A stretch of 64,000 bases of DNA, taken from NCBI GenBank assembly GCA_016184105.1, contig JACPDI010000065.1, positions 1 to 64,000 on the forward strand, read 5' to 3'. Position numbers and translations under genes: made by a program. Below the pieces are notes generated by a model. The model was not told the origin of the DNA. It did not search any database and saw only the letters and a list, made by a program, of their open reading frames with translations. Below, piece by piece: positions 1 through 64,000 of this stretch (within the stretch, counting starts at the first letter, position 1; every line of letters begins with the position of its first letter). This stretch comes from Acidobacteriota bacterium. GTDB taxonomy: Bacteria; Acidobacteriota; Vicinamibacteria; Vicinamibacterales; 2-12-FULL-66-21.

Positions 1-2
1 AG

Positions 3-323
3 AGTAGTCGGCTACGAGCGACCGTCGCGCTGCTTGTCGTCAGCTTGCTGGTAGTCGGCCTGGCGTTCGTGCCGCGGGCAACAAACCAGCCGGCGCCACT
101 CAAGCCAAGACCCTACGACCGAAACCAACCCACTCCCAAAATGAAGAGGCTGAGCGGCAAGGCCGCAGCGGATCACTTGCATCAAGCCTGCCTAGACAAC
201 CAAGCCAGGGGTCAGCACAGGGAGGCGATCAGAAGCGCGTTCGTAGCCGCAGGTGCTGCCCTGTACCCCTGCATTGGCTCGACTGTTGGGCATTGGGCTG
301 CGTCGGAGCATCTTACGGCATGA
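3..323 (+). CDS. Small hypothetical protein with N-terminal membrane segment (5' end probably outside window)
   Basis: The reading frame is open to the left edge. Its first residues form a positively charged stretch followed by a hydrophobic run (VALLVVSLLVVGLAFV), a signal anchor or signal peptide. If the real start lies upstream, the window cuts the gene; otherwise the TTG at 45 is the first usable start. The rest is a short polar domain with two cysteines (HQACLDNQ and LYPCIGS). I do not recognise the family. The TGA overlaps the ATG of a 28-codon ORF. Coding status is plausible but unproven. Confidence 0.4.
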   Translation, partial: SSRLRATVALLVVSLLVVGLAFVPRATNQPAPLKPRPYDRNQPTPKMKRLSGKAAADHLHQACLDNQARGQHREAIRSAFVAAGAALYPCIGSTVGHWAASEHLTA

Positions 324-406
324 CGTACGCGTGGACTCTCGGGTGGTACATGGGTGAGTACCTCGCCTACTGCCGCTGCCGCTACATGGGTGAGCACTGT
401 ACATAG
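320..406 (+). CDS. Possible 28-residue peptide, Tyr/Cys-rich with an internal repeat
   Basis: ATG at 320 overlaps the preceding stop (ATGA). The 28-residue product contains YMGEY and YMGEH, encoded by two near-identical 15-bp DNA repeats, with CRC between them. The overlap suggests translational coupling, or alternatively that this is the tail of the preceding gene displaced by a frameshift. No family recognised. Confidence 0.2.
   Translation: MTYAWTLGWYMGEYLAYCRCRYMGEHCT
347..397 (+). repeat. Direct repeat, two copies of a 15-mer
   Basis: TACATGGGTGAGTAC at 347-361 and TACATGGGTGAGCAC at 383-397 differ by one base and start 36 bp apart, in the same reading frame of the short ORF. This looks like a small segmental duplication. 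Confidence 0.6.
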
Positions 407-416
407 AGAGGCCAGC

Positions 417-632
417 ATGAAAGTCCGTAAAGCTGTCGAGATCCTGCTGGCGATCGTAGTGCCGGCGATCCTGTTTGGGATCAGTCTAAGGATCCCATTC
501 GGGTTCGTTCTCTTCTATACGGGGGTGTTCATCGTCCTGAAGCGCGTCGCGGGGTTGCGCTCTTGGTGGCGCGCCGCCGCTGGTGCCGTTGGAGCGTCGG
601 CGCTCCACCTGGTCGCCAGCCTCTTCACGTAA
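417..632 (+). CDS. Small integral membrane protein, 71 aa
   Basis: ATG 417 follows an AGAGAGG purine stretch. The product starts MKVRKAVEILLAIVVPAIL and has two or three hydrophobic helices (about residues 6-24, 28-44 and 50-70) separated by basic turns such as KRVAGLRSWW. An earlier in-frame start at 354 would add 21 low-complexity residues and has no better ribosome site. The family is not recognised. It is convergent with the PEGA-domain gene, with a stem-loop between the two. Confidence 0.5.
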   Translation: MKVRKAVEILLAIVVPAILFGISLRIPFGFVLFYTGVFIVLKRVAGLRSWWRAAAGAVGASALHLVASLFT

Positions 633-649
633 TCTGAGCGGAATCACGC

Positions 650-679
650 GGACCACCTCATGGTACTGTGAAGTGGTCC
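650..679. terminator. Stem-loop between convergent genes
   Basis: GGACCACCTC and GAAGTGGTCC form a 10-bp stem with one wobble pair around a 10-base loop. It sits between two convergent genes and could act on both strands. There is no long T run on either side, so intrinsic termination is uncertain. Confidence 0.3.
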
Positions 680-722
680 ACCTCAAGTTGATCATGGAGA
701 GAGGCGGGCCGGGCGATCGTCG

Positions 723-1604
723 TCAGGGCTGCTTCGGCTTCAGCTCGCCGCGGTACGTCACCGTCTCGCCCGGCACGATGAGCACGTCGAAGATCGAGGG
801 CTGCAAGCCCTCGCCGCGCAGCTCGATGCGGTGGCCGCCGCTCCGGAGCCGGAGCTTCTGGAACACGCCATCGTAATCATCGACGATGCCGCTGAAGTAG
901 CCATCGACGTAGACCTGCGCCTCGCGCGGCTTCACCTTCAGCTTGAGCCCGCCATGCTCGACGCTGGACTCGTCATAGGCGTAGCCGCCGTAGTACGGGC
1001 TGTAACCGTAGCCGTAGTAGTAGTCCCACCAGAACGGGTCGTAATACATGAACCCGCCCCACGGCCCGTAATAGAAAGGCGTCCAGCGGCTGTACTGGTA
1101 GTAGCCGTACGCCCAGTACGGGTCGCGCCTCCAGAGGAGATCCGGCAGGTTCGATTCATCACGGGGCACTGCCGTCCCTGTCGCGGGACGACCGGCGCGC
1201 GGCCGCGCGTAGCCCGGCGCCGGCTCGCCACGGTGGATGCCCGGCTCGGACGCCGACCGCCCGTCCGGCACGATCACCGATTTCGGGCTGCCCCCTCGCG
1301 ACGAGGTCGCGCCCGAGCCGCCGCGACGCCCGTACGCGCGCCCTTCACCCCGGGGCACGGCGTGGCCGTATCCACCGCCGGAGGAGCCGACGCTCGATCC
1401 GCCGCCCGAGGAGGATGATGTCGAGCCGCCGGACGGGGAAGAAGACGAGCTCGATCCGCCGCCCGAGGGGCGCGACACGGCGTGTTCGCCGCCGCCATGC
1501 CCCTGCGGCGACCGACGCTCCTGCGCCAGCACGGGCGCGGCGATGACCGCGGCAAGCCCGGTCGCGAGGAAGAAAAAAACAGTCGCGCGATGGGTGCGCA
1601 CCAT
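723..1604 (-). CDS. Secreted PEGA-domain protein with Ser/Gly-rich and Tyr/Trp-rich regions
   Basis: ATG 1604 is preceded by GGAG and opens a clear signal peptide ([19 protein letters not shown]), so longer upstream starts were rejected. After cleavage comes a Ser/Gly-rich disordered segment (about residues 30-120), then a segment extremely rich in Tyr, Trp, Phe and Gly (about 165-220, for example [16 protein letters not shown]), then a roughly 70-residue PEGA-like beta domain containing [23 protein letters not shown] domains are thought to mediate surface or envelope contacts. The product is therefore probably exported, envelope-associated or self-assembling; the exact role is unknown. It is divergent from hslV. 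Confidence 0.7.
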
Positions 1605-1760
1605 GGCAGGCTCCTCGAAGCCCGGGGACGACCTGGTCCCCATCTTCATTCTACGCCTGAGCCGAAGCATAAGCGCTGCCACGGAGCGGCGCTCTGAAGT
1701 GGGCCGGAATCAGTGGGTTACCTTCCATCCGGCTGTCCGCTGCGGAGAGCAGTTGTCCCA

Positions 1761-1766
1761 TATAAT
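1761..1766 (+). promoter_or_regulatory. Candidate -10 box of hslV (TATAAT)
   Basis: A perfect TATAAT ends 10 bases before the hslV ATG. No convincing -35 is seen at 16-18 bp. Initiation 6-7 bases downstream would leave an almost leaderless mRNA, fitting the absence of a Shine-Dalgarno at hslV. Confidence 0.45.
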
Positions 1767-1776
1767 CGACAGTCGG

Positions 1777-2304
1777 ATGTTCCACGCCACCACGGTTCTC
1801 GCGGTCCGTCACAATGGCCGATCCGTCATGGCCGGCGACGGCCAGGTCACGTTCAACCACACCGTCGTGAAGCAGGGGGCGCGCAAGATCCGGCGCCTCT
1901 ACAACGACAAGATTATCGCGGGGTTTGCCGGCTCGGCGGCGGATTCCTTCGCGCTGTTCTCGCGTTTCGAGGCGAAGCTCGAACAATATCGCGGAAACCT
2001 GGAGCGTTCCGCGGTGGAGCTCGCCAAGGACTGGCGCAGCGACCGCATCCTGCGGCGCCTGGAGGCCATGTTGGTCGTCGCCGATCAGCACTCGACGTTC
2101 CTGCTGTCCGGCACCGGCGATCTCATCGAGCCCGACGACGGCATCATCGCGATTGGCTCCGGGGGTGCGTACGCGATGGCGGCCGCGAAGGCGCTGGCGC
2201 AGCATACGTCGCTCGACGCGCGCACGATCGCGGAGCAGGCGATGCAGATCGCCGCGGGCATCTGCATCTACACGAACGCGCACCTTTCGATCGAAGAAGT
2301 CTGA
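1777..2304 (+). CDS. hslV: ATP-dependent protease peptidase subunit HslV (ClpQ)
   Basis: HslV is the cytoplasmic threonine peptidase that forms a double ring and degrades proteins unfolded by HslU. The 175-residue product has the usual family length. It begins [10 protein letters not shown]: the catalytic Thr is expected at Thr5 after removal of a four-residue leader, as in Bacillus- and Thermotoga-type proteins starting FHATT or FHGTT. Other family blocks are [34 protein letters not shown] and the C-terminal ICIYTN. It is the first gene of the long forward run, and only one base separates its stop from the hslU start. Confidence 0.95.
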
Positions 2305-2305
2305 G

Positions 2306-3694
2306 ATGCCGATTTACCTCCCGGAGACCGCCGCCACCACCGTGCACTCGCTCACGCCGCGCGAGATCGTCGCCGAGCTGGACAAGCACGTCGTCGGGCA
2401 GGCGCAGGCGAAGCGTGCGGTCGCCATCGCGCTGCGCAACCGGATGCGGCGCCGGAAGCTCGCGCCCGAGCTGGCCGATGACGTGCTGCCGAAGAACATC
2501 CTGATGATCGGCCCCACGGGCGTGGGCAAGACCGAGATCGCCCGGCGGCTCGCCAAGCTGGCGCACTCTCCCTTCCTGAAGGTGGAGGCGTCGAAGTTCA
2601 CCGAGGTCGGCTACGTCGGGCGCGACGTCGAGTCGATGGTGCGCGATCTCACGGAGCTGGCCGTGGAGATGGTGCGCGACGAGCGACGGGCGGAGGTGCG
2701 CGAGAAGGCGAAGCAGAACGCCGAGGAGCGGCTGCTGGACCTGCTGCTGCCGCCGCCGCAGGTGCCGGGCTACGTGACGGAGACCGATCCGGCGCGCGAA
2801 CACCACGGCAGCACGCGCGAGCGGCTGCGCGAGCAGCTGCACGAGGGGCGGCTCGACGAGCGGCAGGTCGAGCTCGAGGTGCGGGAGAAATCGTTTCCCT
2901 CGTTCGAGATCATCGCGGGCTCCTCGGTGGAGGAGATCGACATCAACGTCAAGGACATGCTGCCGGGGCTGGGCAACATGTTTTCGGGGCGGACCAAGCG
3001 CCGGAAGCTGCGCGTGCCCGACGCGCTCGAGCAGATCACGCAGGAAGAGGAGCAGAAGCTGATCGACATGGAGACGGTCGCGCGCGCGGCGGTCGAGCGC
3101 GCCGAGCAGGCGGGCATCATCTTCGTCGACGAGATCGACAAGATCGCCGGGCGCGAAGGGGGCCATGGGCCGGACGTGAGCCGCGAGGGGGTGCAGCGCG
3201 ACATCCTGCCGATTGTCGAGGGCACGACGGTCAACACCAAGTACGGCATGGTGCGGACCGACCACATCCTGTTCATCGCCGCCGGCGCGTTTCACGTGTC
3301 CAAGCCGTCCGATCTGATCCCGGAGCTGCAGGGGCGATTTCCGATCCGGGTCGAGCTCGAGGCGCTCGGGCGCGACGACTTCGTGCGCATCCTCACCGAG
3401 CCGCGCAGCGCGCTCGTCAAGCAGTACGTCGCGCTCATCGCCACCGAGGGGGTGATGCTGACCTTCGAGAAGGACGCGGTCGAACGGATCGCCGACTTTG
3501 CCACGCTCGTCAACGAGCGGACGGAGAACATCGGCGCGCGGCGGCTCCACACGGTGATGGAGAAGCTCCTCGACGAGGTCTCGTTCGAAGCGCCGGACCT
3601 CGGCGAACAGGCCATCACCATCACGGCGGAGTACGTGGACCGGATGCTCGCCGACATCGTCCGCAACGAGGACTTGAGCAGATACATTCTGTGA
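2306..3694 (+). CDS. hslU: ATP-dependent protease ATPase subunit HslU (ClpY)
   Basis: AAA+ unfoldase that feeds substrates to HslV. ATG 2306 directly follows the hslV stop and gives 462 residues, slightly longer than the usual 440-450. Walker A GPTGVGKT lies at about residues 69-76, followed by the pore-loop block [10 protein letters not shown]. Walker B (IIFVDEIDK) precedes the sensor region. The acidic and charged I-domain lies between about residues 110 and 240. The C-terminus DLSRYIL is the conserved tail that inserts into HslV and activates it. The last codons overlap the GTG of the next gene by four bases. Confidence 0.96.
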
Positions 3695-4770
3695 CCACGC
3701 GTCTTCAGGCGTTTTTCATCATCATCACGGTGACGCTCGTCGGCTGCGGAAAGAAAGGGCCCCCCCTGGCCCCCTTGCGCATCACGCCGGCGGCGGTCAC
3801 CGAGCTGTCCGCGCGGAGGCTCGGCGATCGCGCCGTCCTGCGGTTCACGCTGCCCGACAGGAACACGGACAGCTCGACCCCCGCCGACCTGACGCGGATC
3901 GACGTCTACGCGCTCTCGGTCGCGAAGCCGGCCGACGCGCCGCAGGGAGACGAGTTCGTGCGCGCCGCCGCGCGCATCGCGACGGTCACGCCAAAGCCGG
4001 AGGAGAAGACCGCGGGAGCGGAGGAAGCGCTCGCCGGGATACAGGACGCGCTTTACGTGCCCCCGGCGCGCGCGCGCGCCGTTCCCGGTGTCGCGGCGGC
4101 GAAGCCGGAGGAGCCGGCGGTGCCCGTGCGGATGTACATGGTCGTGCCGGTGAGCAAGCGCAATCGCCGCGGGCCGGCGACGATGGCGTCGGTGCCGCTC
4201 GTCGAACCGCCGCCGGCGCCGCCGGCGGCGGCCGTCGCGTATGACGAGAAGGCCATCACCGTCACGTGGCTCGAGGTGGCGGGCGCGGACGGGTACAACG
4301 TCTATGACACGGCGTCGGCCGCCAGCCCGATGAACTCCGCGCCGCTCGAGGCCGCGACGTTCAGTGACGATCGGGTGGAGTTCGGGAAGGAGCGCTGTTA
4401 CCGCGCGAGCGCTGTCTCGCACGTGGGCGGCACGCCCGTCGAGAGCGCCTTGTCGTCGCCCGCGTGCGTGACGCCCGCCGACACCTTTGCGCCGCCGGCA
4501 CCGGCCGGCCTCGCCGCGGTTGCCGGCCCGGGGAGCATCAGCCTGATCTGGGATGCCGTCCCGGCGGCGGACCTGGCGGGCTATCTGGTCTTGCGCGGCA
4601 CTGCGCCGGGTGACACACTTCAAGCACTCACGCCCGAACCGATCAAGGAAACCACCTTCAAGGACGCCGCGGCGCAGCCGGGCGTGAAGTACGTGTACGC
4701 GGTCGTGGCGGTGGACCGGGCGAGGAACATGGGCGCGCAGTCGGCGCGGGTCGAGGAAACGGCGCGCTGA
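3691..4770 (+). CDS. Lipoprotein with fibronectin type III-like domains
   Basis: GTG 3691 overlaps the hslU stop (GTGA). A lipoprotein signal ends LVGC with the acylated Cys at about residue 19. The following [10 protein letters not shown] resembles the short LptM/YifL-type start (CGxKGPL). The rest (359 aa in all) is predicted to be beta-rich: an irregular domain to about 150, then two FN3-like repeats at about 170-255 ([17 protein letters not shown]) and 260-355 ([21 protein letters not shown]), separated by a proline/alanine linker. Probably a periplasm-facing anchored protein for binding or scaffolding. No enzyme motif is seen. Confidence 0.75.
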
Positions 4771-4787
4771 TCAGGCACGAGGCAGGA

Positions 4788-5423
4788 ATGGAACGAATTC
4801 ATACCATCGATACGCCGTCGAAAATCGTCTGCGTCGGGCTCAACTACAAGGACCACGCGGCGGAGACCAACAAGCCGCTGCCCAGCGAGCCGATGCTCTT
4901 CATCAAGCCTTCCACGGCGGTGATCCGCGCGGGGGAAGCGATCCGTATTCCGCCGGGAGTCGGCCGCGTGGACCACGAGGCGGAGCTCGGCGTCGTGATC
5001 GGCACGCGCGCGTACCGCGTGCCCAAGTCACGCGCCCTGGAGTACGTGCGCGGCATCACCTGCGTCAACGATGTGACCGCGCGCGAGCTGCAGGCCAAGG
5101 ACGTGCAGTACACGCGCGCGAAGGGATTCGACACCTTTGCGCCCATCGGCCCGTGCATCGCCACCGGCTACGACGGCCGGCCGTTGAAGGTCGAAGGCCT
5201 CGTGAACGGCGAAGTGCGCCAGTCGTCAAGCTCGGCGCAGCTGATTTTCCCGGTCGACCACCTGATCTGGTTCATTTCGTCCGTCATGACGCTGCTCCCC
5301 GGCGACATCATCGCAACCGGTACGCCCGCGGGCATCGGACCGCTCAAGGCGGGAGACACGGTCACGATCCGGGTGGAGGGGGTTGGTGAGCTGACGAATC
5401 CGGTGGAAGATTCGAAGATTTGA
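4788..5423 (+). CDS. Fumarylacetoacetate hydrolase (FAH) family protein
   Basis: The 211-residue product is a single FAH domain like the YcgM/FAHD1 group, metal-dependent enzymes acting on acylpyruvates or oxaloacetate and related diketo acids. Landmarks are IVCVGLNYKDHA at the start, DHEAELGVVIG carrying the acidic metal ligands, VNDVTARELQ, KGFDTFAPIGP and the closing block LLPGDIIATGTPAGIGPLKAGD. ATG 4788 is preceded by GGCAGGA. The exact substrate cannot be read from the sequence. Its last codons and stop fall within an 8-bp repeat that also forms the spacer to the next gene. Confidence 0.88.
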   Translation: MERIHTIDTPSKIVCVGLNYKDHAAETNKPLPSEPMLFIKPSTAVIRAGEAIRIPPGVGRVDHEAELGVVIGTRAYRVPKSRALEYVRGITCVNDVTARELQAKDVQYTRAKGFDTFAPIGPCIATGYDGRPLKVEGLVNGEVRQSSSSAQLIFPVDHLIWFISSVMTLLPGDIIATGTPAGIGPLKAGDTVTIRVEGVGELTNPVEDSKI

Positions 5424-5432
5424 GGATCCGGG
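5409..5432 (+). repeat. 8-bp-period repeat over the FAH stop codon
   Basis: Three consecutive octamers (GATTCGAA, GATTTGAG, GATCCGGG) cover the last codons, stop and spacer. The GATTTGAG unit recurs at the next gene junction. Confidence 0.55.
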
Positions 5433-5433
5433 T

Positions 5434-6090
5434 ATGAAGCTGTTCATCGATAGCGGCAACCTGAAGGAAATCGAAGCGCTGGTCCCCCTCGGCATCATCG
5501 ACGGGATCACGACCAACCCGTCGCTGCTCGCGAAGGAAGCGGGGGACTCTCGCGCCCTTCTGAGGAAGATCTGCCGCACGGTCCAGGGGCCGACGAGCGC
5601 GGAGGTGGTCGCCACCGAGGCATCCGCGATGGTGGCGGAAGGGCGCGATCTTGCGACGATCGACGAGCACATCGTCGTCAAGGTGCCGTTCGGGAAGGAA
5701 GGCGTCAAGGCGTGCCGGCAGCTCGTCGCGGAGGGGATCCGCGTGAACGTGACGCTCGTCTTCTCGGCGACGCAGGCGCTGCTGGCCGCGAAGGTGGGCG
5801 CGTCGTACGTGAGCCCGTTCGTCGGGCGGCTGGACGACATCGCGACCGAAGGCATGGCGCTCATCGAGCAGATCGTGGACATCTACGAGAACTACAACTT
5901 CACGACCGAGATTCTCGTGGCGAGCGTCCGGCACCCGATCCACGTCGTGCAGGCGGCGCGCATGGGCGCGGACATCTGCACCTGCCCGGCGGCGGTGATC
6001 GAGGCGATGTTCAAACACCCGCTCACCGACATCGGGCTCGAGCGGTTCCTGAAGGACTGGGAAAAGGCGCAGGCGGCCGCGAAGATTTGA
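5434..6090 (+). CDS. Transaldolase / fructose-6-phosphate aldolase family (TalC/FSA type)
   Basis: A 218-residue TIM-barrel aldolase of the short TalC/MipB/FSA group, acting in the cytoplasm in the non-oxidative pentose phosphate route or in cleavage of fructose 6-phosphate. Family marks: MKLFIDSGNLKEIE at the start, DGITTNPSLLAKE, the Schiff-base lysine in HIVVKVPFG, VNVTLVFSATQALLAAKVGASYVSPFVGR, and the late block HPLTDIGLERFLKDW. Subgroup identity (transaldolase versus F6P aldolase) is not decided here. The protein ends KI from AAG ATT TGA, the same sequence that ends the preceding gene, because both ends lie in the octamer repeat. Confidence 0.9.
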   Translation: MKLFIDSGNLKEIEALVPLGIIDGITTNPSLLAKEAGDSRALLRKICRTVQGPTSAEVVATEASAMVAEGRDLATIDEHIVVKVPFGKEGVKACRQLVAEGIRVNVTLVFSATQALLAAKVGASYVSPFVGRLDDIATEGMALIEQIVDIYENYNFTTEILVASVRHPIHVVQAARMGADICTCPAAVIEAMFKHPLTDIGLERFLKDWEKAQAAAKI

Positions 6091-6107
6091 GGATTTGAGA
6101 ATTTGGA
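6084..6107 (+). repeat. 8-bp-period repeat bridging two genes
   Basis: Octamers GATTTGAG, GATTTGAG and AATTTGGA span the end of the aldolase gene, its TGA and the TTG start of the carboxyltransferase gene. Confidence 0.6.
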
Positions 6108-7644
6108 CCCACTGAGCCATCTCGAGAATCTGGAGCGGCGCGCCGAGCTGGGGGGCGGGGAAGCGCGGCTGAAGAAGCAGCACGAGGCGGGCAAGCTGAC
6201 CGCGCGCGAGCGGATCGACCTGCTGTTCGACACCGGCACCTTCGAGGAGATCGACAGACTGGTCACGCACCGCTGTCGCGACTTCGGGATGGAGGATCAA
6301 ATCATCCCCGGGGACGGCGTGGTGGCGGGGCACGGCCGGATCGACGGCCGGCAGGTGTACGCCTTCGCGCAGGACTTCACGGTGTTCGGCGGGTCGCTCT
6401 CGGAGACCAACGCCGCCAAGATCGTGAAGATCATGGACCTGGCGGTGAAGATGGGGGCGCCGGTCGTCGGCCTGAACGACTCGGGGGGCGCACGGATCCA
6501 GGAAGGCGTGCTGTCGCTCGGCGGCTACGCCGACATCTTCCTGCGCAACACGCTCGCCTCCGGCGTCGTCCCGCAGATCTCCGCGATCATGGGGCCGTGC
6601 GCCGGGGGGGCGGTGTACTCGCCGGCGATCACCGACTTCAACATCATGGTCCAGAAGACGAGCTACATGTTCGTCACCGGGCCGGACGTGATCAAGTCGG
6701 TGACGCACGAGGAGGTCACGAAGGAAGACCTCGGCGGCGCGCGCACCCACAACGAGACGAGCGGCGTGGCGCACTTCAGCGTCGCCGACGATCGCGAGTG
6801 CCTGCAGCTGATCCGCGAGCTGCTCGGCTACCTGCCGAGCAACAACGTGGACGATCCGCCGCGGATCGACACCGCCGATCCCGCGGACCGCGAGGACGAG
6901 TCGCTGGATCGCCTCGTGCCGGAGTCGCCGAACCAGCCGTACGACATGCACGACCTCATTCACGCGGTGGTCGACGACGGCGTGTTTCTCGAGGTGCACC
7001 GCGACTATGCGCGCAACATCATCGTGGGTTTCGCGCGGCTCGGCGGCCGGTCGGCCGGCATCGTCGCGAACCAGCCGGCGCACCTGGCCGGCGTGCTGGA
7101 CATCGACGCCTCTGTGAAAGGGGCGCGTTTCGTGCGGTTCTGCGACGCGTTCAACATCCCGCTGATCACCTTCGAGGACGTCCCCGGGTTCCTGCCGGGG
7201 ACGCGCCAGGAGTACGGCGGCATCATCAGGCACGGCGCGAAGCTGCTCTTCGCGTACGCCGAAGCGACGGTGCCGAAGGTGACCGTGATCACGCGGAAGG
7301 CGTACGGCGGTGCGTATTGCGTCATGTCGTCGAAGCACATCCGCACGGACGTGAACTTCGCATGGCCGGCGGCGGAGATCGCCGTGATGGGCGCGGAAGG
7401 GGCCGTCAACATCCTGTATAAGCGGGAGATCGAGACGGCACCGGACCCCGTCGCCGCGCGCGCCGCCAAGGTCGCGGAGTTCAGGGAGAAGTTCGCGAAC
7501 CCGTACGTGGCGGCGTCGCGCGGGTTCATCGACGAAGTCATCCATCCGCGCACGACGCGTGCGAAGCTGATCTCGGCGCTGGCGGGCCTGGAGACCAAGC
7601 GCGACAGGAATCCGCCGAAGAAGCACGGGAATATACCGCTCTGA
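6103..7644 (+). CDS. pccB: Acyl-CoA carboxylase carboxyltransferase (beta) subunit, propionyl-CoA carboxylase type
   Basis: Transfers the carboxyl group from carboxybiotin to an acyl-CoA (propionyl-CoA most likely) to give methylmalonyl-CoA. The 513-residue length matches PccB/AccD5 proteins. N-terminal crotonase-like half: [29 protein letters not shown] and the oxyanion block [14 protein letters not shown]-terminal half: [26 protein letters not shown] and [14 protein letters not shown]. The TTG start lies in an octamer repeat and no other start fits the family N-terminus ([13 protein letters not shown]). Biotin carboxylase and carrier genes follow, completing the enzyme. Substrate preference is inferred from similarity only. 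Confidence 0.92.
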
Positions 7645-7646
7645 AA

Positions 7647-7686
7647 TTCTGTGATCTGGTGATCTGGTGAATTGGTGATCTGGTGA
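7647..7686 (+). repeat. 8-bp-period tandem repeat with the biotin carboxylase start codon inside
   Basis: Five octamers (TTCTGTGA, TCTGGTGA twice, ATTGGTGA, TCTGGTGA) fill the 38-bp spacer. The GTG used as start at 7683 is in the last unit. Every unit ends in TGA and most carry GTG, so stop and start signals recur in shifting frames. Confidence 0.75.
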
Positions 7687-9209
7687 AGAAGATCCTGGTG
7701 GCGAATCGTGGCGAGATCGCCGTCCGCGTGATGCGGGCCTGCCGCGAGATGGGCATCGCGAGCGTGGCGGTGTACTCCGACTGCGATCGCGACGCCTACC
7801 ACGTCCGCTACGCGGACGAGGCATACCCGATCGGCGGGAACCCGGCGCGCGAGAGCTATCTGAAGATCGACGCCCTGGTGGACGTGGCGAGGCGCGCGGG
7901 GGCGGAGGCCGTGCACCCCGGCTACGGGTTCCTCGCGGAGAATCCCGCTTTTGCCGCCGAGTGCCGCGACGCGGGCGTGATCTTCATCGGCCCCACCCCC
8001 GAACTGATCGCCTTGATGGGCAGCAAGACGGCGGCGCGCCAGGCCGCCATCAAGGCGGGCGTGCCGGTGGTGCCCGGCACCGAGGAGCCGCTGGGCGATG
8101 ACGTCCCGGTCGAGACGATCGCCGCCATCGCGGAGCAGATCGGCTACCCCGTGCTGATCAAAGCGGTGGCTGGCGGCGGCGGCAAGGGTATGCGCGTCGT
8201 CGGGATGCCGGCCGACCTCCAATCCTCAATCCGTGCGGCGCGCTCCGAGGCGCTTTCCTCGTTTGGCAGCGCGTCCATTTACCTGGAGCGGCGCCTGCCG
8301 AATCCGCGCCACATCGAGATCCAGCTGCTCGGCGACGACCACGGAACGGTCGTGCCGTTCGTCGAGCGCGAATGCTCGATCCAGCGCCGGCATCAGAAGG
8401 TGGTCGAAGAGTCACCGTCTCCCGCGGTCTCGCCGGAGCTGCGCGCGACGATGGCGGACCGCGCCGCGGCGCTCGCGCGATCGGTCGGCTACACCAACGC
8501 GGGGACGATGGAGTTCCTCGTGGACGGCGGGCAGTTCTTTTTCCTGGAGATGAACACGCGTCTCCAGGTGGAGCACCCCGTCACCGAGATGGTCACCGGC
8601 CTGGATCTCGTCCAGTGGCAGATTCGGATCGCGCGCGGCGAAACGCTGGCGATTGATCCCGCTCGCGCGCTGACGCCGCGCGGGCACGCGGTCGAGTGCC
8701 GGATTTACGCGGAGGATCCGGATCAGAAGTTCATCCCGTCGCCGGGCGTGATCACCTCCTTCCGCCTTCCGTCCGGGCCGGGGATCAGGAACGATGCCGG
8801 CGTCACGCCGGGTTCGACCGTCCCGGTCTTCTACGATTCGTTGATCTCCAAGCTGGTCGCGTGGGGAGAGGACCGCGCCCAGTCGCTCAGCCGGCTCTCG
8901 CGAGCGCTGCAGGAATACCAGGTGCTCGGCATCCAGACGACGATCCCGTTTTTCCAGTGGCTGATCCACGAGCCGGCGTTTCTCGCAGGCCGTTTCGACA
9001 CGACGTTCGTCGATCAGGTGCTGCGGCACCGCGAGGGGCCGTTCGCCGAGCTCTCCGCGGAGTCGGAAGAAGTCGCCGCGATCGCCGCGGCGCTCCATAC
9101 CCTGCTGCGCGCGAGCGCAACGCGCTCGGCCGCGGCTGCCGCCGGAGGGGGAAGCCCGGGGCGCAAGGGGTGGAAACTGGCGGCGCGGCGCGAGGGTCTG
9201 AGGCCGTGA
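7683..9209 (+). CDS. accC: Acyl-CoA carboxylase biotin carboxylase (alpha) subunit
   Basis: ATP-grasp enzyme that carboxylates the biotin of the carrier protein using bicarbonate. The 508 residues cover only the biotin carboxylase region: KILVANRGEIAVRVMRAC, the ATP-binding loop AGGGGKGMRV, HIEIQLLGDDHG, RECSIQRRHQKVVEESPSP and FLEMNTRLQVEHPVTEMVTG. The biotin-carrying domain usually fused in PCC alpha is encoded by the next gene, which overlaps this stop by four bases (GTGA). GTG 7683 gives the canonical N-terminus. About 50 C-terminal residues are alanine/glycine-rich and variable. Confidence 0.93.
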   Translation: MKKILVANRGEIAVRVMRACREMGIASVAVYSDCDRDAYHVRYADEAYPIGGNPARESYLKIDALVDVARRAGAEAVHPGYGFLAENPAFAAECRDAGVIFIGPTPELIALMGSKTAARQAAIKAGVPVVPGTEEPLGDDVPVETIAAIAEQIGYPVLIKAVAGGGGKGMRVVGMPADLQSSIRAARSEALSSFGSASIYLERRLPNPRHIEIQLLGDDHGTVVPFVERECSIQRRHQKVVEESPSPAVSPELRATMADRAAALARSVGYTNAGTMEFLVDGGQFFFLEMNTRLQVEHPVTEMVTGLDLVQWQIRIARGETLAIDPARALTPRGHAVECRIYAEDPDQKFIPSPGVITSFRLPSGPGIRNDAGVTPGSTVPVFYDSLISKLVAWGEDRAQSLSRLSRALQEYQVLGIQTTIPFFQWLIHEPAFLAGRFDTTFVDQVLRHREGPFAELSAESEEVAAIAAALHTLLRASATRSAAAAAGGGSPGRKGWKLAARREGLRP

Positions 9210-9730
9210 TCGCCACCTTCGAGATCGAGATCAACGGGCGCACCCGGACGGTGGCGGTCGAGCGTATCGGGCCCGCTGCCGACGGCCGCTACCGGATTAC
9301 GATCGAAGGACGCACGCGCGACGTGGACGCCCGGACCGCCGGCACGGGCCGGCTGTCGCTGCTGTTCCCGGAGGAGCGCGCGAGGAGCTACGACGTGGCC
9401 GTCGCACAGGCCTCGTCGACCGACCTGCATATTCACCTGGCGGACGGGGCCGTGACGGCGATCGTCAACGGCCGCCGTTCGCGCCGCGAGGGACCGCCGG
9501 ACGCGGCGGGCGCCGGCGAGCAGCGGATCGCGGCGCCGATGCCGGGCCGCGTCGTCCGCGTGCTCGTGAGCCCCGGGGACGAGATCCAGGCGCGGCAGCC
9601 GCTCGTCGTGGTCGAGGCGATGAAGATGGAAAACGAGCTGTCGGCCGCGCGCGCCGGGCGCGTGAAGGACGTCCAGGTGCGCGACGGCATGTCGGTCGAG
9701 GCCGGCCGCCTCCTCGTCATCATCGAATGA
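9206..9730 (+). CDS. Biotin carboxyl carrier protein of the acyl-CoA carboxylase
   Basis: A 174-residue protein with an N-terminal beta-rich segment (about 1-95) that resembles the linker or BT-like part of PCC alpha subunits, a short basic/alanine hinge, and a C-terminal biotinyl domain. The biotinylated lysine is in VVEAMKMENELSAAR, preceded by APMPGRVVRVLVSPGDE. It supplies the carrier that shuttles CO2 between the two upstream enzymes. GTG 9206 overlaps the preceding stop, and its own stop overlaps the tamB ATG (ATGA), so it is coupled on both sides. Confidence 0.9.
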   Translation: MIATFEIEINGRTRTVAVERIGPAADGRYRITIEGRTRDVDARTAGTGRLSLLFPEERARSYDVAVAQASSTDLHIHLADGAVTAIVNGRRSRREGPPDAAGAGEQRIAAPMPGRVVRVLVSPGDEIQARQPLVVVEAMKMENELSAARAGRVKDVQVRDGMSVEAGRLLVIIE

Positions 9731-12700
9731 AGGTCCGGGTCGGGCGGGCCATCGTCCGCGCGGCGGTCGGGCTGGCCCTCCTGCTGCTGCTCGTCGTTGC
9801 CGTCACGGTGACGATCGACGTGGGTCCCTCGGTGCGCGACCGCGCCGAGCGCGAAGCCACCAGCTACCTGAAACGGCGCGTCACGATCGGGCGAATCTCC
9901 GCGCGGATCATCCCGGGCCGGTACGTCGTCGAGGACCTGGTGGTTGCCGGCCTCGAGCCGGGGCACCGGCCGTTCCTCACCGCGCGCAAGATCGAAGTCT
10001 CGATGCCGGCGTGGACCCTGTTCAACCGGCAGGTCGTCTTCAACGCCATCCATATGACCGGCTGGAGGATGATCGTCGAGACGTTTCCCGACGGCCGGCA
10101 CAACTTCCCGAAATTCACCCGCGAGCCGCGGACCACGGGGCCGAGGCGCTGGACGACGACGTTGCAGTACGTCACCGCGGACCGAGGGGAGTTCCTCTAC
10201 GACGATCACGGCACGCCGTGGTCCACGCTGGCGCGCAACCTGAACGTCACGGTGTTCAAGGCGGGCGCGACGTACCGCGGCCACGCGTCGTTTTCGAACG
10301 GGTTGATCTCGATCCAGTCCTACGTGCCGATGCGCGCGGACATGGCGTCGCTGTTCCGCATCGACGGCGGGATCGTGCACTTCGACCACCTCGATCTGAA
10401 GACCGACGGCGCGCGGTCGATCGTCACCGGCGACGTCAACCTGGGCAAGTGGCCCGAGCAGCTCTACCAGGTGCGATCGCACATCCAGTTCTCGCGCATG
10501 AGGGAGATCTTCTTCGCGCGCGACCACTTCACGCTGTCGGGCGAAGGGGACTTCGAAGGCACGTTCCACCTCTTCAAGGGCGGCCGGGCGCTCAAGGGGC
10601 GTTTCAGCAGCCCGCTGGCCGGCGTCAACGCGTACCGGTTCCCGCGGCTGCAGGGCGCCGTCGTGTGGCTCCCGGACAGCGTCGAGGTGCCGCACGCCTC
10701 GGCGTCGGTGTTCGGCGGTCAGTCGCAGTTCAGCTACAGGATGTGGCGGAACCCTTCACGCACGGGATGGCGGGCACGCTTCGATGCGAGGTACCGGGAC
10801 GTGGACCTCGCGCAGTACACGGACTTTCTCGAGACGAAAGGGCTGCGCCTCGCGGGGCGCGCGACGGGACGCAACCTGCTCGAGTGGCCCATCGGGCGGT
10901 TCAGCGCGCAGCTGCACGGCGAGGGGGCGGTCGACGTGCGGGCGCCCGCGGGAGTGGCGCTCCAGGGGCGAGAGCTGACGCCGGAGCAGGCCGCGCTCGC
11001 CGAGGCGCGCGGCATTGACGCGGGGCCGTTCAATCGCGACCTGCCGGCCGGATACGTGCCGATCGCCGGACACGTCGCCTATCGCTTCACGCCCGACTGG
11101 ATCACGCTCGATGACAGCTGGATTGCCGCGAGCAGCACGTACGTGTCGTTCAAGGGGCGCACGGCGTGGCTGGAGAACGCGGACATTCCGTTCCACGTCA
11201 CGAGCCGTGACTGGCAGGACAGCGACCGCGTGATGGCCGCGATCCTGACCGCGTTCAACTCGCCCACCTCCCCCGTGCCGATGGGCGGGCACGGCACGTT
11301 CGACGGCGTGATGCGCCAGTCCTTCCGGCGGCCGCGGATCGAGGGGGCCTTCGATGGCGGTGGCCTGAGCGCGTGGAACATCGTCTGGGGCCGCGGCCGC
11401 GCCGACATCATCGTCGAAAACAGCTACGTGGACGTGCGGCGCGCGCTCATCACCGCGCCGCTTCCCGGCGGCGGCGCGTCGACGATCAAGGTCGATGGCA
11501 GATTCTCGCTGGGCTATCCGCGGCGGGACGGCGGCGAGGAGATTAACGCCTACATCGTCATGGCGCGCCGCCCCCTCGAGGACCTGCGCATCGCCTTCGA
11601 GCTGTACGACTACCCGGTGGACGGCCTCGCGTCCGGCGAATTCCGCCTGCAGGGATTCTACGAAGGCCCGAATGGCTTCGGCCGGCTGCAGATCGATGAC
11701 GGCGTGGCGTACGACGAGACGTTCGAGCGCGCCACTGCCGGGCTGCGGTTCGAAGGCACCGGCGTGCGGCTCGACGGCATCGTGATCCGGAAGAGCACCG
11801 GCGCCGCGACCGGCGCGGCGTGGGTGGGCTGGGACGGCACGTATTCGTTCAACACCGACGGCCGGCGGATCCCGGTGGAGTCGCTGAAGAATTTCGAGTT
11901 CCCGCAGGCGCCCCTCTCGGGCCTGCTGCAGTTCACCGCGACGGGCAACGGCACGTTCGAGGCGCCGCGCTACGACGTGAGGTTCGGCGTGGCCGACCTG
12001 TACGCGGGCGAAGAGGGCATCGGGCAGGTGTCGGGACGGCTCGGGATCCGCGGCGACCTGATGACGCTGGAAGTGGAAGCCGCCTCGCCGCGACTCGCGG
12101 TGTCCGGGTCGGGCCAGATCGAGCTGACCGACGAGATGGACACCGAGATGACGTTCCGGTTTTCCGACACGTCGCTCGATCCGTATGTCCGCACCTTCGT
12201 GCCGAAGCTCTCGCCGTTCACCACCGCCGTGGCGAGCGGAACGATCCGCGTCGCCGGCGAGCTGTACGTGCCCGAGCACCTGCAGGTCGACGTGGCGGTG
12301 GAACAGCTCGACGCGACGCTGTTCGACTATCGCCTGCGGAACGACGGGCCGATGCGGCTCGCGTTCGACCAGGACACGATCGTCCTCGGCAGCCGCTCCC
12401 TCGTCTGCCAGGACGCGGTCCGCCGCGTGAAGCTGGTCGGCGAAGGCACGCAGCTCGAACTGTGCGGCAGCATCGATCTGAAGCAGGACCGGGTCGCGCT
12501 GAGCGCCACGGGGGACGCGAACCTCGGGCTGCTGCAGGGGTTCTTCCGCGACGTGCGCAGCTCGGGGGCCGCGAAGCTCTCGGCCGACATCCGCGGCACG
12601 TTGAAGGAGCCGATCTTCTCGGGGCTCGCGCGAATCGACCACGGCCGCATCCGGCATTTCTCGCTGCCGCACTCGCTCGACGCGATCAACGGCAGCCTGT

Positions 12701-13812
12701 CGTTCGACGGGCGCGGCGTGCGGATGGACCACCTCACGGCGCGGATGGGCGGCGGGCTCGTGACCTTCGGCGGCAGCATCGGGCTGAGCGGCTACCTGCC
12801 GGGGAACTTGAGCCTCACCGCGGTCGGCGAAGGCATGCGCCTCCGCTATCCGGAGGGATTCAGCTCGCTCGTGGACGCCGATCTGTCGCTGCGCGGCACG
12901 ATGGCGAGCCCGGTGATCGGAGGGACGGCCACGGTCCGCAGCGCCACGTGGACGCGCCGTTTCGATCCGAGTGCAGGGCTCTTCGGCCTTGGCGCCGTCG
13001 GCGGCGGCACCGCCGCGACCGCGCCGGCGCCCTCCGGGTTCCCGCTGCGGTTCGACATCCGGATCGTCGCCCCCTCGACGCTGCGCGTGAACAACAACGT
13101 CTCCGACCTGACGGTCAGCGCGGACCTGCGACTGACCGGCTCGTACGATCGCCCGGCGCTCCTCGGCCGCGCGGAGGTCGAGCGCGGCTGGCTGATCTTC
13201 GAGGGCAACCGCTACGTGGTGACGCGCGGCGCGTTCGACTTCGCCAACCCCGCGCGCATCGAGCCGTACTTCGACGTCGAAGCGCAGACGCGCGTGCAGG
13301 TTCCCGGCGAGACGTTTCGCGTGACCCTTTCCGCGGCCGGGACGCCGAACGGTTTCACGTGGGACGCCTCGTCCGACCCGCCGCTGCCGCGCATCGAGGT
13401 GCTCTCATTGCTGCTCGGCGAAGGCACCGGCGAGAACCCCGAGCTGCGCGCGCTGCAGCGCGGCCAGCAGACCGAGCAGGAGTTGTTCACGGCGTTCGCC
13501 ACGCGCGGGCTCACCACCGAGCTGTCGGTCATCAACCGCGCCGTCGAGCAGACCTTCGGCGTGACCACCCAGATCACCCCGATCATCGGCGAGCTGAGCA
13601 CGCTGCAGTCGTTGAACCCGGCGGCGCGCGTCACGATCGGCAAGCGCCTGTCGAGCCGCGTGTACGTCACCTACTCGCAGGCGCTCGGCGCGGGGCACAC
13701 CGAGCAGATCATCCTCGTCGAGTACGATCAGAACGAGCGCCTCGGGTGGATTCTCTCGCGCAACGAGGACAACACGTTCGCGCTCGAGTTCCGCGTGCGC
13801 CACACCCACTGA
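9727..13812 (+). CDS. tamB: Translocation and assembly module protein TamB
   Basis: A 1361-residue AsmA/TamB-type protein that spans the periplasm from an inner-membrane anchor. One N-terminal transmembrane helix (about residues 11-29, VGLALLLLLVVAVTVTI) is followed by a very long beta-repeat region and the conserved TamB C-terminal domain (about 1000-1361; landmarks VSDLTVSADLRLTGSYDRP, GWLIFEGNRYVVTRGAFDF and a long closing beta-strand region). Known members form lipid-conducting grooves and work with an Omp85 partner, which is exactly the next gene (the stop overlaps its ATG). It is slightly longer than E. coli TamB (1259 aa). A role in outer-membrane lipid or protein transport is inferred from the family. 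Confidence 0.92.
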   Translation: MKVRVGRAIVRAAVGLALLLLLVVAVTVTIDVGPSVRDRAEREATSYLKRRVTIGRISARIIPGRYVVEDLVVAGLEPGHRPFLTARKIEVSMPAWTLFNRQVVFNAIHMTGWRMIVETFPDGRHNFPKFTREPRTTGPRRWTTTLQYVTADRGEFLYDDHGTPWSTLARNLNVTVFKAGATYRGHASFSNGLISIQSYVPMRADMASLFRIDGGIVHFDHLDLKTDGARSIVTGDVNLGKWPEQLYQVRSHIQFSRMREIFFARDHFTLSGEGDFEGTFHLFKGGRALKGRFSSPLAGVNAYRFPRLQGAVVWLPDSVEVPHASASVFGGQSQFSYRMWRNPSRTGWRARFDARYRDVDLAQYTDFLETKGLRLAGRATGRNLLEWPIGRFSAQLHGEGAVDVRAPAGVALQGRELTPEQAALAEARGIDAGPFNRDLPAGYVPIAGHVAYRFTPDWITLDDSWIAASSTYVSFKGRTAWLENADIPFHVTSRDWQDSDRVMAAILTAFNSPTSPVPMGGHGTFDGVMRQSFRRPRIEGAFDGGGLSAWNIVWGRGRADIIVENSYVDVRRALITAPLPGGGASTIKVDGRFSLGYPRRDGGEEINAYIVMARRPLEDLRIAFELYDYPVDGLASGEFRLQGFYEGPNGFGRLQIDDGVAYDETFERATAGLRFEGTGVRLDGIVIRKSTGAATGAAWVGWDGTYSFNTDGRRIPVESLKNFEFPQAPLSGLLQFTATGNGTFEAPRYDVRFGVADLYAGEEGIGQVSGRLGIRGDLMTLEVEAASPRLAVSGSGQIELTDEMDTEMTFRFSDTSLDPYVRTFVPKLSPFTTAVASGTIRVAGELYVPEHLQVDVAVEQLDATLFDYRLRNDGPMRLAFDQDTIVLGSRSLVCQDAVRRVKLVGEGTQLELCGSIDLKQDRVALSATGDANLGLLQGFFRDVRSSGAAKLSADIRGTLKEPIFSGLARIDHGRIRHFSLPHSLDAINGSLSFDGRGVRMDHLTARMGGGLVTFGGSIGLSGYLPGNLSLTAVGEGMRLRYPEGFSSLVDADLSLRGTMASPVIGGTATVRSATWTRRFDPSAGLFGLGAVGGGTAATAPAPSGFPLRFDIRIVAPSTLRVNNNVSDLTVSADLRLTGSYDRPALLGRAEVERGWLIFEGNRYVVTRGAFDFANPARIEPYFDVEAQTRVQVPGETFRVTLSAAGTPNGFTWDASSDPPLPRIEVLSLLLGEGTGENPELRALQRGQQTEQELFTAFATRGLTTELSVINRAVEQTFGVTTQITPIIGELSTLQSLNPAARVTIGKRLSSRVYVTYSQALGAGHTEQIILVEYDQNERLGWILSRNEDNTFALEFRVRHTH

Positions 13813-16715
13813 TGGGCATGGCTTCTCCTTCCGGCCGGGCCGCCGCAGCGCTGGCGCTCGCCCTTGCGGCGGCCGGCGCCCTTCCGTCGGCCGCGGCGGC
13901 ACAGCAGCCGGCGCCCGCGCCCGCTGCGGCGCCGTTCGTCGGCCGGCCCGTCGCCTCGGTCGTGCTGCAGGTCGAAGGGCACCCGACGACCGATCCCGTG
14001 CTGATCGACCTCGTCTCGACGCCGGCCGGGCAGCCGCTCTCGATGGAAGCGGTTCGGGAAACCCTCGCGCACCTGTTCAACATCGGGCGGTTCCAGGGCA
14101 TCGACGTGGTGGCCCGCGATGCGCCGAATGGCGCCGTGGCGCTCGAGTACCTGTTGATGCCCCTTCACGCGGTGGCCTCGCTGGAATTTCGCGGCGACCT
14201 CGGCATCAGCGACGATGACCTGCGGCGCGCGGTTGTCGAACGGTTCGGGAAGGCGCCCCCCGCGGGGCGCGCCGACGCGGCGGCGCGGGTGTTGGAGCAA
14301 CTACTGGCCCGGCGCGGGTTCCTGCGCGCACGCGTCGAGCCGGCGATTCGCGTCAGGCACGACCCCGACCGCACGATCCTCGTCTTCAACGTGCAAGCTG
14401 GCGCCCGGGCGCGCATCGGCTCCGTGCAGATTGCGGGCGTCCGCGACACGGAGCGCGTGGCGGCGGCGCTCGACCTGCACGCCGGCGGTGCGTTCGAGCC
14501 CGATCGGCTGGACGAGCGGCTCTCGCGGTTCGTGCAGTCGCTGCGGAAGCGGGGCTACTACGAGTCGTCGGCCGGCCACCAGGCCACGCCCCGGGCGGGC
14601 GGCGAGATCGTGGACGTCGCCGTGGACGTACGACAGGGCCCCATCGTCAAGCTCGCGTTCGAGGGGGACCCGCTGCCGCGCAACCGCGTCGCCGAGCTGG
14701 TGCCGATCGAGCGCGAGGGATCGGTGGACGAGGACCTGCTCGAAGACGCCGACATCCGTATCAGGAACTTCCTGCTCGAGCAGGGCCATTGGAAAGCGCA
14801 CGTGACGCACCGTCGCGAGGTGGGAGACGACGTCGAGACGATCACGTTCACCGTGACGCGCGGCCGGCGGTTCGTCGTCAACTCGATTGAGATCTCGGGC
14901 AACCAGGCGTTTTCGACGGGCAGCCTCCGGCCGCTGGTGCCGCTGGGGCCGGGCGATCCCTTCGTGGAGGGGCGTCTCGGGACCGCGGTGGCGGCGATCA
15001 GGGCCCTGTATCTACACCAGGGGTTCACGACGCCCACCATTCACGTGGCGAACAGCGAGACGGCCGCCGGCGGCGTGGACATGCGTATCGCGATCCGCGA
15101 AGGGGTGCAGACCCGCGTGGGCGCGGTGTCTTTCGAGGGGAACGACGTTCTCGGCGACGACGAGCTGCGCCGGCTGACGCAGGTGGCGCCCGGGGCGGTG
15201 TTCTACGCGCCCGCGGTGGCGGCGGATCGCGACCGCATCCACCTCGAGTATCTCAATCGCGGCCACGCGGCTGCCTCCGTCACGGTGGAGCCCACGTTTG
15301 CCACCGACAGGTCGCGGGCCGACCTCGTGTATCGCATCACGGAAGGCCCGTGGTTCATCGTCGATCACGTGATCGTCGTCGGGAACACGAAGACGAGCGA
15401 AGAGACCATCCGCCGCGAGCTGCTGGTCGAAGCGGGCAAGCCGCTGGCGCTCGCGGATGTCATGGAGAGCCAGCGCCGGCTGAGCGCCCTTGGGTTGTTC
15501 CGGCGCGTGCGGATTACGGAGGTGCCGCACGGAGACGAGCCGCGGCGGGACATCGTCGTGACCGTCGAAGAGGCGGACCGGACCACGGTGGCCTACGGCG
15601 GCGGCCTGGAGCTGGCGCAGCGGACCGTCCTCGGGACGGGCGGGATCGCGGACGAACGCCTCGAGGTCGCGCCCCGCGGCTCGTTCGAGATCGGGCGGCG
15701 CAACCTGTGGGGGCGCAACCGGTCGGTCAACTTCTTCACGCGCGTGAGCTTCCGCCCCCGCGGCGAGTCGATCGAGTCTCCGGAGTCCGCCAATTACGGG
15801 TTCAACGAGTACCGCGTGGTCGGCACGTACCGCGAGGTCGGCGCGTTCGGCCGCCTGGCCGACGTGGCGGTGAACGCCTTCGTCGAGCAGGCGATCCGGA
15901 GCAGCTTCAACTTCAGCCGCCGCGGCGTGAACGCGGAGGCGCAGCGCCGCCTGACGCCGTACGTGCGCGTCACGGGCCGATATGGTTTCGGCCGGACGCG
16001 GTTGTTCGACGAACGCATCGCGACAGACGAGAAGCTCAACATCGACCGCGTGTTTCCGCGCGTGCGCCTGTCGAGCGTCTCGTTCTCGGCCTATCGCGAC
16101 ACCCGCGACCATCCGCTGGATCCCACCCGCGGCTGGCTGCTTGGATCGGACAGCGAGCTTGCCGCGCGCAGCATCGGATCGCAGGTGGGCTTCGCGAAAA
16201 CGTACGTGCAGGCGCTCGGGTTCCGCACGCTGTCGCGCGAACGAAACGTCGTCCTGGCGGCGGCGCTGCGCGTCGGGCTGGCACGCGGCTTCGCGCAGGA
16301 CGTGAACGGGCAGATCGTGGTGGACGACCTGCCGGCGAGCGAGCGGTTTTTCGCCGGGGGCAGCACCACGGTGCGCGGGTTCGCGCTCGACAAGCTCGGC
16401 GCCCCCGACACGATTGCCGCGTCCGGCTTCGCGATCGGCGGAAACGCCCTGCTCGTCATGAACGCGGAGATCCGCACGCCGCTCTGGCGCGACGTCGGGG
16501 TTGTCGCTTTCCTCGACGCGGGCAACGTGTTCGCGCGTATCGGCAATGTCGACGTCAGCGAGCTGCGCGCCAGCCCCGGCTTCGGCCTGCGGTACCGCTC
16601 GCCGATCGGGCCGATCCGCGTCGACCTGGGTTTCAAACTGCGGCGTCGCGAGCTGTCGCCAGGGAACTTCGAAGGGCTGACGGCGTTTCATATTTCGGTG
16701 GGGCATGCCTTCTGA
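13812..16715 (+). CDS. Omp85 outer-membrane assembly protein (TamA/BamA family) with about seven POTRA domains
   Basis: A 967-residue protein with a signal peptide (about 1-30), seven successive POTRA-like units (about 47-116, 117-198, 199-280, 281-356, 357-436, 437-517 and 518-595) and a C-terminal beta-barrel (about 600-967). Typical unit starts are VGAVSFEGNDVLGDDELRR and IVVGNTKTSEETIRRELL. The barrel carries the Omp85 loop-6 motif in FFAGGSTTVRGFALDKLG and ends in aromatic Phe. ATG 13812 overlaps the tamB stop; a second ATG lies two codons later. With tamB directly upstream it is best read as the TamA-side partner, although seven POTRA units exceed the three of TamA and five of E. coli BamA. 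Confidence 0.9.
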   Translation: MGMASPSGRAAAALALALAAAGALPSAAAAQQPAPAPAAAPFVGRPVASVVLQVEGHPTTDPVLIDLVSTPAGQPLSMEAVRETLAHLFNIGRFQGIDVVARDAPNGAVALEYLLMPLHAVASLEFRGDLGISDDDLRRAVVERFGKAPPAGRADAAARVLEQLLARRGFLRARVEPAIRVRHDPDRTILVFNVQAGARARIGSVQIAGVRDTERVAAALDLHAGGAFEPDRLDERLSRFVQSLRKRGYYESSAGHQATPRAGGEIVDVAVDVRQGPIVKLAFEGDPLPRNRVAELVPIEREGSVDEDLLEDADIRIRNFLLEQGHWKAHVTHRREVGDDVETITFTVTRGRRFVVNSIEISGNQAFSTGSLRPLVPLGPGDPFVEGRLGTAVAAIRALYLHQGFTTPTIHVANSETAAGGVDMRIAIREGVQTRVGAVSFEGNDVLGDDELRRLTQVAPGAVFYAPAVAADRDRIHLEYLNRGHAAASVTVEPTFATDRSRADLVYRITEGPWFIVDHVIVVGNTKTSEETIRRELLVEAGKPLALADVMESQRRLSALGLFRRVRITEVPHGDEPRRDIVVTVEEADRTTVAYGGGLELAQRTVLGTGGIADERLEVAPRGSFEIGRRNLWGRNRSVNFFTRVSFRPRGESIESPESANYGFNEYRVVGTYREVGAFGRLADVAVNAFVEQAIRSSFNFSRRGVNAEAQRRLTPYVRVTGRYGFGRTRLFDERIATDEKLNIDRVFPRVRLSSVSFSAYRDTRDHPLDPTRGWLLGSDSELAARSIGSQVGFAKTYVQALGFRTLSRERNVVLAAALRVGLARGFAQDVNGQIVVDDLPASERFFAGGSTTVRGFALDKLGAPDTIAASGFAIGGNALLVMNAEIRTPLWRDVGVVAFLDAGNVFARIGNVDVSELRASPGFGLRYRSPIGPIRVDLGFKLRRRELSPGNFEGLTAFHISVGHAF

Positions 16716-17403
16716 CCGGCGCCACGCGCCGTGGCGCGAGCCTTTCAGGCTCGCGCGGCGGACCCGCAAGGTCCATCCCACACGTGGTCCGGCCGCCGCA
16801 GCGTTCGTGTTGTTCCTGTTGTCCGGAACCGCCGCGGCCGCGCCGGTCATCGATCGCGTGCTGGCCGTGGTTCAAGGCTCGATCGTGACGCTGTCGGACG
16901 TGCAGACGGCGATGGCGCTCGGGCTGGTGAACACCGCGGGGGCCGACGATCCCGTCGGGTCGGCGCTCGAACAGCTCGTCGAGCGATCGCTGCAGCTCAT
17001 CGAGGTCGAGCGGTATTCGCCTCCCGAGCCGACCGCCGCTGAAGTGCAGGCGCGGCTGCGGCCCATCCGGGCGCGCTTCCCGGACGAGGAGTCGTTCCGC
17101 CGCACCGCGGCCGCCCTGGGCCTGACCGACAAGCGGTTGCAGGCGATCGCCCGCGACGACCTCCGCCTCCGGACCCACCTCACGCAGCGGTTCGCGTCGG
17201 TGACCGATCCGGCAGACGAGGAGATCGCGCGCTACTATCGCGAGCACCAGCAGGAGTTCGTGCGCGACGGCGTGCCGTTGACGCTGGGGGAAGTCGTTCC
17301 GGAAGTGCGTCGGCGCCTGGTGGCCGCACGCCGCGCCGAGCTGGTGGACGAGTGGTCGCGGCAGTTGAGACAGCGGGCGGATGTGCTGGTCATTCCTCGC
17401 TAG
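16705..17403 (+). CDS. SurA-like periplasmic chaperone lacking a recognisable PPIase domain
   Basis: The ATG overlaps the Omp85 gene by 11 bases. The 232-residue product has a basic N-terminal extension, a hydrophobic signal core (AAAAFVLFLLSGTAAAA) and a SurA N-domain-like helical fold beginning VIDRVLAVVQGSIVTLSDVQ. It continues with charged helices and a late pairing helix (EVVPEVRRRLVAARRAELVDEWSRQL). The rotamase domain of SurA/PrsA proteins is absent. It probably escorts unfolded outer-membrane proteins to the Omp85 machine encoded next door. About 20 of the N-terminal residues (HAPWREPFRLARRTRKVHP) come from a palindromic repeat inserted in the gene start. Confidence 0.8.
   Translation: MPSDRRHAPWREPFRLARRTRKVHPTRGPAAAAFVLFLLSGTAAAAPVIDRVLAVVQGSIVTLSDVQTAMALGLVNTAGADDPVGSALEQLVERSLQLIEVERYSPPEPTAAEVQARLRPIRARFPDEESFRRTAAALGLTDKRLQAIARDDLRLRTHLTQRFASVTDPADEEIARYYREHQQEFVRDGVPLTLGEVVPEVRRRLVAARRAELVDEWSRQLRQRADVLVIPR
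16731..16781 (+). repeat. Palindromic element, family A, copy 1 (inside SurA-like gene)
   Basis: Two successive hairpins: GCGCGAGCC/GGCTCGCGC around TTTCA, then GGACC/GGTCC around CGCAA, ending TCCCAC. The 51-bp unit matches 55541-55591 at about 46 of 52 aligned positions. It is translated as part of the N-terminus of the SurA-like protein. Confidence 0.85.
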
Positions 17404-17487
17404 GCACGCGCCACGCGCCACGTGCCACGTGCGACGTGCCACGTGCGACGTGCGACGTGCCACGTGCGACGTGCCACGTGCCACGTG
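17404..17487 (+). repeat. Array of twelve 7-bp repeats (forward orientation)
   Basis: Twelve tandem heptamers, mostly CCACGTG and CGACGTG, with two or three CACGCG variants at the left end. It starts immediately after the SurA-like gene's stop. Together with the reverse-oriented array at 17948 it brackets the four-helix-bundle gene as an imperfect inverted repeat. Confidence 0.9.
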
Positions 17488-17502
17488 CGCGAGGTTCCGT
17501 CG

Positions 17503-17919
17503 TCAGGAGTGTCGCCTGGAGATCGCGTGCGAACGCGAGCCCTTTGTCTGGCTACGGTGGTCGGGGCTGAGGTGGCCGAGGAGTTTCAAGCCACAGGCGC
17601 GGGCGTGCTCCGCCAGTTCGCACAACTCCGCGTACTCCGCTTCCGACACGTACTTTGCGGCCAGCGCCTCATCGAGATGGTCTTCCGTCTCGCGTAACGA
17701 TCCGAGCGCGATGTCGACGTACTGCGCGAACTGCGCGTGTCCATAGCGGCCGAAACCCTCCGCAATGCGCCGGCAGACCTGGGCGATTGTCTTTCGCGCG
17801 CTTGTGCAGAAATTGCCATTGCGGGCGACATCTCCACGCTCGGTAATTGCATAGATGCGCCCGCGCAGTTCGTGAGCAAGCTGCCAGAACCGGAGTTCTC
17901 TGTGCGTTTTCGCTCCCAT
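17503..17919 (-). CDS. Four-helix-bundle protein (S23 / 23S rRNA intervening-sequence protein family)
   Basis: A 138-residue, almost fully helical protein. Diagnostic positions are RELRFWQLAHELRGRIYAIT near the start, TSARKTIAQVCRRIAEGFGRYG (family signature of the R-A..SI..NIAEGxGR type) and YVDIALGSLRETEDHLDEAL. Relatives occur inside 23S rRNA intervening sequences, as stand-alone genes, and as the Avd accessory protein of diversity-generating retroelements; their function is poorly known. ATG 17919 was chosen because longer starts would translate the adjacent heptamer repeat. No Shine-Dalgarno is visible. Heptamer arrays lie on both sides in opposite orientation; no reverse transcriptase or rRNA is nearby. 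Confidence 0.8.
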   Translation of the reverse strand: MGAKTHRELRFWQLAHELRGRIYAITERGDVARNGNFCTSARKTIAQVCRRIAEGFGRYGHAQFAQYVDIALGSLRETEDHLDEALAAKYVSEAEYAELCELAEHARACGLKLLGHLSPDHRSQTKGSRSHAISRRHS

Positions 17920-17947
17920 GGTCGAGTGCCGCAGCACAGTCCATGCC

Positions 17948-17982
17948 GCACGTCGCACGTGGCACGTCGCACGTGGCACGTG
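17948..17982 (-). repeat. Array of five 7-bp repeats (reverse orientation)
   Basis: Five tandem units GCACGTC or GCACGTG, the reverse complement of the 17404 array, just upstream of the four-helix-bundle gene. A degenerate sixth unit (GCAGGCG) follows. Confidence 0.85.
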
Positions 17983-18006
17983 GCAGGCGGGTGTCTCACG
18001 TGGCCC

Positions 18007-18702
18007 TCACCCTCCCCCCACCGCATTCCGCACGATCTCGCTGACATTAAATCCCGCATGCGCGATGGCGGGAGAAACGATGCTGCGCCGCGTGATGTAG
18101 ATCGCGCCCCAGAAGGCGCCGAGCACGGCGGTGGCCACCGCGACGTCGCGACCCTGCTGCAGGTGGCCGAGCCCGAAGACGACGCTGAAGAGCCCGAGGC
18201 CGAGCCACGCGCCGCCGAGCGACTGCTGGAAGCGATGCAGGATGAAGGCGCGCTGAACCTCCTCGCGCAGCCCGCCCGCGATCATCACGACCACGGCGAG
18301 CACCGCGCGCTGGCCGGGCGTGCGCATCAGGTCCTCGAACGGATTCACGGCGACGTTATGCAGGGACGGCAGCGCCGTGCGGATCGTGACGATCACGGCG
18401 GCTGCGAGCAGAAAAGACGCCGGCACGAGCAGGATGCCGCGTCCCGCCTCGGGCAACACGGGTCGGGCACCGATGAAGACGTCAGGCGGCCGCTCGCCTC
18501 GTCTCGTCAGGAAGTAGATGACCAGCCCGACGAGCAGCGCCGCGTCGGCGAGCGACAGCAGCGCCACGAAGGCCAGCGACAAACCCCCGCCATCGGCCGC
18601 TCGCGGTCCCAGGCCCGCCGACCAGAGCACCGCCAGGACGAGGAACTGAGTCGGATAGCCGGAGCAGATCAGAACTTCCAGGAGGGCTCTCGCGCGGGAC
18701 AC
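18007..18702 (-). CDS. CPBP-family intramembrane glutamic endopeptidase
   Basis: A 231-residue membrane protein of the CAAX-protease/bacteriocin-processing (Abi) family. The catalytic motifs are GLREEVQRAF (EExxxR), FGLGHLQQG (conserved His) and the late HAGFNV. About six to seven hydrophobic helices are visible, including LAFVALLSLADAALLVGLVIYF and AVLAVVVMIAGG. Members cleave prenylated or other membrane substrates or act in immunity to self-made peptides; the substrate here is unknown. The GTG start at 18702 follows a TGGTAGCCT stretch six bases upstream on the minus strand, a weak leaderless-type promoter. Both neighbouring spacers carry heptamer arrays. Confidence 0.85.
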   Translation of the reverse strand: MSRARALLEVLICSGYPTQFLVLAVLWSAGLGPRAADGGGLSLAFVALLSLADAALLVGLVIYFLTRRGERPPDVFIGARPVLPEAGRGILLVPASFLLAAAVIVTIRTALPSLHNVAVNPFEDLMRTPGQRAVLAVVVMIAGGLREEVQRAFILHRFQQSLGGAWLGLGLFSVVFGLGHLQQGRDVAVATAVLGAFWGAIYITRRSIVSPAIAHAGFNVSEIVRNAVGGG

Positions 18703-18727
18703 GGGGGGAGGCTACCACCGCCAGGCG

Positions 18728-18833
18728 CCACGCGCCACGTGCGACGTGCCACGTGCGACGTGCCACGTGCCACGTGCGATGGGCGTCGGGGCACGTGGCA
18801 CGTCGCACGTGGCACGTCGCACGTGGCACGTGG
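18728..18833. repeat. Long palindrome of 7-bp repeats (seven forward, six reverse)
   Basis: Seven CCACGTG-type units at 18728-18776 face six CACGTGG-type units at 18792-18833 across a 15-base centre. The arms are near-perfect reverse complements in the same unit order. The array ends one base before the stop codon of the lipoprotein gene. Confidence 0.92.
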
Positions 18834-18834
18834 T

Positions 18835-19602
18835 CTACCGCGCCGTCGGCACGCGAATCGTGATGGGCGCGGTCAACCGCACGTTGAGGCTGGTGCCGGC
18901 CGGCACGCGCACCTCTTTGCCGCGCGTCGCGAGCACGACGCCCGTGCCGCCGGCGCCGCCGATCGCGGCCCCCTTGGCCGCGCCGTCGCCGCCGCCCGCG
19001 ATGCCGCCGATCACCGCGCCGGCGCCCGCGCCGACCGCGATCTTGGCCGCGTCCTGTTTCTTCGTGGCCGGGGCCCTGCGGGCGATGACGCCGGTGCGGA
19101 CGTCATGCCGCTCATCGCGCGCCTCGAGCGAGTTGAACCGGAACGCCACGCGCGCGCGCCCTTTCACGCGCCCCGATCGCGTCGCATCCGTCACGACACC
19201 CGACAGCCCGCTCCCAGCCGGGATCGCCTCGACGCCGTCCACGACCACGGCACGGCGCACGGTCGCACGCACCGGGTCTTCGATGTCGCTCGCATCGGAC
19301 GCCACGGTCGTCTGCAGTTCGACCGGAAGCACGGTGCCCGCCGGCAGCGTCAGCTCGCGATATTCCGGCTCTTTCGAAAACAGGCGGGAGATCGGGTTGC
19401 CTTCCGCGGGCTTCTTGTCAGTTCTGTCAGCCGAAGCGGCAGGATCGTGATCCGGGGCCACGGCGGGGCTGTCGGCCGGGCTCGCCGCCTGCGCGGTTTT
19501 ATCCGGATTTTCCACGGGCCGTGTGGTATCGGCGCGCGTATCGCACGCCGCCACGAGCGGCAGCGCCGCCATGGCGCCAATTGCACACAGTTTCGTCAGC
19601 AT
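18835..19602 (-). CDS. Lipoprotein with glycine-rich (glycine-zipper-like) segment
   Basis: ATG 19602 has GGAGG upstream and opens a lipoprotein signal (MLTKLCAIGAMAALPLVAAC). The 255-residue product has an acidic, alanine-rich linker, a beta region beginning LTLPAGTVLPVELQTTVASD (about residues 85-160), a glycine-zipper-like stretch IAVGAGAGAVIGGIAGGGDGAAKGAAIGGAGG (about 190-225), and a closing beta pair VPAGTSLNVRLTAPITIRV. Such proteins are envelope-anchored; function is unknown. The gene ends against a large palindromic heptamer array and is divergent from the response regulator. Confidence 0.72.
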   Translation of the reverse strand: MLTKLCAIGAMAALPLVAACDTRADTTRPVENPDKTAQAASPADSPAVAPDHDPAASADRTDKKPAEGNPISRLFSKEPEYRELTLPAGTVLPVELQTTVASDASDIEDPVRATVRRAVVVDGVEAIPAGSGLSGVVTDATRSGRVKGRARVAFRFNSLEARDERHDVRTGVIARRAPATKKQDAAKIAVGAGAGAVIGGIAGGGDGAAKGAAIGGAGGTGVVLATRGKEVRVPAGTSLNVRLTAPITIRVPTAR

Positions 19603-19708
19603 CTGAGCCTCCGAGCTCAGGTATTGCAACGGGTGTGCCCGGCGCGTTTGCGGTGTACACTCGCATTTTTGCCGGTACCACAGCCGAGATGTGTTGCCGA
19701 GTGGACAG

Positions 19709-21109
<1,401 letters not shown>

Positions 21110-21116
21110 GGCGCAG

Positions 21117-21144
21117 TCTGCCCAGTGCCCACTGACCACTGCCC
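21117..21144 (+). repeat. Four 7-bp repeats abutting the kinase start codon
   Basis: TCTGCCC, AGTGCCC, ACTGACC and ACTGCCC fill the spacer between the regulator stop and the ATG at 21145. No Shine-Dalgarno is present within them. Confidence 0.55.
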
Positions 21145-23001
21145 ATGTCCATCAAGGCCCGCCAGGTCCTCGGCGTCACGGTGCTCGTCGGCCTCGTCGT
21201 GGCCGTCCTGAGCGCCGTGCACCTGGCAACGCTCACGCGCCTGAGCCTGCAGGAAACCGATTCGCGGGGTGAGTTGCTCGCTAACGCCATCTTCCAGCGC
21301 GCCCGCGAGGTCGTGCCCGGCACGCCCGATCCCTACGGCGCGCTGCGAAACGATCCCGGGCTGCGCTCGATCCTCGAGTCCTCGATCGCCTACTCGAAGA
21401 ACGTCACCTACGCAGCCGTCGTCGATCCGCGCGGCGTGGCCATCGTGCACAGCTTCCCCGCGCTGCAGGGACGGGCGCTCGCCGAACAGGATCCTCTCCA
21501 CGATCTGCAGCAGGGCAACATCATCCAGATGCTGCGGGCGGTGTACACCGACCGTATCTTCGAGGTGCGGCAGCGGCTGCTGTTCGGCGAGCGGGACTTC
21601 GGATCGATCCGCATTGGCGTCTCGACGCTGCTCGTCAGAAACGAGCTCCAGCACGCGCTCCGGCAGGCGGCGCAAACGGCGTTGGGGCTGATGCTGCTCG
21701 CGATGCTGGTCGCGACGCTGCTGTCGCAGTGGCTGCTGCGCCCGATCCATGTCATCCGGGCCGGGTTGAGCCGCCTCGGACGCGGCGAGGCCAACGTCCG
21801 GCTCGACCTCCCGGCGGGGGACGAATTCGAGGAGCTGGGGACGTCGTTCGAGCAGGTCAGCGCCCAGCTCTCCGCGATGCGCGCCAAGGCCCCGGGGCAC
21901 TCGGAGGTGGAAACCGTCGTCGAGCGCCTCGAGGACGCGGTCGCCGTCTTCAACGCGAGCGGCGAGGTGCTGTTCGCCAATCCCGCGATGCGCGGGCTGC
22001 TGCCGCAGCTCGAGCAGTCGCGCGCGATCGACGTCCTGCCGCGGGATCACGCCGTGCGTGCCATGGTCGAACAGACGCTCTCGTCCAAGCGCGCGCAGGG
22101 CCCCACCACGCTCCGCCTCGCGTCGGGCGGGCTCGACACCGACGACGCCCAGAGCGAGCGGCTCGTGGCCGCCAGCCCGATCGAAGACACGGACCGCGGG
22201 TTCACCGGCGTCATGCTGATGATCCGCAACCTGGGGTACCTCGACCAGGTGCGGTCCACGCTGCAGTACTCGCGCAAGCTCGCGTCGCTCGGACGCCTGT
22301 TCGCGGGCGTCGCGCACGAGGTGAAGAACCCGCTGAACGCGATGACGATTCACCTCGAGCTGCTCCGAAACAAGCTCTCGAACCCCGGAGCAGCGCCCGC
22401 CCGCCCGGCGTCAAACCCGCATCCGGAACCCGCCAGCGCGGGCGTCCTCACCGCGAGCCCCGCGCTGAAACACGTGGACATCATCGCGACCGAGATCAAG
22501 CGGCTCGATCAGGTCATGGGAGACTTCCTGAAGTTCGCCCGGCCGGGAGAAGTCAAGCTCGAGCCCATCGATGTGGGGGCGCTGCTCGAGGACATCGCAC
22601 GCGTGATCGGCCCCGACGCGCACCGCGCAGGGGCCACCGTGCTCGTCGAGTGCGTTCCCGGGACGCCGCCGATCAACGGCGACCAGGGCATGCTTCGCCA
22701 GGCGCTCATGAACCTGGCGATTAACGCCTGCCAGGCGATGCCCGGTGGCGGCACGGTCAGCATGAGCTGCCGCCCGCTGTCAGGCGGCCGCGTCGAGATC
22801 GTGGTGGAGGATACAGGGCAGGGGATCCGCCCCGAGCACCTTGACCGAGTCTTCGACCTCTATTTCACGACAAAGGAAAAGGGGAGCGGGATCGGGCTGT
22901 CGATGGTCTACCGTATCGTGCAGCTGCATGACGGCGACATCGAGGTGCAATCGACACCGGGGGCCGGGACGCGGTTTCGGATTCTCCTGCCGAGGGCGTA
23001 G
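21145..23001 (+). CDS. Membrane sensor histidine kinase (NtrB-like partner)
   Basis: A 618-residue kinase. Two transmembrane helices (about residues 8-30 and 178-196) enclose a roughly 145-residue periplasmic sensor; then a HAMP-like linker (RPIHVIRAGLSRLGRGE), a PAS-like domain (about 255-345), HisKA with phospho-acceptor His in GVAHEVKNPLNAM, and an HATPase domain with NLAINACQAM, VEDTGQGI and EKGSGIGLSMVYRIV. The central insert of about 30 residues after HisKA (PGAAPARPASNPHPEPAS) is proline-rich. It should phosphorylate the upstream NtrC-type regulator. The signal sensed is unknown. The start has no Shine-Dalgarno. Confidence 0.93.
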   Translation: MSIKARQVLGVTVLVGLVVAVLSAVHLATLTRLSLQETDSRGELLANAIFQRAREVVPGTPDPYGALRNDPGLRSILESSIAYSKNVTYAAVVDPRGVAIVHSFPALQGRALAEQDPLHDLQQGNIIQMLRAVYTDRIFEVRQRLLFGERDFGSIRIGVSTLLVRNELQHALRQAAQTALGLMLLAMLVATLLSQWLLRPIHVIRAGLSRLGRGEANVRLDLPAGDEFEELGTSFEQVSAQLSAMRAKAPGHSEVETVVERLEDAVAVFNASGEVLFANPAMRGLLPQLEQSRAIDVLPRDHAVRAMVEQTLSSKRAQGPTTLRLASGGLDTDDAQSERLVAASPIEDTDRGFTGVMLMIRNLGYLDQVRSTLQYSRKLASLGRLFAGVAHEVKNPLNAMTIHLELLRNKLSNPGAAPARPASNPHPEPASAGVLTASPALKHVDIIATEIKRLDQVMGDFLKFARPGEVKLEPIDVGALLEDIARVIGPDAHRAGATVLVECVPGTPPINGDQGMLRQALMNLAINACQAMPGGGTVSMSCRPLSGGRVEIVVEDTGQGIRPEHLDRVFDLYFTTKEKGSGIGLSMVYRIVQLHDGDIEVQSTPGAGTRFRILLPRA

Positions 23002-23030
23002 AGTTTCAGGGCCAGAGGCCAGGGATAGTC

Positions 23031-23627
23031 ATGCGACGTTCGCAGTTGTCAGCCATCGGTCTTCTGTTTTCCGGCGTCGCGCTGTCGGCGGCCTGCTCGA
23101 GCATGCAGGCGAGCGCGAAGCGTGAGCCGCTCGTGGTGCCGCCTGCGCCGCCGCGCGTGATTGCGCCGGCGCCCACTGCTCCCACCGAAGAGCCTGTCGC
23201 CGTGCACGAGCCGGTGCCGCCGCTGCCGCGCCCGTCGCGCCCGGCGCGCGAAACGCCACGCGCCGATCCCAAGGCGCCGGCGTCCGCCGAGCCGCAGGTG
23301 CCTGTGGGGCCAACTGAGGCCGAGTCGCAAGCGAAACCGGCGGCAGCGGCATCGGCGCCCGGCGTTTCCGCGCCCGAACTGCGCACCGTGGAGACGCCAG
23401 ACGATGTGGAGGCGACGCGGCAGGTGAGGGACACCATTGAGCGCGCGGGACGAACGCTGTCGGGGATCGATTACCGCGCGCTGCCGAAGCCCTCGCAGGT
23501 GCAGTACGACATGGCCAAGCGATTCATCGAGCAATCCGAAGAAGCGCTGAAGGCGCGGAACTTCACGGCCGCCAAGCTCATGGCGGAGAAGGCCGCCACC
23601 ATCGCGAAAGAGCTGTCGGGGCGGTAA
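23031..23627 (+). CDS. Proline/alanine-rich lipoprotein
   Basis: A lipoprotein signal ends in LSAAC (about residue 22). Residues 30-130 form a proline/alanine/glutamate-rich linker. The last 70 residues are helical and soluble (YDMAKRFIEQSEEALKARNFTAAKLMAEKAATIAKEL), resembling the DUF4398/TPR-like tails of envelope lipoproteins. The linker could span the periplasm. It follows the two-component pair by 29 bp and is likely co-transcribed. Function unknown. Confidence 0.7.
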   Translation: MRRSQLSAIGLLFSGVALSAACSSMQASAKREPLVVPPAPPRVIAPAPTAPTEEPVAVHEPVPPLPRPSRPARETPRADPKAPASAEPQVPVGPTEAESQAKPAAAASAPGVSAPELRTVETPDDVEATRQVRDTIERAGRTLSGIDYRALPKPSQVQYDMAKRFIEQSEEALKARNFTAAKLMAEKAATIAKELSGR

Positions 23628-23770
23628 TTTCACCGCGGCACGCGCAGAACGCGCAGAAATCATGAGCGTGGCTCTGCGAGCTCTGCGGTTTCCTCCGTCA
23701 GGGCCGCTTCGGCGGGCTCGAGTCGACCAAGCTGTGAAAAATAGGGCAACCGCAGGAAGGCCCAGCAAAT

Positions 23771-23818
23771 ACGCGCTATCTTGCGCGTGACCTAATTATC
23801 GGACACAATTAGTAGTGG
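23771..23818 (+). promoter_or_regulatory. Candidate tandem NrdR boxes upstream of nrdJ
   Basis: ACACAATTAGTAGTGG at 23803-23818 matches 13 of 16 positions of the NrdR consensus ACACWATATATWGTGT. A weaker palindromic copy, ACGCGCTATCTTGCGC at 23771-23786, matches about 10 of 16 and starts exactly 32 bp earlier, the spacing seen for paired NrdR sites. They lie just before the -35 of the nrdJ promoter. The rest of the 390-bp gap 23628-24017 shows no riboswitch or gene. Confidence 0.5.
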
Positions 23819-23825
23819 ATCGCGC

Positions 23826-23854
23826 TTGACATCAGTGTGACGCAGGCGCATATT
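23826..23854 (+). promoter_or_regulatory. Candidate sigma-70 promoter of nrdJ
   Basis: A perfect TTGACA (23826-23831) and CATATT (23849-23854) are separated by 17 bp. The predicted leader of about 155 bases ends at the nrdJ ATG with AGCGAGG 7 bases upstream. Confidence 0.55.
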
Positions 23855-24017
23855 TGACCGCCGAACGCGAGGTACTGCGAAGCGATCCCAGCGCTGGCGC
23901 GAGCGTTCAATTCCAATCATTTTGCGGCCAGCGGCCAGACCGCGGGGGGCGGTGTGGACGTGTATTCCCAGGGGCCGGCGGCCGACGCCGTGGGGCCCCG
24001 TCGAGCGAGGTTTCAGC

Positions 24018-26858
<2,841 letters not shown>

Positions 26859-26902
26859 TTGAGAGCCGAGGAGGCGCGGAACATGCGCATCATCGTCTGG
26901 GG

Positions 26903-26947
26903 CTGAAACACGAAGGGCCGGCATGTTGCCGGCCCTTCGTGTTTCAG
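26903..26947. repeat. 45-bp near-continuous palindrome downstream of nrdJ
   Basis: A perfect 21-bp inverted repeat (arm beginning CTGAAACACGAAGGG) with a 3-base loop (TGT). There is no T run after it, so it is more like a REP/palindromic repeat or mRNA 3' end structure than a canonical terminator. The remainder of the spacer to 27068 holds only a 7-bp stem (CCCCTCC/GGAGGGG, 26985-27002). Confidence 0.85.
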
Positions 26948-27068
26948 CGCCCTTGCGAACTGCCGGGCTTGCTGGCACACCCCGCCCCTCCCGCAGGAGG
27001 GGGACCGATGCCTGCGGCGTCCGCGGCCGCCGGCGCGTCGGGGGTGTCTAAACCTTCTGGAGGCAGCC

Positions 27069-27224
27069 ATGAGGCACCACCAGTTTGTCTCCGATACTCG
27101 CCACGCGCACTCCGGGCCAGGACCCATCGCGACCCTCGGCTGGACCGAGTTCGCGATCGCTGCCGCGATTATCGCGGCGGTGCTCCTCCTGGCCGGCATC
27201 GTGATCTTCCCCTGGTTCCAGTAG
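27069..27224 (+). CDS. 51-residue single-pass membrane microprotein
   Basis: ATG 27069 has GGAGG five bases upstream, a near-ideal ribosome site. The product starts MRHHQFVSDTRHAHSG, has a His-rich N-terminus and one transmembrane helix (about residues 29-48, AIAAAIIAAVLLLAGIVIF), ending WFQ. Too short for most gene finders; family not recognised. It could be a small membrane regulator or subunit. Confidence 0.6.
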   Translation: MRHHQFVSDTRHAHSGPGPIATLGWTEFAIAAAIIAAVLLLAGIVIFPWFQ

Positions 27225-27243
27225 CCGCCCCGTTGGCCTGGCG

Positions 27244-27249
27244 TATGAT
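27244..27249 (+). promoter_or_regulatory. Candidate -10 box (TATGAT) for the 28-residue microprotein
   Basis: TATGAT ends 7 bases before ATG 27257, the spacing seen at other starts in this window. Confidence 0.35.
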
Positions 27250-27256
27250 GGTGCGG

Positions 27257-27343
27257 ATGGACTACGCCGTCCCTCTGCTCATCCTCGCGGCCTACTTCGT
27301 CCTGCAGTCGTGGATTCTGCCGAAAATGGGCGTGCCCACGTGA
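27257..27343 (+). CDS. 28-residue membrane microprotein
   Basis: Encodes MDYAVPLLILAAYFVLQS followed by WILPKMGVPT: a single hydrophobic helix with a Trp/Lys interface and a conserved-looking end. Two earlier in-frame ATGs (27245, 27248) overlap the TATGAT box, so 27257 is favoured. Codon use matches its neighbours. No family recognised with confidence. Confidence 0.45.
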   Translation: MDYAVPLLILAAYFVLQSWILPKMGVPT

Positions 27344-27404
27344 GCCGTCCCGCAACCGCGCCGGTCGGCGCGAGAGGACGAGAAAACTCCCGGCTAGATC
27401 CCGT

Positions 27405-27773
27405 GTGACCCGCATGGAGTGCTCAATCAATACAGCGAAGGCGTTCCTGCTGATCGCCGTGGCGGCCGTGGACGGGTCGTTTGCGGAGGAAGAGATGGGC
27501 GCGATCAAGCCGGCGCTGATGCATTCCGGATTGCGCGACGCGGAGGCGGACACGGCGCTTCGAGCGGCGCTCCACCTCTATCGCGAGTCGCTCGGCGGGA
27601 CCCGCCTCGAAGACGCGCTCCTGGACTGCGCCGCTCGTCTCAAGGACGCGCTTGCCGTCGCGGACCGGCGCGCGTTCATGACCTCTCTTGTGGATGCCGC
27701 GCTTGCCGACGATCGCTTTCAGCACAACGAGCACGCGTTCTTGAAGACACTCGGCACCGCCTGGGAACTGTAA
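27405..27773 (+). CDS. TerB-like helical protein
   Basis: A 122-residue all-helical protein resembling the TerB/DUF533 fold: AFLLIAVAAVDGSFAEEEM (with the acidic DG-F--EE pattern after the first helix) and a second similar pair near the end (ALADDRFQHNEHAFL). TerB domains occur in tellurite-stress and membrane-linked signalling complexes, binding metal through acidic residues. GTG 27405 or ATG 27414 could start it. No ter operon genes are nearby, so the role is open. Confidence 0.55.
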   Translation: MTRMECSINTAKAFLLIAVAAVDGSFAEEEMGAIKPALMHSGLRDAEADTALRAALHLYRESLGGTRLEDALLDCAARLKDALAVADRRAFMTSLVDAALADDRFQHNEHAFLKTLGTAWEL

Positions 27774-27818
27774 GCTCCCCGCACAGATGTTGGAGCAGTG
27801 TCCTAAAATTAGACCTAT

Positions 27819-27837
27819 CGCTGGCGCTCCGCCAGCG
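27819..27837. other. Small perfect hairpin
   Basis: CGCTGGCG and CGCCAGCG flank CTC. The spacer 27774-27939 contains only this stem; there is no T run, so termination is uncertain. Confidence 0.35.
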
Positions 27838-27939
27838 CTCCCTCCACACTAAGTCCCTGCGAACATAGCAGTTGAGCGTCGCCAGCCCCGCTTTCGCCGA
27901 GGGCACCTACCTTGCTGTGTCAGGGCCGGGAAGCTTGCC

Positions 27940-28590
27940 TTGTTCGCCACAGACTGTCCACACTGCCACGATCGACGGGCGCTGGAAAACGTATCCGTCA
28001 CGCCATTCCACATCTGGATTCACTGCCAGTCGTGCGGACACGTCTGGAGCCGCGCGCCGCTGGCCTACGCGTTGGCGCGGTTCGTCACCCGCCTGCGTGA
28101 AGGGGAGCAGCCGGCGGAGCGTCCGGCCGAGCGTCCCATCGAACTGCCGCCGGCCGCCGGCGAGCCTGCGATGCTGTGCTTTGAGGATCTGCCCGCAGCG
28201 CGCCGCGTGAGCGCCGGAGAAGACATGGAAGCGTGGCTGCGCCAGGGGGATGCCGACGGGCCGCCGCGGTTCCACGGGCCGGAGGACGTGTCGCACTGGC
28301 TGGACTCGGATCCGTTCGGCGGCCGCACGCAGGAGCAGCGGGCGGCGCGGAACGCGGCGGACGAGGAATTCTTCCTCCCGCGCGTCGCGCGACCGGCTCC
28401 GGCCACGCTGGCGGAGCGGCTGGATGCGTTCCACGATGGCCTCGTGCGGCTGGAGGCGTTTGTCGCCAACTACACGCGGCGCGAGGAAGTGGAAGCGCAG
28501 CGGGCGATGGCGGAGATCGAGGCCGCCGCGGCGCAGCATGCGTCCGCGTCCGCGAAACGGGCGACCGTCCTGCGCTTCAAGGTGAGCTGA
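27940..28590 (+). CDS. Zinc-ribbon hypothetical protein
   Basis: A 216-residue protein with an N-terminal zinc ribbon: CPHCHDRR and, 20 residues on, CQSCGHVWSR. The middle is acidic and proline-rich, while the end is a charged helical segment (LAERLDAFHDGLVRLEAFV and EEVEAQRAMAEIEAAAAQ), probably coiled coil. The TTG start follows GGGAAG. Not recognised beyond the ribbon; binding to nucleic acid or a partner protein is a guess. Confidence 0.5.
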   Translation: MFATDCPHCHDRRALENVSVTPFHIWIHCQSCGHVWSRAPLAYALARFVTRLREGEQPAERPAERPIELPPAAGEPAMLCFEDLPAARRVSAGEDMEAWLRQGDADGPPRFHGPEDVSHWLDSDPFGGRTQEQRAARNAADEEFFLPRVARPAPATLAERLDAFHDGLVRLEAFVANYTRREEVEAQRAMAEIEAAAAQHASASAKRATVLRFKVS

Positions 28591-28626
28591 TCCCGCCCGC
28601 CGGTTCTTCACGACACCCGCCACTGG

Positions 28627-28635
28627 TGCTACGCT
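28627..28635 (+). promoter_or_regulatory. Candidate extended -10 (TGcTACGCT)
   Basis: TG plus one base plus TACGCT ends 10 bases before ATG 28646. Confidence 0.35.
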
Positions 28636-28645
28636 GTCCAGCCGA

Positions 28646-29599
28646 ATGGCGCGACATCGTTTCCGCACGGCCCTCCCGTGGGTGCTCGCTGCACTCGTGG
28701 CGCACGCCTCCGCGTTCGCGCCGGCGCTGCCGCGCGCGAAACCGGACGACGCCGGCGTTTCCTCGGAGCGCCTCGCCCGCCTGACGCAGGCGCTCGACGC
28801 GTACGTGGAGAACGGGCACCTCGCCGGCGGCGTCGCGCTGGTGCTGCGCGACGGGAAGATCGTCTACTCGCGTGCCTTCGGCCACCGCGATCGCGAGGCA
28901 GCCGCCCCGATGCAGCCCGACACGATCTTCCGGATCGCCTCGCAGACCAAGGCGCTCGTGAGCGTCGCGGCCATGATGCTGCAGGAAGACGGGCGCCTGG
29001 TGCTGTCCGATCCGGTCGGCCGGTACCTCCCCGAGTTCGCGGGCACGACGGTGGCCGTTTCGCGCGACGGCGGCGGCTACGATGTCGTGAAGGCGAAGCG
29101 GCCGATCACGATTCGCGATCTCCTGACGCACGCGGCCGGTATCGGGTACGGCGGGGGCGTGGCCGCCGATCGATGGAAGGCCGCCGGGATCGAGGGATGG
29201 TATTTCGCCAATCGCGATGAACCGATCGGCGCGACCGTTTCGCGCATGGCGGCTCTTCCCTTCGACGCGCAGCCCGGCGAGCGGTGGGTGTACGGCTACG
29301 CCACCGACATCCTCGGCGCCATCGTCGAGCGAGTGAGCGGCGAGACGCTCGAGGCATTTCTCCAGGCGCGCTTCCTCACGCCGCTCAGGATGATGGACAC
29401 GCCTGAGCCTGCCCGTTCCCCGCCGAAGGCTGCGGCGCCCGCAGCGGGTCGGGTAAAATGCGCGAATGATCACACCATCCGCTTCAATTCTCGTGATGGC
29501 CGCGGCACTGCTGCCGCCGGCCGCCATGGCGCAGGAGACGGGGAAGGCCGCGCTGAAGAACCCGGCGGCACTCACCGAAACGGCCCCGGCGACCTATAA
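28646..29599 (+). pseudogene. Truncated serine hydrolase (beta-lactamase/class C esterase family)
   Basis: The first roughly 250 residues are a typical secreted class C-type hydrolase: signal peptide, catalytic IASQTK (SxxK), LLTHAAGI, VYGYATDILGAIVERVSGETLEAFL and the usual LTPLRMMDT, which in relatives is followed by another 120-200 residues including the H/K-G-G motif. Here homology stops at about base 29402 and the frame runs on in Arg/Gly-rich nonsense over the start of the cyclophilin gene. It has therefore lost its C-terminal part by deletion and is probably inactive. Confidence 0.75.
29454..29459 (+). promoter_or_regulatory. Candidate -10 box (TAAAAT) of the cyclophilin gene
   Basis: TAAAAT ends 6 bases before ATG 29466, in an otherwise GC-rich stretch. 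Confidence 0.3.
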
Positions 29600-30134
29600 G
29601 GTCCGCTTCGACACGACGGCGGGCCCATTCCTCGTCGAAGTGCAGCGCGCCTGGGCGCCGCACGGCGCCGATCGTTTCTACAACCTCGTGAAGAACGGCT
29701 TCTACGACGATGCGCGGTTTTTCCGGGTGATTTCCGGCTTCATGGTGCAGTTTGGCATTCATGGCGATCCCGCCGTGTCGGCCGTGTGGCAGGGCGCGAG
29801 GCTTCCCCGCGACCCGGTGAAGCAGAGCAACAAGCGCGGCTACATCACCTACGCGATGGGCGCCTCGCCGGATACACGCACGACGCAGGTGTTCATCAAC
29901 TTCGCGGACAACTCGAACCTGGACAGCATGGGGTTCGCGCCGTTCGGCCGCGTGGTGTCGGGCATGGACGTCGTTGACAAGATTTACAGCGACTACGGCG
30001 AAGGGGCGCCGCGCGGGCGCGGGCCCGGCCAGGGGCGCATCCAGATGGAAGGGAACGCCTACCTGGCCAAGGAGTTCCCGAAGCTCGATTCGATCAAGAA
30101 GGCGACGATCGAGAAGGACGAGGCCGGGCAGTAG
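29466..30134 (+). CDS. Exported peptidyl-prolyl cis-trans isomerase (cyclophilin type)
   Basis: A 222-residue protein with signal peptide (SILVMAAALLPPAAMA) and a cyclophilin domain from about residue 43: VRFDTTAGPFLVEVQRAWAP, ADRFYNLVKNGFYDDARFFRVI, GFMVQFGIHGDP, GYITYAMG, TQVFINFADNSNLDSMGFAPFGRV and GMDVVDKI. Arg in the RFFRV block and the QVFINF strand match the active groove. It catalyses proline isomerisation in the periplasm. The C-terminal 25 residues are charged and lack a known fold. Confidence 0.9.
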   Translation: MITPSASILVMAAALLPPAAMAQETGKAALKNPAALTETAPATYKVRFDTTAGPFLVEVQRAWAPHGADRFYNLVKNGFYDDARFFRVISGFMVQFGIHGDPAVSAVWQGARLPRDPVKQSNKRGYITYAMGASPDTRTTQVFINFADNSNLDSMGFAPFGRVVSGMDVVDKIYSDYGEGAPRGRGPGQGRIQMEGNAYLAKEFPKLDSIKKATIEKDEAGQ

Positions 30135-30169
30135 ATGATGCCGACGTGCGCCGTGCCAGCATCACGCCG

Positions 30170-30325
30170 ATGAAGATGTTCTTCTCCGCTGTGGCGGCGC
30201 ACGTCTTCCTCTTCCTTCGTCGCGCACCCGGCGTGCGGCAGGTCCAGGCGATCGGCCCGGACGGCACGCTGCTGCGCACGTATCCCCCCGGGCGTGCGGG
30301 GACCGAGGCTCCCCATCGCGTTTGA
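30170..30325 (+). CDS. Possible 51-residue small protein upstream of the flavoprotein gene
   Basis: ATG 30170 opens a frame with a short hydrophobic start (MKMFFSAVAAHVFLFLRRAP) and a basic tail, ending TGA at 30325, which overlaps the TTG of the next gene. Overlap suggests coupling; no family recognised and no strong ribosome site. Confidence 0.3.
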   Translation: MKMFFSAVAAHVFLFLRRAPGVRQVQAIGPDGTLLRTYPPGRAGTEAPHRV

Positions 30326-31578
30326 TCGCATCGGGTGATAACGCCGCCGGCCGCCGGGTGGTCATCGTCGGCGCCGGTGCGGCCGGCGCGATGGCGGCGA
30401 TCTTCGCGGCGAGCGCCGGCGCGTCGACCCGGCTGGTCGAGCGGACGCGTGAGGGCGGCCGCAAGATTCTCATCAGCGGCGGCGGGCGCTGCAACATCCT
30501 GCCGGCGCACGTGGACGGGTCGCGGTTCGTCAGCGACTCCCCCTCGCACCTGGTGCGGCGGATCATCCGATCCTGGCCCCTCCACGAGCAGATTCGGTTC
30601 TTCGAACGCGAGGCCGGCATTCCACTCGTTGAGGAAACGGAGTCCGCGAAGCTGTTTCCGGTGTCGAACCGCGCGCGCGACGTGCGCGACCGGCTGCTGG
30701 CGCTCGCCGAACGCCGCGGCGCAACGCTCGTGATGAACGCGGCAGTGACCGGTGTGGATGTCGCCGCGCCCGGCTGGCGCGTGGAGATCGCCGGCGCCGC
30801 GCCTCTGGAGGCCGATGCCGTCATCGTCGCGACCGGCGGCCTGTCGGTGCCGTCGACCGGCAGCGACGGCGCCGGCCTGCGGTTCGCGGAGCGCCTCGGG
30901 CACACCATTCATCCGCCCTATCCGGCGCTCACGCCAATCGTTTCAGAGCCCGCGCCTTTCGCCCCGCTCGCCGGCGTTTCGCTTCCGGTGACCATCACGG
31001 CGCGCGCGCGCGAGTGGAAGGCCGTTGCGACGGGCGGCTTCGTGTTCACGCATCGCGGGTACAGCGGGCCGGCGGTACTCGACGTCTCGCATGTGGCCGT
31101 GCGTTCGCTCCAGCGTGGGGAGCGGGCGGATCTCCGCGTGCGCTGGACGGTGCTGGGCGACGCGGAATGGAACGCCGCGCTTCGCCCGCAGGGAGCGCGC
31201 AGCGTGCTGGCCGCCCTGCGCGCGGCGCTGCCGGATCGGCTCGCGGCGATGCTGCTCGAGACATCGGATCTCGACGCGTCCCGCACGCTGTCGAACCTGC
31301 GGCGCGACGAGCGGCAGCGCCTGATCGACACGCTGGTGCGCTTCGCCCTGCCGTGGACCGGGGACGAAGGGTACAAGAAGGCGGAGGTGACCGGCGGCGG
31401 CGTCAGCCTGTCGGAGGTCGATTCGCGCACCATGGAGAGCCGCCGGCACCGCGGCCTGTATCTCTGCGGCGAGATGCTCGACGCGTTCGGCCCAATCGGC
31501 GGCCACAACTTTCTGTGGGCGTGGGTCACCGGGCGCGCCGCAGGGCTCGCGGCGGCACGGTCTACTCCGTATCCGTGA
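30322..31578 (+). CDS. BaiN/HI0933-family FAD-dependent oxidoreductase
   Basis: A 418-residue flavoprotein. Rossmann FAD site VVIVGAGAAGAMAAIFAA; family motif GRKILISGGGRCNIL; second FAD contact VIVATGGLSVPSTGSDG; and the C-terminal GLYLCGEMLDAFGPIGGHNFLWAWVTGRAAG. Members (BaiN-like proteins) reduce unsaturated substrates, but the substrate of this branch is unknown. TTG 30322 overlaps the small upstream ORF; a GTG at 30334 is an alternative. The tail overlaps the convergent arfB gene by 17 bases. Confidence 0.88.
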   Translation: MIASGDNAAGRRVVIVGAGAAGAMAAIFAASAGASTRLVERTREGGRKILISGGGRCNILPAHVDGSRFVSDSPSHLVRRIIRSWPLHEQIRFFEREAGIPLVEETESAKLFPVSNRARDVRDRLLALAERRGATLVMNAAVTGVDVAAPGWRVEIAGAAPLEADAVIVATGGLSVPSTGSDGAGLRFAERLGHTIHPPYPALTPIVSEPAPFAPLAGVSLPVTITARAREWKAVATGGFVFTHRGYSGPAVLDVSHVAVRSLQRGERADLRVRWTVLGDAEWNAALRPQGARSVLAALRAALPDRLAAMLLETSDLDASRTLSNLRRDERQRLIDTLVRFALPWTGDEGYKKAEVTGGGVSLSEVDSRTMESRRHRGLYLCGEMLDAFGPIGGHNFLWAWVTGRAAGLAAARSTPYP

Positions 31579-31984
31579 TCGGCCCGCGTCGGCGCTTGGC
31601 TTCCGAGCGCTGGCGCTTCGACGTCAGGCGGCGATGCTTTGCGGCGGCCGTGGGCGCCGTCTTGCGGCGGCGCTTCGGCGCGATCGATGCCTGGCGGATC
31701 AGCGCGGTGAGCCGCTCGCGGGCATCCTCGCGGTTTTGTGCCTGCGTGCGGAAGCGCCGGGCGTCGATGACCAGGACACCCTCGGCGGTCATCCGGCTCC
31801 CGGCCACGGCGCGTAGCCGGAGCCGTGTCTGGGGGTCGATTGCCCGCGAATTCGCCGCGTCGAACCGCAACTCCACGGCCGTGGCGACCTTGTTGACGTT
31901 CTGCCCGCCGGGACCCGAGGCGCGCACGAAGCGTTCCTCGAGCTCCGATTCGTCGATGGCGATAGCGGGGGAGACGCGGAGCAT
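31562..31984 (-). CDS. arfB: Alternative ribosome-rescue factor ArfB (YaeJ)
   Basis: A 140-residue peptidyl-tRNA hydrolase that frees ribosomes stalled on truncated mRNA. GGQ catalytic motif in RASGPGGQNVNKVATAVELRF; the basic C-terminus (PKRRRKTAPTAAAKHRRLTSKRQRSEAKRRR) is the tail that enters the mRNA channel. ATG 31984 gives the standard N-terminus (MLRVSPAIAIDESEL); longer frames lack similarity. No Shine-Dalgarno; an extended -10 lies just upstream. Confidence 0.93.
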   Translation of the reverse strand: MLRVSPAIAIDESELEERFVRASGPGGQNVNKVATAVELRFDAANSRAIDPQTRLRLRAVAGSRMTAEGVLVIDARRFRTQAQNREDARERLTALIRQASIAPKRRRKTAPTAAAKHRRLTSKRQRSEAKRRRGPITDTE

Positions 31985-31991
31985 CAGCGTA

Positions 31992-32000
31992 ACTGTACCA
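31992..32000 (-). promoter_or_regulatory. Candidate extended -10 (TGgTACAGT) of arfB
   Basis: On the minus strand TG, one base, then TACAGT ends 7 bases before the ATG at 31984, leaving little or no leader. Confidence 0.4.
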
Positions 32001-32107
32001 GCTGTCTCGACGCGCCGTCCCTCCCCCGTTTCGGGGGGCGGCCCGGGCGAAACGGCGGATCGAGGCATGTTTCGCTCGGAAAATACGCGTGATCGTGTGC
32101 ATCTCCG

Positions 32108-32116
32108 TGCTACGAT
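32108..32116 (+). promoter_or_regulatory. Candidate extended -10 (TGcTACGAT) of the SWIB gene
   Basis: TGcTACGAT 31 bases before ATG 32148; no clear -35. The start itself has AGGAGA, so this gene is normally led. Confidence 0.45.
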
Positions 32117-32147
32117 TTCACAGCAATTCGCCTTTACAGGAGACGCA

Positions 32148-32432
32148 ATGGCCAAGAAGACCGCGAAGAAGAAGAGCGCACGGAAGCCGAGCGCCGCGTT
32201 CATGAAGCCGATGACGCCGAGTCCCGCGCTGGCGGAGGTGGTCGGCACGAAGCCGATCCCGCGCACTGAGATCACGAAACGCCTGTGGGCTTACATCAAG
32301 AAGAACAAGCTGCAGGACGCCAAGAACAAGCGCATGATCAAGGCGGACGCCTCGCTGAAGACGGTGTTCGGCGGCAAGAGCTCGGTCAACATGTTCGAGA
32401 TGACCAAGCTGGTGAACAAGCACCTGAAATAG
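32148..32432 (+). CDS. SWIB/MDM2-domain protein
   Basis: A 94-residue protein: a lysine-rich N-terminal tail (MAKKTAKKKSARKPSAAFMK) and one SWIB domain (LAEVVGTKPIPRTEITKRLW, KRMIKADASLKTVFGG, SVNMFEMTKLVNKHL). Eukaryotic relatives sit in chromatin remodellers; bacterial ones (notably Chlamydia and Acidobacteria) are small, basic, probably DNA-associated proteins. ATG 32148 has ACAGGAGA upstream. A hairpin plus T-rich terminator follows. Confidence 0.9.
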   Translation: MAKKTAKKKSARKPSAAFMKPMTPSPALAEVVGTKPIPRTEITKRLWAYIKKNKLQDAKNKRMIKADASLKTVFGGKSSVNMFEMTKLVNKHLK

Positions 32433-32444
32433 CGGTCCTCCCGG

Positions 32445-32479
32445 CCGGAGCCGGCCCCCTGCCGGTTCCGGTTGCTTTT
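32445..32479 (+). terminator. Intrinsic terminator after SWIB gene
   Basis: CCGGAGCCGG and CCGGTTCCGG form a 10-bp stem (one wobble pair) around a 7-base loop, followed by TTGCTTTT. Ends the SWIB transcript before the next gene. Confidence 0.6.
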
Positions 32480-32522
32480 CCCGCCGGTCCCCATTTGCAT
32501 CGATGAGCACGCGGAGGTGCGC

Positions 32523-33083
32523 ATGGTACCTGTGACCTCGCTTCTCGTCCCCATTCTCGTTTCGGCCGTCCTGGTGTTCCTCGCCAGTTTCGTCTTTCAC
32601 ATGGTGCTGCCGTTGCACCGCAACGACCTGCGGATTCTCTCCAACGAAGGGGAAGTCCAGGACGCGCTGCGACGGCTGAACGTGCCGCCTGGCGACTACG
32701 CGGTGCCTGCGGCCCGCACGTCGGCTGACATGAAAAGCCCGCAGTTTGTCGAGCGCATGAAGAAAGGGCCGGTGGTCTTCATGACCGTGTCGCCGGGCGG
32801 CACGTACTCGATGGCGAAGCCCCTGACGCTCTGGTTTCTGTACACCATCGTCGTGAGCCTCTTCGCCGGCTACATCGCAGGGCGCGCGCTCGGGCCTGGC
32901 GCGCACTACCTCCAGGTGTTCCGCTTCGCGGGCACCACGGCCTTCCTCGGGTACTCGATGGCGCTATTGCAGAACTCGATCTGGTGGCGGAAGAACTGGG
33001 GCGCGACGATCCGATCGATGATCGATGGGCTGGTCTACGGCTTGCTCACTGCCGGCACGTTCGGGTGGTTGTGGCCACGATAG
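32523..33083 (+). CDS. Integral membrane protein, about four helices
   Basis: A 186-residue protein with transmembrane segments at about 4-26 (LLVPILVSAVLVFLASFVFHMVL), 100-120 (LTLWFLYTIVVSLFAGYIAG), 132-152 and 163-183, and a cytosolic loop of about 70 residues (HRNDLRILSNEGEVQDALRR). GGAGG lies before ATG 32523. Looks like a conserved but uncharacterised membrane protein. Its stop is two bases before a REP palindrome. Confidence 0.7.
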   Translation: MVPVTSLLVPILVSAVLVFLASFVFHMVLPLHRNDLRILSNEGEVQDALRRLNVPPGDYAVPAARTSADMKSPQFVERMKKGPVVFMTVSPGGTYSMAKPLTLWFLYTIVVSLFAGYIAGRALGPGAHYLQVFRFAGTTAFLGYSMALLQNSIWWRKNWGATIRSMIDGLVYGLLTAGTFGWLWPR

Positions 33084-33085
33084 GC

Positions 33086-33155
33086 GAGAATAAGGGGGAC
33101 AGTCACACTTTCCGAAGCAGCGGCCCAGGAAAGTGTGACTGTCCCCCTTATTCTC
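33086..33155. repeat. REP-like palindrome, family B, copy 1
   Basis: A perfect 28-bp inverted repeat containing GGGGGACAGTCACACTTTCC with a 14-base loop. The core GGGGGACAGTCACACTT recurs at 33575. The shape fits REP sequences mobilised by RAYT transposases, but no such gene is in the window. Confidence 0.9.
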
Positions 33156-33224
33156 CCGTTGCGCTGCCACGCCGAGAGCAGTACATTGAGACAGAGCGCG
33201 TTTGCTGTCGGAGGAGGTACTCCC

Positions 33225-33566
33225 ATGACCTACTCCCGCTCCGTCGTCGGTTCCTCATCCCGAACGGACCGGCTTGGCTTCGTCAGACCGAAACCTCTCT
33301 CAATCGCAGAGCTTCCACCACGCCGCGATGTCGTGGCCTTGTTCCCCGTCGAGCGGCGCAATCTCGCGGCGCGCCAGCGCCTCCTCGGCCGCATCCAATC
33401 TGAGTTCTCCGAGATGCCGGGACTGTCGCTCACCCTGGCACAAGCAGGGCGGATGTTCGGGCTGACGCACGATGCGTGTGCGCGCATCCTGAGCGGGCTG
33501 GCGGGCGAGGGGCTCCTTCGCCGGCACGACGACGGCACGTACGGCCGCAGCGACATCCGCCCGTAG
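33225..33566 (+). CDS. Small winged-helix-like DNA-binding protein
   Basis: A 113-residue protein. Residues 50-113 (RQRLLGRIQSEFSEM, PGLSLTLAQAGRMFGLTHDA, ARILSGLAGEGLLRRHDDG) form a winged-helix pattern: helix, turn, recognition helix, and a wing ending DGTYGR. ATG 33225 has GGAGGAGG upstream. It probably acts as a transcription regulator; no target is evident. Family B palindromes lie on both sides (33086-33155 and 33575-33632). Confidence 0.65.
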   Translation: MTYSRSVVGSSSRTDRLGFVRPKPLSIAELPPRRDVVALFPVERRNLAARQRLLGRIQSEFSEMPGLSLTLAQAGRMFGLTHDACARILSGLAGEGLLRRHDDGTYGRSDIRP

Positions 33567-33574
33567 CCGTGGTG

Positions 33575-33632
33575 AAAAGGGGGACAGTCACACTTCCGGT
33601 GTCGCCCGCGGAAGTGTGACTGTCCCCCTTTT
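33575..33632. repeat. REP-like palindrome, family B, copy 2
   Basis: A perfect 24-bp inverted repeat (AAAAGGGGGACAGTCACACT start) with a 10-base loop, eight bases after the wHTH gene stop. It shares its core with copy 1, and a TACAAT box follows it directly. Confidence 0.9.
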
Positions 33633-33635
33633 CTG

Positions 33636-33641
33636 TACAAT
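33636..33641 (+). promoter_or_regulatory. Candidate -10 box (TACAAT) after REP copy 2
   Basis: TACAAT ends 9 bases before ATG 33651. The REP right arm reaches to four bases before it. Confidence 0.35.
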
Positions 33642-33650
33642 GGTTCCATC

Positions 33651-33848
33651 ATGGCGGATGCCCACGCAGACACCTGCGTCGCCTGCGGGCGGCGATCGGA
33701 CGACGTCCCCCTCATGACGTTCGAATTCAGAGGCAAGCGCGCGCGCATCTGCGCGCAGCATTTGCCGGTGCTGATCCACGATCCCGGCCAGCTCGCCGGA
33801 CGCCTGGAGGGCGCTGAAACCCTGAGCCCGGCGGAGCATCGCGACTGA
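33651..33848 (+). CDS. 65-residue zinc-finger-like small protein
   Basis: Cys and His spacing CVACGRRSDDVPL and ICAQHLPVL suggests a small zinc site (CxxC...C...H). It starts MADAHADTC at the ATG following the TACAAT box, with no Shine-Dalgarno. Function unknown. Confidence 0.5.
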   Translation: MADAHADTCVACGRRSDDVPLMTFEFRGKRARICAQHLPVLIHDPGQLAGRLEGAETLSPAEHRD

Positions 33849-33857
33849 GAGGATGTC

Positions 33858-34217
33858 GTGCCGTTCCGTGGGGTCCTCTCGCTCGCGCTGATCCTGCGCG
33901 GCGCGCTCCTGCACACCGACATCGCCCTGCTCGCACCGTCGCGGGCTTGTCTCTTCCTCGGTCCGGGCTCGGCCTACACCTCGGTCACGCTCGCGCTCGA
34001 CGGCGAGCGTCGCGACGCCGAGACCGTCACCGGGCACTGGGCATTTGCGCGGACGCTGCTCGGCGAGGTGAAGCCAAATCCGTCCAAGGACGACGTGGTC
34101 CGGCGATGGTATGTGGCTGTCGCGGCGTACCTCGAGCTGCACGCGCTGCTGGGGATCGCCAGCCCTCACCTTGCCCGCGCGCAGCAGGTCCTGGGTGACG
34201 ATCCCGACATCTGCCGG
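33858..34217 (+). pseudogene. 5' fragment of a TPR-like gene
   Basis: Encodes about 120 residues with a helical TPR-like pattern (VRRWYVAVAAYLELHALLG, SPHLARAQQVLGDDPDI). At about 34217 the frame leaves this pattern and continues as out-of-frame translation of the next gene's start. In related genomes such proteins continue for several hundred residues. The downstream part was lost, joining this fragment directly to the VWA gene. Confidence 0.5.
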
Positions 34218-34224
34218 CCCCGCC

Positions 34225-34924
34225 GTGAACTCCATCGCAACCGCTCTCGTACTCGCCTGCCTGACAGGGCTCACGGCGCCTCGGCAGGCCGCGGTGTTTT
34301 CCTCGCGCGTCGACGCTGTGCGCGTGGACGTGCTCGTCACGCGGGGCGGTCGTCCGGTCCGCGATTTGCGCCCTCGATGGATTGAGGCCAGACGACCAGG
34401 CCGCGCTCGTCACCTTCGGGCATGTCGTCGCCATCCGTTCCGGCCTGACGCGCGACCTCGCGCGCGTGCGGTCGGCCCTCGATGCCGCGACCGGGAGCGG
34501 ATACACGGCCCTCGTGGACGCCAGCTATGCGGCGCTCCTGCTCGGCGAATCCGACGTGGGGCGGGCACTCGTCATTGTCTTCAGCGACGGCATCGACACG
34601 TCAAGCTGGTTGACCGCCGCCGATGTGCTCAGGACCGCGCGCCGCACCGATGGCGTGGTCTACGGCGTCTCCGTGCGCGGGCCGGCCCGCCCGGAATTCC
34701 TCGACGACCTCAGTGACGCGACCGGAGGAGACCTGCTGCAGGTCGAGTCCATGAAGGACGTCGGCGCGACGTTTGTCGCCGCGCTCGAGGAGTTCCGGCA
34801 CCGTTACCTCGTCAGCTACTCACCGCGCGGCGTCGCACGAGACGGATGGCACCGACTCGACGTGCGCGTGAGGAAGGGCGGCGTCTCCATCAAGGCGAGG
34901 CCCGGGTACTTCGCCGGTTCGTGA
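34225..34924 (+). pseudogene. VWA-domain protein gene with internal frameshifting deletion
   Basis: GTG 34225 opens a signal peptide (IATALVLACLTGLTAP) and the beginning of a VWA-type protein (FSSRVDAVRVDVLVTRGGRPVRDL). At about 34368-34372 the frame shifts by +1 and the second part of a VWA domain appears (ALDGLRPDDQAALVTFG, VIVFSDGIDTSSWLTAADVL, YLVSYSPRGVARDGWHRLDVRV). The segment with the MIDAS DxSxS is missing. This is a deletion-plus-frameshift pseudogene, not one ORF. Confidence 0.7.
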
Positions 34925-34933
34925 GCCCGCTCG

Positions 34934-34942
34934 TGCTACGAT
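34934..34942 (+). promoter_or_regulatory. Candidate extended -10 (TGcTACGAT) of trhA
   Basis: Same nine bases as at 32108; ends 13 bases before ATG 34956. Confidence 0.45.
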
Positions 34943-34955
34943 CCCGAGCGCCTTC

Positions 34956-35597
34956 ATGAGGACCGATACCGCCGACACGTACATCCTGGGCGAAGAAATC
35001 GCCAACGCGGTGAGCCACGGAGTGGGATTGCTGGTGGCGCTCGCGGCGACCCCCGTGCTGATCGTGTCGGCGGCCGGCAGAGGCGCCCTCTCGATGGCGG
35101 GGGTCAGCGTGTTCGCGGCCACCGTGGTGCTGCTGTATCTGGCGTCCACGCTGTACCACGCGCTGCCGCCGAACCGTGCGAAGCGCGTGTTCAGAATTGT
35201 CGACCACGGTGCGATCTACCTGCTGATCGCCGGCACCTACACGCCATTCACGTTCGGGATCCTCCGCGGGCCCTGGGGGTGGACGCTGTTCGGGATCGTC
35301 TGGACTGTCGCAATCGCCGGAGTGATCCTCAAGGCGGTCGGCGGCTTCCGCTATCCCCGCTTCTCGACCGTCCTCTACATCGCGCTCGGCTGGATCGTGA
35401 TCGTCGCCATCCGTCCCCTCTGGGCGTTGATGCCGGTGTCCGGCTGGGTGTGGCTCGTGGCCGGCGGCCTGGCGTACACGGGCGGCGTGGCGTTCTATGC
35501 GGCGGAGCGCCTGCGCTACGCGCACCTGGTCTGGCACCTCTTCGTCCTGGCCGGGACGGCCTGCCATTATTGTGCGGTCCTCTGGTACTCCACGTAG
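34956..35597 (+). CDS. trhA: Hemolysin III / TrhA-like membrane protein (PAQR family)
   Basis: A 213-residue protein with about seven transmembrane helices. Conserved PAQR/hemolysin III residues: EEIANAVSHGVGLL at the start, YLASTLYHALP (His), VDHGAIYLLIAGTYTPF (Asp and His), and the late YAHLVWHLFVLAGTACHY (two His) that would bind a zinc ion. Bacterial members (YqfA/TrhA) influence membrane energetics; the hemolysin label is historical. Extended -10 upstream, no Shine-Dalgarno. Confidence 0.92.
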   Translation: MRTDTADTYILGEEIANAVSHGVGLLVALAATPVLIVSAAGRGALSMAGVSVFAATVVLLYLASTLYHALPPNRAKRVFRIVDHGAIYLLIAGTYTPFTFGILRGPWGWTLFGIVWTVAIAGVILKAVGGFRYPRFSTVLYIALGWIVIVAIRPLWALMPVSGWVWLVAGGLAYTGGVAFYAAERLRYAHLVWHLFVLAGTACHYCAVLWYST

Positions 35598-35620
35598 CGA
35601 TTTCACAAAAGGGGTCGAAC

Positions 35621-37366
35621 ATGATCGGTCGCGTCACCGTGGCGATCGCGGCGGTTCTGTTGTGCTCGGCGGCGCCTGCACGCGCGCAGGACGCCGAGCG
35701 CCGCCAGAAGCTCGCCGCGGCGCTTCCGGAGATCGAGCGGGCGCTCACCACCTGGGCTGAGGGCGTGCACGCGCCGGGCGCCGCAATGGGCATCGTGATG
35801 GACGGAGAGCTCGTGTGGATCAACGCGTCGGGCGTGGCCGACGTGACCGGCCGGGCGGCCGTGACGCCCGACACGCTGTTCCGCATCGCGTCAATGACGA
35901 AGAGCTTCACGGCGCTCGCGATCCTGAAGCTGAGAGACCAGGGCAAGCTCTCGCTGGACGATGCGGTCGCGCGCCACGTGCCGGAGCTGGAAGGCCTGAA
36001 GTATCCGACGCGGGATTCGCCGAAGCTGACGATCCGCCATCTGCTCACGCACTCGGAGGGATTTCCCGAGGACAATCCGTGGGGCGATCGGCAGCTCGCG
36101 CGCGATCAGCCGACGATGTCTTCGTGGATGGGCGCGGGGATTCCGTTTTCGACGGTACCAGGCACGGCCTACGAGTACTCGAATTACGGGTTCGCGATCC
36201 TTGGACAGATCGTGGAGCGGGTCTCGAAGCGGCCGTACGATCGCTACGTGACCGAGGAGGTTCTGCGGCCGCTCGGCATGCGGGACAGCACGTTCGAGGG
36301 GGCGAGTCTTCCCGCCGAGCGCATCGCGCGCGGCTACCGCTGGGAAGACGACACGTGGAAGCCGGAGCCTGCACTGGCGCACGGCACGTTCGGGGCGATG
36401 GGCGGGTTATGGACGTCCACGCGCGACCTCGCGCGGTACGTCGCCTTTCACCTGGACGCCTGGCCGCCGCGCGACAGCGACGAGGCCGGCCCGGTGAAAC
36501 GCAGCAGCGTGCGCGAGATGCACCAGGCGGCGCGGTGGCAGCCGGTGCGAGCCACGCGCGCGGCCGTCGATCGCCCGCTCGAACTGAACGCCGCCGCCTA
36601 CGGCTACGGTCTTCGTATCTCGCAGACCTGCCGCTTCCGCCACGTCGTCAGTCACGGCGGCGGGCTGCCGGGATACGGGTCGCTGATGATGTGGCTGCCC
36701 GAGCACGGCGTGGGCCTGATCGGCATGGCCAACGTGACGTACGCGGGTTGGAGCGGGGTCTTCAACGCGGCGCTCGCGGCGATGGCGGCCGCGGGCGCGC
36801 TGCAGCCGAGACCCGTTCAGCCTTCGGCCGCGCTGCTCCAGGCGAAGGCCGATGTCTCGCAGCTGATCGTGAGCTGGGATGATCGCCTGGCCGAGCGCGT
36901 CGCGGCTGACAACCTGTTCCTTGACGAGACCGCTGCGCGTCGCGCCGCGCGCTCCCGCGAGCTGGCGGGGGTTCATGGCACGTGCAGGGCTGAGGCGGCG
37001 ATCGACGCGGAAAACGCGCTTCGTGGCGCGTGGCGCATGACGTGCGATCGCGGGCGGATCGACGTGTCGATCACCCTGGCGCCCACCGAGCCGCCTCGCG
37101 TCCAGTTTCTCGGCGTGACCTCGATCCTGCCGCCAGGGCCGGCGATGAGGGCGGCGCTCGAGAGCGCGGCACCGCGCATCGCCGCGGACGCCGCAGCGTG
37201 GGGCGCCTGCCGCATCGGTGAGGAGGTCGGCGGCGATGGCGTTCGCCAGAGCGCGGTCCGCCTCAACTGCGAGCGCGGCGATCTCATCGCGCGCGCCACG
37301 CTCGACAATCGCGGCAGACTGACGAGCCTGACGCTCGTGCCCGCCGGGGGCGCGTGCGTCCCCTGA
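35621..37366 (+). CDS. Secreted serine hydrolase of the beta-lactamase (class C/EstB) family
   Basis: A 581-residue protein with signal peptide (IAAVLLCSAAPARA). Catalytic Ser-Lys in IASMTKSFTAL, Tyr in TAYEYSNYGF (YxN), and HGGG in VVSHGGGLPGY. It has a C-terminal extension of about 150 residues beyond the hydrolase domain, ending with paired cysteines (RLNCERG, GGACVP). Probably a periplasmic esterase, D-aminopeptidase or similar. Unlike the truncated homologue at 28646, this one is complete. Confidence 0.88.
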   Translation: MIGRVTVAIAAVLLCSAAPARAQDAERRQKLAAALPEIERALTTWAEGVHAPGAAMGIVMDGELVWINASGVADVTGRAAVTPDTLFRIASMTKSFTALAILKLRDQGKLSLDDAVARHVPELEGLKYPTRDSPKLTIRHLLTHSEGFPEDNPWGDRQLARDQPTMSSWMGAGIPFSTVPGTAYEYSNYGFAILGQIVERVSKRPYDRYVTEEVLRPLGMRDSTFEGASLPAERIARGYRWEDDTWKPEPALAHGTFGAMGGLWTSTRDLARYVAFHLDAWPPRDSDEAGPVKRSSVREMHQAARWQPVRATRAAVDRPLELNAAAYGYGLRISQTCRFRHVVSHGGGLPGYGSLMMWLPEHGVGLIGMANVTYAGWSGVFNAALAAMAAAGALQPRPVQPSAALLQAKADVSQLIVSWDDRLAERVAADNLFLDETAARRAARSRELAGVHGTCRAEAAIDAENALRGAWRMTCDRGRIDVSITLAPTEPPRVQFLGVTSILPPGPAMRAALESAAPRIAADAAAWGACRIGEEVGGDGVRQSAVRLNCERGDLIARATLDNRGRLTSLTLVPAGGACVP

Positions 37367-37495
37367 GCTCTTCGGCACCCCGCGGGCACAGGTGATGCCC
37401 GACGTCCGCTTCCACCATGCGCCGTTTCAATCGATGCGCGTGTGAAGCGCGTGGTCGATCGGCTCACGGTCGGGCGCCAGTCGCCAATTCCACAC

Positions 37496-37526
37496 GGGCC
37501 GGCCTTGGCGGGCCGGCCCTCTTTCC
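37496..37526 (+). terminator. Hairpin-type terminator candidate after serine hydrolase
   Basis: GGGCCGGCC and GGCCGGCCC form a 9-bp stem around a 6-base loop, followed by TCTTTCC. The spacer 37367-37596 contains this stem and the promoter for the next gene. Confidence 0.4.
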
Positions 37527-37551
37527 ACCTACAGACGGCCGCTCCCAGGCG

Positions 37552-37560
37552 TGCTACAAT
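37552..37560 (+). promoter_or_regulatory. Candidate extended -10 (TGcTACAAT)
   Basis: TG, one base, TACAAT, followed 36 bases later by an ATG with GAGGAGG. Confidence 0.45.
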
Positions 37561-37596
37561 CGGCGCCCTCACACGCCGCGCCAGAGGAGGAGCGAT

Positions 37597-38082
37597 ATGT
37601 CCATTGCCCGCGCGATGACTGCCCTCGTCGTATGCGTTGTGCTCTTCGCGGGATCCGCGGCGGCGGCCGACGAGGTTCCGTTCCGCGGCGTCTGGTCCGG
37701 TCAGACCGACAGCGCAACCCCCGTCGGGCCCGGTGTCGTGTTGGTGATATCGAGCGGCAGCGGGCAAGCGACGCACCTGGGGCGCTTCACGATGGTTTCC
37801 CCGCACTTCACGTTCATCGACACCCTCGTCGTCGCAGGGCAGCAGATCTTCACGGCCGCGAACGGCGACACGCTGACGGCGCTCTTCACAGGACAGTTCG
37901 TGCCGAACGCCGATGGCAACCTCGAGGCGACGCTGAGCGCGGTCATCACCACCGGCACGGGCCGGTTCCTTGGCGCGACCGGCGGCTACGAGTTCCACAT
38001 CGTCGCGCGCCCCGCCGCGTTCGGGTTCGACTCGACGGCCACCTTCTCGGGCGCCGTCACATCGGTCGGATCGTTGAAATAG
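37597..38082 (+). CDS. Small secreted beta-rich protein
   Basis: A 161-residue exported protein: signal peptide (TALVVCVVLFAGSAAAA), then short beta strands with a GTGRFLGATGGYEF motif that resembles dirigent/allene-oxide-cyclase-like barrels (GTGxFxGATG). GAGGAGG lies before ATG 37597. No enzymatic signature; convergent with the ADOP permease, two bases apart. Confidence 0.6.
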   Translation: MSIARAMTALVVCVVLFAGSAAAADEVPFRGVWSGQTDSATPVGPGVVLVISSGSGQATHLGRFTMVSPHFTFIDTLVVAGQQIFTAANGDTLTALFTGQFVPNADGNLEATLSAVITTGTGRFLGATGGYEFHIVARPAAFGFDSTATFSGAVTSVGSLK

Positions 38083-38084
38083 CG

Positions 38085-40574
38085 TTACTCGTAACGCAAC
38101 GCCCACATCGGCTCGACCCGCGACGCACGATGCGCGGGCACGAACCCTGCCACGAGCGCAATGATCCCGAGCACCGCCGCAGCCCCCACGAACACCACGG
38201 GGTCGCGTCCCTTGAGCTGATACAGCTGCGACTCGGCCATCGGGCCCAGCCACAACGCGCCGGTCAGGCCGATGGCGCCGCCGACAAGCGTCATCAGCGC
38301 AACCTGGCGCAGCACCATGCCGCGCACGCGCGCGGGCGCGGCGCCGAGCGCCATGCGCAGACCGATCTCGCGCGTGCGCTGCGCCACCGTGTAGGCCAGG
38401 ACGCCATAGAGCCCCACGGCAGCCAGAAGTGTCGCCAGGCACGCGAACGCGGTGGACAGCGTGGTGATGAGCCGATCGAGAAATACGTTGTCCCTCACCT
38501 GCTGCGGCATCGTCCGCAGGTTTTCGACGGGCAGATTCGGATCGAGCTCGGCGACGACCTTCGGGATGTGTGCGAGGAACTCCTCGGGATCGAGTGACGT
38601 CCTCACGTAGAACGCGAGCTGGCCGATCGAATCGTCCTGGCGGTACGGCGAGAAGAACAGCGGCGGGATGTCTCCCTTCACTTCGCTGTACTTCGCGTTC
38701 TGGACGAGCCCGATGATTTCCGTGTCGAGCGCTGAATTACGGCGGCCGATGCGCTTGCCGACCGCCTCGCGTCCGAGGTTGAACTTCTTCGCGAACGCCT
38801 CGTTGACAATCGCGACCTTCGGCCCCTTGAGCGCGTCGGCCCGGGTGAACTCACGGCCCAGAAGGAGCGGGATGCCCATCGTGCGGAAGTAGTCCGGGCC
38901 GATCTCGTTGAAGCGCGAGTTGGTGTCCGTGTCGGGTCCGGCCTTGAAGCCCTGGACTGACACGTCGCTCCCCCAGTTGCTGCCGGCAAGCGCGGGGACG
39001 AGCGAGCTGGAAACCGCCGTGACACCGGGCACGGCGGCCAGCCGTTCCTCGAGCCGCTCGAAGAGGATCTTCGAGCGCTCCGGCGTGTAGCCGTTCAACT
39101 CCGGCGAGACGCCAAACGTGACGAGATTGTCGATCGTGATGCCCAGCTCCGTCCGGCTCACGTTGACGAGGCTCCTGGTGAACAATCCGGCGCCGACGAG
39201 CAGCGCCATCGAGAGCGCGATCTGCGTCGTCGCGAGCGACGTCCGGAAGCGCGCCGCGCCCCGCGCGCCGGAAGGCTGTCCGGTCTGGCCCTTGAGGACC
39301 GAGAGCAGATCGTGGCGGGTGGCGTGGAGCGCGGGAAAGAGTCCAAAAAGCACCCCGGTGCCGATCGTGACGGCCGCCGCGAAGAGCAGAACGGTCGTAT
39401 CGATGCGGAACTGGAGCGCGGTCGCGGCCTCGGCCGGCAGGAGCGACGCGATCAAGTCCAGCGTCCAGCGCGCGACGACAAGGCCGGCTGCGCCCCCGAG
39501 GATCGCCAGCAGCACCGATTCGGTCATCAGCTGAGCGGCCAGATGCCGGCGGCTCGCGCCGATCGAGAGCCGCACCGCCATCTCCCCGGCGCGCGCCGCG
39601 GAACGCGCCAGCAGCAGATTCGCGATGTTCGCGCAGGCGATCAGCAGCACCAGCGCCGTGACCCCGAGCAGCATCGTGAGCGGCGCCCTGGCCTCGCGGC
39701 CGACCGAGCTCTGGCCCCGCGCGCCTTCTTCCACGCGGACCTGCCTGGCGCGGAAGCGCTCCATCGTCTGGTCGCTCATGCCGCGCTGCAGCGGCGCTTC
39801 AACGTCGTTGATGATCGCGCGGTAGTGCGTGTTCAGCGCGGCGCGCGCCTGTTCGATCGAGACGCCCGGCCGCAGGCGCGCGAACAGGTATGCCCAGTAC
39901 GTGTTGCGGCGATGGAACCCGTTGAACCCCGGGGTCATCAGGCCGCGCATCGTGATCGGGACGTACACCTGCGGGCGCGTGCCGATCGTCGTGCCCTCGA
40001 AGCCCTGCGGGGTCACGCCGACAATCGTCATGCTCTGGCCGTTGATCACCATCTGCTCGCCGAGCACCCCGGGATTCCCCGCGAAGCGTGTCTGCCAGTA
40101 GCCATAGCCGAGGACGACGACAGGCGACTGGCCGAGGGTGCGATCGTCCTGCGAGTTGATCAGCCGGCCGAGCGCGGGGCGGACGCCGAGGACCTGGAAG
40201 TAGCTGCCGGAGACCAGCATGCCCTCACCGCTCAGCGTCTGGCCTCGCGACGCGAGATTCGCGCCGAACGCCCGGTGCGCCGCAATGTTGGTGAAGACGG
40301 TCTGCGCATTCTGCAGGTCCCGGAACATCGGATAGCTGAAGACGACATCGCAGTTGCCCGCGTTGTTGCACGACTGCGAGCCCGGCTTCGGCCCGGGCGC
40401 CTCGAGGTTCACGAGACGATAGGGCTCCGGCACGGGGAGCGGCCGGAGCAGCATCTCGTTGAACAGCGAGAAGATCGCCGCCGTGGCTCCGATGCCGAGG
40501 GCCAGCGAGACGATGGCGACGATCGTCACGAAGGGGGTCTTCCACAGCCGGCGGAACGCGAGCTTCAGGTGCAT
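38085..40574 (-). CDS. ADOP-type FtsX/MacB-like ABC permease
   Basis: An 829-residue permease of the acidobacterial duplicated-orphan-permease type: N-terminal MHLKLAFRRLWKTPF, a first transmembrane helix (about 17-37), a large periplasmic MacB-like core, a central three-helix block (LTMLLGVTALVLLIACANIANLLLARS), a second core, and a final three-helix block with RTREIGLRMALGAAPARVRGMVLRQ. The ATPase is not encoded next to it. Likely part of a tripartite export or stress system; substrate unknown. Confidence 0.9.
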   Translation of the reverse strand: MHLKLAFRRLWKTPFVTIVAIVSLALGIGATAAIFSLFNEMLLRPLPVPEPYRLVNLEAPGPKPGSQSCNNAGNCDVVFSYPMFRDLQNAQTVFTNIAAHRAFGANLASRGQTLSGEGMLVSGSYFQVLGVRPALGRLINSQDDRTLGQSPVVVLGYGYWQTRFAGNPGVLGEQMVINGQSMTIVGVTPQGFEGTTIGTRPQVYVPITMRGLMTPGFNGFHRRNTYWAYLFARLRPGVSIEQARAALNTHYRAIINDVEAPLQRGMSDQTMERFRARQVRVEEGARGQSSVGREARAPLTMLLGVTALVLLIACANIANLLLARSAARAGEMAVRLSIGASRRHLAAQLMTESVLLAILGGAAGLVVARWTLDLIASLLPAEAATALQFRIDTTVLLFAAAVTIGTGVLFGLFPALHATRHDLLSVLKGQTGQPSGARGAARFRTSLATTQIALSMALLVGAGLFTRSLVNVSRTELGITIDNLVTFGVSPELNGYTPERSKILFERLEERLAAVPGVTAVSSSLVPALAGSNWGSDVSVQGFKAGPDTDTNSRFNEIGPDYFRTMGIPLLLGREFTRADALKGPKVAIVNEAFAKKFNLGREAVGKRIGRRNSALDTEIIGLVQNAKYSEVKGDIPPLFFSPYRQDDSIGQLAFYVRTSLDPEEFLAHIPKVVAELDPNLPVENLRTMPQQVRDNVFLDRLITTLSTAFACLATLLAAVGLYGVLAYTVAQRTREIGLRMALGAAPARVRGMVLRQVALMTLVGGAIGLTGALWLGPMAESQLYQLKGRDPVVFVGAAAVLGIIALVAGFVPAHRASRVEPMWALRYE

Positions 40575-40616
40575 GTCACTGCGATCTGACGAAGGAAGCC
40601 GTCCGGAAGTTGCCTC

Positions 40617-41981
40617 CTATTTCAGGCGGATGCGACGAATGACCGCATCAGGGACGCCCGGCACGAGGTAGTACAGCTCGCCGCCCAGCAGATCGAGCGG
40701 AACCGAACCGTTGGCGTTGACGCGGTCCAGGAGTTCGGAACTCGTCACGGTGATGCCGGTGCGGCTGAAACGGAGCTGTCGCACCGAGGTCCCTCCACCC
40801 GCCTCGTGTTGAGCGCCGGCGATGGTGCCTCGATGGAAGCGGATGCGGGCGAAACCGCCGAGCTCGGTCCCGTTCACCGGGACGACCCGCGCCGTGGAGC
40901 GGGACGCGAGGTCGATTCGCACCAACCGATCCTCATAGGCGACATAGACGGCGCGTCCCTGGTCGGCGGCCGCGAGGCTCGTGACCCGACCCGGGGGCAG
41001 ATCCAGGGCGCGCGCGAGCGAATCGCCTTTCCTGGACGAACGCAGGAGCCGCGGCCCCTCGGCATCGAGCACGAGCACGCCGTGCGGGTAGGTGACGGCC
41101 ACGTCCACGAAGCGGGTGGGGCCGAGGTCCGGCGGCGGCGCGAGCACGCGAAGCACCCGGCCGGAGATCAGCTGCACCTTGTGCAGTTCGGACCGCGGGT
41201 CGTCCGGCGAGGCGCTGACGACCCAGAGATCGCCGCTGCGGCGATCGATCGCGAGAGCCCGCACGCCGAGGAACCGCGCGGCATCGCCCGACAACGTCGC
41301 CGCACGGTTGCTGCCCTCGGCCACGACGGTGAGCTTTCGCTCGGGAAAGTTGCCGATCACGAAGCGGCGGGACACCGCATCGTACGCGAGGCCGCCCGGC
41401 GCGAGCCGTGGTGCGGCAAACCGCGCGACTTCCTCGACGCGTGCGATCGCCGTCGCGCTCGCAGCCACGGGAGAAACCGTCGCCGCGGGAGAGGCGGGCT
41501 CGGCCGGAGGGACGGTCACGGCGGGAGCGGGAGACGGCGTTTCCTTCCGTGGACGCGCGGATGGCGCGCCGGGTGGGCCGGGCGCCGGCGTGTTCTCCAG
41601 GCCGCGGATCGCGGCCTCCGCCTCGGGCCATGCGGGCAGCGCGCGCACGCGCCGGAAATCGTCGTCTGCCGAGATGTCGTGCGCGACCCCGAGTTCGGTG
41701 GCGAGACGCTGCAGCGTGACGAGCGCGTCGTGCGGGCGGCCGCTGACGCTCTGCGCTCGCGCCAGCAGCAGCCACAGATCCGGATCGCGGCGACCCCGCG
41801 TCTGCACGGCACGCCAGGCAAGGTCGTGAAACGTTTCCTCGTCGGCGCGCGCGTGCGCCTGGAGCGCGAGGTCGCGGCACGCCTGCCACTCGCGGCAGTC
41901 GGGACGCGCCGGCTGGATGGATGGGGCTGCGCCGATCGTCAGAAGCGCGGTGACGAAGATGACAGGGAGCAGGGAATGCAC
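40617..41981 (-). CDS. Secreted TPR plus beta-propeller-like protein
   Basis: A 454-residue protein with signal peptide (SLLPVIFVTALLTIGAAPS), a helical TPR-like part (about 30-115, CRDLALQAHARADEETFHDLAWRAV), a Pro/Ala-rich linker and a C-terminal NHL/SMP-30-like propeller (about 190-450: LAYDAVSRRFVIGNFPERKLTVV, DRRSGDLWVVSAS, AVTYPHGVLVLDAEG, AVYVAYEDRLVRIDL). Similar propellers carry lactonase activity, but catalytic residues could not be assigned. Confidence 0.6.
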   Translation of the reverse strand: MHSLLPVIFVTALLTIGAAPSIQPARPDCREWQACRDLALQAHARADEETFHDLAWRAVQTRGRRDPDLWLLLARAQSVSGRPHDALVTLQRLATELGVAHDISADDDFRRVRALPAWPEAEAAIRGLENTPAPGPPGAPSARPRKETPSPAPAVTVPPAEPASPAATVSPVAASATAIARVEEVARFAAPRLAPGGLAYDAVSRRFVIGNFPERKLTVVAEGSNRAATLSGDAARFLGVRALAIDRRSGDLWVVSASPDDPRSELHKVQLISGRVLRVLAPPPDLGPTRFVDVAVTYPHGVLVLDAEGPRLLRSSRKGDSLARALDLPPGRVTSLAAADQGRAVYVAYEDRLVRIDLASRSTARVVPVNGTELGGFARIRFHRGTIAGAQHEAGGGTSVRQLRFSRTGITVTSSELLDRVNANGSVPLDLLGGELYYLVPGVPDAVIRRIRLK

Positions 41982-42014
41982 GCGGCGCCGGGCATCAATC
42001 TTACCCGAAGGGCC

Positions 42015-42023
42015 TGATATGAT
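42015..42023 (+). promoter_or_regulatory. Candidate extended -10 (TGaTATGAT) of carbonic anhydrase
   Basis: TGaTATGAT ends 8 bases before the GTG start at 42032; a nearly leaderless transcript is expected. Confidence 0.5.
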
Positions 42024-42031
42024 CCCGCGTC

Positions 42032-42685
42032 GTGCAGTCGTTACCCCATCTCTTCGAGAACAACCGCCAGTGGGCGTCGAAGCAGCGGTTCGGCCAGCCG
42101 GAGTTTTTCGCCAGGCTGGCCCAGCAGCAGGCGCCCGACTACCTCTGGATCGGCTGCTCGGACAGCCGTGTCCCGGCGAACGAGATTGTCGGCCTCATGC
42201 CGGGCGAGCTGTTCGTGCATCGCAACGTCGCCAACCTGGTGGTGCACACGGACCTGAACTGCCTGTCCGTGCTGCAGTACGCGGTAGAGGTGCTCGAGGT
42301 CAGCCACGTGATCGTCTGTGGCCACTACGGCTGCGGGGGCGTGGGGGCGGCGTTGTCCGGCGCGCGGCTGGGGTTGATCGACAACTGGCTTCGACACGTG
42401 CGGGAGGTGCAGGAGCGCCACCGCGCGCGGATCGCCGCGGCGCCCGCGTGGGCGCGCGCGGACCGGCTCTGCGAGTTGAACGTGATCGAGCAGGTCCGCC
42501 ATGTCGGCGAGACGACCGTCGTGCAGGACGCGTGGCACCGCGGCCAGCGCCTCCACGTACACGGCTGGATCTACGCCCTGCAGGACGGCCTGTTGCGCGA
42601 TCTGCAGGTGTCGGCCTCCAGCCCGGCCGAACTTGCCGCCGCCTACGAGGAGGCCATCGAGCATTTCGGTGCGGAGCGACGGTGA
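42032..42685 (+). CDS. can: Beta-class carbonic anhydrase
   Basis: A 217-residue enzyme interconverting CO2 and bicarbonate, the substrate of the acyl-CoA carboxylase encoded elsewhere in the window. Zinc ligands: Cys and Asp in IGCSDSRVPANEI, His and Cys in VCGHYGCGGV; also GELFVHRNVANLV. The size and motifs match the Can/YadF clade. Its stop overlaps the start of the GNAT gene. Confidence 0.93.
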   Translation: MQSLPHLFENNRQWASKQRFGQPEFFARLAQQQAPDYLWIGCSDSRVPANEIVGLMPGELFVHRNVANLVVHTDLNCLSVLQYAVEVLEVSHVIVCGHYGCGGVGAALSGARLGLIDNWLRHVREVQERHRARIAAAPAWARADRLCELNVIEQVRHVGETTVVQDAWHRGQRLHVHGWIYALQDGLLRDLQVSASSPAELAAAYEEAIEHFGAERR

Positions 42686-43212
42686 CCGCCTCGATCGAGA
42701 CCGATCGGCTGCTGCTGCGGCGCCCCGCCGCGTCGGACGTGGCGGCGATGTTCGAGCGTTACGCGTCCGATCCCGACGCGACGCGATATCTCGGATGGCC
42801 GCGACATCGCTCGCTTGAGGACACGCGGGCCTTTCTGGCCTTCAGCGACGCCGAGTGGGCGCGGTGGCCCGCCGGGCCCTACGTCATTGTCGATCGCGGC
42901 ACGTCACGGCTTCTCGGCGGCACGGGGCTCGCGTTCGAGCGCGCCGACCGCGCGATGACCGGTTACGTGCTGGCGAAAGACGCGTGGGGACGCGGCTACG
43001 CCACCGAAGCGCTGCGCGCGATGGTGGGTCTCGCGCGCGACCTCGGCGTCACGCGGCTGTACGCGCTCTGTCACACGGCGCACCGGCCGTCGTGGCACGT
43101 GCTCGAGAAATGCGGCTTCGCACGCGAAGCGGCGCGGCCGGGGGCGCACGAGTTTCCCAATCTTGCGTCCGGCGATCCGCAGGACGTCTTCTGCTACGCG
43201 AGAGCCTTGTGA
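42682..43212 (+). CDS. GNAT-family N-acetyltransferase (RimJ/RimL-like)
   Basis: A 176-residue GNAT protein: IETDRLLLRRPAASDVAAMF at the start, MTGYVLAKDAWGRGYATEAL (acetyl-CoA loop), and RLYALCHTAHRPSWHVLEKCGF. This is the RimJ/RimL-like shape acetylating proteins or small amines. GTG 42682 overlaps the carbonic anhydrase stop, and its own stop overlaps the M28 gene start. Confidence 0.9.
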   Translation: MTASIETDRLLLRRPAASDVAAMFERYASDPDATRYLGWPRHRSLEDTRAFLAFSDAEWARWPAGPYVIVDRGTSRLLGGTGLAFERADRAMTGYVLAKDAWGRGYATEALRAMVGLARDLGVTRLYALCHTAHRPSWHVLEKCGFAREAARPGAHEFPNLASGDPQDVFCYARAL

Positions 43213-44195
43213 TGAACAGCCGGCTGCTGTGCGCCGCGGCCATGTCGCTGTCGCTGGCCGCTGCGCCGGGGATCGACGCCACCGCGCTCCTGCGGGATCT
43301 CGAGCTGCTGGCAAGCGACGAGATGGAAGGGCGCAGGCCCGGCACTGCCGGCCACGACCGCGCGCGCGCCTACATCGTCCGCCGGTTCGGCGAGTCCGGC
43401 CTCGAGCCCGTGGGCGGCGCCTACGAGCAGGCGTTCACGTTCGCGGCACGACCCGGGGGGACGCCGGCGCGCCAGCGCGGAACGAACGTCATCGGCGTGG
43501 TGCGCGGACGCATTCGTCCCGGTCTCGCTTTCGTGGTCACCGCGCACTACGACCACCTCGGCGTGCGCAACGGCGTGGTGTTCAACGGCGCGAACGACAA
43601 CGCCTCGGGTACCGCGGCGCTCTTCGCGCTGGCGTCCTCTCTGACAGCACACCCGCCGGCGCACACGTTCATCTTCGCCGCGCTCGACGCGGAAGAGGCC
43701 GGCCTGGCCGGGGCGCGCGCCCTCCTCGACGCGCCGCCCGTCAGCCGGGACGCGATCGTGGCCAACGTGAACCTCGACATGATCGCGCGCGATCCCGGGA
43801 ACACGCTCTACGCGGCGGGCACCTTCCACCATCCGCACCTCAAGCCAGCTCTCCAGCGCGTGGCGCGCCGCGCCGCGGTGCGGTTGGTTTTCGGGCACGA
43901 CGGTCCGGGCGCTCCGCGCGTCGAGGATTGGACCCGCGGGTCGGACCACTACGCGTTCCACCAGCTCGGCATCCCCTTCGTGTACTTCGGGGTCGAGGAC
44001 GTGGCCCACCACCACAAGGCCAGCGATGATTTCGGTACGATCTCGCGCGAGTTCTACGCGAACGCGGTGGAGACGATCGCGGCGGCACTCGAGGAGCTGG
44101 ATCGCCCCGCCGCCGGGATCCCGTTGAATTCTTCATCACGCATCGATTCGGCGCACGCGCGTTCGCCGAAGGAGCGGCAGTCGAAGCGGCCGTAG
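43212..44195 (+). CDS. Secreted M28-family zinc aminopeptidase
   Basis: A 327-residue peptidase with a short signal (LLCAAAMSLSLAAAPG). Dinuclear zinc ligands: FVVTAHYDHLG (His, Asp), GANDNASGTAAL (Asp), FAALDAEEAGLAGA (catalytic Glu-Glu), NVNLDMIARD (Asp), and the late FGVEDVAHHHKASDD (His). Cleaves N-terminal residues from peptides in the periplasm or outside. About 40 C-terminal residues are outside the domain. Confidence 0.93.
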   Translation: MNSRLLCAAAMSLSLAAAPGIDATALLRDLELLASDEMEGRRPGTAGHDRARAYIVRRFGESGLEPVGGAYEQAFTFAARPGGTPARQRGTNVIGVVRGRIRPGLAFVVTAHYDHLGVRNGVVFNGANDNASGTAALFALASSLTAHPPAHTFIFAALDAEEAGLAGARALLDAPPVSRDAIVANVNLDMIARDPGNTLYAAGTFHHPHLKPALQRVARRAAVRLVFGHDGPGAPRVEDWTRGSDHYAFHQLGIPFVYFGVEDVAHHHKASDDFGTISREFYANAVETIAAALEELDRPAAGIPLNSSSRIDSAHARSPKERQSKRP

Positions 44196-44380
44196 ACGGA
44201 ATCCCGTCGAGTCGCGCAAGAAATTTCTGCGGTCGCTTGCGGGAATCCGTAACAAAACCGGGGCTTTTTTCAGCGGACGTGCCGCGGCGCGCGCGGCGGC
44301 GGCGCGGTACGGGGTTCGCTTGATACTGCGCGGGGAGCACACCTTCACTTCGCTCCCTTTTCATGCAGGAGCGACCTCAT

Positions 44381-45346
44381 ATGCACTCACCCCGCTATTT
44401 CACGAGAGCGGCGCTGGCGATGGCGATGCTGATCGCACTCGTCGGCGTGATCGGGGCGGCCCGCGCGACCGCCGCGAAGAAGCCGGCAGCGCCGGCGGCC
44501 AAGGCTCTCAAGGCGGCCGTTGCCCAGAGCCCCGAGGACTTCGTCGGAGAGGAAACCTGTCTGACGTGTCACGAGGGGAAGGAATACACCGGCACCGCTC
44601 ACGGCCTGAGGACGAACGCCAAGACCCCCGCGGCCAACCACGGCTGCGAGAGCTGCCACGGCGCCGGCAAGGCGCACGTGGAAGGCGAAGGCGACAAGAC
44701 CAAGATCATCCGCCCGCAGGCGCTCAGCGCGAGCGAAGCGAGCGAGACCTGCACGACCTGCCACACGAAGACGACGCACGCCCTGTGGGCCGGCAGCCAG
44801 CACGATCAGCGCAACGTCGGCTGCCTGACCTGCCACAGCGTGCACGCGTCGAAGGGGCCGTCGCAGATCAAGGCCGCCAGCGAGCAGGAGCTGTGCGCGA
44901 GCTGCCATCGTAACGTCGTGAACAAGATGAACCGGGCGAGCCACATGCCGGTTCGCGAAGGCAAGCTGTCCTGCTCGTCGTGCCACAACCCGCACGGCAC
45001 CGCCAACATGCGGCTGCTCAAGACGGGCACCACGGTCAACGAGAGCTGCACGAGCTGCCACGCCGAGAAGCGCGGGCCGACGCTGTGGGAGCACGCCCCG
45101 GTTGCGGACGGCTGTGTCAACTGCCACGATCCGCACGGGTCGAACAACGACCGGATGCTCTCGGCGAAGATGCCGTTCCTCTGCCAGCGCTGCCACGTGA
45201 CCGCGCGGCATCCTCCCACGGTGTACGAAGGCTACCTGCTGAAGAACTCCACGAACGCCAACAAGATCTTCGGGCGGTCGTGCGTGTCCTGCCACCAGCT
45301 CGTCCACGGCTCGAACGCGCCGTCGGGCAAAGCGTTCCTGCGCTAG
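44381..45346 (+). CDS. Decaheme c-type cytochrome (DmsE/MtrA-like)
   Basis: A 321-residue periplasmic cytochrome with signal peptide and ten CxxCH heme motifs (CLTCH, CESCH, CTTCH, CLTCH, CASCH, CSSCH, CTSCH, CVNCH, CQRCH, CVSCH). The size and heme number match MtrA/DmsE proteins that carry electrons across the periplasm into an outer-membrane porin. The ATG at 44381 has GGAG 9-10 bases upstream; the earlier ATG 44363 lacks this. The porin gene follows by 11 bases, strongly suggesting a functional pair. Confidence 0.93.
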   Translation: MHSPRYFTRAALAMAMLIALVGVIGAARATAAKKPAAPAAKALKAAVAQSPEDFVGEETCLTCHEGKEYTGTAHGLRTNAKTPAANHGCESCHGAGKAHVEGEGDKTKIIRPQALSASEASETCTTCHTKTTHALWAGSQHDQRNVGCLTCHSVHASKGPSQIKAASEQELCASCHRNVVNKMNRASHMPVREGKLSCSSCHNPHGTANMRLLKTGTTVNESCTSCHAEKRGPTLWEHAPVADGCVNCHDPHGSNNDRMLSAKMPFLCQRCHVTARHPPTVYEGYLLKNSTNANKIFGRSCVSCHQLVHGSNAPSGKAFLR

Positions 45347-45357
45347 AGGAGGTTTGC

Positions 45358-47664
45358 ATGCGCAACAGATTGACGACAGTGACTGCGGCGCTGTTGCTGG
45401 CCTCCGCGAACCTCGTGTTCGCGCAGCAGCAGGCGCCCACGCCGGCCGACACCACGCCGGCCACCGGTCCGGCGGCGATGCCCTGGACCGGGACGATTGA
45501 CTTCGGGTTCCGCCCCGACATGAGCTCGGGCAACATCGCGCAGTACGAGCGGTTCCGCGATCTGCAGGACGGCGCGTTCACCCGCGTGAGCATCGCGCGT
45601 GAAGGCGACTCGTACCTGTTCAACGCCGGCGCCCGGAACATCGGGTACGACGACCAGGAGTACTTCGCCGACTACCACGGCGGCCGCGCGAAGGTGGCGT
45701 TCTTCTTCGACGGCACGCCGCTCAACTACGGCTACAACAACCCGTCCCCGTGGAGCATCTCGGGCAACACGCTGACGCTCGACACGGCCACCCGCACGGC
45801 CATCCAGAACCGGGCGCCGGGGTACATCGGCGTGCCGATCAGCGCCGCGCAGGTGGCGGCCGGATCCACCTACCAGGGGCTGTCCCGCGTCTTCGAGCTG
45901 ACGTCGAAGCGTGAGACGGCCGGCTTCATGGCGAGCCTCAACGCGACGTCCGACGTCTCGGTGGACTTCGCCTTCCAGACGGCGAAGAAGGACGGCTACC
46001 AGCCGTGGGGCGCCGCGTTCGCATTCAACAACGCCGCGGAGCTTCCGCTGCCGCTCGACAACCGGACGAACGACTTCTCGGCGGGCGTCGAGTGGGCCAG
46101 CCAGCAGGGCATGCTGCGGCTGGCGTGGGGCGCGTCGTGGTTCAACAACGACATCCAGACGCTGGTCTGGGACAACCCGAACCGCGCGACCGATTACAAC
46201 CGCGGCGTGGCGCCGTTCTACGATCCCAGCGGCTACAGCAACGGCAACGGCCCCGGCCGCGGCCAGATGTCGCTGGCGCCGAGCAACAACATGAACGTGA
46301 TCAGCGCGACCGGGATGTACAAGCTCCCGTATCGCAGCACGTTCACCGGCACCTTCGCCTACAGCACGTCGAAGCAGGACGAGGAGCTGATTCCGTGGAC
46401 GATTAACAGCGTGATCAACTCGCCGGCGGTCCTGGCGAACTTCCACGGGCTCCAGTCGCTCGAGCGCCCGACGGCGGAAGCGGAAGTGCGCGGCATCAAC
46501 GCGCAGTTCTCGTTCAACTCGCGCCCGAACCGGTACGTCGGGCTCAACGCGCGGTACCGCTACAACGACCGCGACAACCGGACGCCGGCCTTCGACGCGA
46601 CGGAGTACGTGCGCTTCGACGCGGTGCCGGAGGAGACCGGCGGCGAGATCGAGCCGTACGACATCACGCACAACCAGTTCGATGCGACGGCGACGTTCAA
46701 CCTCGTGCGCTACACCGCGTTCCGCGTGGGCTACGCGCGTGACGCGATGGAGCACAACCACCGCGGCTTCGAAACGCTCACGGACAACACGCTCCGGGTG
46801 TCGGTCGACACGATCGGCAACCAGTACGTGATGGTGCGCGGCCAGTACGAGTTCACCACCCGCAGGGGGGACAGCTTCGGCCTCGAGTTCTTCGAGGACA
46901 GCGGCACGCAGCCGATCGCCCGCCTCTACGACGATGCGGAGCGCGATCGGAACCGCGGCACGGTGCTGTTCGTCTTCACGCCGGTGGCCAAGGTGGACTT
47001 CACCGCGTCGTTCGCCGCCGGCAAGGACGAGTACAACGGCGACAACCACCAGCTGGGGCTGCTGAACAACGACAACACCGCCTTCAACGTCGGCGTCAAC
47101 GTGATGCCGGTGGACAAGGTGGCGCTCGGGTTCAACTACGGGCGGGAGGAGTTCTCCTCGACGCAGATGTCGCGGAACACCAACCCCGCGCCGGATGCCG
47201 GCTGGACCGACCCGAGCCGCAACTGGGCGCTCGACAACGACGAGACCGTCAACAACGTGCAGCTGTATCTCACGCTCGTGAAGGCGATCAAGAACACCGA
47301 CCTGAGCGTGACCTATGACTACATGGACTCGGACAACGCGTTCGTCCACAGCGGGCCGCGCATTGACTACTACCGGTCTATCAACCAGTTCGAGGCGCTG
47401 CCCGAGGTCAGCAACACGTGGAAGCGCCTGACGGCCGACCTGAACTACTTCTTCACGAAGAAGGTCGGCGTCGGCATCGGCTACTGGTACGAGAAGTTCG
47501 ACGTGAACGACTGGGCGGCGGTCGATACCTACGGCCCGGTCAACGCGGTCGGCGCCGCGACGGGCACGCCGCGCGTCGACTACTTGGGTGAACTGACGCT
47601 CGGGTACGGGAGCCGCCCGTACAAGGGCAGCACGGGGTTCTTCCGGATCCTGTACATGTTCTGA
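45358..47664 (+). CDS. MtrB/PioB-family outer-membrane porin partner of the decaheme cytochrome
   Basis: A 768-residue beta-barrel with signal peptide (LLLASANLVFAQ). It shows alternating amphipathic strands and Gly/Tyr/Asn-rich loops throughout, for example IDFGFRPDM at the start and GYGSRPYKGSTGFFRILYMF at the end, where the last residue is Phe as usual for barrels. It wraps the decaheme cytochrome to let electrons cross the outer membrane. AGAGGAGG lies before ATG 45358. No outer-surface cytochrome (MtrC/OmcA) gene is adjacent. A strong terminator follows. Confidence 0.88.
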   Translation: MRNRLTTVTAALLLASANLVFAQQQAPTPADTTPATGPAAMPWTGTIDFGFRPDMSSGNIAQYERFRDLQDGAFTRVSIAREGDSYLFNAGARNIGYDDQEYFADYHGGRAKVAFFFDGTPLNYGYNNPSPWSISGNTLTLDTATRTAIQNRAPGYIGVPISAAQVAAGSTYQGLSRVFELTSKRETAGFMASLNATSDVSVDFAFQTAKKDGYQPWGAAFAFNNAAELPLPLDNRTNDFSAGVEWASQQGMLRLAWGASWFNNDIQTLVWDNPNRATDYNRGVAPFYDPSGYSNGNGPGRGQMSLAPSNNMNVISATGMYKLPYRSTFTGTFAYSTSKQDEELIPWTINSVINSPAVLANFHGLQSLERPTAEAEVRGINAQFSFNSRPNRYVGLNARYRYNDRDNRTPAFDATEYVRFDAVPEETGGEIEPYDITHNQFDATATFNLVRYTAFRVGYARDAMEHNHRGFETLTDNTLRVSVDTIGNQYVMVRGQYEFTTRRGDSFGLEFFEDSGTQPIARLYDDAERDRNRGTVLFVFTPVAKVDFTASFAAGKDEYNGDNHQLGLLNNDNTAFNVGVNVMPVDKVALGFNYGREEFSSTQMSRNTNPAPDAGWTDPSRNWALDNDETVNNVQLYLTLVKAIKNTDLSVTYDYMDSDNAFVHSGPRIDYYRSINQFEALPEVSNTWKRLTADLNYFFTKKVGVGIGYWYEKFDVNDWAAVDTYGPVNAVGAATGTPRVDYLGELTLGYGSRPYKGSTGFFRILYMF

Positions 47665-47717
47665 ACGCTCGCACCCACCGAAGGCGTCCCTCCCCGAAAC
47701 GACGCTTCTCGTGGGAA

Positions 47718-47755
47718 CGGCCGGCCGTCCGCAAGGGCGGCCGGCCGTTTTTTTT
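47718..47755 (+). terminator. Strong intrinsic terminator of the cytochrome/porin operon
   Basis: A 13-bp GC-rich stem (one wobble pair) with GCAA tetraloop, CGGCCGGCCGTCC opposite GGGCGGCCGGCCG, followed by eight T. Confidence 0.92.
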
Positions 47756-47780
47756 GATGCGGGCGGAACCCCCCTTAATC

Positions 47781-47789
47781 TGATACAAC
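47781..47789 (+). promoter_or_regulatory. Weak candidate extended -10 (TGaTACAAC)
   Basis: TG, one base, TACAAC between the terminator and the M14 gene, about 32 bases before its ATG, which has GGAG. Only four of six hexamer positions match TATAAT. Confidence 0.3.
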
Positions 47790-47821
47790 CCTCCCTACAA
47801 CCTTCCCTCGGAGCGCTCCCG

Positions 47822-50413
47822 ATGCGAAACGTGTGCTTGTCATGGCTCGTCACGCTCGCCTTCGTCTCTTCTCCGCTCGCGCAATCGCAGGTGACGCCGC
47901 CCGAGAAGTTCTTCGGGCACCAGCTCGGCGCCGACCGCAAGCTGGCACGCTGGGACCGGATCGTCGAGTACTTCCGTACGCTCGAGAAACAGAGCGGCCG
48001 GATGAACGTGGTCGACATGGGCCCCTCAACGATGGGGCAGCCCTTCCTGCTGGCGTTCATTTCCTCGCCGGCGAACCTGGCGAAGCTCGAACACTACCGG
48101 CAGATGAATGCGAAGCTGAGCGATCCGCGCGGCGTCCCCGAAACGGAGATCAGGAAGATTGTGGCCGACGGGAAGGCCGTCATCGTCCAGTCGATGTCGC
48201 TGCACGCCACCGAGGTCGGCGGCAGCCAGATGGCGCCCGAACTCGCCTACGACCTGATCGCGCGCGACGACCCGGAAACCCGACGCATCCTGGACAACGT
48301 CATCTTCCTGATGGTGCCCTCCTTCAACCCTGACGGCCAGGTGATGGTCACCGACTGGTACCGCAAGTACGTCGGCACCGAGTACGAGGGCTCCAGTCTG
48401 CCCTGGCTGTATCACAAGTACGTGGGGCACGATAACAACCGCGATGCGTTCCAGACGAACATGATCGAGTCGCAGTACATGGCGAAGATCCTGTTCCGCG
48501 AGTGGATCCCGCAGGCCTACATCGATCACCACCACATGGGCAGCTACGGCGCGCGGCTGTACGTGCCGCCGTACGCCGAGCCGGTCCGGCCATCCGCCGA
48601 TCCGCTCGTCTGGCGCGAGATGAGCTGGTACGGCGGGCACATCGCCTACAAGGAAGAGGAGCAGAGCAAGCCCGGGATCGTGAACGCCGCCATCTATTCG
48701 GGCTGGGGGCATTTCGGGTTCCATTGGATCACGCCGTTCCACAACATCGCCGGCATGCTCACCGAGTCGGCCAGCGCGCGCCTCGCGACGCCGCTCTACA
48801 TCCATCCCGACCAGCTGCGCGGCGACACGCGCGGGCTGCCGGCCTACGAGGAACAGACGACGTTCCCGAACCCGTGGCCCGGCGGCTGGTGGCGGCTCCG
48901 CGACATCGTCGAGCAACAGAAGATCTCGGCCTGGGCGGCGCTCGACCTGGCGGCGCGCAACCGCGAAACCGTGCTGTGGAACGCGTATCTCAAGGCGAAG
49001 CGGCAGACCGAGCGTGGCGCGAAGGGAAACCCGGCCGCGTACGTGATTCCCGCGGCGCAGCACGATCCGCTGACGGCGCTGAAGCTCGTGCAGAAGCTCC
49101 TGACGCAGGGAATCGAAGTCCAGCAGTCGAAAGGCGAGTTCCGATCCGGCGGCATGGTCTTCGGGGCCGGATCGTTCGTCGTGCCGATGGCGCAGCCCAA
49201 GATGGGGGTCGCGCGGTGGCTGCTCGGCCGCACGTTCTACCCCGATAACACCTACACGCGCGACCGCGAGAACAACCCGATTCGCCCGTACGACATGTCC
49301 ACCGACACAATGGCGGAGTTCATGGGGGTCGCCGTCGAGCCGGTCGAGCACGCGGTGAACGCCGATCTCGTGAAGGTAGCCGAGATTGCGGCCGCGGGCT
49401 CGATCGCGAAGGGCGCCGCCGGGTTCGTGCTCGACGGGCGCCAGAACGACAGCTTCCGCGCGGTGAATGTTCTGCTCGACAAGAACGTCGCGGTCCGCCG
49501 CGCCGCCGAGGACAGCCCGGACGGCCGCGTGAAGGCCGGAGACTTCCTCGTCGCATCGGCGCCCGAGCCGGCGCTTGCAGACGCCGCGAAAGCCAGTGGT
49601 GTCGACTTCGCGCCCCTCAGGACCGACGTCAAGCAGGCGCACGAGATCACGCGCGCGCGTATCGGGATGTACCAGCGTTACGGCGGCGGCAACATGGACG
49701 AGGGATGGACGCGATTCCTCCTCGAGCAGTGGGGCTTCGCGTACACGTCGCTGTCTGACAAGGACGTCAAGGCTGGCGGACTCGAGTCGAGGTTCGACGT
49801 CGTCGTTCTGCCCGCAGATTCCGTCGCGGCCATGACGGGTGAGCGTCCGGAAGGCGCGGCCGCGGGCCGCGGCGGGTCCGGCGGCGGCGAGCAGAACATC
49901 CCGCCGGAGTACCGGTCCGGCTTCGGCCGCGAAGGGGTGGACGCGCTGAAGGCGTTCGTGCAGAAGGGGGGCACGCTGCTGACCTTCGGCGAGGCAGGCG
50001 CGCTTCCGATCGACCGCTTCGGCCTGCCGCTCCGCAACGTAGTGGCGGGGCGGAAGACGACGGAGTTCTGGTGCCCCGGATCGACGCTTCGCGTGACGTT
50101 CAACACGCGCAACCCGCTGGCCTTCGGCATGCCCACGCAGGGGCTCGTGACGTTTCTCGCCGGCAGCCAGGTCTACGAGATCGCGCCGACCGAGCGCAAC
50201 GAGCAGGTGGAGGTCATCGCCACCTATGCGGACCGCGACATCCTGCAAAGCGGCTGGCTGCTCGGAGGGCCGATCATCGCCAAAAAAGCCGCCATGGTGT
50301 CGGTCGCGCACGGCGCGGGCCGCGTCGTTCTGGCCGGGTTCAGGCCGCAACACCGCGCGCAGACCCACGGCACGTTCAAGCTGGTGTTCAACGCCCTGCT
50401 GAGGGCGCGTTAA
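47822..50413 (+). CDS. Secreted M14-family zinc carboxypeptidase, long form
   Basis: An 863-residue protein. Signal peptide (LSWLVTLAFVSSPLAQ) and an M14 carboxypeptidase-like domain in the first half: zinc ligands His and Glu in SMSLHATEVGGSQMA, VPSFNPDGQV, and a later His cluster in YIDHHHMGSYGARL. The long C-terminal half (about 430-860) contains glycine-rich stretches and a class I glutamine amidotransferase-like beta pattern (VDALKAFVQKGGTLLTFGEAG). Likely processes large peptides outside the cytoplasm. Confidence 0.85.
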   Translation: MRNVCLSWLVTLAFVSSPLAQSQVTPPEKFFGHQLGADRKLARWDRIVEYFRTLEKQSGRMNVVDMGPSTMGQPFLLAFISSPANLAKLEHYRQMNAKLSDPRGVPETEIRKIVADGKAVIVQSMSLHATEVGGSQMAPELAYDLIARDDPETRRILDNVIFLMVPSFNPDGQVMVTDWYRKYVGTEYEGSSLPWLYHKYVGHDNNRDAFQTNMIESQYMAKILFREWIPQAYIDHHHMGSYGARLYVPPYAEPVRPSADPLVWREMSWYGGHIAYKEEEQSKPGIVNAAIYSGWGHFGFHWITPFHNIAGMLTESASARLATPLYIHPDQLRGDTRGLPAYEEQTTFPNPWPGGWWRLRDIVEQQKISAWAALDLAARNRETVLWNAYLKAKRQTERGAKGNPAAYVIPAAQHDPLTALKLVQKLLTQGIEVQQSKGEFRSGGMVFGAGSFVVPMAQPKMGVARWLLGRTFYPDNTYTRDRENNPIRPYDMSTDTMAEFMGVAVEPVEHAVNADLVKVAEIAAAGSIAKGAAGFVLDGRQNDSFRAVNVLLDKNVAVRRAAEDSPDGRVKAGDFLVASAPEPALADAAKASGVDFAPLRTDVKQAHEITRARIGMYQRYGGGNMDEGWTRFLLEQWGFAYTSLSDKDVKAGGLESRFDVVVLPADSVAAMTGERPEGAAAGRGGSGGGEQNIPPEYRSGFGREGVDALKAFVQKGGTLLTFGEAGALPIDRFGLPLRNVVAGRKTTEFWCPGSTLRVTFNTRNPLAFGMPTQGLVTFLAGSQVYEIAPTERNEQVEVIATYADRDILQSGWLLGGPIIAKKAAMVSVAHGAGRVVLAGFRPQHRAQTHGTFKLVFNALLRAR

Positions 50414-50456
50414 CCTTTCGGGCGCTCCTGCGTATTCATCAAGCAGGAGCACTCAT

Positions 50457-51359
50457 ATGCGACTGGCACGGAGACTCGCGGCGATCGCGTTGGTGATGTT
50501 GATCGTGGGTGGCGTGGTGGGGGCCCGGCAGGAGACGGCAGGCCAGCCCCAGCGCCCAGCCGCGCAACCGGCCCCCGCGGCGCCGTTCCCCGACGATCGG
50601 GACGCCCGTGAGACGCGGCAGCAGCTCGACGCGATCCTCGAGCGGTATCCGCCCGCGATCGGCCGGGTGTTCAAGATGGATCCGTCGCTGCTGAGCAACC
50701 CGGGGTATCTGTCGGCGTATCCGGCGCTCGCCTCGTTTCTGGCGGCGCATCCAGAGGTGATCCACAACCCCGGCTATTTCCTTTCGGTCGTGGAGGGGGC
50801 AGACGGATCGTGGCAGCCGGAGGACGCGAAAACGGCGACGATCGCCATGTGGCGCAACACGTTCGAAGGGGTGGGCGTCTTCGCCATTTTCCTCACGGTG
50901 ACCGGGTCGTTGATCTGGCTGGTCAAGACCCTGATCGACTGGCGGCGCTGGTCGCGGTTGTCGCGGCTCCAGGCCGAGACACACACCAAGATCCTCGATC
51001 GCTTCGCGACGAACCAGGACCTGCTGGCGTACATCGAGACGCCGGCGGGGCGGCGCTTCCTGGAGTCCGGTCCCATGCTGGCTGACGGGCCGTCGCGGCC
51101 GCTCGCCGCACCCGTTTCGAGAATCCTCTGGTCGGTGCAGGCGGGTGTCGTGCTCGCGCTGGGCGGTCTGGGGCTGCTGTTTGTGAGCACCCGCGTCATT
51201 CCCGAGATTGGTGGGGCGCTGTGGGTCTTCGGCGTGCTCGCGCTGGCGCTGGGTCTCGGGTTTGTGTTCTCCGCCGTGGTGGCCTACGCCATCTCACGCC
51301 GCATGGGTTTGTTCGAGCCGTTGTTCGGGCGCCCCGCGCAGGGGCCCGCTGACGTCTGA
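50457..51359 (+). CDS. Membrane protein upstream of ECF sigma gene
   Basis: A 300-residue protein with a signal peptide, a Gln/Pro-rich periplasmic segment (about 25-55), a helical periplasmic part (QLDAILERYPPAIGRVFKM), one transmembrane helix (about 141-161), a cytosolic loop and two more helices near the end (VVLALGGLGLLFVS, LALALGLGFVFSAVVAYAI). AGGAGC lies upstream of the ATG. The stop overlaps the sigma factor start, so it may belong to that signalling unit. Family not recognised. Confidence 0.65.
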   Translation: MRLARRLAAIALVMLIVGGVVGARQETAGQPQRPAAQPAPAAPFPDDRDARETRQQLDAILERYPPAIGRVFKMDPSLLSNPGYLSAYPALASFLAAHPEVIHNPGYFLSVVEGADGSWQPEDAKTATIAMWRNTFEGVGVFAIFLTVTGSLIWLVKTLIDWRRWSRLSRLQAETHTKILDRFATNQDLLAYIETPAGRRFLESGPMLADGPSRPLAAPVSRILWSVQAGVVLALGGLGLLFVSTRVIPEIGGALWVFGVLALALGLGFVFSAVVAYAISRRMGLFEPLFGRPAQGPADV

Positions 51360-51949
51360 TGACCCTCACGCTTGCCGACATCGAACGCCTGCGCGCCCGG
51401 GCGGCGGACGCGGAGGACCACGTCGCGCTGGAAATGGACGAGGATACCTTCCGCGGTTTTTACGACCGCACGGCGCGCCCGCTGCGGTCGTACCTCGCGC
51501 GCGTGGCCGATCCGCGGGAGGCCGACGACCTGCTCCAGGAGACCTACTACCGGTTCCTGCGCGGCCGAACGCGGTATGAAAGCGAGGAGCACCGGCGGAA
51601 CTCGCTGTTCACGATTGCCACCAACGTGGCGCGCGACCGCCGGCGGCGCCGGCGCGCGGATCCGGTCGCCGGTGCGACCGGTGCCGTCGAGGATCTCGCT
51701 TCCGCCGGCGACCGCACGGCACCGCACGCCGAAACACGGGCCGACGTCGGCCGGGCGATGGGACGGCTCAAGCCACGGGAACGCGGGCTGTTGTGGCTGG
51801 CGTACGGGCAGGGATGGTCGCATCGCGAGATCGCCGGCGCGCTGGGACTGCGGCCGGCGAGCATCAAGCCGCTGCTGTTCCGCGCGCGGCGCAGGCTGGC
51901 CAGCCTGCTGCGTGCGGGCGCCCCCGGCGCCAGGGAGATCGGGCGATGA
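51359..51949 (+). CDS. ECF-type RNA polymerase sigma factor
   Basis: A 196-residue sigma-70 family factor with two domains: region 2 (FYDRTARPLRSYLARVADPREADDLLQETYYRFL) and region 4 HTH (LLWLAYGQGWSHREIAGALGLRPASIKPLLFRARRRL). It directs RNA polymerase to stress or envelope promoters. The next gene encodes a zinc-binding membrane protein that overlaps by four bases, the usual anti-sigma arrangement. Confidence 0.9.
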   Translation: MTLTLADIERLRARAADAEDHVALEMDEDTFRGFYDRTARPLRSYLARVADPREADDLLQETYYRFLRGRTRYESEEHRRNSLFTIATNVARDRRRRRRADPVAGATGAVEDLASAGDRTAPHAETRADVGRAMGRLKPRERGLLWLAYGQGWSHREIAGALGLRPASIKPLLFRARRRLASLLRAGAPGAREIGR

Positions 51950-52470
51950 GCGTCCACGAGTGCTCGTGGGAGCAGGACGTTCTCGACGCGGTCGCGTCGC
52001 GCCGGTGGCCGGCCCGCTGTGACGAGGCATTGCGGCGGCACGTCGCCGCGTGTCCCGTATGCGCCGATCTCGTGGATGTTGCGGGCGTGCTGCTGGAAGA
52101 CTCCAACGCGGAGCGCGACCGGCTGCCGCTTCCGCCGGCCGGCCTCGTGTGGTGGCGCGCGCAGCTGCGCGCGCGCGAGGACGCGGCGCGCGCTGCGGCG
52201 CGGCCGCTCAGCCTTGCGCCGCAGGTGGCGCTGGCCTTCGCGTGCGCCGCGCTCGTGATGGGCCTGATGGCCGTCGCGCCAGCCGTGTGGGCGTGGGTCG
52301 TGGGCGCGCGGTCGTGGGTGTCTGCGATCGCGCTGCCTGCCATCGACGCGCGCGCCGCCGGGGAAGCCGCGCTTGCCGCGCTTGCCAATCGCGGCGTGCA
52401 GCTCGCCGCCGCCGCGTGGCTGGTTCTCGCCCCCGTCGCCCTGTACCTCGCGCTCACCGACGACCGTTGA
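51946..52470 (+). CDS. Putative zinc-finger membrane anti-sigma factor
   Basis: A 174-residue protein. Near the start HECSWEQ..., later ALRRHVAACPVCADLVD give His and Cys ligands of the zf-HC2 type. After it a hydrophobic helix (ALAFACAALVMGLMAVAPAVW) and a second one near the end (LAAAAWLVLAPVALYLAL). It would hold the upstream sigma at the membrane. Overlaps the sigma gene. Confidence 0.7.
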   Translation: MSVHECSWEQDVLDAVASRRWPARCDEALRRHVAACPVCADLVDVAGVLLEDSNAERDRLPLPPAGLVWWRAQLRAREDAARAAARPLSLAPQVALAFACAALVMGLMAVAPAVWAWVVGARSWVSAIALPAIDARAAGEAALAALANRGVQLAAAAWLVLAPVALYLALTDDR

Positions 52471-52515
52471 TTTCCGCAGCAGTTCAGTTCGCCTGCACCC
52501 GACTCCGGCGGGATT

Positions 52516-52524
52516 TGCTATCGT
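52516..52524 (+). promoter_or_regulatory. Candidate extended -10 (TGcTATCGT) of MFS gene
   Basis: TGcTATCGT ends 6 bases before the TTG start at 52531. Confidence 0.4.
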
Positions 52525-52530
52525 AGCCGT

Positions 52531-53742
52531 TTGGAGCCACGCATCGGATCCGCGCCGCGCCGGGCGGCCATCGCCTTCATCTTCGTCACCGTCGTCCTCG
52601 ACGTGCTCGCCTTCGGCATCATCATCCCCGTGCTGCCGCGGCTGGTGGAGGATTTTCTCGGCGGCAATACCGCGCGGGCGGCGGAGATCTACGGGCTGTT
52701 CGGCACGATCTGGGCGCTGATGCAGTTCTTTTTCTCGCCCGTGCTGGGATCCCTGTCGGATCGGTTCGGCCGCCGCCCGGTGATCCTCCTGTCGAACTTC
52801 GGGCTGGGGATCGACTACGTCTTCATGGCGCTGGCGCCGTCGCTCGGCTGGCTGTTCCTCGGACGGCTGATCTCGGGGGTCACCGGCGCCAGTTTCACGA
52901 CGGCGAGCGCGTATATCGCCGACGTGACGCCGCCGGAAAGACGCGCCGCCAGCTACGGCGTGCTCGGCGCGGCGTTCGGCGTCGGGTTCGTGCTCGGGCC
53001 CGCGGTGGGCGGCGTGCTCGGCAGCTACGATCCGCGGTACCCGTTCTGGGGCGCCGCGGCGCTCACGCTCGTCAACGCCAGCTACGGCGCGCTCATCCTG
53101 CCCGAGTCGCTGCCCGCCGAGAAGCGCCGCCCCTTCTCGTGGACCCGCGCGAATCCGCTCGGCGCGCTGCGGCTGCTGCGCTCGCATCCCGAGCTGCTCG
53201 GGCTCGCCTCGGTGAATTTTCTCTACTACCTCTCGCACCAGGTGCTCCAGAGCGTGTTCGTCCTGTATGCCGGCTTTCGGTACGGCTGGGAGGAGCGCAC
53301 GATGGGCCTGATGCTCGCGCTGATCGGCGGGCTGAGCGTGATCGTGCAGGGAGGCCTGGTGAAGCCGCTCGTCGCGCGGCTTGGCGAGCGGCGCGCGCTG
53401 CTCACAGGGTTGTTGTTCGGCGCCTGCGGCTTCGCCGCGTACGGGCTCGCGCCCACCGGGTGGTGGTTCGCGGCCGTGACGCCGATCTTCTCGATGATGG
53501 GTCTCTACGGGCCGTCGGCGCAGGGGCTGATGACCAGGCGCGTCAGCCCGTCGGAACAGGGACAGCTGTCCGGTGCCAACAGCAGCGTCATGGGCATGAC
53601 CGGCATGGTCGGCCCGGCGCTGTTCACCGTGATCTTCGCGGCGTTCATCCACGCGCTCCCCGGCGCGCCGTTCCTGCTCGCGGCCGGGTTCATGATCATC
53701 GCGGCCGCCATTGCGTGGGTCGTCACGCGGAGCGGGCCGTGA
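52531..53742 (+). CDS. MFS transporter, TetA/TCR-like
   Basis: A 403-residue, 12-helix major facilitator. Motif A SLSDRFGRRPVILLSN between helices 2 and 3, LGRLISGVTGASFTTASAYIAD in helix 4, and GVLGAAFGVGFVLGPAVGGVLG in helix 5, all as in the tetracycline-efflux subfamily (DHA1). Expected to export drugs or metabolites by proton antiport; the true substrate is not readable. The start is TTG 52531; the stop overlaps the recQ GTG. Confidence 0.92.
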   Translation: MEPRIGSAPRRAAIAFIFVTVVLDVLAFGIIIPVLPRLVEDFLGGNTARAAEIYGLFGTIWALMQFFFSPVLGSLSDRFGRRPVILLSNFGLGIDYVFMALAPSLGWLFLGRLISGVTGASFTTASAYIADVTPPERRAASYGVLGAAFGVGFVLGPAVGGVLGSYDPRYPFWGAAALTLVNASYGALILPESLPAEKRRPFSWTRANPLGALRLLRSHPELLGLASVNFLYYLSHQVLQSVFVLYAGFRYGWEERTMGLMLALIGGLSVIVQGGLVKPLVARLGERRALLTGLLFGACGFAAYGLAPTGWWFAAVTPIFSMMGLYGPSAQGLMTRRVSPSEQGQLSGANSSVMGMTGMVGPALFTVIFAAFIHALPGAPFLLAAGFMIIAAAIAWVVTRSGP

Positions 53743-55580
53743 CCGGCCTGCACGACGTCCTGGCGCGCTACTGGGGCTACTCGTCGTTCCGCCCGCTCCA
53801 GCGCGAAGCGATGGAGGCCATCCTCGAGGGACGCGACTCGGTCGTCGTGCTGCCAACCGGCGGCGGGAAGTCGCTGTGCTTCCAGGCGCCCGCGCTCGTC
53901 CGCCCGGGCCTGGGCGTCGTCATCTCGCCGCTCATCTCGTTGATGAAAGACCAGGTGGACACGCTCGTCGGGAACGGCGTGCCCGCAGCCTGCTTCAACA
54001 GCTCGCTCACGACGGAAGAGAAGTCGTCGGTCATCGCGGGGCTGCGCGGCGGCCGGTATCGACTGCTGTACGTCTCGCCCGAGCGGCTCGTTGGCGAGGG
54101 CAGCGAGACGTTCCGCGCGATCGTTCCGGACCTCGTCGGATTCATCGCCATCGACGAAGCGCACTGCATCAGCCAGTGGGGACACGACTTCAGGCCGGAG
54201 TACCGGCAGCTCGGGCGCCTGCGCGAGATCTGGCCGGACGCCAGCCTCCATGCGTTCACCGCGACGGCGACCGCGCGCGTGCGGCGCGACATCGTGACGC
54301 AGCTCGGGCTGCACGATCCGGTGGAGCTGGTGGGCGGCTTCGATCGGCCGAACCTGATCTATCGCGTGCTGCCGCGCGCCACGCTGAAACGACAGCTGCT
54401 CGAGATCCTCGGACGCCACAAGGGGGAGGCGGGGATCGTCTACTGCACCTCGCGGCGCGAGGTGGACGCGCTGGCCGCCTGGCTGGCCGACTCCGGCATT
54501 CGAGCGCGTCCGTATCACGCGGGACTGCCCGACGGGGAGCGCCACGCGAACCAGGACGCGTTCATCAACGAGGAGGTCGACCTCATCGTGGCGACCGTGG
54601 CGTTCGGGATGGGGATCGATCGCTCCGACGTGAGATTCGTGGTCCACGCGGGGGCGCCGCAGTCGCTGGAACACTACCAGCAGGAGTCCGGCCGCGCCGG
54701 CCGGGACGGCCTCGAGGCCGAGTGCGTGCTGATCTATTCGATCGCCGACACCATCCGCTGGCGCACCATGCTGGACCGCGCGGGAGAGCTGACGGATGCG
54801 CGCCGACGGCTGCTCCGCGACATGGAACGCTACGCGTCCGGGGTCGGCTGCCGCCACAGGCATCTCGTGGGCTATTTCGGCGAACGCTATCAGCGCGACG
54901 GATGCGATGCCTGCGACTTCTGCCTCGGCGAGCTGGAGCCGGCGGCCGACGCGCCGATCGTCGCCAGAAAGGTGTTGTCGTGCGTCGCGCGGGTGGGACA
55001 GCGTTTCGGCGCCGCGCATGTCGCCAACGTCCTGTGCGGAAGCGAAAGCGAGCAGGTCAGCGCGCGACGCCACCACCAGCTGAGCACGTTCGGCCTGCTG
55101 AGCGACGCGCCCATCGCGGAGGTGCGCGGCTACATCGAGCAGCTCGTCGCGGCGGGGCTGCTGCGGCAGACAGACGAGGCCATGCCGGTGCTCGTGCTGA
55201 CGCCCGATGGCGTCGCGCTCTTGAAGGATCCCGCTGCCCGGCCGGACCTGAAGCTCGCGCGGCAGCGCCGCCCGTCGAAGGACAAGCCGGCGCGGCGTTC
55301 ACGCCCCGAGGCGGAGTCGTGGCAGGACGTGGACCGCGAGCTGTTCGACCGCCTGCGCGCCCTGCGGCTCGAGGTCGCGCGCGCCCGCGGCGTGCCCCCC
55401 TACGTCATCTTCCACGACACGACGCTGCGCGAGATGGCGCGGTTGAAGCCGCGCACGATCGACGAGCTGTACGGCGTGTACGGCATCGGCGCGCGCAAGG
55501 CGGAGGAGCTCGGAGAGATGTTCCTGCGCGCGATCCGGGCGTGGCGCGAGCCTTCAGGCTCGCGCGGGCAGACCCGATAG
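53739..55580 (+). CDS. recQ: ATP-dependent DNA helicase RecQ
   Basis: A 613-residue 3'-5' helicase for recombination repair. Walker A VLPTGGGKSLCFQAPAL, DEAH box IAIDEAHCISQWGHDF, motif III HAFTATATARV, motif VI QESGRAGRDG, zinc-binding CRHRHLVGYF to CDACDFC, winged helix, and a C-terminal HRDC (ELFDRLRALRLEVARARGVPPY). GTG 53739 overlaps the upstream stop. The last 12 residues (WREPSGSRGQTR) and the TAG are supplied by a family A palindromic repeat. Confidence 0.95.
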   Translation: MTGLHDVLARYWGYSSFRPLQREAMEAILEGRDSVVVLPTGGGKSLCFQAPALVRPGLGVVISPLISLMKDQVDTLVGNGVPAACFNSSLTTEEKSSVIAGLRGGRYRLLYVSPERLVGEGSETFRAIVPDLVGFIAIDEAHCISQWGHDFRPEYRQLGRLREIWPDASLHAFTATATARVRRDIVTQLGLHDPVELVGGFDRPNLIYRVLPRATLKRQLLEILGRHKGEAGIVYCTSRREVDALAAWLADSGIRARPYHAGLPDGERHANQDAFINEEVDLIVATVAFGMGIDRSDVRFVVHAGAPQSLEHYQQESGRAGRDGLEAECVLIYSIADTIRWRTMLDRAGELTDARRRLLRDMERYASGVGCRHRHLVGYFGERYQRDGCDACDFCLGELEPAADAPIVARKVLSCVARVGQRFGAAHVANVLCGSESEQVSARRHHQLSTFGLLSDAPIAEVRGYIEQLVAAGLLRQTDEAMPVLVLTPDGVALLKDPAARPDLKLARQRRPSKDKPARRSRPEAESWQDVDRELFDRLRALRLEVARARGVPPYVIFHDTTLREMARLKPRTIDELYGVYGIGARKAEELGEMFLRAIRAWREPSGSRGQTR

Positions 55581-55591
55581 GTCCGTCCCAC
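55541..55591 (+). repeat. Palindromic element, family A, copy 2 (forms recQ 3' end)
   Basis: GCGCGAGCC, TTCA, GGCTCGCGC then GACC/GGTC, ending TCCCAC. About 46 of 52 aligned positions equal the copy at 16731. It contains the recQ stop codon. Confidence 0.9.
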
Positions 55592-55611
55592 AACTGATAT
55601 CGAAGCGCTCA

Positions 55612-55845
55612 TCAGCCCATCAATCCGGCAACCGCTCCCGCCGCGATGAGCCATGTCGAGTTCACCCGCCAGACGAGCAGCGCCAGCAGCGCGGCTGCGG
55701 CGAGCAGAATCGCGAGCGGATCGGCGAGCGCGGACCGGCCCAGCTGCCAGGTCACGAGCGCGATCAGCGCGAGCGAAGCCGCGTTCACGCCATCGAGCGC
55801 GCCGCTGGCCCGCCAAAGGCGGTGGCGCCAGGCCGCAGGAAGAGA
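55612..55845 (-). pseudogene. chrA: C-terminal remnant of a chromate transporter (ChrA)
   Basis: Only about 78 residues remain: GALDGVNAASLALIALVTWQ, LADPLAILLAAAALLALLVW and RVNSTWLIAAGAVAGL, matching the end of ChrA family transporters (normally about 390 aa). The first part of the open frame above 55845 is the antisense of the next gene. The upstream 300 or so residues are missing. A family A palindrome lies on its 3' side. Confidence 0.7.
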
Positions 55846-55879
55846 ACGGCGATGTCCCTGAGCGTGGGGGAGCCTTCCA

Positions 55880-56716
55880 CTACTGCGGCTTGCCGATCCT
55901 GATCGCCTCCATCCGCTGCTTGATGCGCGTGTCGTCGGGATACGCGGTCTGGAGCCCCTGCAGGACGGCAAGCGCCCCTTCGCGCTGTCCGGCGAGCGCG
56001 AGTGCGTTGGCCGTGAGCAGGCCGTGCCGCACGCGAAGGCTCCGGTTCTCCTCAGGTGGAGAGATCGCGCGCAGCGCGGCGAGTGCCGATTGCGGATCGT
56101 GGCGATCCACCAGCTGTGATTCGGCCGCCGCGAGCTGGACTTCCATGTCGTTCGGATGGCGGCGCGCGGCCTGCATCAGCAGCGCGTTCGCCTCGGCGGC
56201 GCGCCCCGCGCGCCGATCCACCTGTGCCTGCTGATAGAGGCCCGCGAGCAGCAGCCGCTCCACGTCGGCCGGATCGCCGGAGCGGATGCCGACCCCTCCC
56301 GCGTAGGAATACACCAGGCGCCCGCCGTGCGCGGCCGCCTGGTAGACACAGAACACGCCCACCAGTCCGACGGCTGCCGACGCCATGTAGACGTGCCGCG
56401 ACTTCGGCGATCGCAGCATCAGCAGGCCAACCGCCTCGAGGCCAATGACGATGAAGAACACGTTCCGCGCGCGCTCGCCCCACTCCTCGTGCTCCACGAC
56501 GGCCGCGCGCACGCCGGGAATCCGCTCGACGGGTCCGTGGGCGGCGTCGCCCGACCGCACGGCGAGCACCGCCGCGATCGTGCCCAGGCCCAGGAGCACG
56601 AGCGCGGCCGGACCGACGAACGCCGGCCGCCGCCAGAGCGATACGAGTCGAAACAGGACGCCGACGACGAGGAGCGCGATCGCGAAATGGACAATCTGAG
56701 GATGAAGACCGGCCAC
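55880..56716 (-). CDS. DUF2231-type membrane domain plus TPR protein
   Basis: A 278-residue protein. The GTG start at 56716 has GGAGG five bases upstream. First part: LHPQIVHFAIALLVVGVLF, typical DUF2231 with four helices (up to about residue 140). Second part: TPR repeats (LLLAGLYQQAQVDRRAGRAAEANALLMQAARRHPND). Possible role in membrane complex assembly. A longer start (ATG 56746) would translate the divergent palindrome. Confidence 0.7.
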   Translation of the reverse strand: MAGLHPQIVHFAIALLVVGVLFRLVSLWRRPAFVGPAALVLLGLGTIAAVLAVRSGDAAHGPVERIPGVRAAVVEHEEWGERARNVFFIVIGLEAVGLLMLRSPKSRHVYMASAAVGLVGVFCVYQAAAHGGRLVYSYAGGVGIRSGDPADVERLLLAGLYQQAQVDRRAGRAAEANALLMQAARRHPNDMEVQLAAAESQLVDRHDPQSALAALRAISPPEENRSLRVRHGLLTANALALAGQREGALAVLQGLQTAYPDDTRIKQRMEAIRIGKPQ

Positions 56717-56730
56717 GGCTGCCTCCGCTG

Positions 56731-56752
56731 GCGTGCATGCTAGCATGCACGC
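56731..56752. promoter_or_regulatory. Perfect 22-bp palindrome in a divergent spacer
   Basis: GCGTGCATGC and its exact mirror around TA. It lies between the two divergent starts (56716 minus, 56773 plus) and has the size of a dimeric operator. GCGTGCATGC recurs once more at the DUF1330 start (56768). Confidence 0.65.
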
Positions 56753-56772
56753 GGCTGAACAAGGAGGCGTGC

Positions 56773-57081
56773 ATGCCCGCGTACATCGTGGTGAGTGTGG
56801 ACGTGAAAGACCCGGTCCGGTACGAAGACTACAAGCGGATGGTGCCCCCCACCCTTCCTCCCTATGGCGGCCGCTTCCTCGTCCGCGGCGGCGCCGTGCA
56901 GGTGCGGGAGGGGAAATGGGCGCCAAGACGGCTCGTGATCCTGGAATTTCCGAGCGTCGAGCGCGCCCAGGCCTGGTACGACTCCCCGGAATACGCCGGC
57001 GCCAAGGCCCTCCGGCAGGCTACTTCTTCCGCCGATCTGCTGATTGTCGAGGGCATTTCGGATTACAAAAAAGGACGTTGA
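56773..57081 (+). CDS. DUF1330-family protein
   Basis: A 102-residue ferredoxin-like dimeric fold: MPAYIVVSVDVKDPVRYEDYKRMV, GGRFLVRGGAVQVREGKWAPRRLVILEFPSVERAQAWYDSPEYAGAK. AAGGAGG lies before ATG. Members are small cytoplasmic proteins of unknown activity. Confidence 0.9.
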   Translation: MPAYIVVSVDVKDPVRYEDYKRMVPPTLPPYGGRFLVRGGAVQVREGKWAPRRLVILEFPSVERAQAWYDSPEYAGAKALRQATSSADLLIVEGISDYKKGR

Positions 57082-57137
57082 CGCCGCGGGACCTTCCACT
57101 TACCTTTGTGCCTCTCGCTGGAGAGGAGGATCTCCGC

Positions 57138-57938
57138 ATGAAGATGCCCCGTCAGTTTCGTCCACTCGCCCTGGGTGTCGTGCTTGCCATGGCGACGCTG
57201 GCCACCGGTTATGCCAGCCACTCGTGGGGAGGCTATCACTGGGCCCGCACGAGCAATCCCGCGACGATCAAGACAGGAGACAACGTCAACGCGGACTGGG
57301 ACGCGTACCTCGATGAGGCCATCGCGGACTGGAACCAGTCGCGCGTCATTCAGCTCGCGGAAGTCGCTGGGGGCACGCGGCCGAAGAGCTGCCGGCCGAC
57401 GGCCGGTCGCATTGAAGCCTGCAACGCGCGGTACGGGAACACCGGCTGGCTCGGCCTCGCGCAGATCTGGATCAGCGGGTTGCACATCACGCAGGCGATC
57501 ACGAAGGTGAACGACACGTACTTCAGCACTGCGACATACAACACGCCTGCGTGGCGTCGTCTCGTGATGTGCCAGGAGCTGGCCCACGATTTCGGACTGG
57601 ATCACCAGGACGAGAACTTCAACAACGCGAACCTCGGGTCCTGCATGGACTACACGAGCGATCCGGACGGCCCGCCGAGCAACGAGCACCCCAACGCGCA
57701 TGATTTCGAGCAGCTCGAATCCATCTATGCGCATCTCGACAGCACGACGACCGTGGGACAGGCGCCGACCGGCAATCCCGCCGCGATGGACCAGATCGAT
57801 CTCGAAGGTCCCGGGCAGTGGGGCCGCCTGGTGCGCAGCACCAACGGCGGGCGCACCGAGCTGTACGAATTGGACTTCGGGCGCGGGAGGAAGGTGTTCA
57901 CGTTCGTGATCTGGACGGAAGAGTCGCCTGGTTACTGA
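57138..57938 (+). CDS. Exported matrixin-like protein with QExxH in place of HExxH
   Basis: A 266-residue protein with signal peptide (LALGVVLAMATLATGYA). The metzincin-like motif reads MCQELAHDFGLDHQDENFNN: the catalytic Glu and the second and third His are present, but the first zinc His is Gln. Upstream are VNADWDAYLDEAIADWNQS and Cys pairs. AGGAGG precedes the ATG. It could be a peptidase with altered metal binding or a non-catalytic relative. Overlaps the convergent M20 gene by 7 bases. Confidence 0.8.
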   Translation: MKMPRQFRPLALGVVLAMATLATGYASHSWGGYHWARTSNPATIKTGDNVNADWDAYLDEAIADWNQSRVIQLAEVAGGTRPKSCRPTAGRIEACNARYGNTGWLGLAQIWISGLHITQAITKVNDTYFSTATYNTPAWRRLVMCQELAHDFGLDHQDENFNNANLGSCMDYTSDPDGPPSNEHPNAHDFEQLESIYAHLDSTTTVGQAPTGNPAAMDQIDLEGPGQWGRLVRSTNGGRTELYELDFGRGRKVFTFVIWTEESPGY

Positions 57939-59386
57939 ATCTCCTTCACCTTCGGCACCGCGTACGTCTTCTCCAGCGCGGCGAGATACTCGCCGAAGAG
58001 CCCCTTGATCCCCTCGAACTCCTTCTTCACCGCGGCGCGGTATTCAGGGCGCGTGGCGAACTGGTGGAGCAGGGCCGCCATCGCCTGTGCCTGCACGGTG
58101 AACCCGTCGTGGCCGACCGGCTTCAGGTTGTCCTGTTCCATCTCGTACGTGTGGTTCGGCCAGTCGGAGGTATACGCCGAGAAGCCCGTGCCGGGAATGT
58201 CGCGCGAGACGCTGCCGCTCTCTTCGAAACCCTGCGGCTTGCCCGGGGCGGGCGCCAGTTTGCGCGCGCCGTACAGTTTCATCAGCGCGAACGCGCCCTC
58301 GGCGAGCGTCGCCGTGGCGATGCCGTCGCGCGCCTGCCCGTAGTTGTCGATTTTCACGACCGTGCCGGTGGCGAGCGCCGCCCCCTTCGCGGCGTTATCC
58401 GCGAACTCTCGGACCTGGCGCAGGTACACCTCGTCCGGGTAACGGATGTAGAAGTCCGCCTGCGCGCGATCCGGCACGACGTTGGGGGCGCTGCCTCCCT
58501 CGGTGATGATGCCCTGGATGCGGGCCTCCGGCCTGATGCTGCTGCGCACGGCGTCGATGTTGTTGAACAGGTGGATGACGGCTTCGAGCGCGTTGCGGCC
58601 GTTCCACGACGTCATCTGGTGCGCGGGCGCGCCGCCGAACGTGTAGCGCACGCCGTCGATATTCAGGCAGCAGGTGCCGAAGCCCGGCGCCGGGCGCGAC
58701 GTCTGCGTGCCGGCATGGCTGCGGACGATGACGTCCATCCCGTCGAAGACCCCCTTGCGGTGCATGACGGTCTTGGCCGACGGGTCCAGCAGCTCCTCGG
58801 CGGGCGTGCCCAAGACGGTCACGCTCCCGGGCAGGCCGTTCTTCGTCAGGAACTCCGCCACCGCCACCGCCGCGGCGATGCCCACGGGCCCCTGCGCGCA
58901 GTGCTGGTCGCCGTGAAACGCCCCCTGCGTGCCGCGCAGCGCGTCGTACTCGACGATGACGCCAAGCTGGGGGGAGCCGTTGTTGCGCTTGTAGCGTGCG
59001 ACAAACGCCGTGTCGAAGGCGGCCGCCGCGGTTCCCACCTGGACGTCGAAATCGTGGGCGCGCAACGCGGCGGCCAGCTTCTCGACCGACCGCGTTTCCT
59101 TGTAGCCGACCTCCGGATGCGTGCAGATATCGTCGCTGAGGGCGAGAAACTCGGACGCCATGAGCGCGCGGGCGCGCGCGGCGACGGCGTCGCGCGCATG
59201 ATTGGCGCCCGCGATCGTCGCCACGAGCGAGGGCACATCGAGCGAGGCCTCGAGCGCCGCCATTTTCTCGAGCACGTCGCGCGCGGCTTCGCGTTCGGTT
59301 GGCGTCTCCTGCGCGAGAGCCGGACCGCCGGTCGAGGTCAGGAGGATTGCGACAACCACGGTAGGAAGGCAGAACCCCTTGGTCAT
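57932..59386 (-). CDS. Exported M20-family amidohydrolase (AbgB-like)
   Basis: A 484-residue enzyme with signal peptide. Landmarks: SDDICTHPEVGYKE (first His), EYDALRGTQGAFHGDQHCAQG, GTPAEELLDPSAK (Glu-Glu), HAGTQTSRPAPGFG, and the late SDWPNHTYEME. This matches the AbgB-type M20 group that hydrolyses aminobenzoyl-glutamate or similar amides. ATG 59386 is preferred over 59392 because a TATCTT box ends only 3 bases before the latter. Confidence 0.88.
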   Translation of the reverse strand: MTKGFCLPTVVVAILLTSTGGPALAQETPTEREAARDVLEKMAALEASLDVPSLVATIAGANHARDAVAARARALMASEFLALSDDICTHPEVGYKETRSVEKLAAALRAHDFDVQVGTAAAAFDTAFVARYKRNNGSPQLGVIVEYDALRGTQGAFHGDQHCAQGPVGIAAAVAVAEFLTKNGLPGSVTVLGTPAEELLDPSAKTVMHRKGVFDGMDVIVRSHAGTQTSRPAPGFGTCCLNIDGVRYTFGGAPAHQMTSWNGRNALEAVIHLFNNIDAVRSSIRPEARIQGIITEGGSAPNVVPDRAQADFYIRYPDEVYLRQVREFADNAAKGAALATGTVVKIDNYGQARDGIATATLAEGAFALMKLYGARKLAPAPGKPQGFEESGSVSRDIPGTGFSAYTSDWPNHTYEMEQDNLKPVGHDGFTVQAQAMAALLHQFATRPEYRAAVKKEFEGIKGLFGEYLAALEKTYAVPKVKEIQ

Positions 59387-59395
59387 AGACATAAG

Positions 59396-59404
59396 AAGAT
59401 ACCA
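59396..59404 (-). promoter_or_regulatory. Candidate extended -10 (TGgTATCTT) of M20 gene
   Basis: Minus-strand TG, one base, TATCTT ending 9 bases before ATG 59386, back to back with the promoter for the alpha/beta hydrolase. Confidence 0.4.
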
Positions 59405-59417
59405 CCGCGAACCGCGC

Positions 59418-59423
59418 TATGAT
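59418..59423 (+). promoter_or_regulatory. Candidate -10 (TATGAT) of the alpha/beta hydrolase gene
   Basis: Ends 7 bases before ATG 59431 and contains the ATG at 59419, which argues against using that earlier start. Confidence 0.45.
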
Positions 59424-59430
59424 CCCTCGG

Positions 59431-60192
59431 ATGGCGGATCGCACGCTGGTGCTGCTGCACGCCTTTCCCCTCAGCTCGGCGATGTGGGATCCGCAGCTGG
59501 ACGCGTTTGACGGCTGGCGCGTGATGGCGCCGGACATCGGCGGATTCCGCCGGCCGAACGAGCCGGCCGGGAAGAGCGGTGGCGGCCCGCCTGGCGCGGG
59601 CATGAACGAGTGGGCGGCGGAGATCGCGCGCCTGCTCGACGCACGGGGCGTGACGCAGGCCGTGATCGGCGGCCTTTCGATGGGGGGCTATCTCGCGTTC
59701 GCCCTGTACCGGCACGCGCCGGGCCGGTTCGGCGCCCTGGTGCTCGCCGACACGCGCGCGACCGCTGACTCGGAAGAGGCGAAGGCAGGACGCCGCGCGA
59801 TGCAGGACCTCGCCGACAGCGGCGGGGCGCGTGCGATTGCCGACGACATGCTGCCGAAGCTGCTGGGCGAGACCACCAGGCGGGACCAGCCGGAGATCGG
59901 CGCGCGCGTCCGCGCGCTCATCGAAGCGAATCGTCCCGCCGCGATCAAAGCCGCGCTCGACGCCATGATGAACCGGCAGGATGCGCGGCCGCTCCTGCCG
60001 CGCATCGCGTGCCCCACGCTGATCGTGGTGGGCGAGGAGGACACGCTGACGCCGGCCGCCGCAAGCGAAGAGATGCACCGCGCGATTCGCGGCTCGCGCC
60101 TCGTGACCATCCCCCGCGCGGGGCACCTGTCGAACCTCGAACAACCGGGCGCCTTCAACGGCGCGCTTGGCCGTTTTCTCAAGGATCTTTGA
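59431..60192 (+). CDS. Alpha/beta-fold hydrolase
   Basis: A 253-residue hydrolase: LVLLHAFPLSSAMWDPQ (oxyanion), nucleophile elbow VIGGLSMGGYLAF, acid in LIVVGEEDTLTP and catalytic His in IPRAGHLSNLEQP. The sequence resembles the 3-oxoadipate enol-lactonase/esterase group. The start at 59431 follows a TATGAT box; DUF547 follows with a one-base overlap. Confidence 0.9.
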   Translation: MADRTLVLLHAFPLSSAMWDPQLDAFDGWRVMAPDIGGFRRPNEPAGKSGGGPPGAGMNEWAAEIARLLDARGVTQAVIGGLSMGGYLAFALYRHAPGRFGALVLADTRATADSEEAKAGRRAMQDLADSGGARAIADDMLPKLLGETTRRDQPEIGARVRALIEANRPAAIKAALDAMMNRQDARPLLPRIACPTLIVVGEEDTLTPAAASEEMHRAIRGSRLVTIPRAGHLSNLEQPGAFNGALGRFLKDL

Positions 60193-60998
60193 TGACCCTT
60201 CTGCTGCTTTTCACCTTTTCAGTTCTTCCTTCTTCCTTGTCGCTTTCGCAGCAACCTCCGTCCACCGCGGAGGCGATCCATCGACCGTTCGATCAGCTCC
60301 TCGACCTGTACGTGCGGGACGGCCTCGTGTACTACCGGGCGGTGCGCGCCGAGCGGGCGCGGCTCAACCGCTACGTCGCGTCGCTCGGCGCGGTCAGCCG
60401 CGCCACCTACGACGGCTGGAGCAAGGACCAGAAGATCGCGTTCTGGATCAACGCCTACAACGCATTCGTGCTGCAGGCCGTCGCGGGCGCGTACCCGCCG
60501 CGCGGCAACACCATTCGCCATGTGCCCGGCGCATTCGACAAGCGGGCGCACCGTGCGGCCGGTCGATCGGTGACCCTGGACCAGATCGAGAACCGCATCC
60601 TCCCCGAGTTCCGGGACCCGCGCGTGTACTTCGCGCTCGGCCGCGGCGCGTTGGGCAGCGGGCGGCTGCGCAGCGAGGCATACACGGCCGAGCGGCTCGA
60701 GGAGCAGCTGCGCAACCAGACGCAGGATGTCCTGGAGCACCAGAACCACGTGAAAATCGACCCGCTCACGGGGGAGCTTGCCGTCTCGCCGATCATCGGC
60801 TGGCACGAAGCGGAGTTCGTCGCCGCCTACGGCGGCAGCGATCGCGCCGCGAAGTTCGCGGAGAGGAGCCCGATCGAACGGGCCGTGCTCGCGCTGATCG
60901 ATCCGGTGCTGCTCCCGGGCGAGCGGGCGTACCTGGCGAAGGGCCAGTTCAAGGTCGTTTACCAGGAGTTCGACTGGGCCCTCAACGAACTGAAATAG
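60192..60998 (+). CDS. Exported DUF547-domain protein
   Basis: A 268-residue protein with signal peptide (LLLFTFSVLPSSLSLS) and a DUF547 domain: FDQLLDLYVRDGLVYYRAV, SKDQKIAFWINAYNAFVLQAV, RILPEFRDPRVYFALGRGALGSGRL. Secreted or periplasmic; function of the domain is unknown. Its ATG overlaps the hydrolase stop by one base. Confidence 0.9.
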   Translation: MTLLLLFTFSVLPSSLSLSQQPPSTAEAIHRPFDQLLDLYVRDGLVYYRAVRAERARLNRYVASLGAVSRATYDGWSKDQKIAFWINAYNAFVLQAVAGAYPPRGNTIRHVPGAFDKRAHRAAGRSVTLDQIENRILPEFRDPRVYFALGRGALGSGRLRSEAYTAERLEEQLRNQTQDVLEHQNHVKIDPLTGELAVSPIIGWHEAEFVAAYGGSDRAAKFAERSPIERAVLALIDPVLLPGERAYLAKGQFKVVYQEFDWALNELK

Positions 60999-61013
60999 CG
61001 GCCGTGGTGGTGT

Positions 61014-61793
61014 ATGAATCTGCAGCTCAAGGAGAAAGTCGCGCTCGTCACCGGATCGAGCCGGGGGCTGGGGCTTGCGAGCGCGCGCGCGCTCGTCGAG
61101 GAGGGCTGCCGGGTGTGCCTGTGCGCGCGCGGCGAAGAACAGTTGGTGAAGGCCGGCGCGGAGCTGGCGCTCGCCGCCGGCGCGGCCGACCGCATTACGG
61201 CGGTGCGGGTGGACCTCGCGACGCGTGACGGCGCGGAAGCGGCGGTCGCCCACACGGTGAGCGTCTTCGGCGGCCTGGATATCGTCGTGAACAACGTGGG
61301 GCGCGCGGCTGGCGCCGATATCGTTTCGACGTCGGACGAGGAGTGGCAGTCCGCCTTCGATGACACGCTGTTTCCCGCGGTGCGGGTGTCGCGTGCGGCC
61401 GTTCCTCAGTTGCGGCGGCGGGGCGGCGGAGCGATCATCATGATCGCGTCGATCTGGGGACGCGAATCCGGCGGCCGCATGACGTACAACGCCGTCAAGG
61501 CGGCCGAGATCAGCCTTGCCAAGGCCATGGCGCAGCAGCTCGCGAAAGACAACATCCGCGTGAACAGCGTCGCGCCAGGATCGATCCTGTTCGAAGGAGG
61601 ATCCTGGTGGAAGCGCCAGCAGCAGGACCCGCAAGGCATCGAGGACATGGTTCGCCGAGAGCTTCCGTTCGGCCGCTTCGGCCGGCCGGAGGAGGTCGGC
61701 GCCCTCGTCGCCTTCCTCGCCTCGGAGCGCGCCAGCTGGATCAGCGGCGCCTGCGTCGCCGTCGACGGGTGCCAGGGGCGGTCCAATATCTAG
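61014..61793 (+). CDS. SDR-family short-chain dehydrogenase/reductase
   Basis: A 259-residue classical SDR: ALVTGSSRGLGLASARAL (NAD(P) site), VNNVGRAAG, catalytic Ser in IMIASIWG, YxxxK in MTYNAVKAAE, and the C-terminal SWISGACVAVDGC. Oxidoreductase on a hydroxy/keto substrate, probably 3-ketoacyl-type or a secondary alcohol. Confidence 0.94.
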   Translation: MNLQLKEKVALVTGSSRGLGLASARALVEEGCRVCLCARGEEQLVKAGAELALAAGAADRITAVRVDLATRDGAEAAVAHTVSVFGGLDIVVNNVGRAAGADIVSTSDEEWQSAFDDTLFPAVRVSRAAVPQLRRRGGGAIIMIASIWGRESGGRMTYNAVKAAEISLAKAMAQQLAKDNIRVNSVAPGSILFEGGSWWKRQQQDPQGIEDMVRRELPFGRFGRPEEVGALVAFLASERASWISGACVAVDGCQGRSNI

Positions 61794-61803
61794 GCACGGG
61801 GCC

Positions 61804-61812
61804 TGATATAGT
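61804..61812 (+). promoter_or_regulatory. Candidate extended -10 (TGaTATAGT) of symporter gene
   Basis: Ends 6 bases before the GTG start at 61819. Confidence 0.45.
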
Positions 61813-61818
61813 CCCGCT

Positions 61819-63147
61819 GTGCTGTCGCAGCTCTCGGCCGCCATCCAGTCCACCGCCGACTTCCTCTTCATCCCAATCCTCGTCATCGTCCTGTTCGGGA
61901 CGGGGCTGTTCCTCACCGTGCGGCTGCGGTTCCTCCAGGTGCGCCGCACCGGCGATGCCGTGCGCGCGTTCTTCGGGCGGGCGGAAGCGGGCGCGCAGGG
62001 GGTGCTCTCGCCATTCCAGGCGTTCATGACCGCGCTGGCGGCGACGATCGGGACCGGCAACATCGCCGGTGTGGCTGCGGGCATCGTGTCGGGCGGGCCC
62101 GGCGCGCTGTTCTGGATCTGGTGCTACGGGTTCTTCGCGGCGATCATCAAGTTCACCGAAGCGGTCCTCGGAGTCCGCTATCGGGAGGTGACCGGTTCCG
62201 AGACGCGATCGGGTCCCATGTTCTACCTGCGGGACGGGCTGAAATCGCCCGCCCTCGCGATGACCTACGCCGTCGTCGCGGGCATTGCCGCGCTGACGAC
62301 GACGCCGTTCACGCAGACCAATTCGATCGCGCTGGTGATGAATACGCAGTTCGCGGTGCCCACGTGGGTCTCGGGGCTCGTCATCGCCGTGCTCGCGTGG
62401 CTGGTCATCATCGGCGGGATCACGTCGATCGGGCGCGCGGCCGAAAAGCTGACGCCGCTGAAGGTGGGGCTGTATCTCGCCGGCGGCCTGGTCGTGATCG
62501 CGTCCTTCGCGTCGCGCATTCCCGAAGTGCTCGGCCTGGTGTTCAGAGAGGCGTTTTCACTCCGGGCGACCGCCGGCGGATCGCTGGCAATCCTGGTGGC
62601 GATGCGCTACGGGCTCGCCCGCGGCCTCTACGCCAACGAGGCGGGCTACGGCACGGCCGCGGTGGCGTACGGCACCGCGCGATCGACCGACCCGACCCAG
62701 CAGGGGCTCAACGCGATCATGGAAGTCTTCATCGTCTCCTTCGTCACGTCGACGATCACCGCGATGACCGTGCTGCTGACGATGGCGAATCTTTCGGGGC
62801 AGACGAGCACGGCTGCCGTGGCGCTGGCGTTCAACGCCGCCATTCCCACCGTTGGCGGCTGGATCGTTGCCTTTTGCGTGTTCCTTTTCGGCTACACCAC
62901 GTTGATTGGCTGGGCGTACTACGGCGAACGATTCCTCGAGTACTGGCTGGGCCCGCGCGTGGTGATCCCCTACCGGTGGATCTACTGCCTGCTGATTCCA
63001 TTCGGCGCCATCTCGAAGGTCGATTTGGTGTGGGCCTGGGGCGACCTGATGAACGCGTTGCAGATCTTCCCGAATGTGATCGGACTCGTCGCGTTGAGCG
63101 GCGCTGTGAAAAAGGGGTCGGGAGCCTTTTTTTCTCGGCATCGTTAG
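61819..63147 (+). CDS. Alanine/glycine:cation symporter (AGCS family)
   Basis: A 442-residue transporter with about eleven helices. Family motifs: FQAFMTALAATIGTGNIAGVA, EAVLGVRYREVTGSETRSGPMFYL, RGLYANEAGYGTAAVAYGTA and FLFGYTTLIGWAYYGERFLEYW. Takes up alanine or glycine with sodium or protons. The last 13 residues (VKKGSGAFFSRHR) and the stop are supplied by a palindromic repeat; relatives normally end otherwise. Confidence 0.93.
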   Translation: MLSQLSAAIQSTADFLFIPILVIVLFGTGLFLTVRLRFLQVRRTGDAVRAFFGRAEAGAQGVLSPFQAFMTALAATIGTGNIAGVAAGIVSGGPGALFWIWCYGFFAAIIKFTEAVLGVRYREVTGSETRSGPMFYLRDGLKSPALAMTYAVVAGIAALTTTPFTQTNSIALVMNTQFAVPTWVSGLVIAVLAWLVIIGGITSIGRAAEKLTPLKVGLYLAGGLVVIASFASRIPEVLGLVFREAFSLRATAGGSLAILVAMRYGLARGLYANEAGYGTAAVAYGTARSTDPTQQGLNAIMEVFIVSFVTSTITAMTVLLTMANLSGQTSTAAVALAFNAAIPTVGGWIVAFCVFLFGYTTLIGWAYYGERFLEYWLGPRVVIPYRWIYCLLIPFGAISKVDLVWAWGDLMNALQIFPNVIGLVALSGAVKKGSGAFFSRHR

Positions 63148-63175
63148 GAAAAAAAGCTCCCGACCCCTTTTTCAC
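63106..63175. repeat. REP-like palindrome, family C (forms symporter C-terminus)
   Basis: A perfect 20-bp inverted repeat (GTGAAAAAGGGGTCGGGAGC and its complement) with additional T7/A7 pairing in the loop region. It overlaps the last codons of the symporter gene and might also terminate transcription. Confidence 0.9.
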
Positions 63176-63188
63176 TGCCTTTCGCCGC

Positions 63189-63217
63189 TTGATCGCCACC
63201 CGGCAGGCTGTTACGAT
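63189..63217 (+). promoter_or_regulatory. Candidate promoter of the MrfA-like helicase
   Basis: TTGATC, 17 bases, then TACGAT (63212-63217) with TG one base before. It precedes ATG 63253 by 35 bases. Confidence 0.5.
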
Positions 63218-63252
63218 TCCACAGTTTCACGGTTTTTCCGACGCCCATCCGC

Positions 63253-64000
63253 ATGAACTGGCTGCCCGCGCCCGCCGTGGACAAAGACCGCTCGCTGGAG
63301 GAGGCGCTGCAGCGTCTCGGCGGCTCCGCGATCCCCCGGCAGGCGGAAGGGGAGCCGATCGTGACGGCGGTCGAGCGGCTCCCGCCGGTGCCGGCGCAGT
63401 ACGCCCCCTTTCCCGAAGGCGTGGACGAGCGCCTGCTGGACGCGCTGCGCGCGCGGGGCATCGAGCATCTCTACACGCACCAGGCGGAGGTCTGGCGGCA
63501 CATCAGCGGCGGGCGCCACGTCGTGGTCATCACGCCCACCGCGTCGGGCAAGACGCTCTGCTACAACGGCCCCGTGCTGAACGAGATCCTGCGGGATCCG
63601 TCGGCGCGCGCGCTGTACCTGTTCCCGACCAAGGCGCTGGCGCAGGATCAGCTCGCCGAGCTGCACGGCCTGGCCGACCTGATCGCGGACCGTACCGGTT
63701 CTGAGATCGGCGTCTTCACGTACGACGGCGACACGCCGCAGGATGCGCGGCGCGCGATCCGATCCCGGGCGCATGTCGTGCTCAGCAATCCCGACATGGT
63801 GCACTCGGGGATCCTGCCGCACCATCCGCGCTGGGCGAAGCTGTTCGAGAACCTCACGTTCGTCGTCATCGACGAGCTGCACGCGTACCGCGGCGTCTTT
63901 GGCAGCCACCTGGCGAACATCATCCGCCGGCTGCGGCGCATCTGCCGCCACTACGGGTCGGATCCGATCTTCATCTGCTCGTCGGCGACCATCGCCAATC
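63253..64000 (+). CDS. DEAD/DEAH-box helicase, MrfA/YprA-like (3' part beyond window)
   Basis: The first 249 codons are visible. N-terminal RecA-like domain: [15 protein letters not shown] (Q-motif), Walker [41 protein letters not shown], the DEXH box [16 protein letters not shown], and SSATIAN at the window edge. MrfA proteins (helicase plus DUF1998) act in mitomycin C repair. The rest is outside the window. Confidence 0.88.

Follow-up and report, generated by a model that had tools for sequence, protein, structure and literature searches.

The S23 locus and its source genome

The window, the 64,000-nucleotide stretch of DNA analysed here, carries on its minus strand a 138-aa gene of the S23 (23S_rRNA_IVP) four-helix-bundle family (17503–17919) between two inverted arrays of heptamers. 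In the sense of the S23 gene, the 5′ arm (17948–17985, minus strand) contains five heptamers, and the inverted 3′ arm (17404–17488, plus strand) contains twelve, ten of which read CCACGTG or CGACGTG while two at the outer end are degenerate ACGCG units. An S23-less inverted pair of the same heptamer, with 7+6 units around a short spacer, lies at 18728–18833; its layout is that of the dispersed pairs in other genomes, and we refer to it as a satellite copy. TRF independently recovers all three arrays (scores 126, 57–69 and 93), and both it and the sequence agree with the initial annotation, which had described twelve forward and five reverse heptamers around an S23 gene with a palindrome beyond. 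In the predicted fold of the transcript, the arms pair with each other in a single long stem whose loop contains the S23 gene. An upstream host gene with a weak match to NifM-type peptidyl-prolyl isomerases (16705–17403, plus strand) lies outside the element; its TAG stop codon occupies 17401–17403 and the first array starts at the very next base. The other neighbour, a gene for a CPBP-type intramembrane protease (PF02517; 18007–18702, minus strand), separates the S23 element from the satellite pair. Rfam found no rRNA within 16500–19500, the element being flanked by protein genes, and comparison of the 18728–18833 palindrome with known RNA families gave only sub-threshold, miRNA-like matches. 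A fixed order of the CC and CG unit variants, considered as a property of all arms, is present in the window arms and absent from the genome's other arrays, and was discarded.

Assignment of the gene to the S23 family, also made in the initial annotation, is borne out by profile matches to PF05635 (1e-18, 67.9 bits against a cut-off of 33.8) and TIGR02436 (4e-14, 52.7 bits against 24). The AlphaFold2 model has four helices (pLDDT 89.8), and its top Foldseek match is XCC0516 of Xanthomonas (2gsc, TMt 0.91–0.93); Foldseek also groups it with BT_0352 (2rld) and with Avd of diversity-generating retroelements (4dwl, TMt 0.85). The likeness of PF05635 to Avd has been published (PMC10053308), and an X. 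arboricola S23 protein matches a phage Avd profile (PHROG) at 1e-6. A Pfam search of the window gene returned PF05635 alone, with no transposase between the arms; no other gene fits there, hence no reverse transcriptase with TR/VR. S23 has no recognisable catalytic domain or known nuclease fold. Structures of S23/IVP proteins have been solved since 2006, and we know of no function established for them.

The source genome (4.24 Mb in 69 contigs) contains three PF05635 genes, each adjoining an array with a different unit, and all three units are also dispersed elsewhere in the genome. A scan with SACGTGSSACGTGS, the CACGTG pattern, gave 152 matches against 1 for the reversed pattern, so that dispersal of the window heptamer is not due to chance. 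A GGTTC-spaced pattern gave 155 matches (reversed control, 0) that form two families, one of 9/10-mers and one of 14-mers. On contig C46, the S23 gene has the 10-mer GGTTCGAGNN on one side and an inverted remnant on the other. On C29 (L009, 1191–3096), a 17-copy array of the 14-mer GGTTCTRCACGAGA lies upstream of the S23 gene; downstream come a gene for an IS256-like transposase and then an inverted 14-mer array, which this insertion appears to have separated from the S23 gene. Self-copying of the S23 gene within genomes was considered and rejected, for alignable paralogues are mostly 30–45% identical; the gene thus rarely copies, though its arms are many, and the arrays, rather than the gene, look like the part that spreads. 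Two further loci of this genome deserve mention. On C12 (118300–119800; L393), inverted 14-mer arrays about 530 bp apart enclose a small non-S23 ORF, possibly another cargo of these arms, and on C4 (L001, about 1310–1440) an inverted CACGTG pair occupies a short intergenic gap upstream of the apparent rplI start.

Arrays at S23 genes and across genomes

A search for the same gene-plus-array elsewhere, as the initial annotation had proposed, turned it up at S23 genes from many phyla. The survey covered 215 S23/PF05635 loci. PF05635 is present in 42 of 60 Acidobacteriota relatives, and in the 30 best relatives' loci short tandem arrays stand beside S23 in nearly every one. Of 40 further loci from one Acidobacteriota order, 22 have an array within 300 bp on the left, 22 have one on the right and 16 have both, compared with 6%, 6% and 0.4% for control positions in the same stretches. 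A mixed-phyla set of 89 loci (80 from named genomes and 9 from cyanobacterial plasmids) gave 58, 63 and 45, against 8%, 8% and 1% for controls in the same loci. Arrays of the same period on both sides occur in 76 of the 215 loci, 61 of them inverted, 6 direct and 9 unmatched; 122 of the 215 have no detectable arrays on both sides at the thresholds used, in some cases owing to a contig end or decayed arms. Among heptamer pairs outside the xanthomonads, 44 of 54 match when inverted, whereas shuffling the right arms among loci yielded a mean of 2.6 and a maximum of 8 (500 shuffles). The loci display 50 distinct heptamers, with four the commonest copy number and 22–32 units in the longest arrays; G-rich 5′ arms occur at 50 of 62 loci. 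A special role for the self-complementary CACGTG, to which the initial annotation had drawn attention, is rejected, as the units are arbitrary and each S23 gene has its own.

Several loci have individual features. Direct-orientation arrays include L172 (Faecalibacter), L131, L137 and L148, among others, and several of them are in Bacteroidetes. In xanthomonads (L121–L124, left arm), the array encodes the first S23 codons (MENRES or VENRES), with the start codon inside the array. On a plasmid of Nostoc edaphicum (pNe_5; L114, 3001–3369), two ribonucleotide reductase genes flank an S23 element whose inverted arms read AGTAGGG/TCCCTAC. On a Pseudanabaena galeata plasmid (L117, 2998–3357), S23 with 7-mer arrays on both sides is inserted between the cas6 and cas4 genes of a type I-D CRISPR operon, which fits the published occurrence of S23-type genes in CRISPR loci (PMC3936711). 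One locus (L011), where the upstream gene ends in AAGGTTCGATAG and GGTTCGAG units follow, raised the idea that the unit is copied from the target site; this was abandoned, the unit being dispersed genome-wide and the xanthomonad empty site containing no seed.

The arms of the XCC0516 orthologue are GGGAATC, the published Xanthomonas heptamer (PMC4692102). We compared 198 Xanthomonadaceae genomes, 84 with and 114 without S23, scoring a unit as present from at least three dimers and counting GGGAATC and GGGACTC by exact match, since allowing one mismatch mixes the two. GGGAATC (at least three matches) is present in 43 of 84 S23-positive and 11 of 114 S23-negative genomes (p=8e-11), and GGGACTC in 26 S23-positive and 3 S23-negative genomes (p=2e-8), both by Fisher tests, in which related genomes count as independent. 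Of the 11 genomes whose sampled S23 locus has GGGAATC, 10 have this unit dispersed and none has GGGACTC; of the 5 with GGGACTC there, all have that unit dispersed and 1 has GGGAATC. Among the 60 Acidobacteriota relatives, CGGGAGT, found at S23 of G027 and G037, has dispersed counts of 379 and 120, respectively, with 142 in G014 of the same genus and 0–19 in the other 57. Within a genome, the unit next to S23 thus predicts the dispersed unit. Counter-cases are the 11 S23-negative Xanthomonadaceae with at least three GGGAATC dimers, one of which (G173) has 82, and G014, none of whose 142 CGGGAGT matches falls at its six examined S23 loci; they could reflect loss of S23, assembly gaps or unexamined copies, or else independence from S23. 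The initial annotation had named arrays without an S23 link as evidence against its reading. Most arrays are indeed not adjacent to S23, but their unit matches the S23 unit of the genome.

Dispersed copies, mostly without an adjacent S23 gene, are sited at tens of places per genome. Convergent pairs make up 31 of the 40 array loci sampled in Luteimonas and Pseudoxanthomonas; the first 20 loci had been picked partly for a paired look, and of the second 20, 17 are paired. Spacers are mostly 15–107 bp. Exactly four units occur in 50 of 74 satellite arms and in 84 of 99 arms at S23 loci, and an AAAGC-like inner motif lies within 12 bases past the array in 33 of 74 and 37 of 99, respectively, compared with 2 satellite and 2 S23 arms in the next 12 bases, taken as a control. 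The outer end is often GCC in satellite arms, as in S23 arms. When satellites within one genome were compared, no common spacer sequence was found, which is not expected from plain copy-and-paste of a whole hairpin. The satellites examined lie mostly between genes or at gene edges; one pair is in frame within the dnaE linker, where most relatives have a short linker. On contig C60 of a Luteimonas genome (L230), a tRNA gene is flanked on each side by a satellite pair.

Insertion sites and sister genomes

The accB–accC interval holds an S23 element in at least 41 sampled loci. In many relatives it is empty, consisting of a stop codon, about 10 bp and a start codon, and in G165 it holds a derivative with an internal deletion, in which both ends of the S23 gene survive between GTGATTC arms. 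Empty sites, the in-frame dnaE insertion and the deletion derivative show a real insertable element, the two arms entering together with the gene as a unit. In the accB–accC and dnaE comparisons, where the insertions are old, no target-site duplication was seen. The master S23 element is retained vertically. The small mobile or recombining unit of the initial annotation therefore stands as an insertable unit, which recurs in many phyla and has empty and filled sites, though the S23 gene does not seem to copy itself within a genome, given the low identity of the paralogues.

A group of genomes with 98–100% identical accC allows a closer comparison. S23-bearing accB–accC sites in this group have GGGAATC arms (G221, G126) or GGGATTC arms (G202, G179, G074), and S23-less pairs at the same interval have GGGACTC arms in G253 and GGGACCC arms in G153. 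The S23-less pairs have a right outer flank in common that is absent from the S23-bearing copies, and so may represent a separate insertion. The sister species G253 and G153 carry their resident S23 genes at orthologous positions (88.6% identity across 3.3 kb), where the arms are four GGGACTC units in G253 and four GGGACCC units in G153. The arms at S23 and those of the orthologous S23-less pairs thus differ alike between the two genomes, so that the same base of the unit has changed in parallel in master and satellite. This sister-genome comparison partly corrects for phylogeny in the unit-matching tests.

A probable two-part repeat system and its alternatives

On balance, we hold it probable that the block in the window represents one copy of a repeat system in two parts, an S23 master and its satellites, in which S23 promotes the spread and homogenisation of the arms. 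The master would be an S23 gene between two inverted arms of tandem short units, each arm typically of four heptads (about 28 bp) and longer in the source genome. Satellites would be inverted pairs of the master's arms around a short unrelated spacer, at tens of dispersed sites. As to how the arrays move and what S23 does to them, we infer that S23, as an Avd-like ring of four-helix bundles, may bind arms of its own unit when these are folded into a hairpin in single-stranded DNA or RNA, and may thereby promote their spread and homogenisation. Because S23 has no known nuclease fold, the DNA chemistry is proposed to come from host or reverse-transcriptase enzymes.

The best analogy is REPIN/RAYT (PMC3116915). 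There, too, one vertically kept master gene is framed by a repeat dispersed in the genome, the satellites are short inverted pairs between genes, and each master has its own sequence family. From the unit matching, S23 satellites may be spread in trans. The S23 system would work like REPIN/RAYT without being a member of it: it has no Y1/HUH transposase, its protein is a four-helix bundle, its arms are tandem heptads rather than a REP palindrome, and its satellite spacers are unrelated.

The most serious alternative, which we nevertheless think unlikely, treats S23 as cargo: the arrays would be mobile or spread by the host, and S23 often carried or tolerated between them, much as in rRNA intervening sequences (IVS) whose stem is excised by RNase III. 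Satellites do spread without S23, the inverted pair on C12 of the source genome encloses an unrelated ORF, and the S23 protein of the Coxiella IVS is reported to be poorly expressed, its ORF decaying (PMC4990558). Yet the association is with a single protein family, in many phyla and with 50 different units, and S23 is kept at accB–accC in at least 41 sampled loci; prediction of the dispersed unit by the unit at S23 and the parallel change in master and satellite also speak against it. A second alternative, which we judge quite improbable, is that the arms serve S23 and its neighbouring genes in regulation or RNA processing (as Shine-Dalgarno sequence, hairpin or terminator), with S23 a post-transcriptional regulator of a dispersed regulon that it reaches through hairpins. 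The G-rich 5′ arms, their overlap with the S23 start region in xanthomonads and the siting of examined satellites would suit such a device, but the insertion into dnaE coding sequence and the occupied and empty sites indicate a spreading element; a regulatory role is compatible with the two-part system as a later use. Local replication slippage, with the arrays as ordinary short tandem repeats and S23 adjacency incidental, is scarcely credible: array copy numbers vary, very long arrays of 22–32 units occur and polymerase slippage has been discussed as a source of bacterial heptamer repeats (PMC4679880), but slippage cannot produce a matching inverted arm hundreds of bases off, nor does it account for the fixed four-unit length (84 of 99), the common flanking motifs or the entry of the two arms together into an empty site.

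More tentatively, the two-part reading might extend further, with S23 proteins as trans-acting factors of bacteria-wide selfish or domesticated repeats that have no transposase of their own. The short tandem repeats known as STRRs and the Xanthomonas GGGAATC arrays would then be satellites, 23S rRNA IVS would be copies that landed in rRNA, and the S23 ring would read the 7-base register of its own arms; we think this possible rather than probable. We know of no accepted origin for bacterial heptamer arrays. The full-text literature outside subscription papers and most preprints yielded nothing linking S23 genes to inverted arrays. In Coxiella burnetii, GACAGAT heptamers lie upstream of the S23 ORF of the IVS, whose terminal stem is 28 bp long (PMC4990558), that is, 4 × 7; like the window element, this IVS places an S23 ORF between complementary stem-forming ends, but the window element lies between protein genes and has dispersed S23-less satellites. 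Heptanucleotide STRRs of cyanobacteria and Xanthomonas (GGGAATC, GGGGA(T/C)T) are likewise intergenic, dispersed tandem heptamers, and the Xanthomonas unit is identical. The report on them describes about 70 inverted pairs per genome, treats the arrays as simple repeats that are prone to form quadruplexes and 'generally' have no association with mobile elements, and in the passages covered here draws no link to S23 (PMC4692102). S23-type genes have also been reported in CPR rRNA insertions (PMC11270868).

The one-to-one match between S23 gene and dispersed array gives a testable explanation for both, links both to Avd of diversity-generating retroelements and explains how S23 genes come to lie within rRNA genes, CRISPR loci and operons. 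Bacterial repeats of a puzzling kind may thus belong to an apparently undescribed protein-plus-repeat system, which would add a repeat system with a non-transposase master protein. S23 has its fold in common with Avd, but diversity-generating retroelements differ in that no reverse transcriptase lies within the S23 arms and the arms are unlike TR/VR; classical insertion sequences differ in having a transposase, which the window element lacks between its arms. The Foldback (FB) transposons of eukaryotes, whose coding content is different, provide an analogy only, in that their long inverted ends consist of short subrepeats in tandem.
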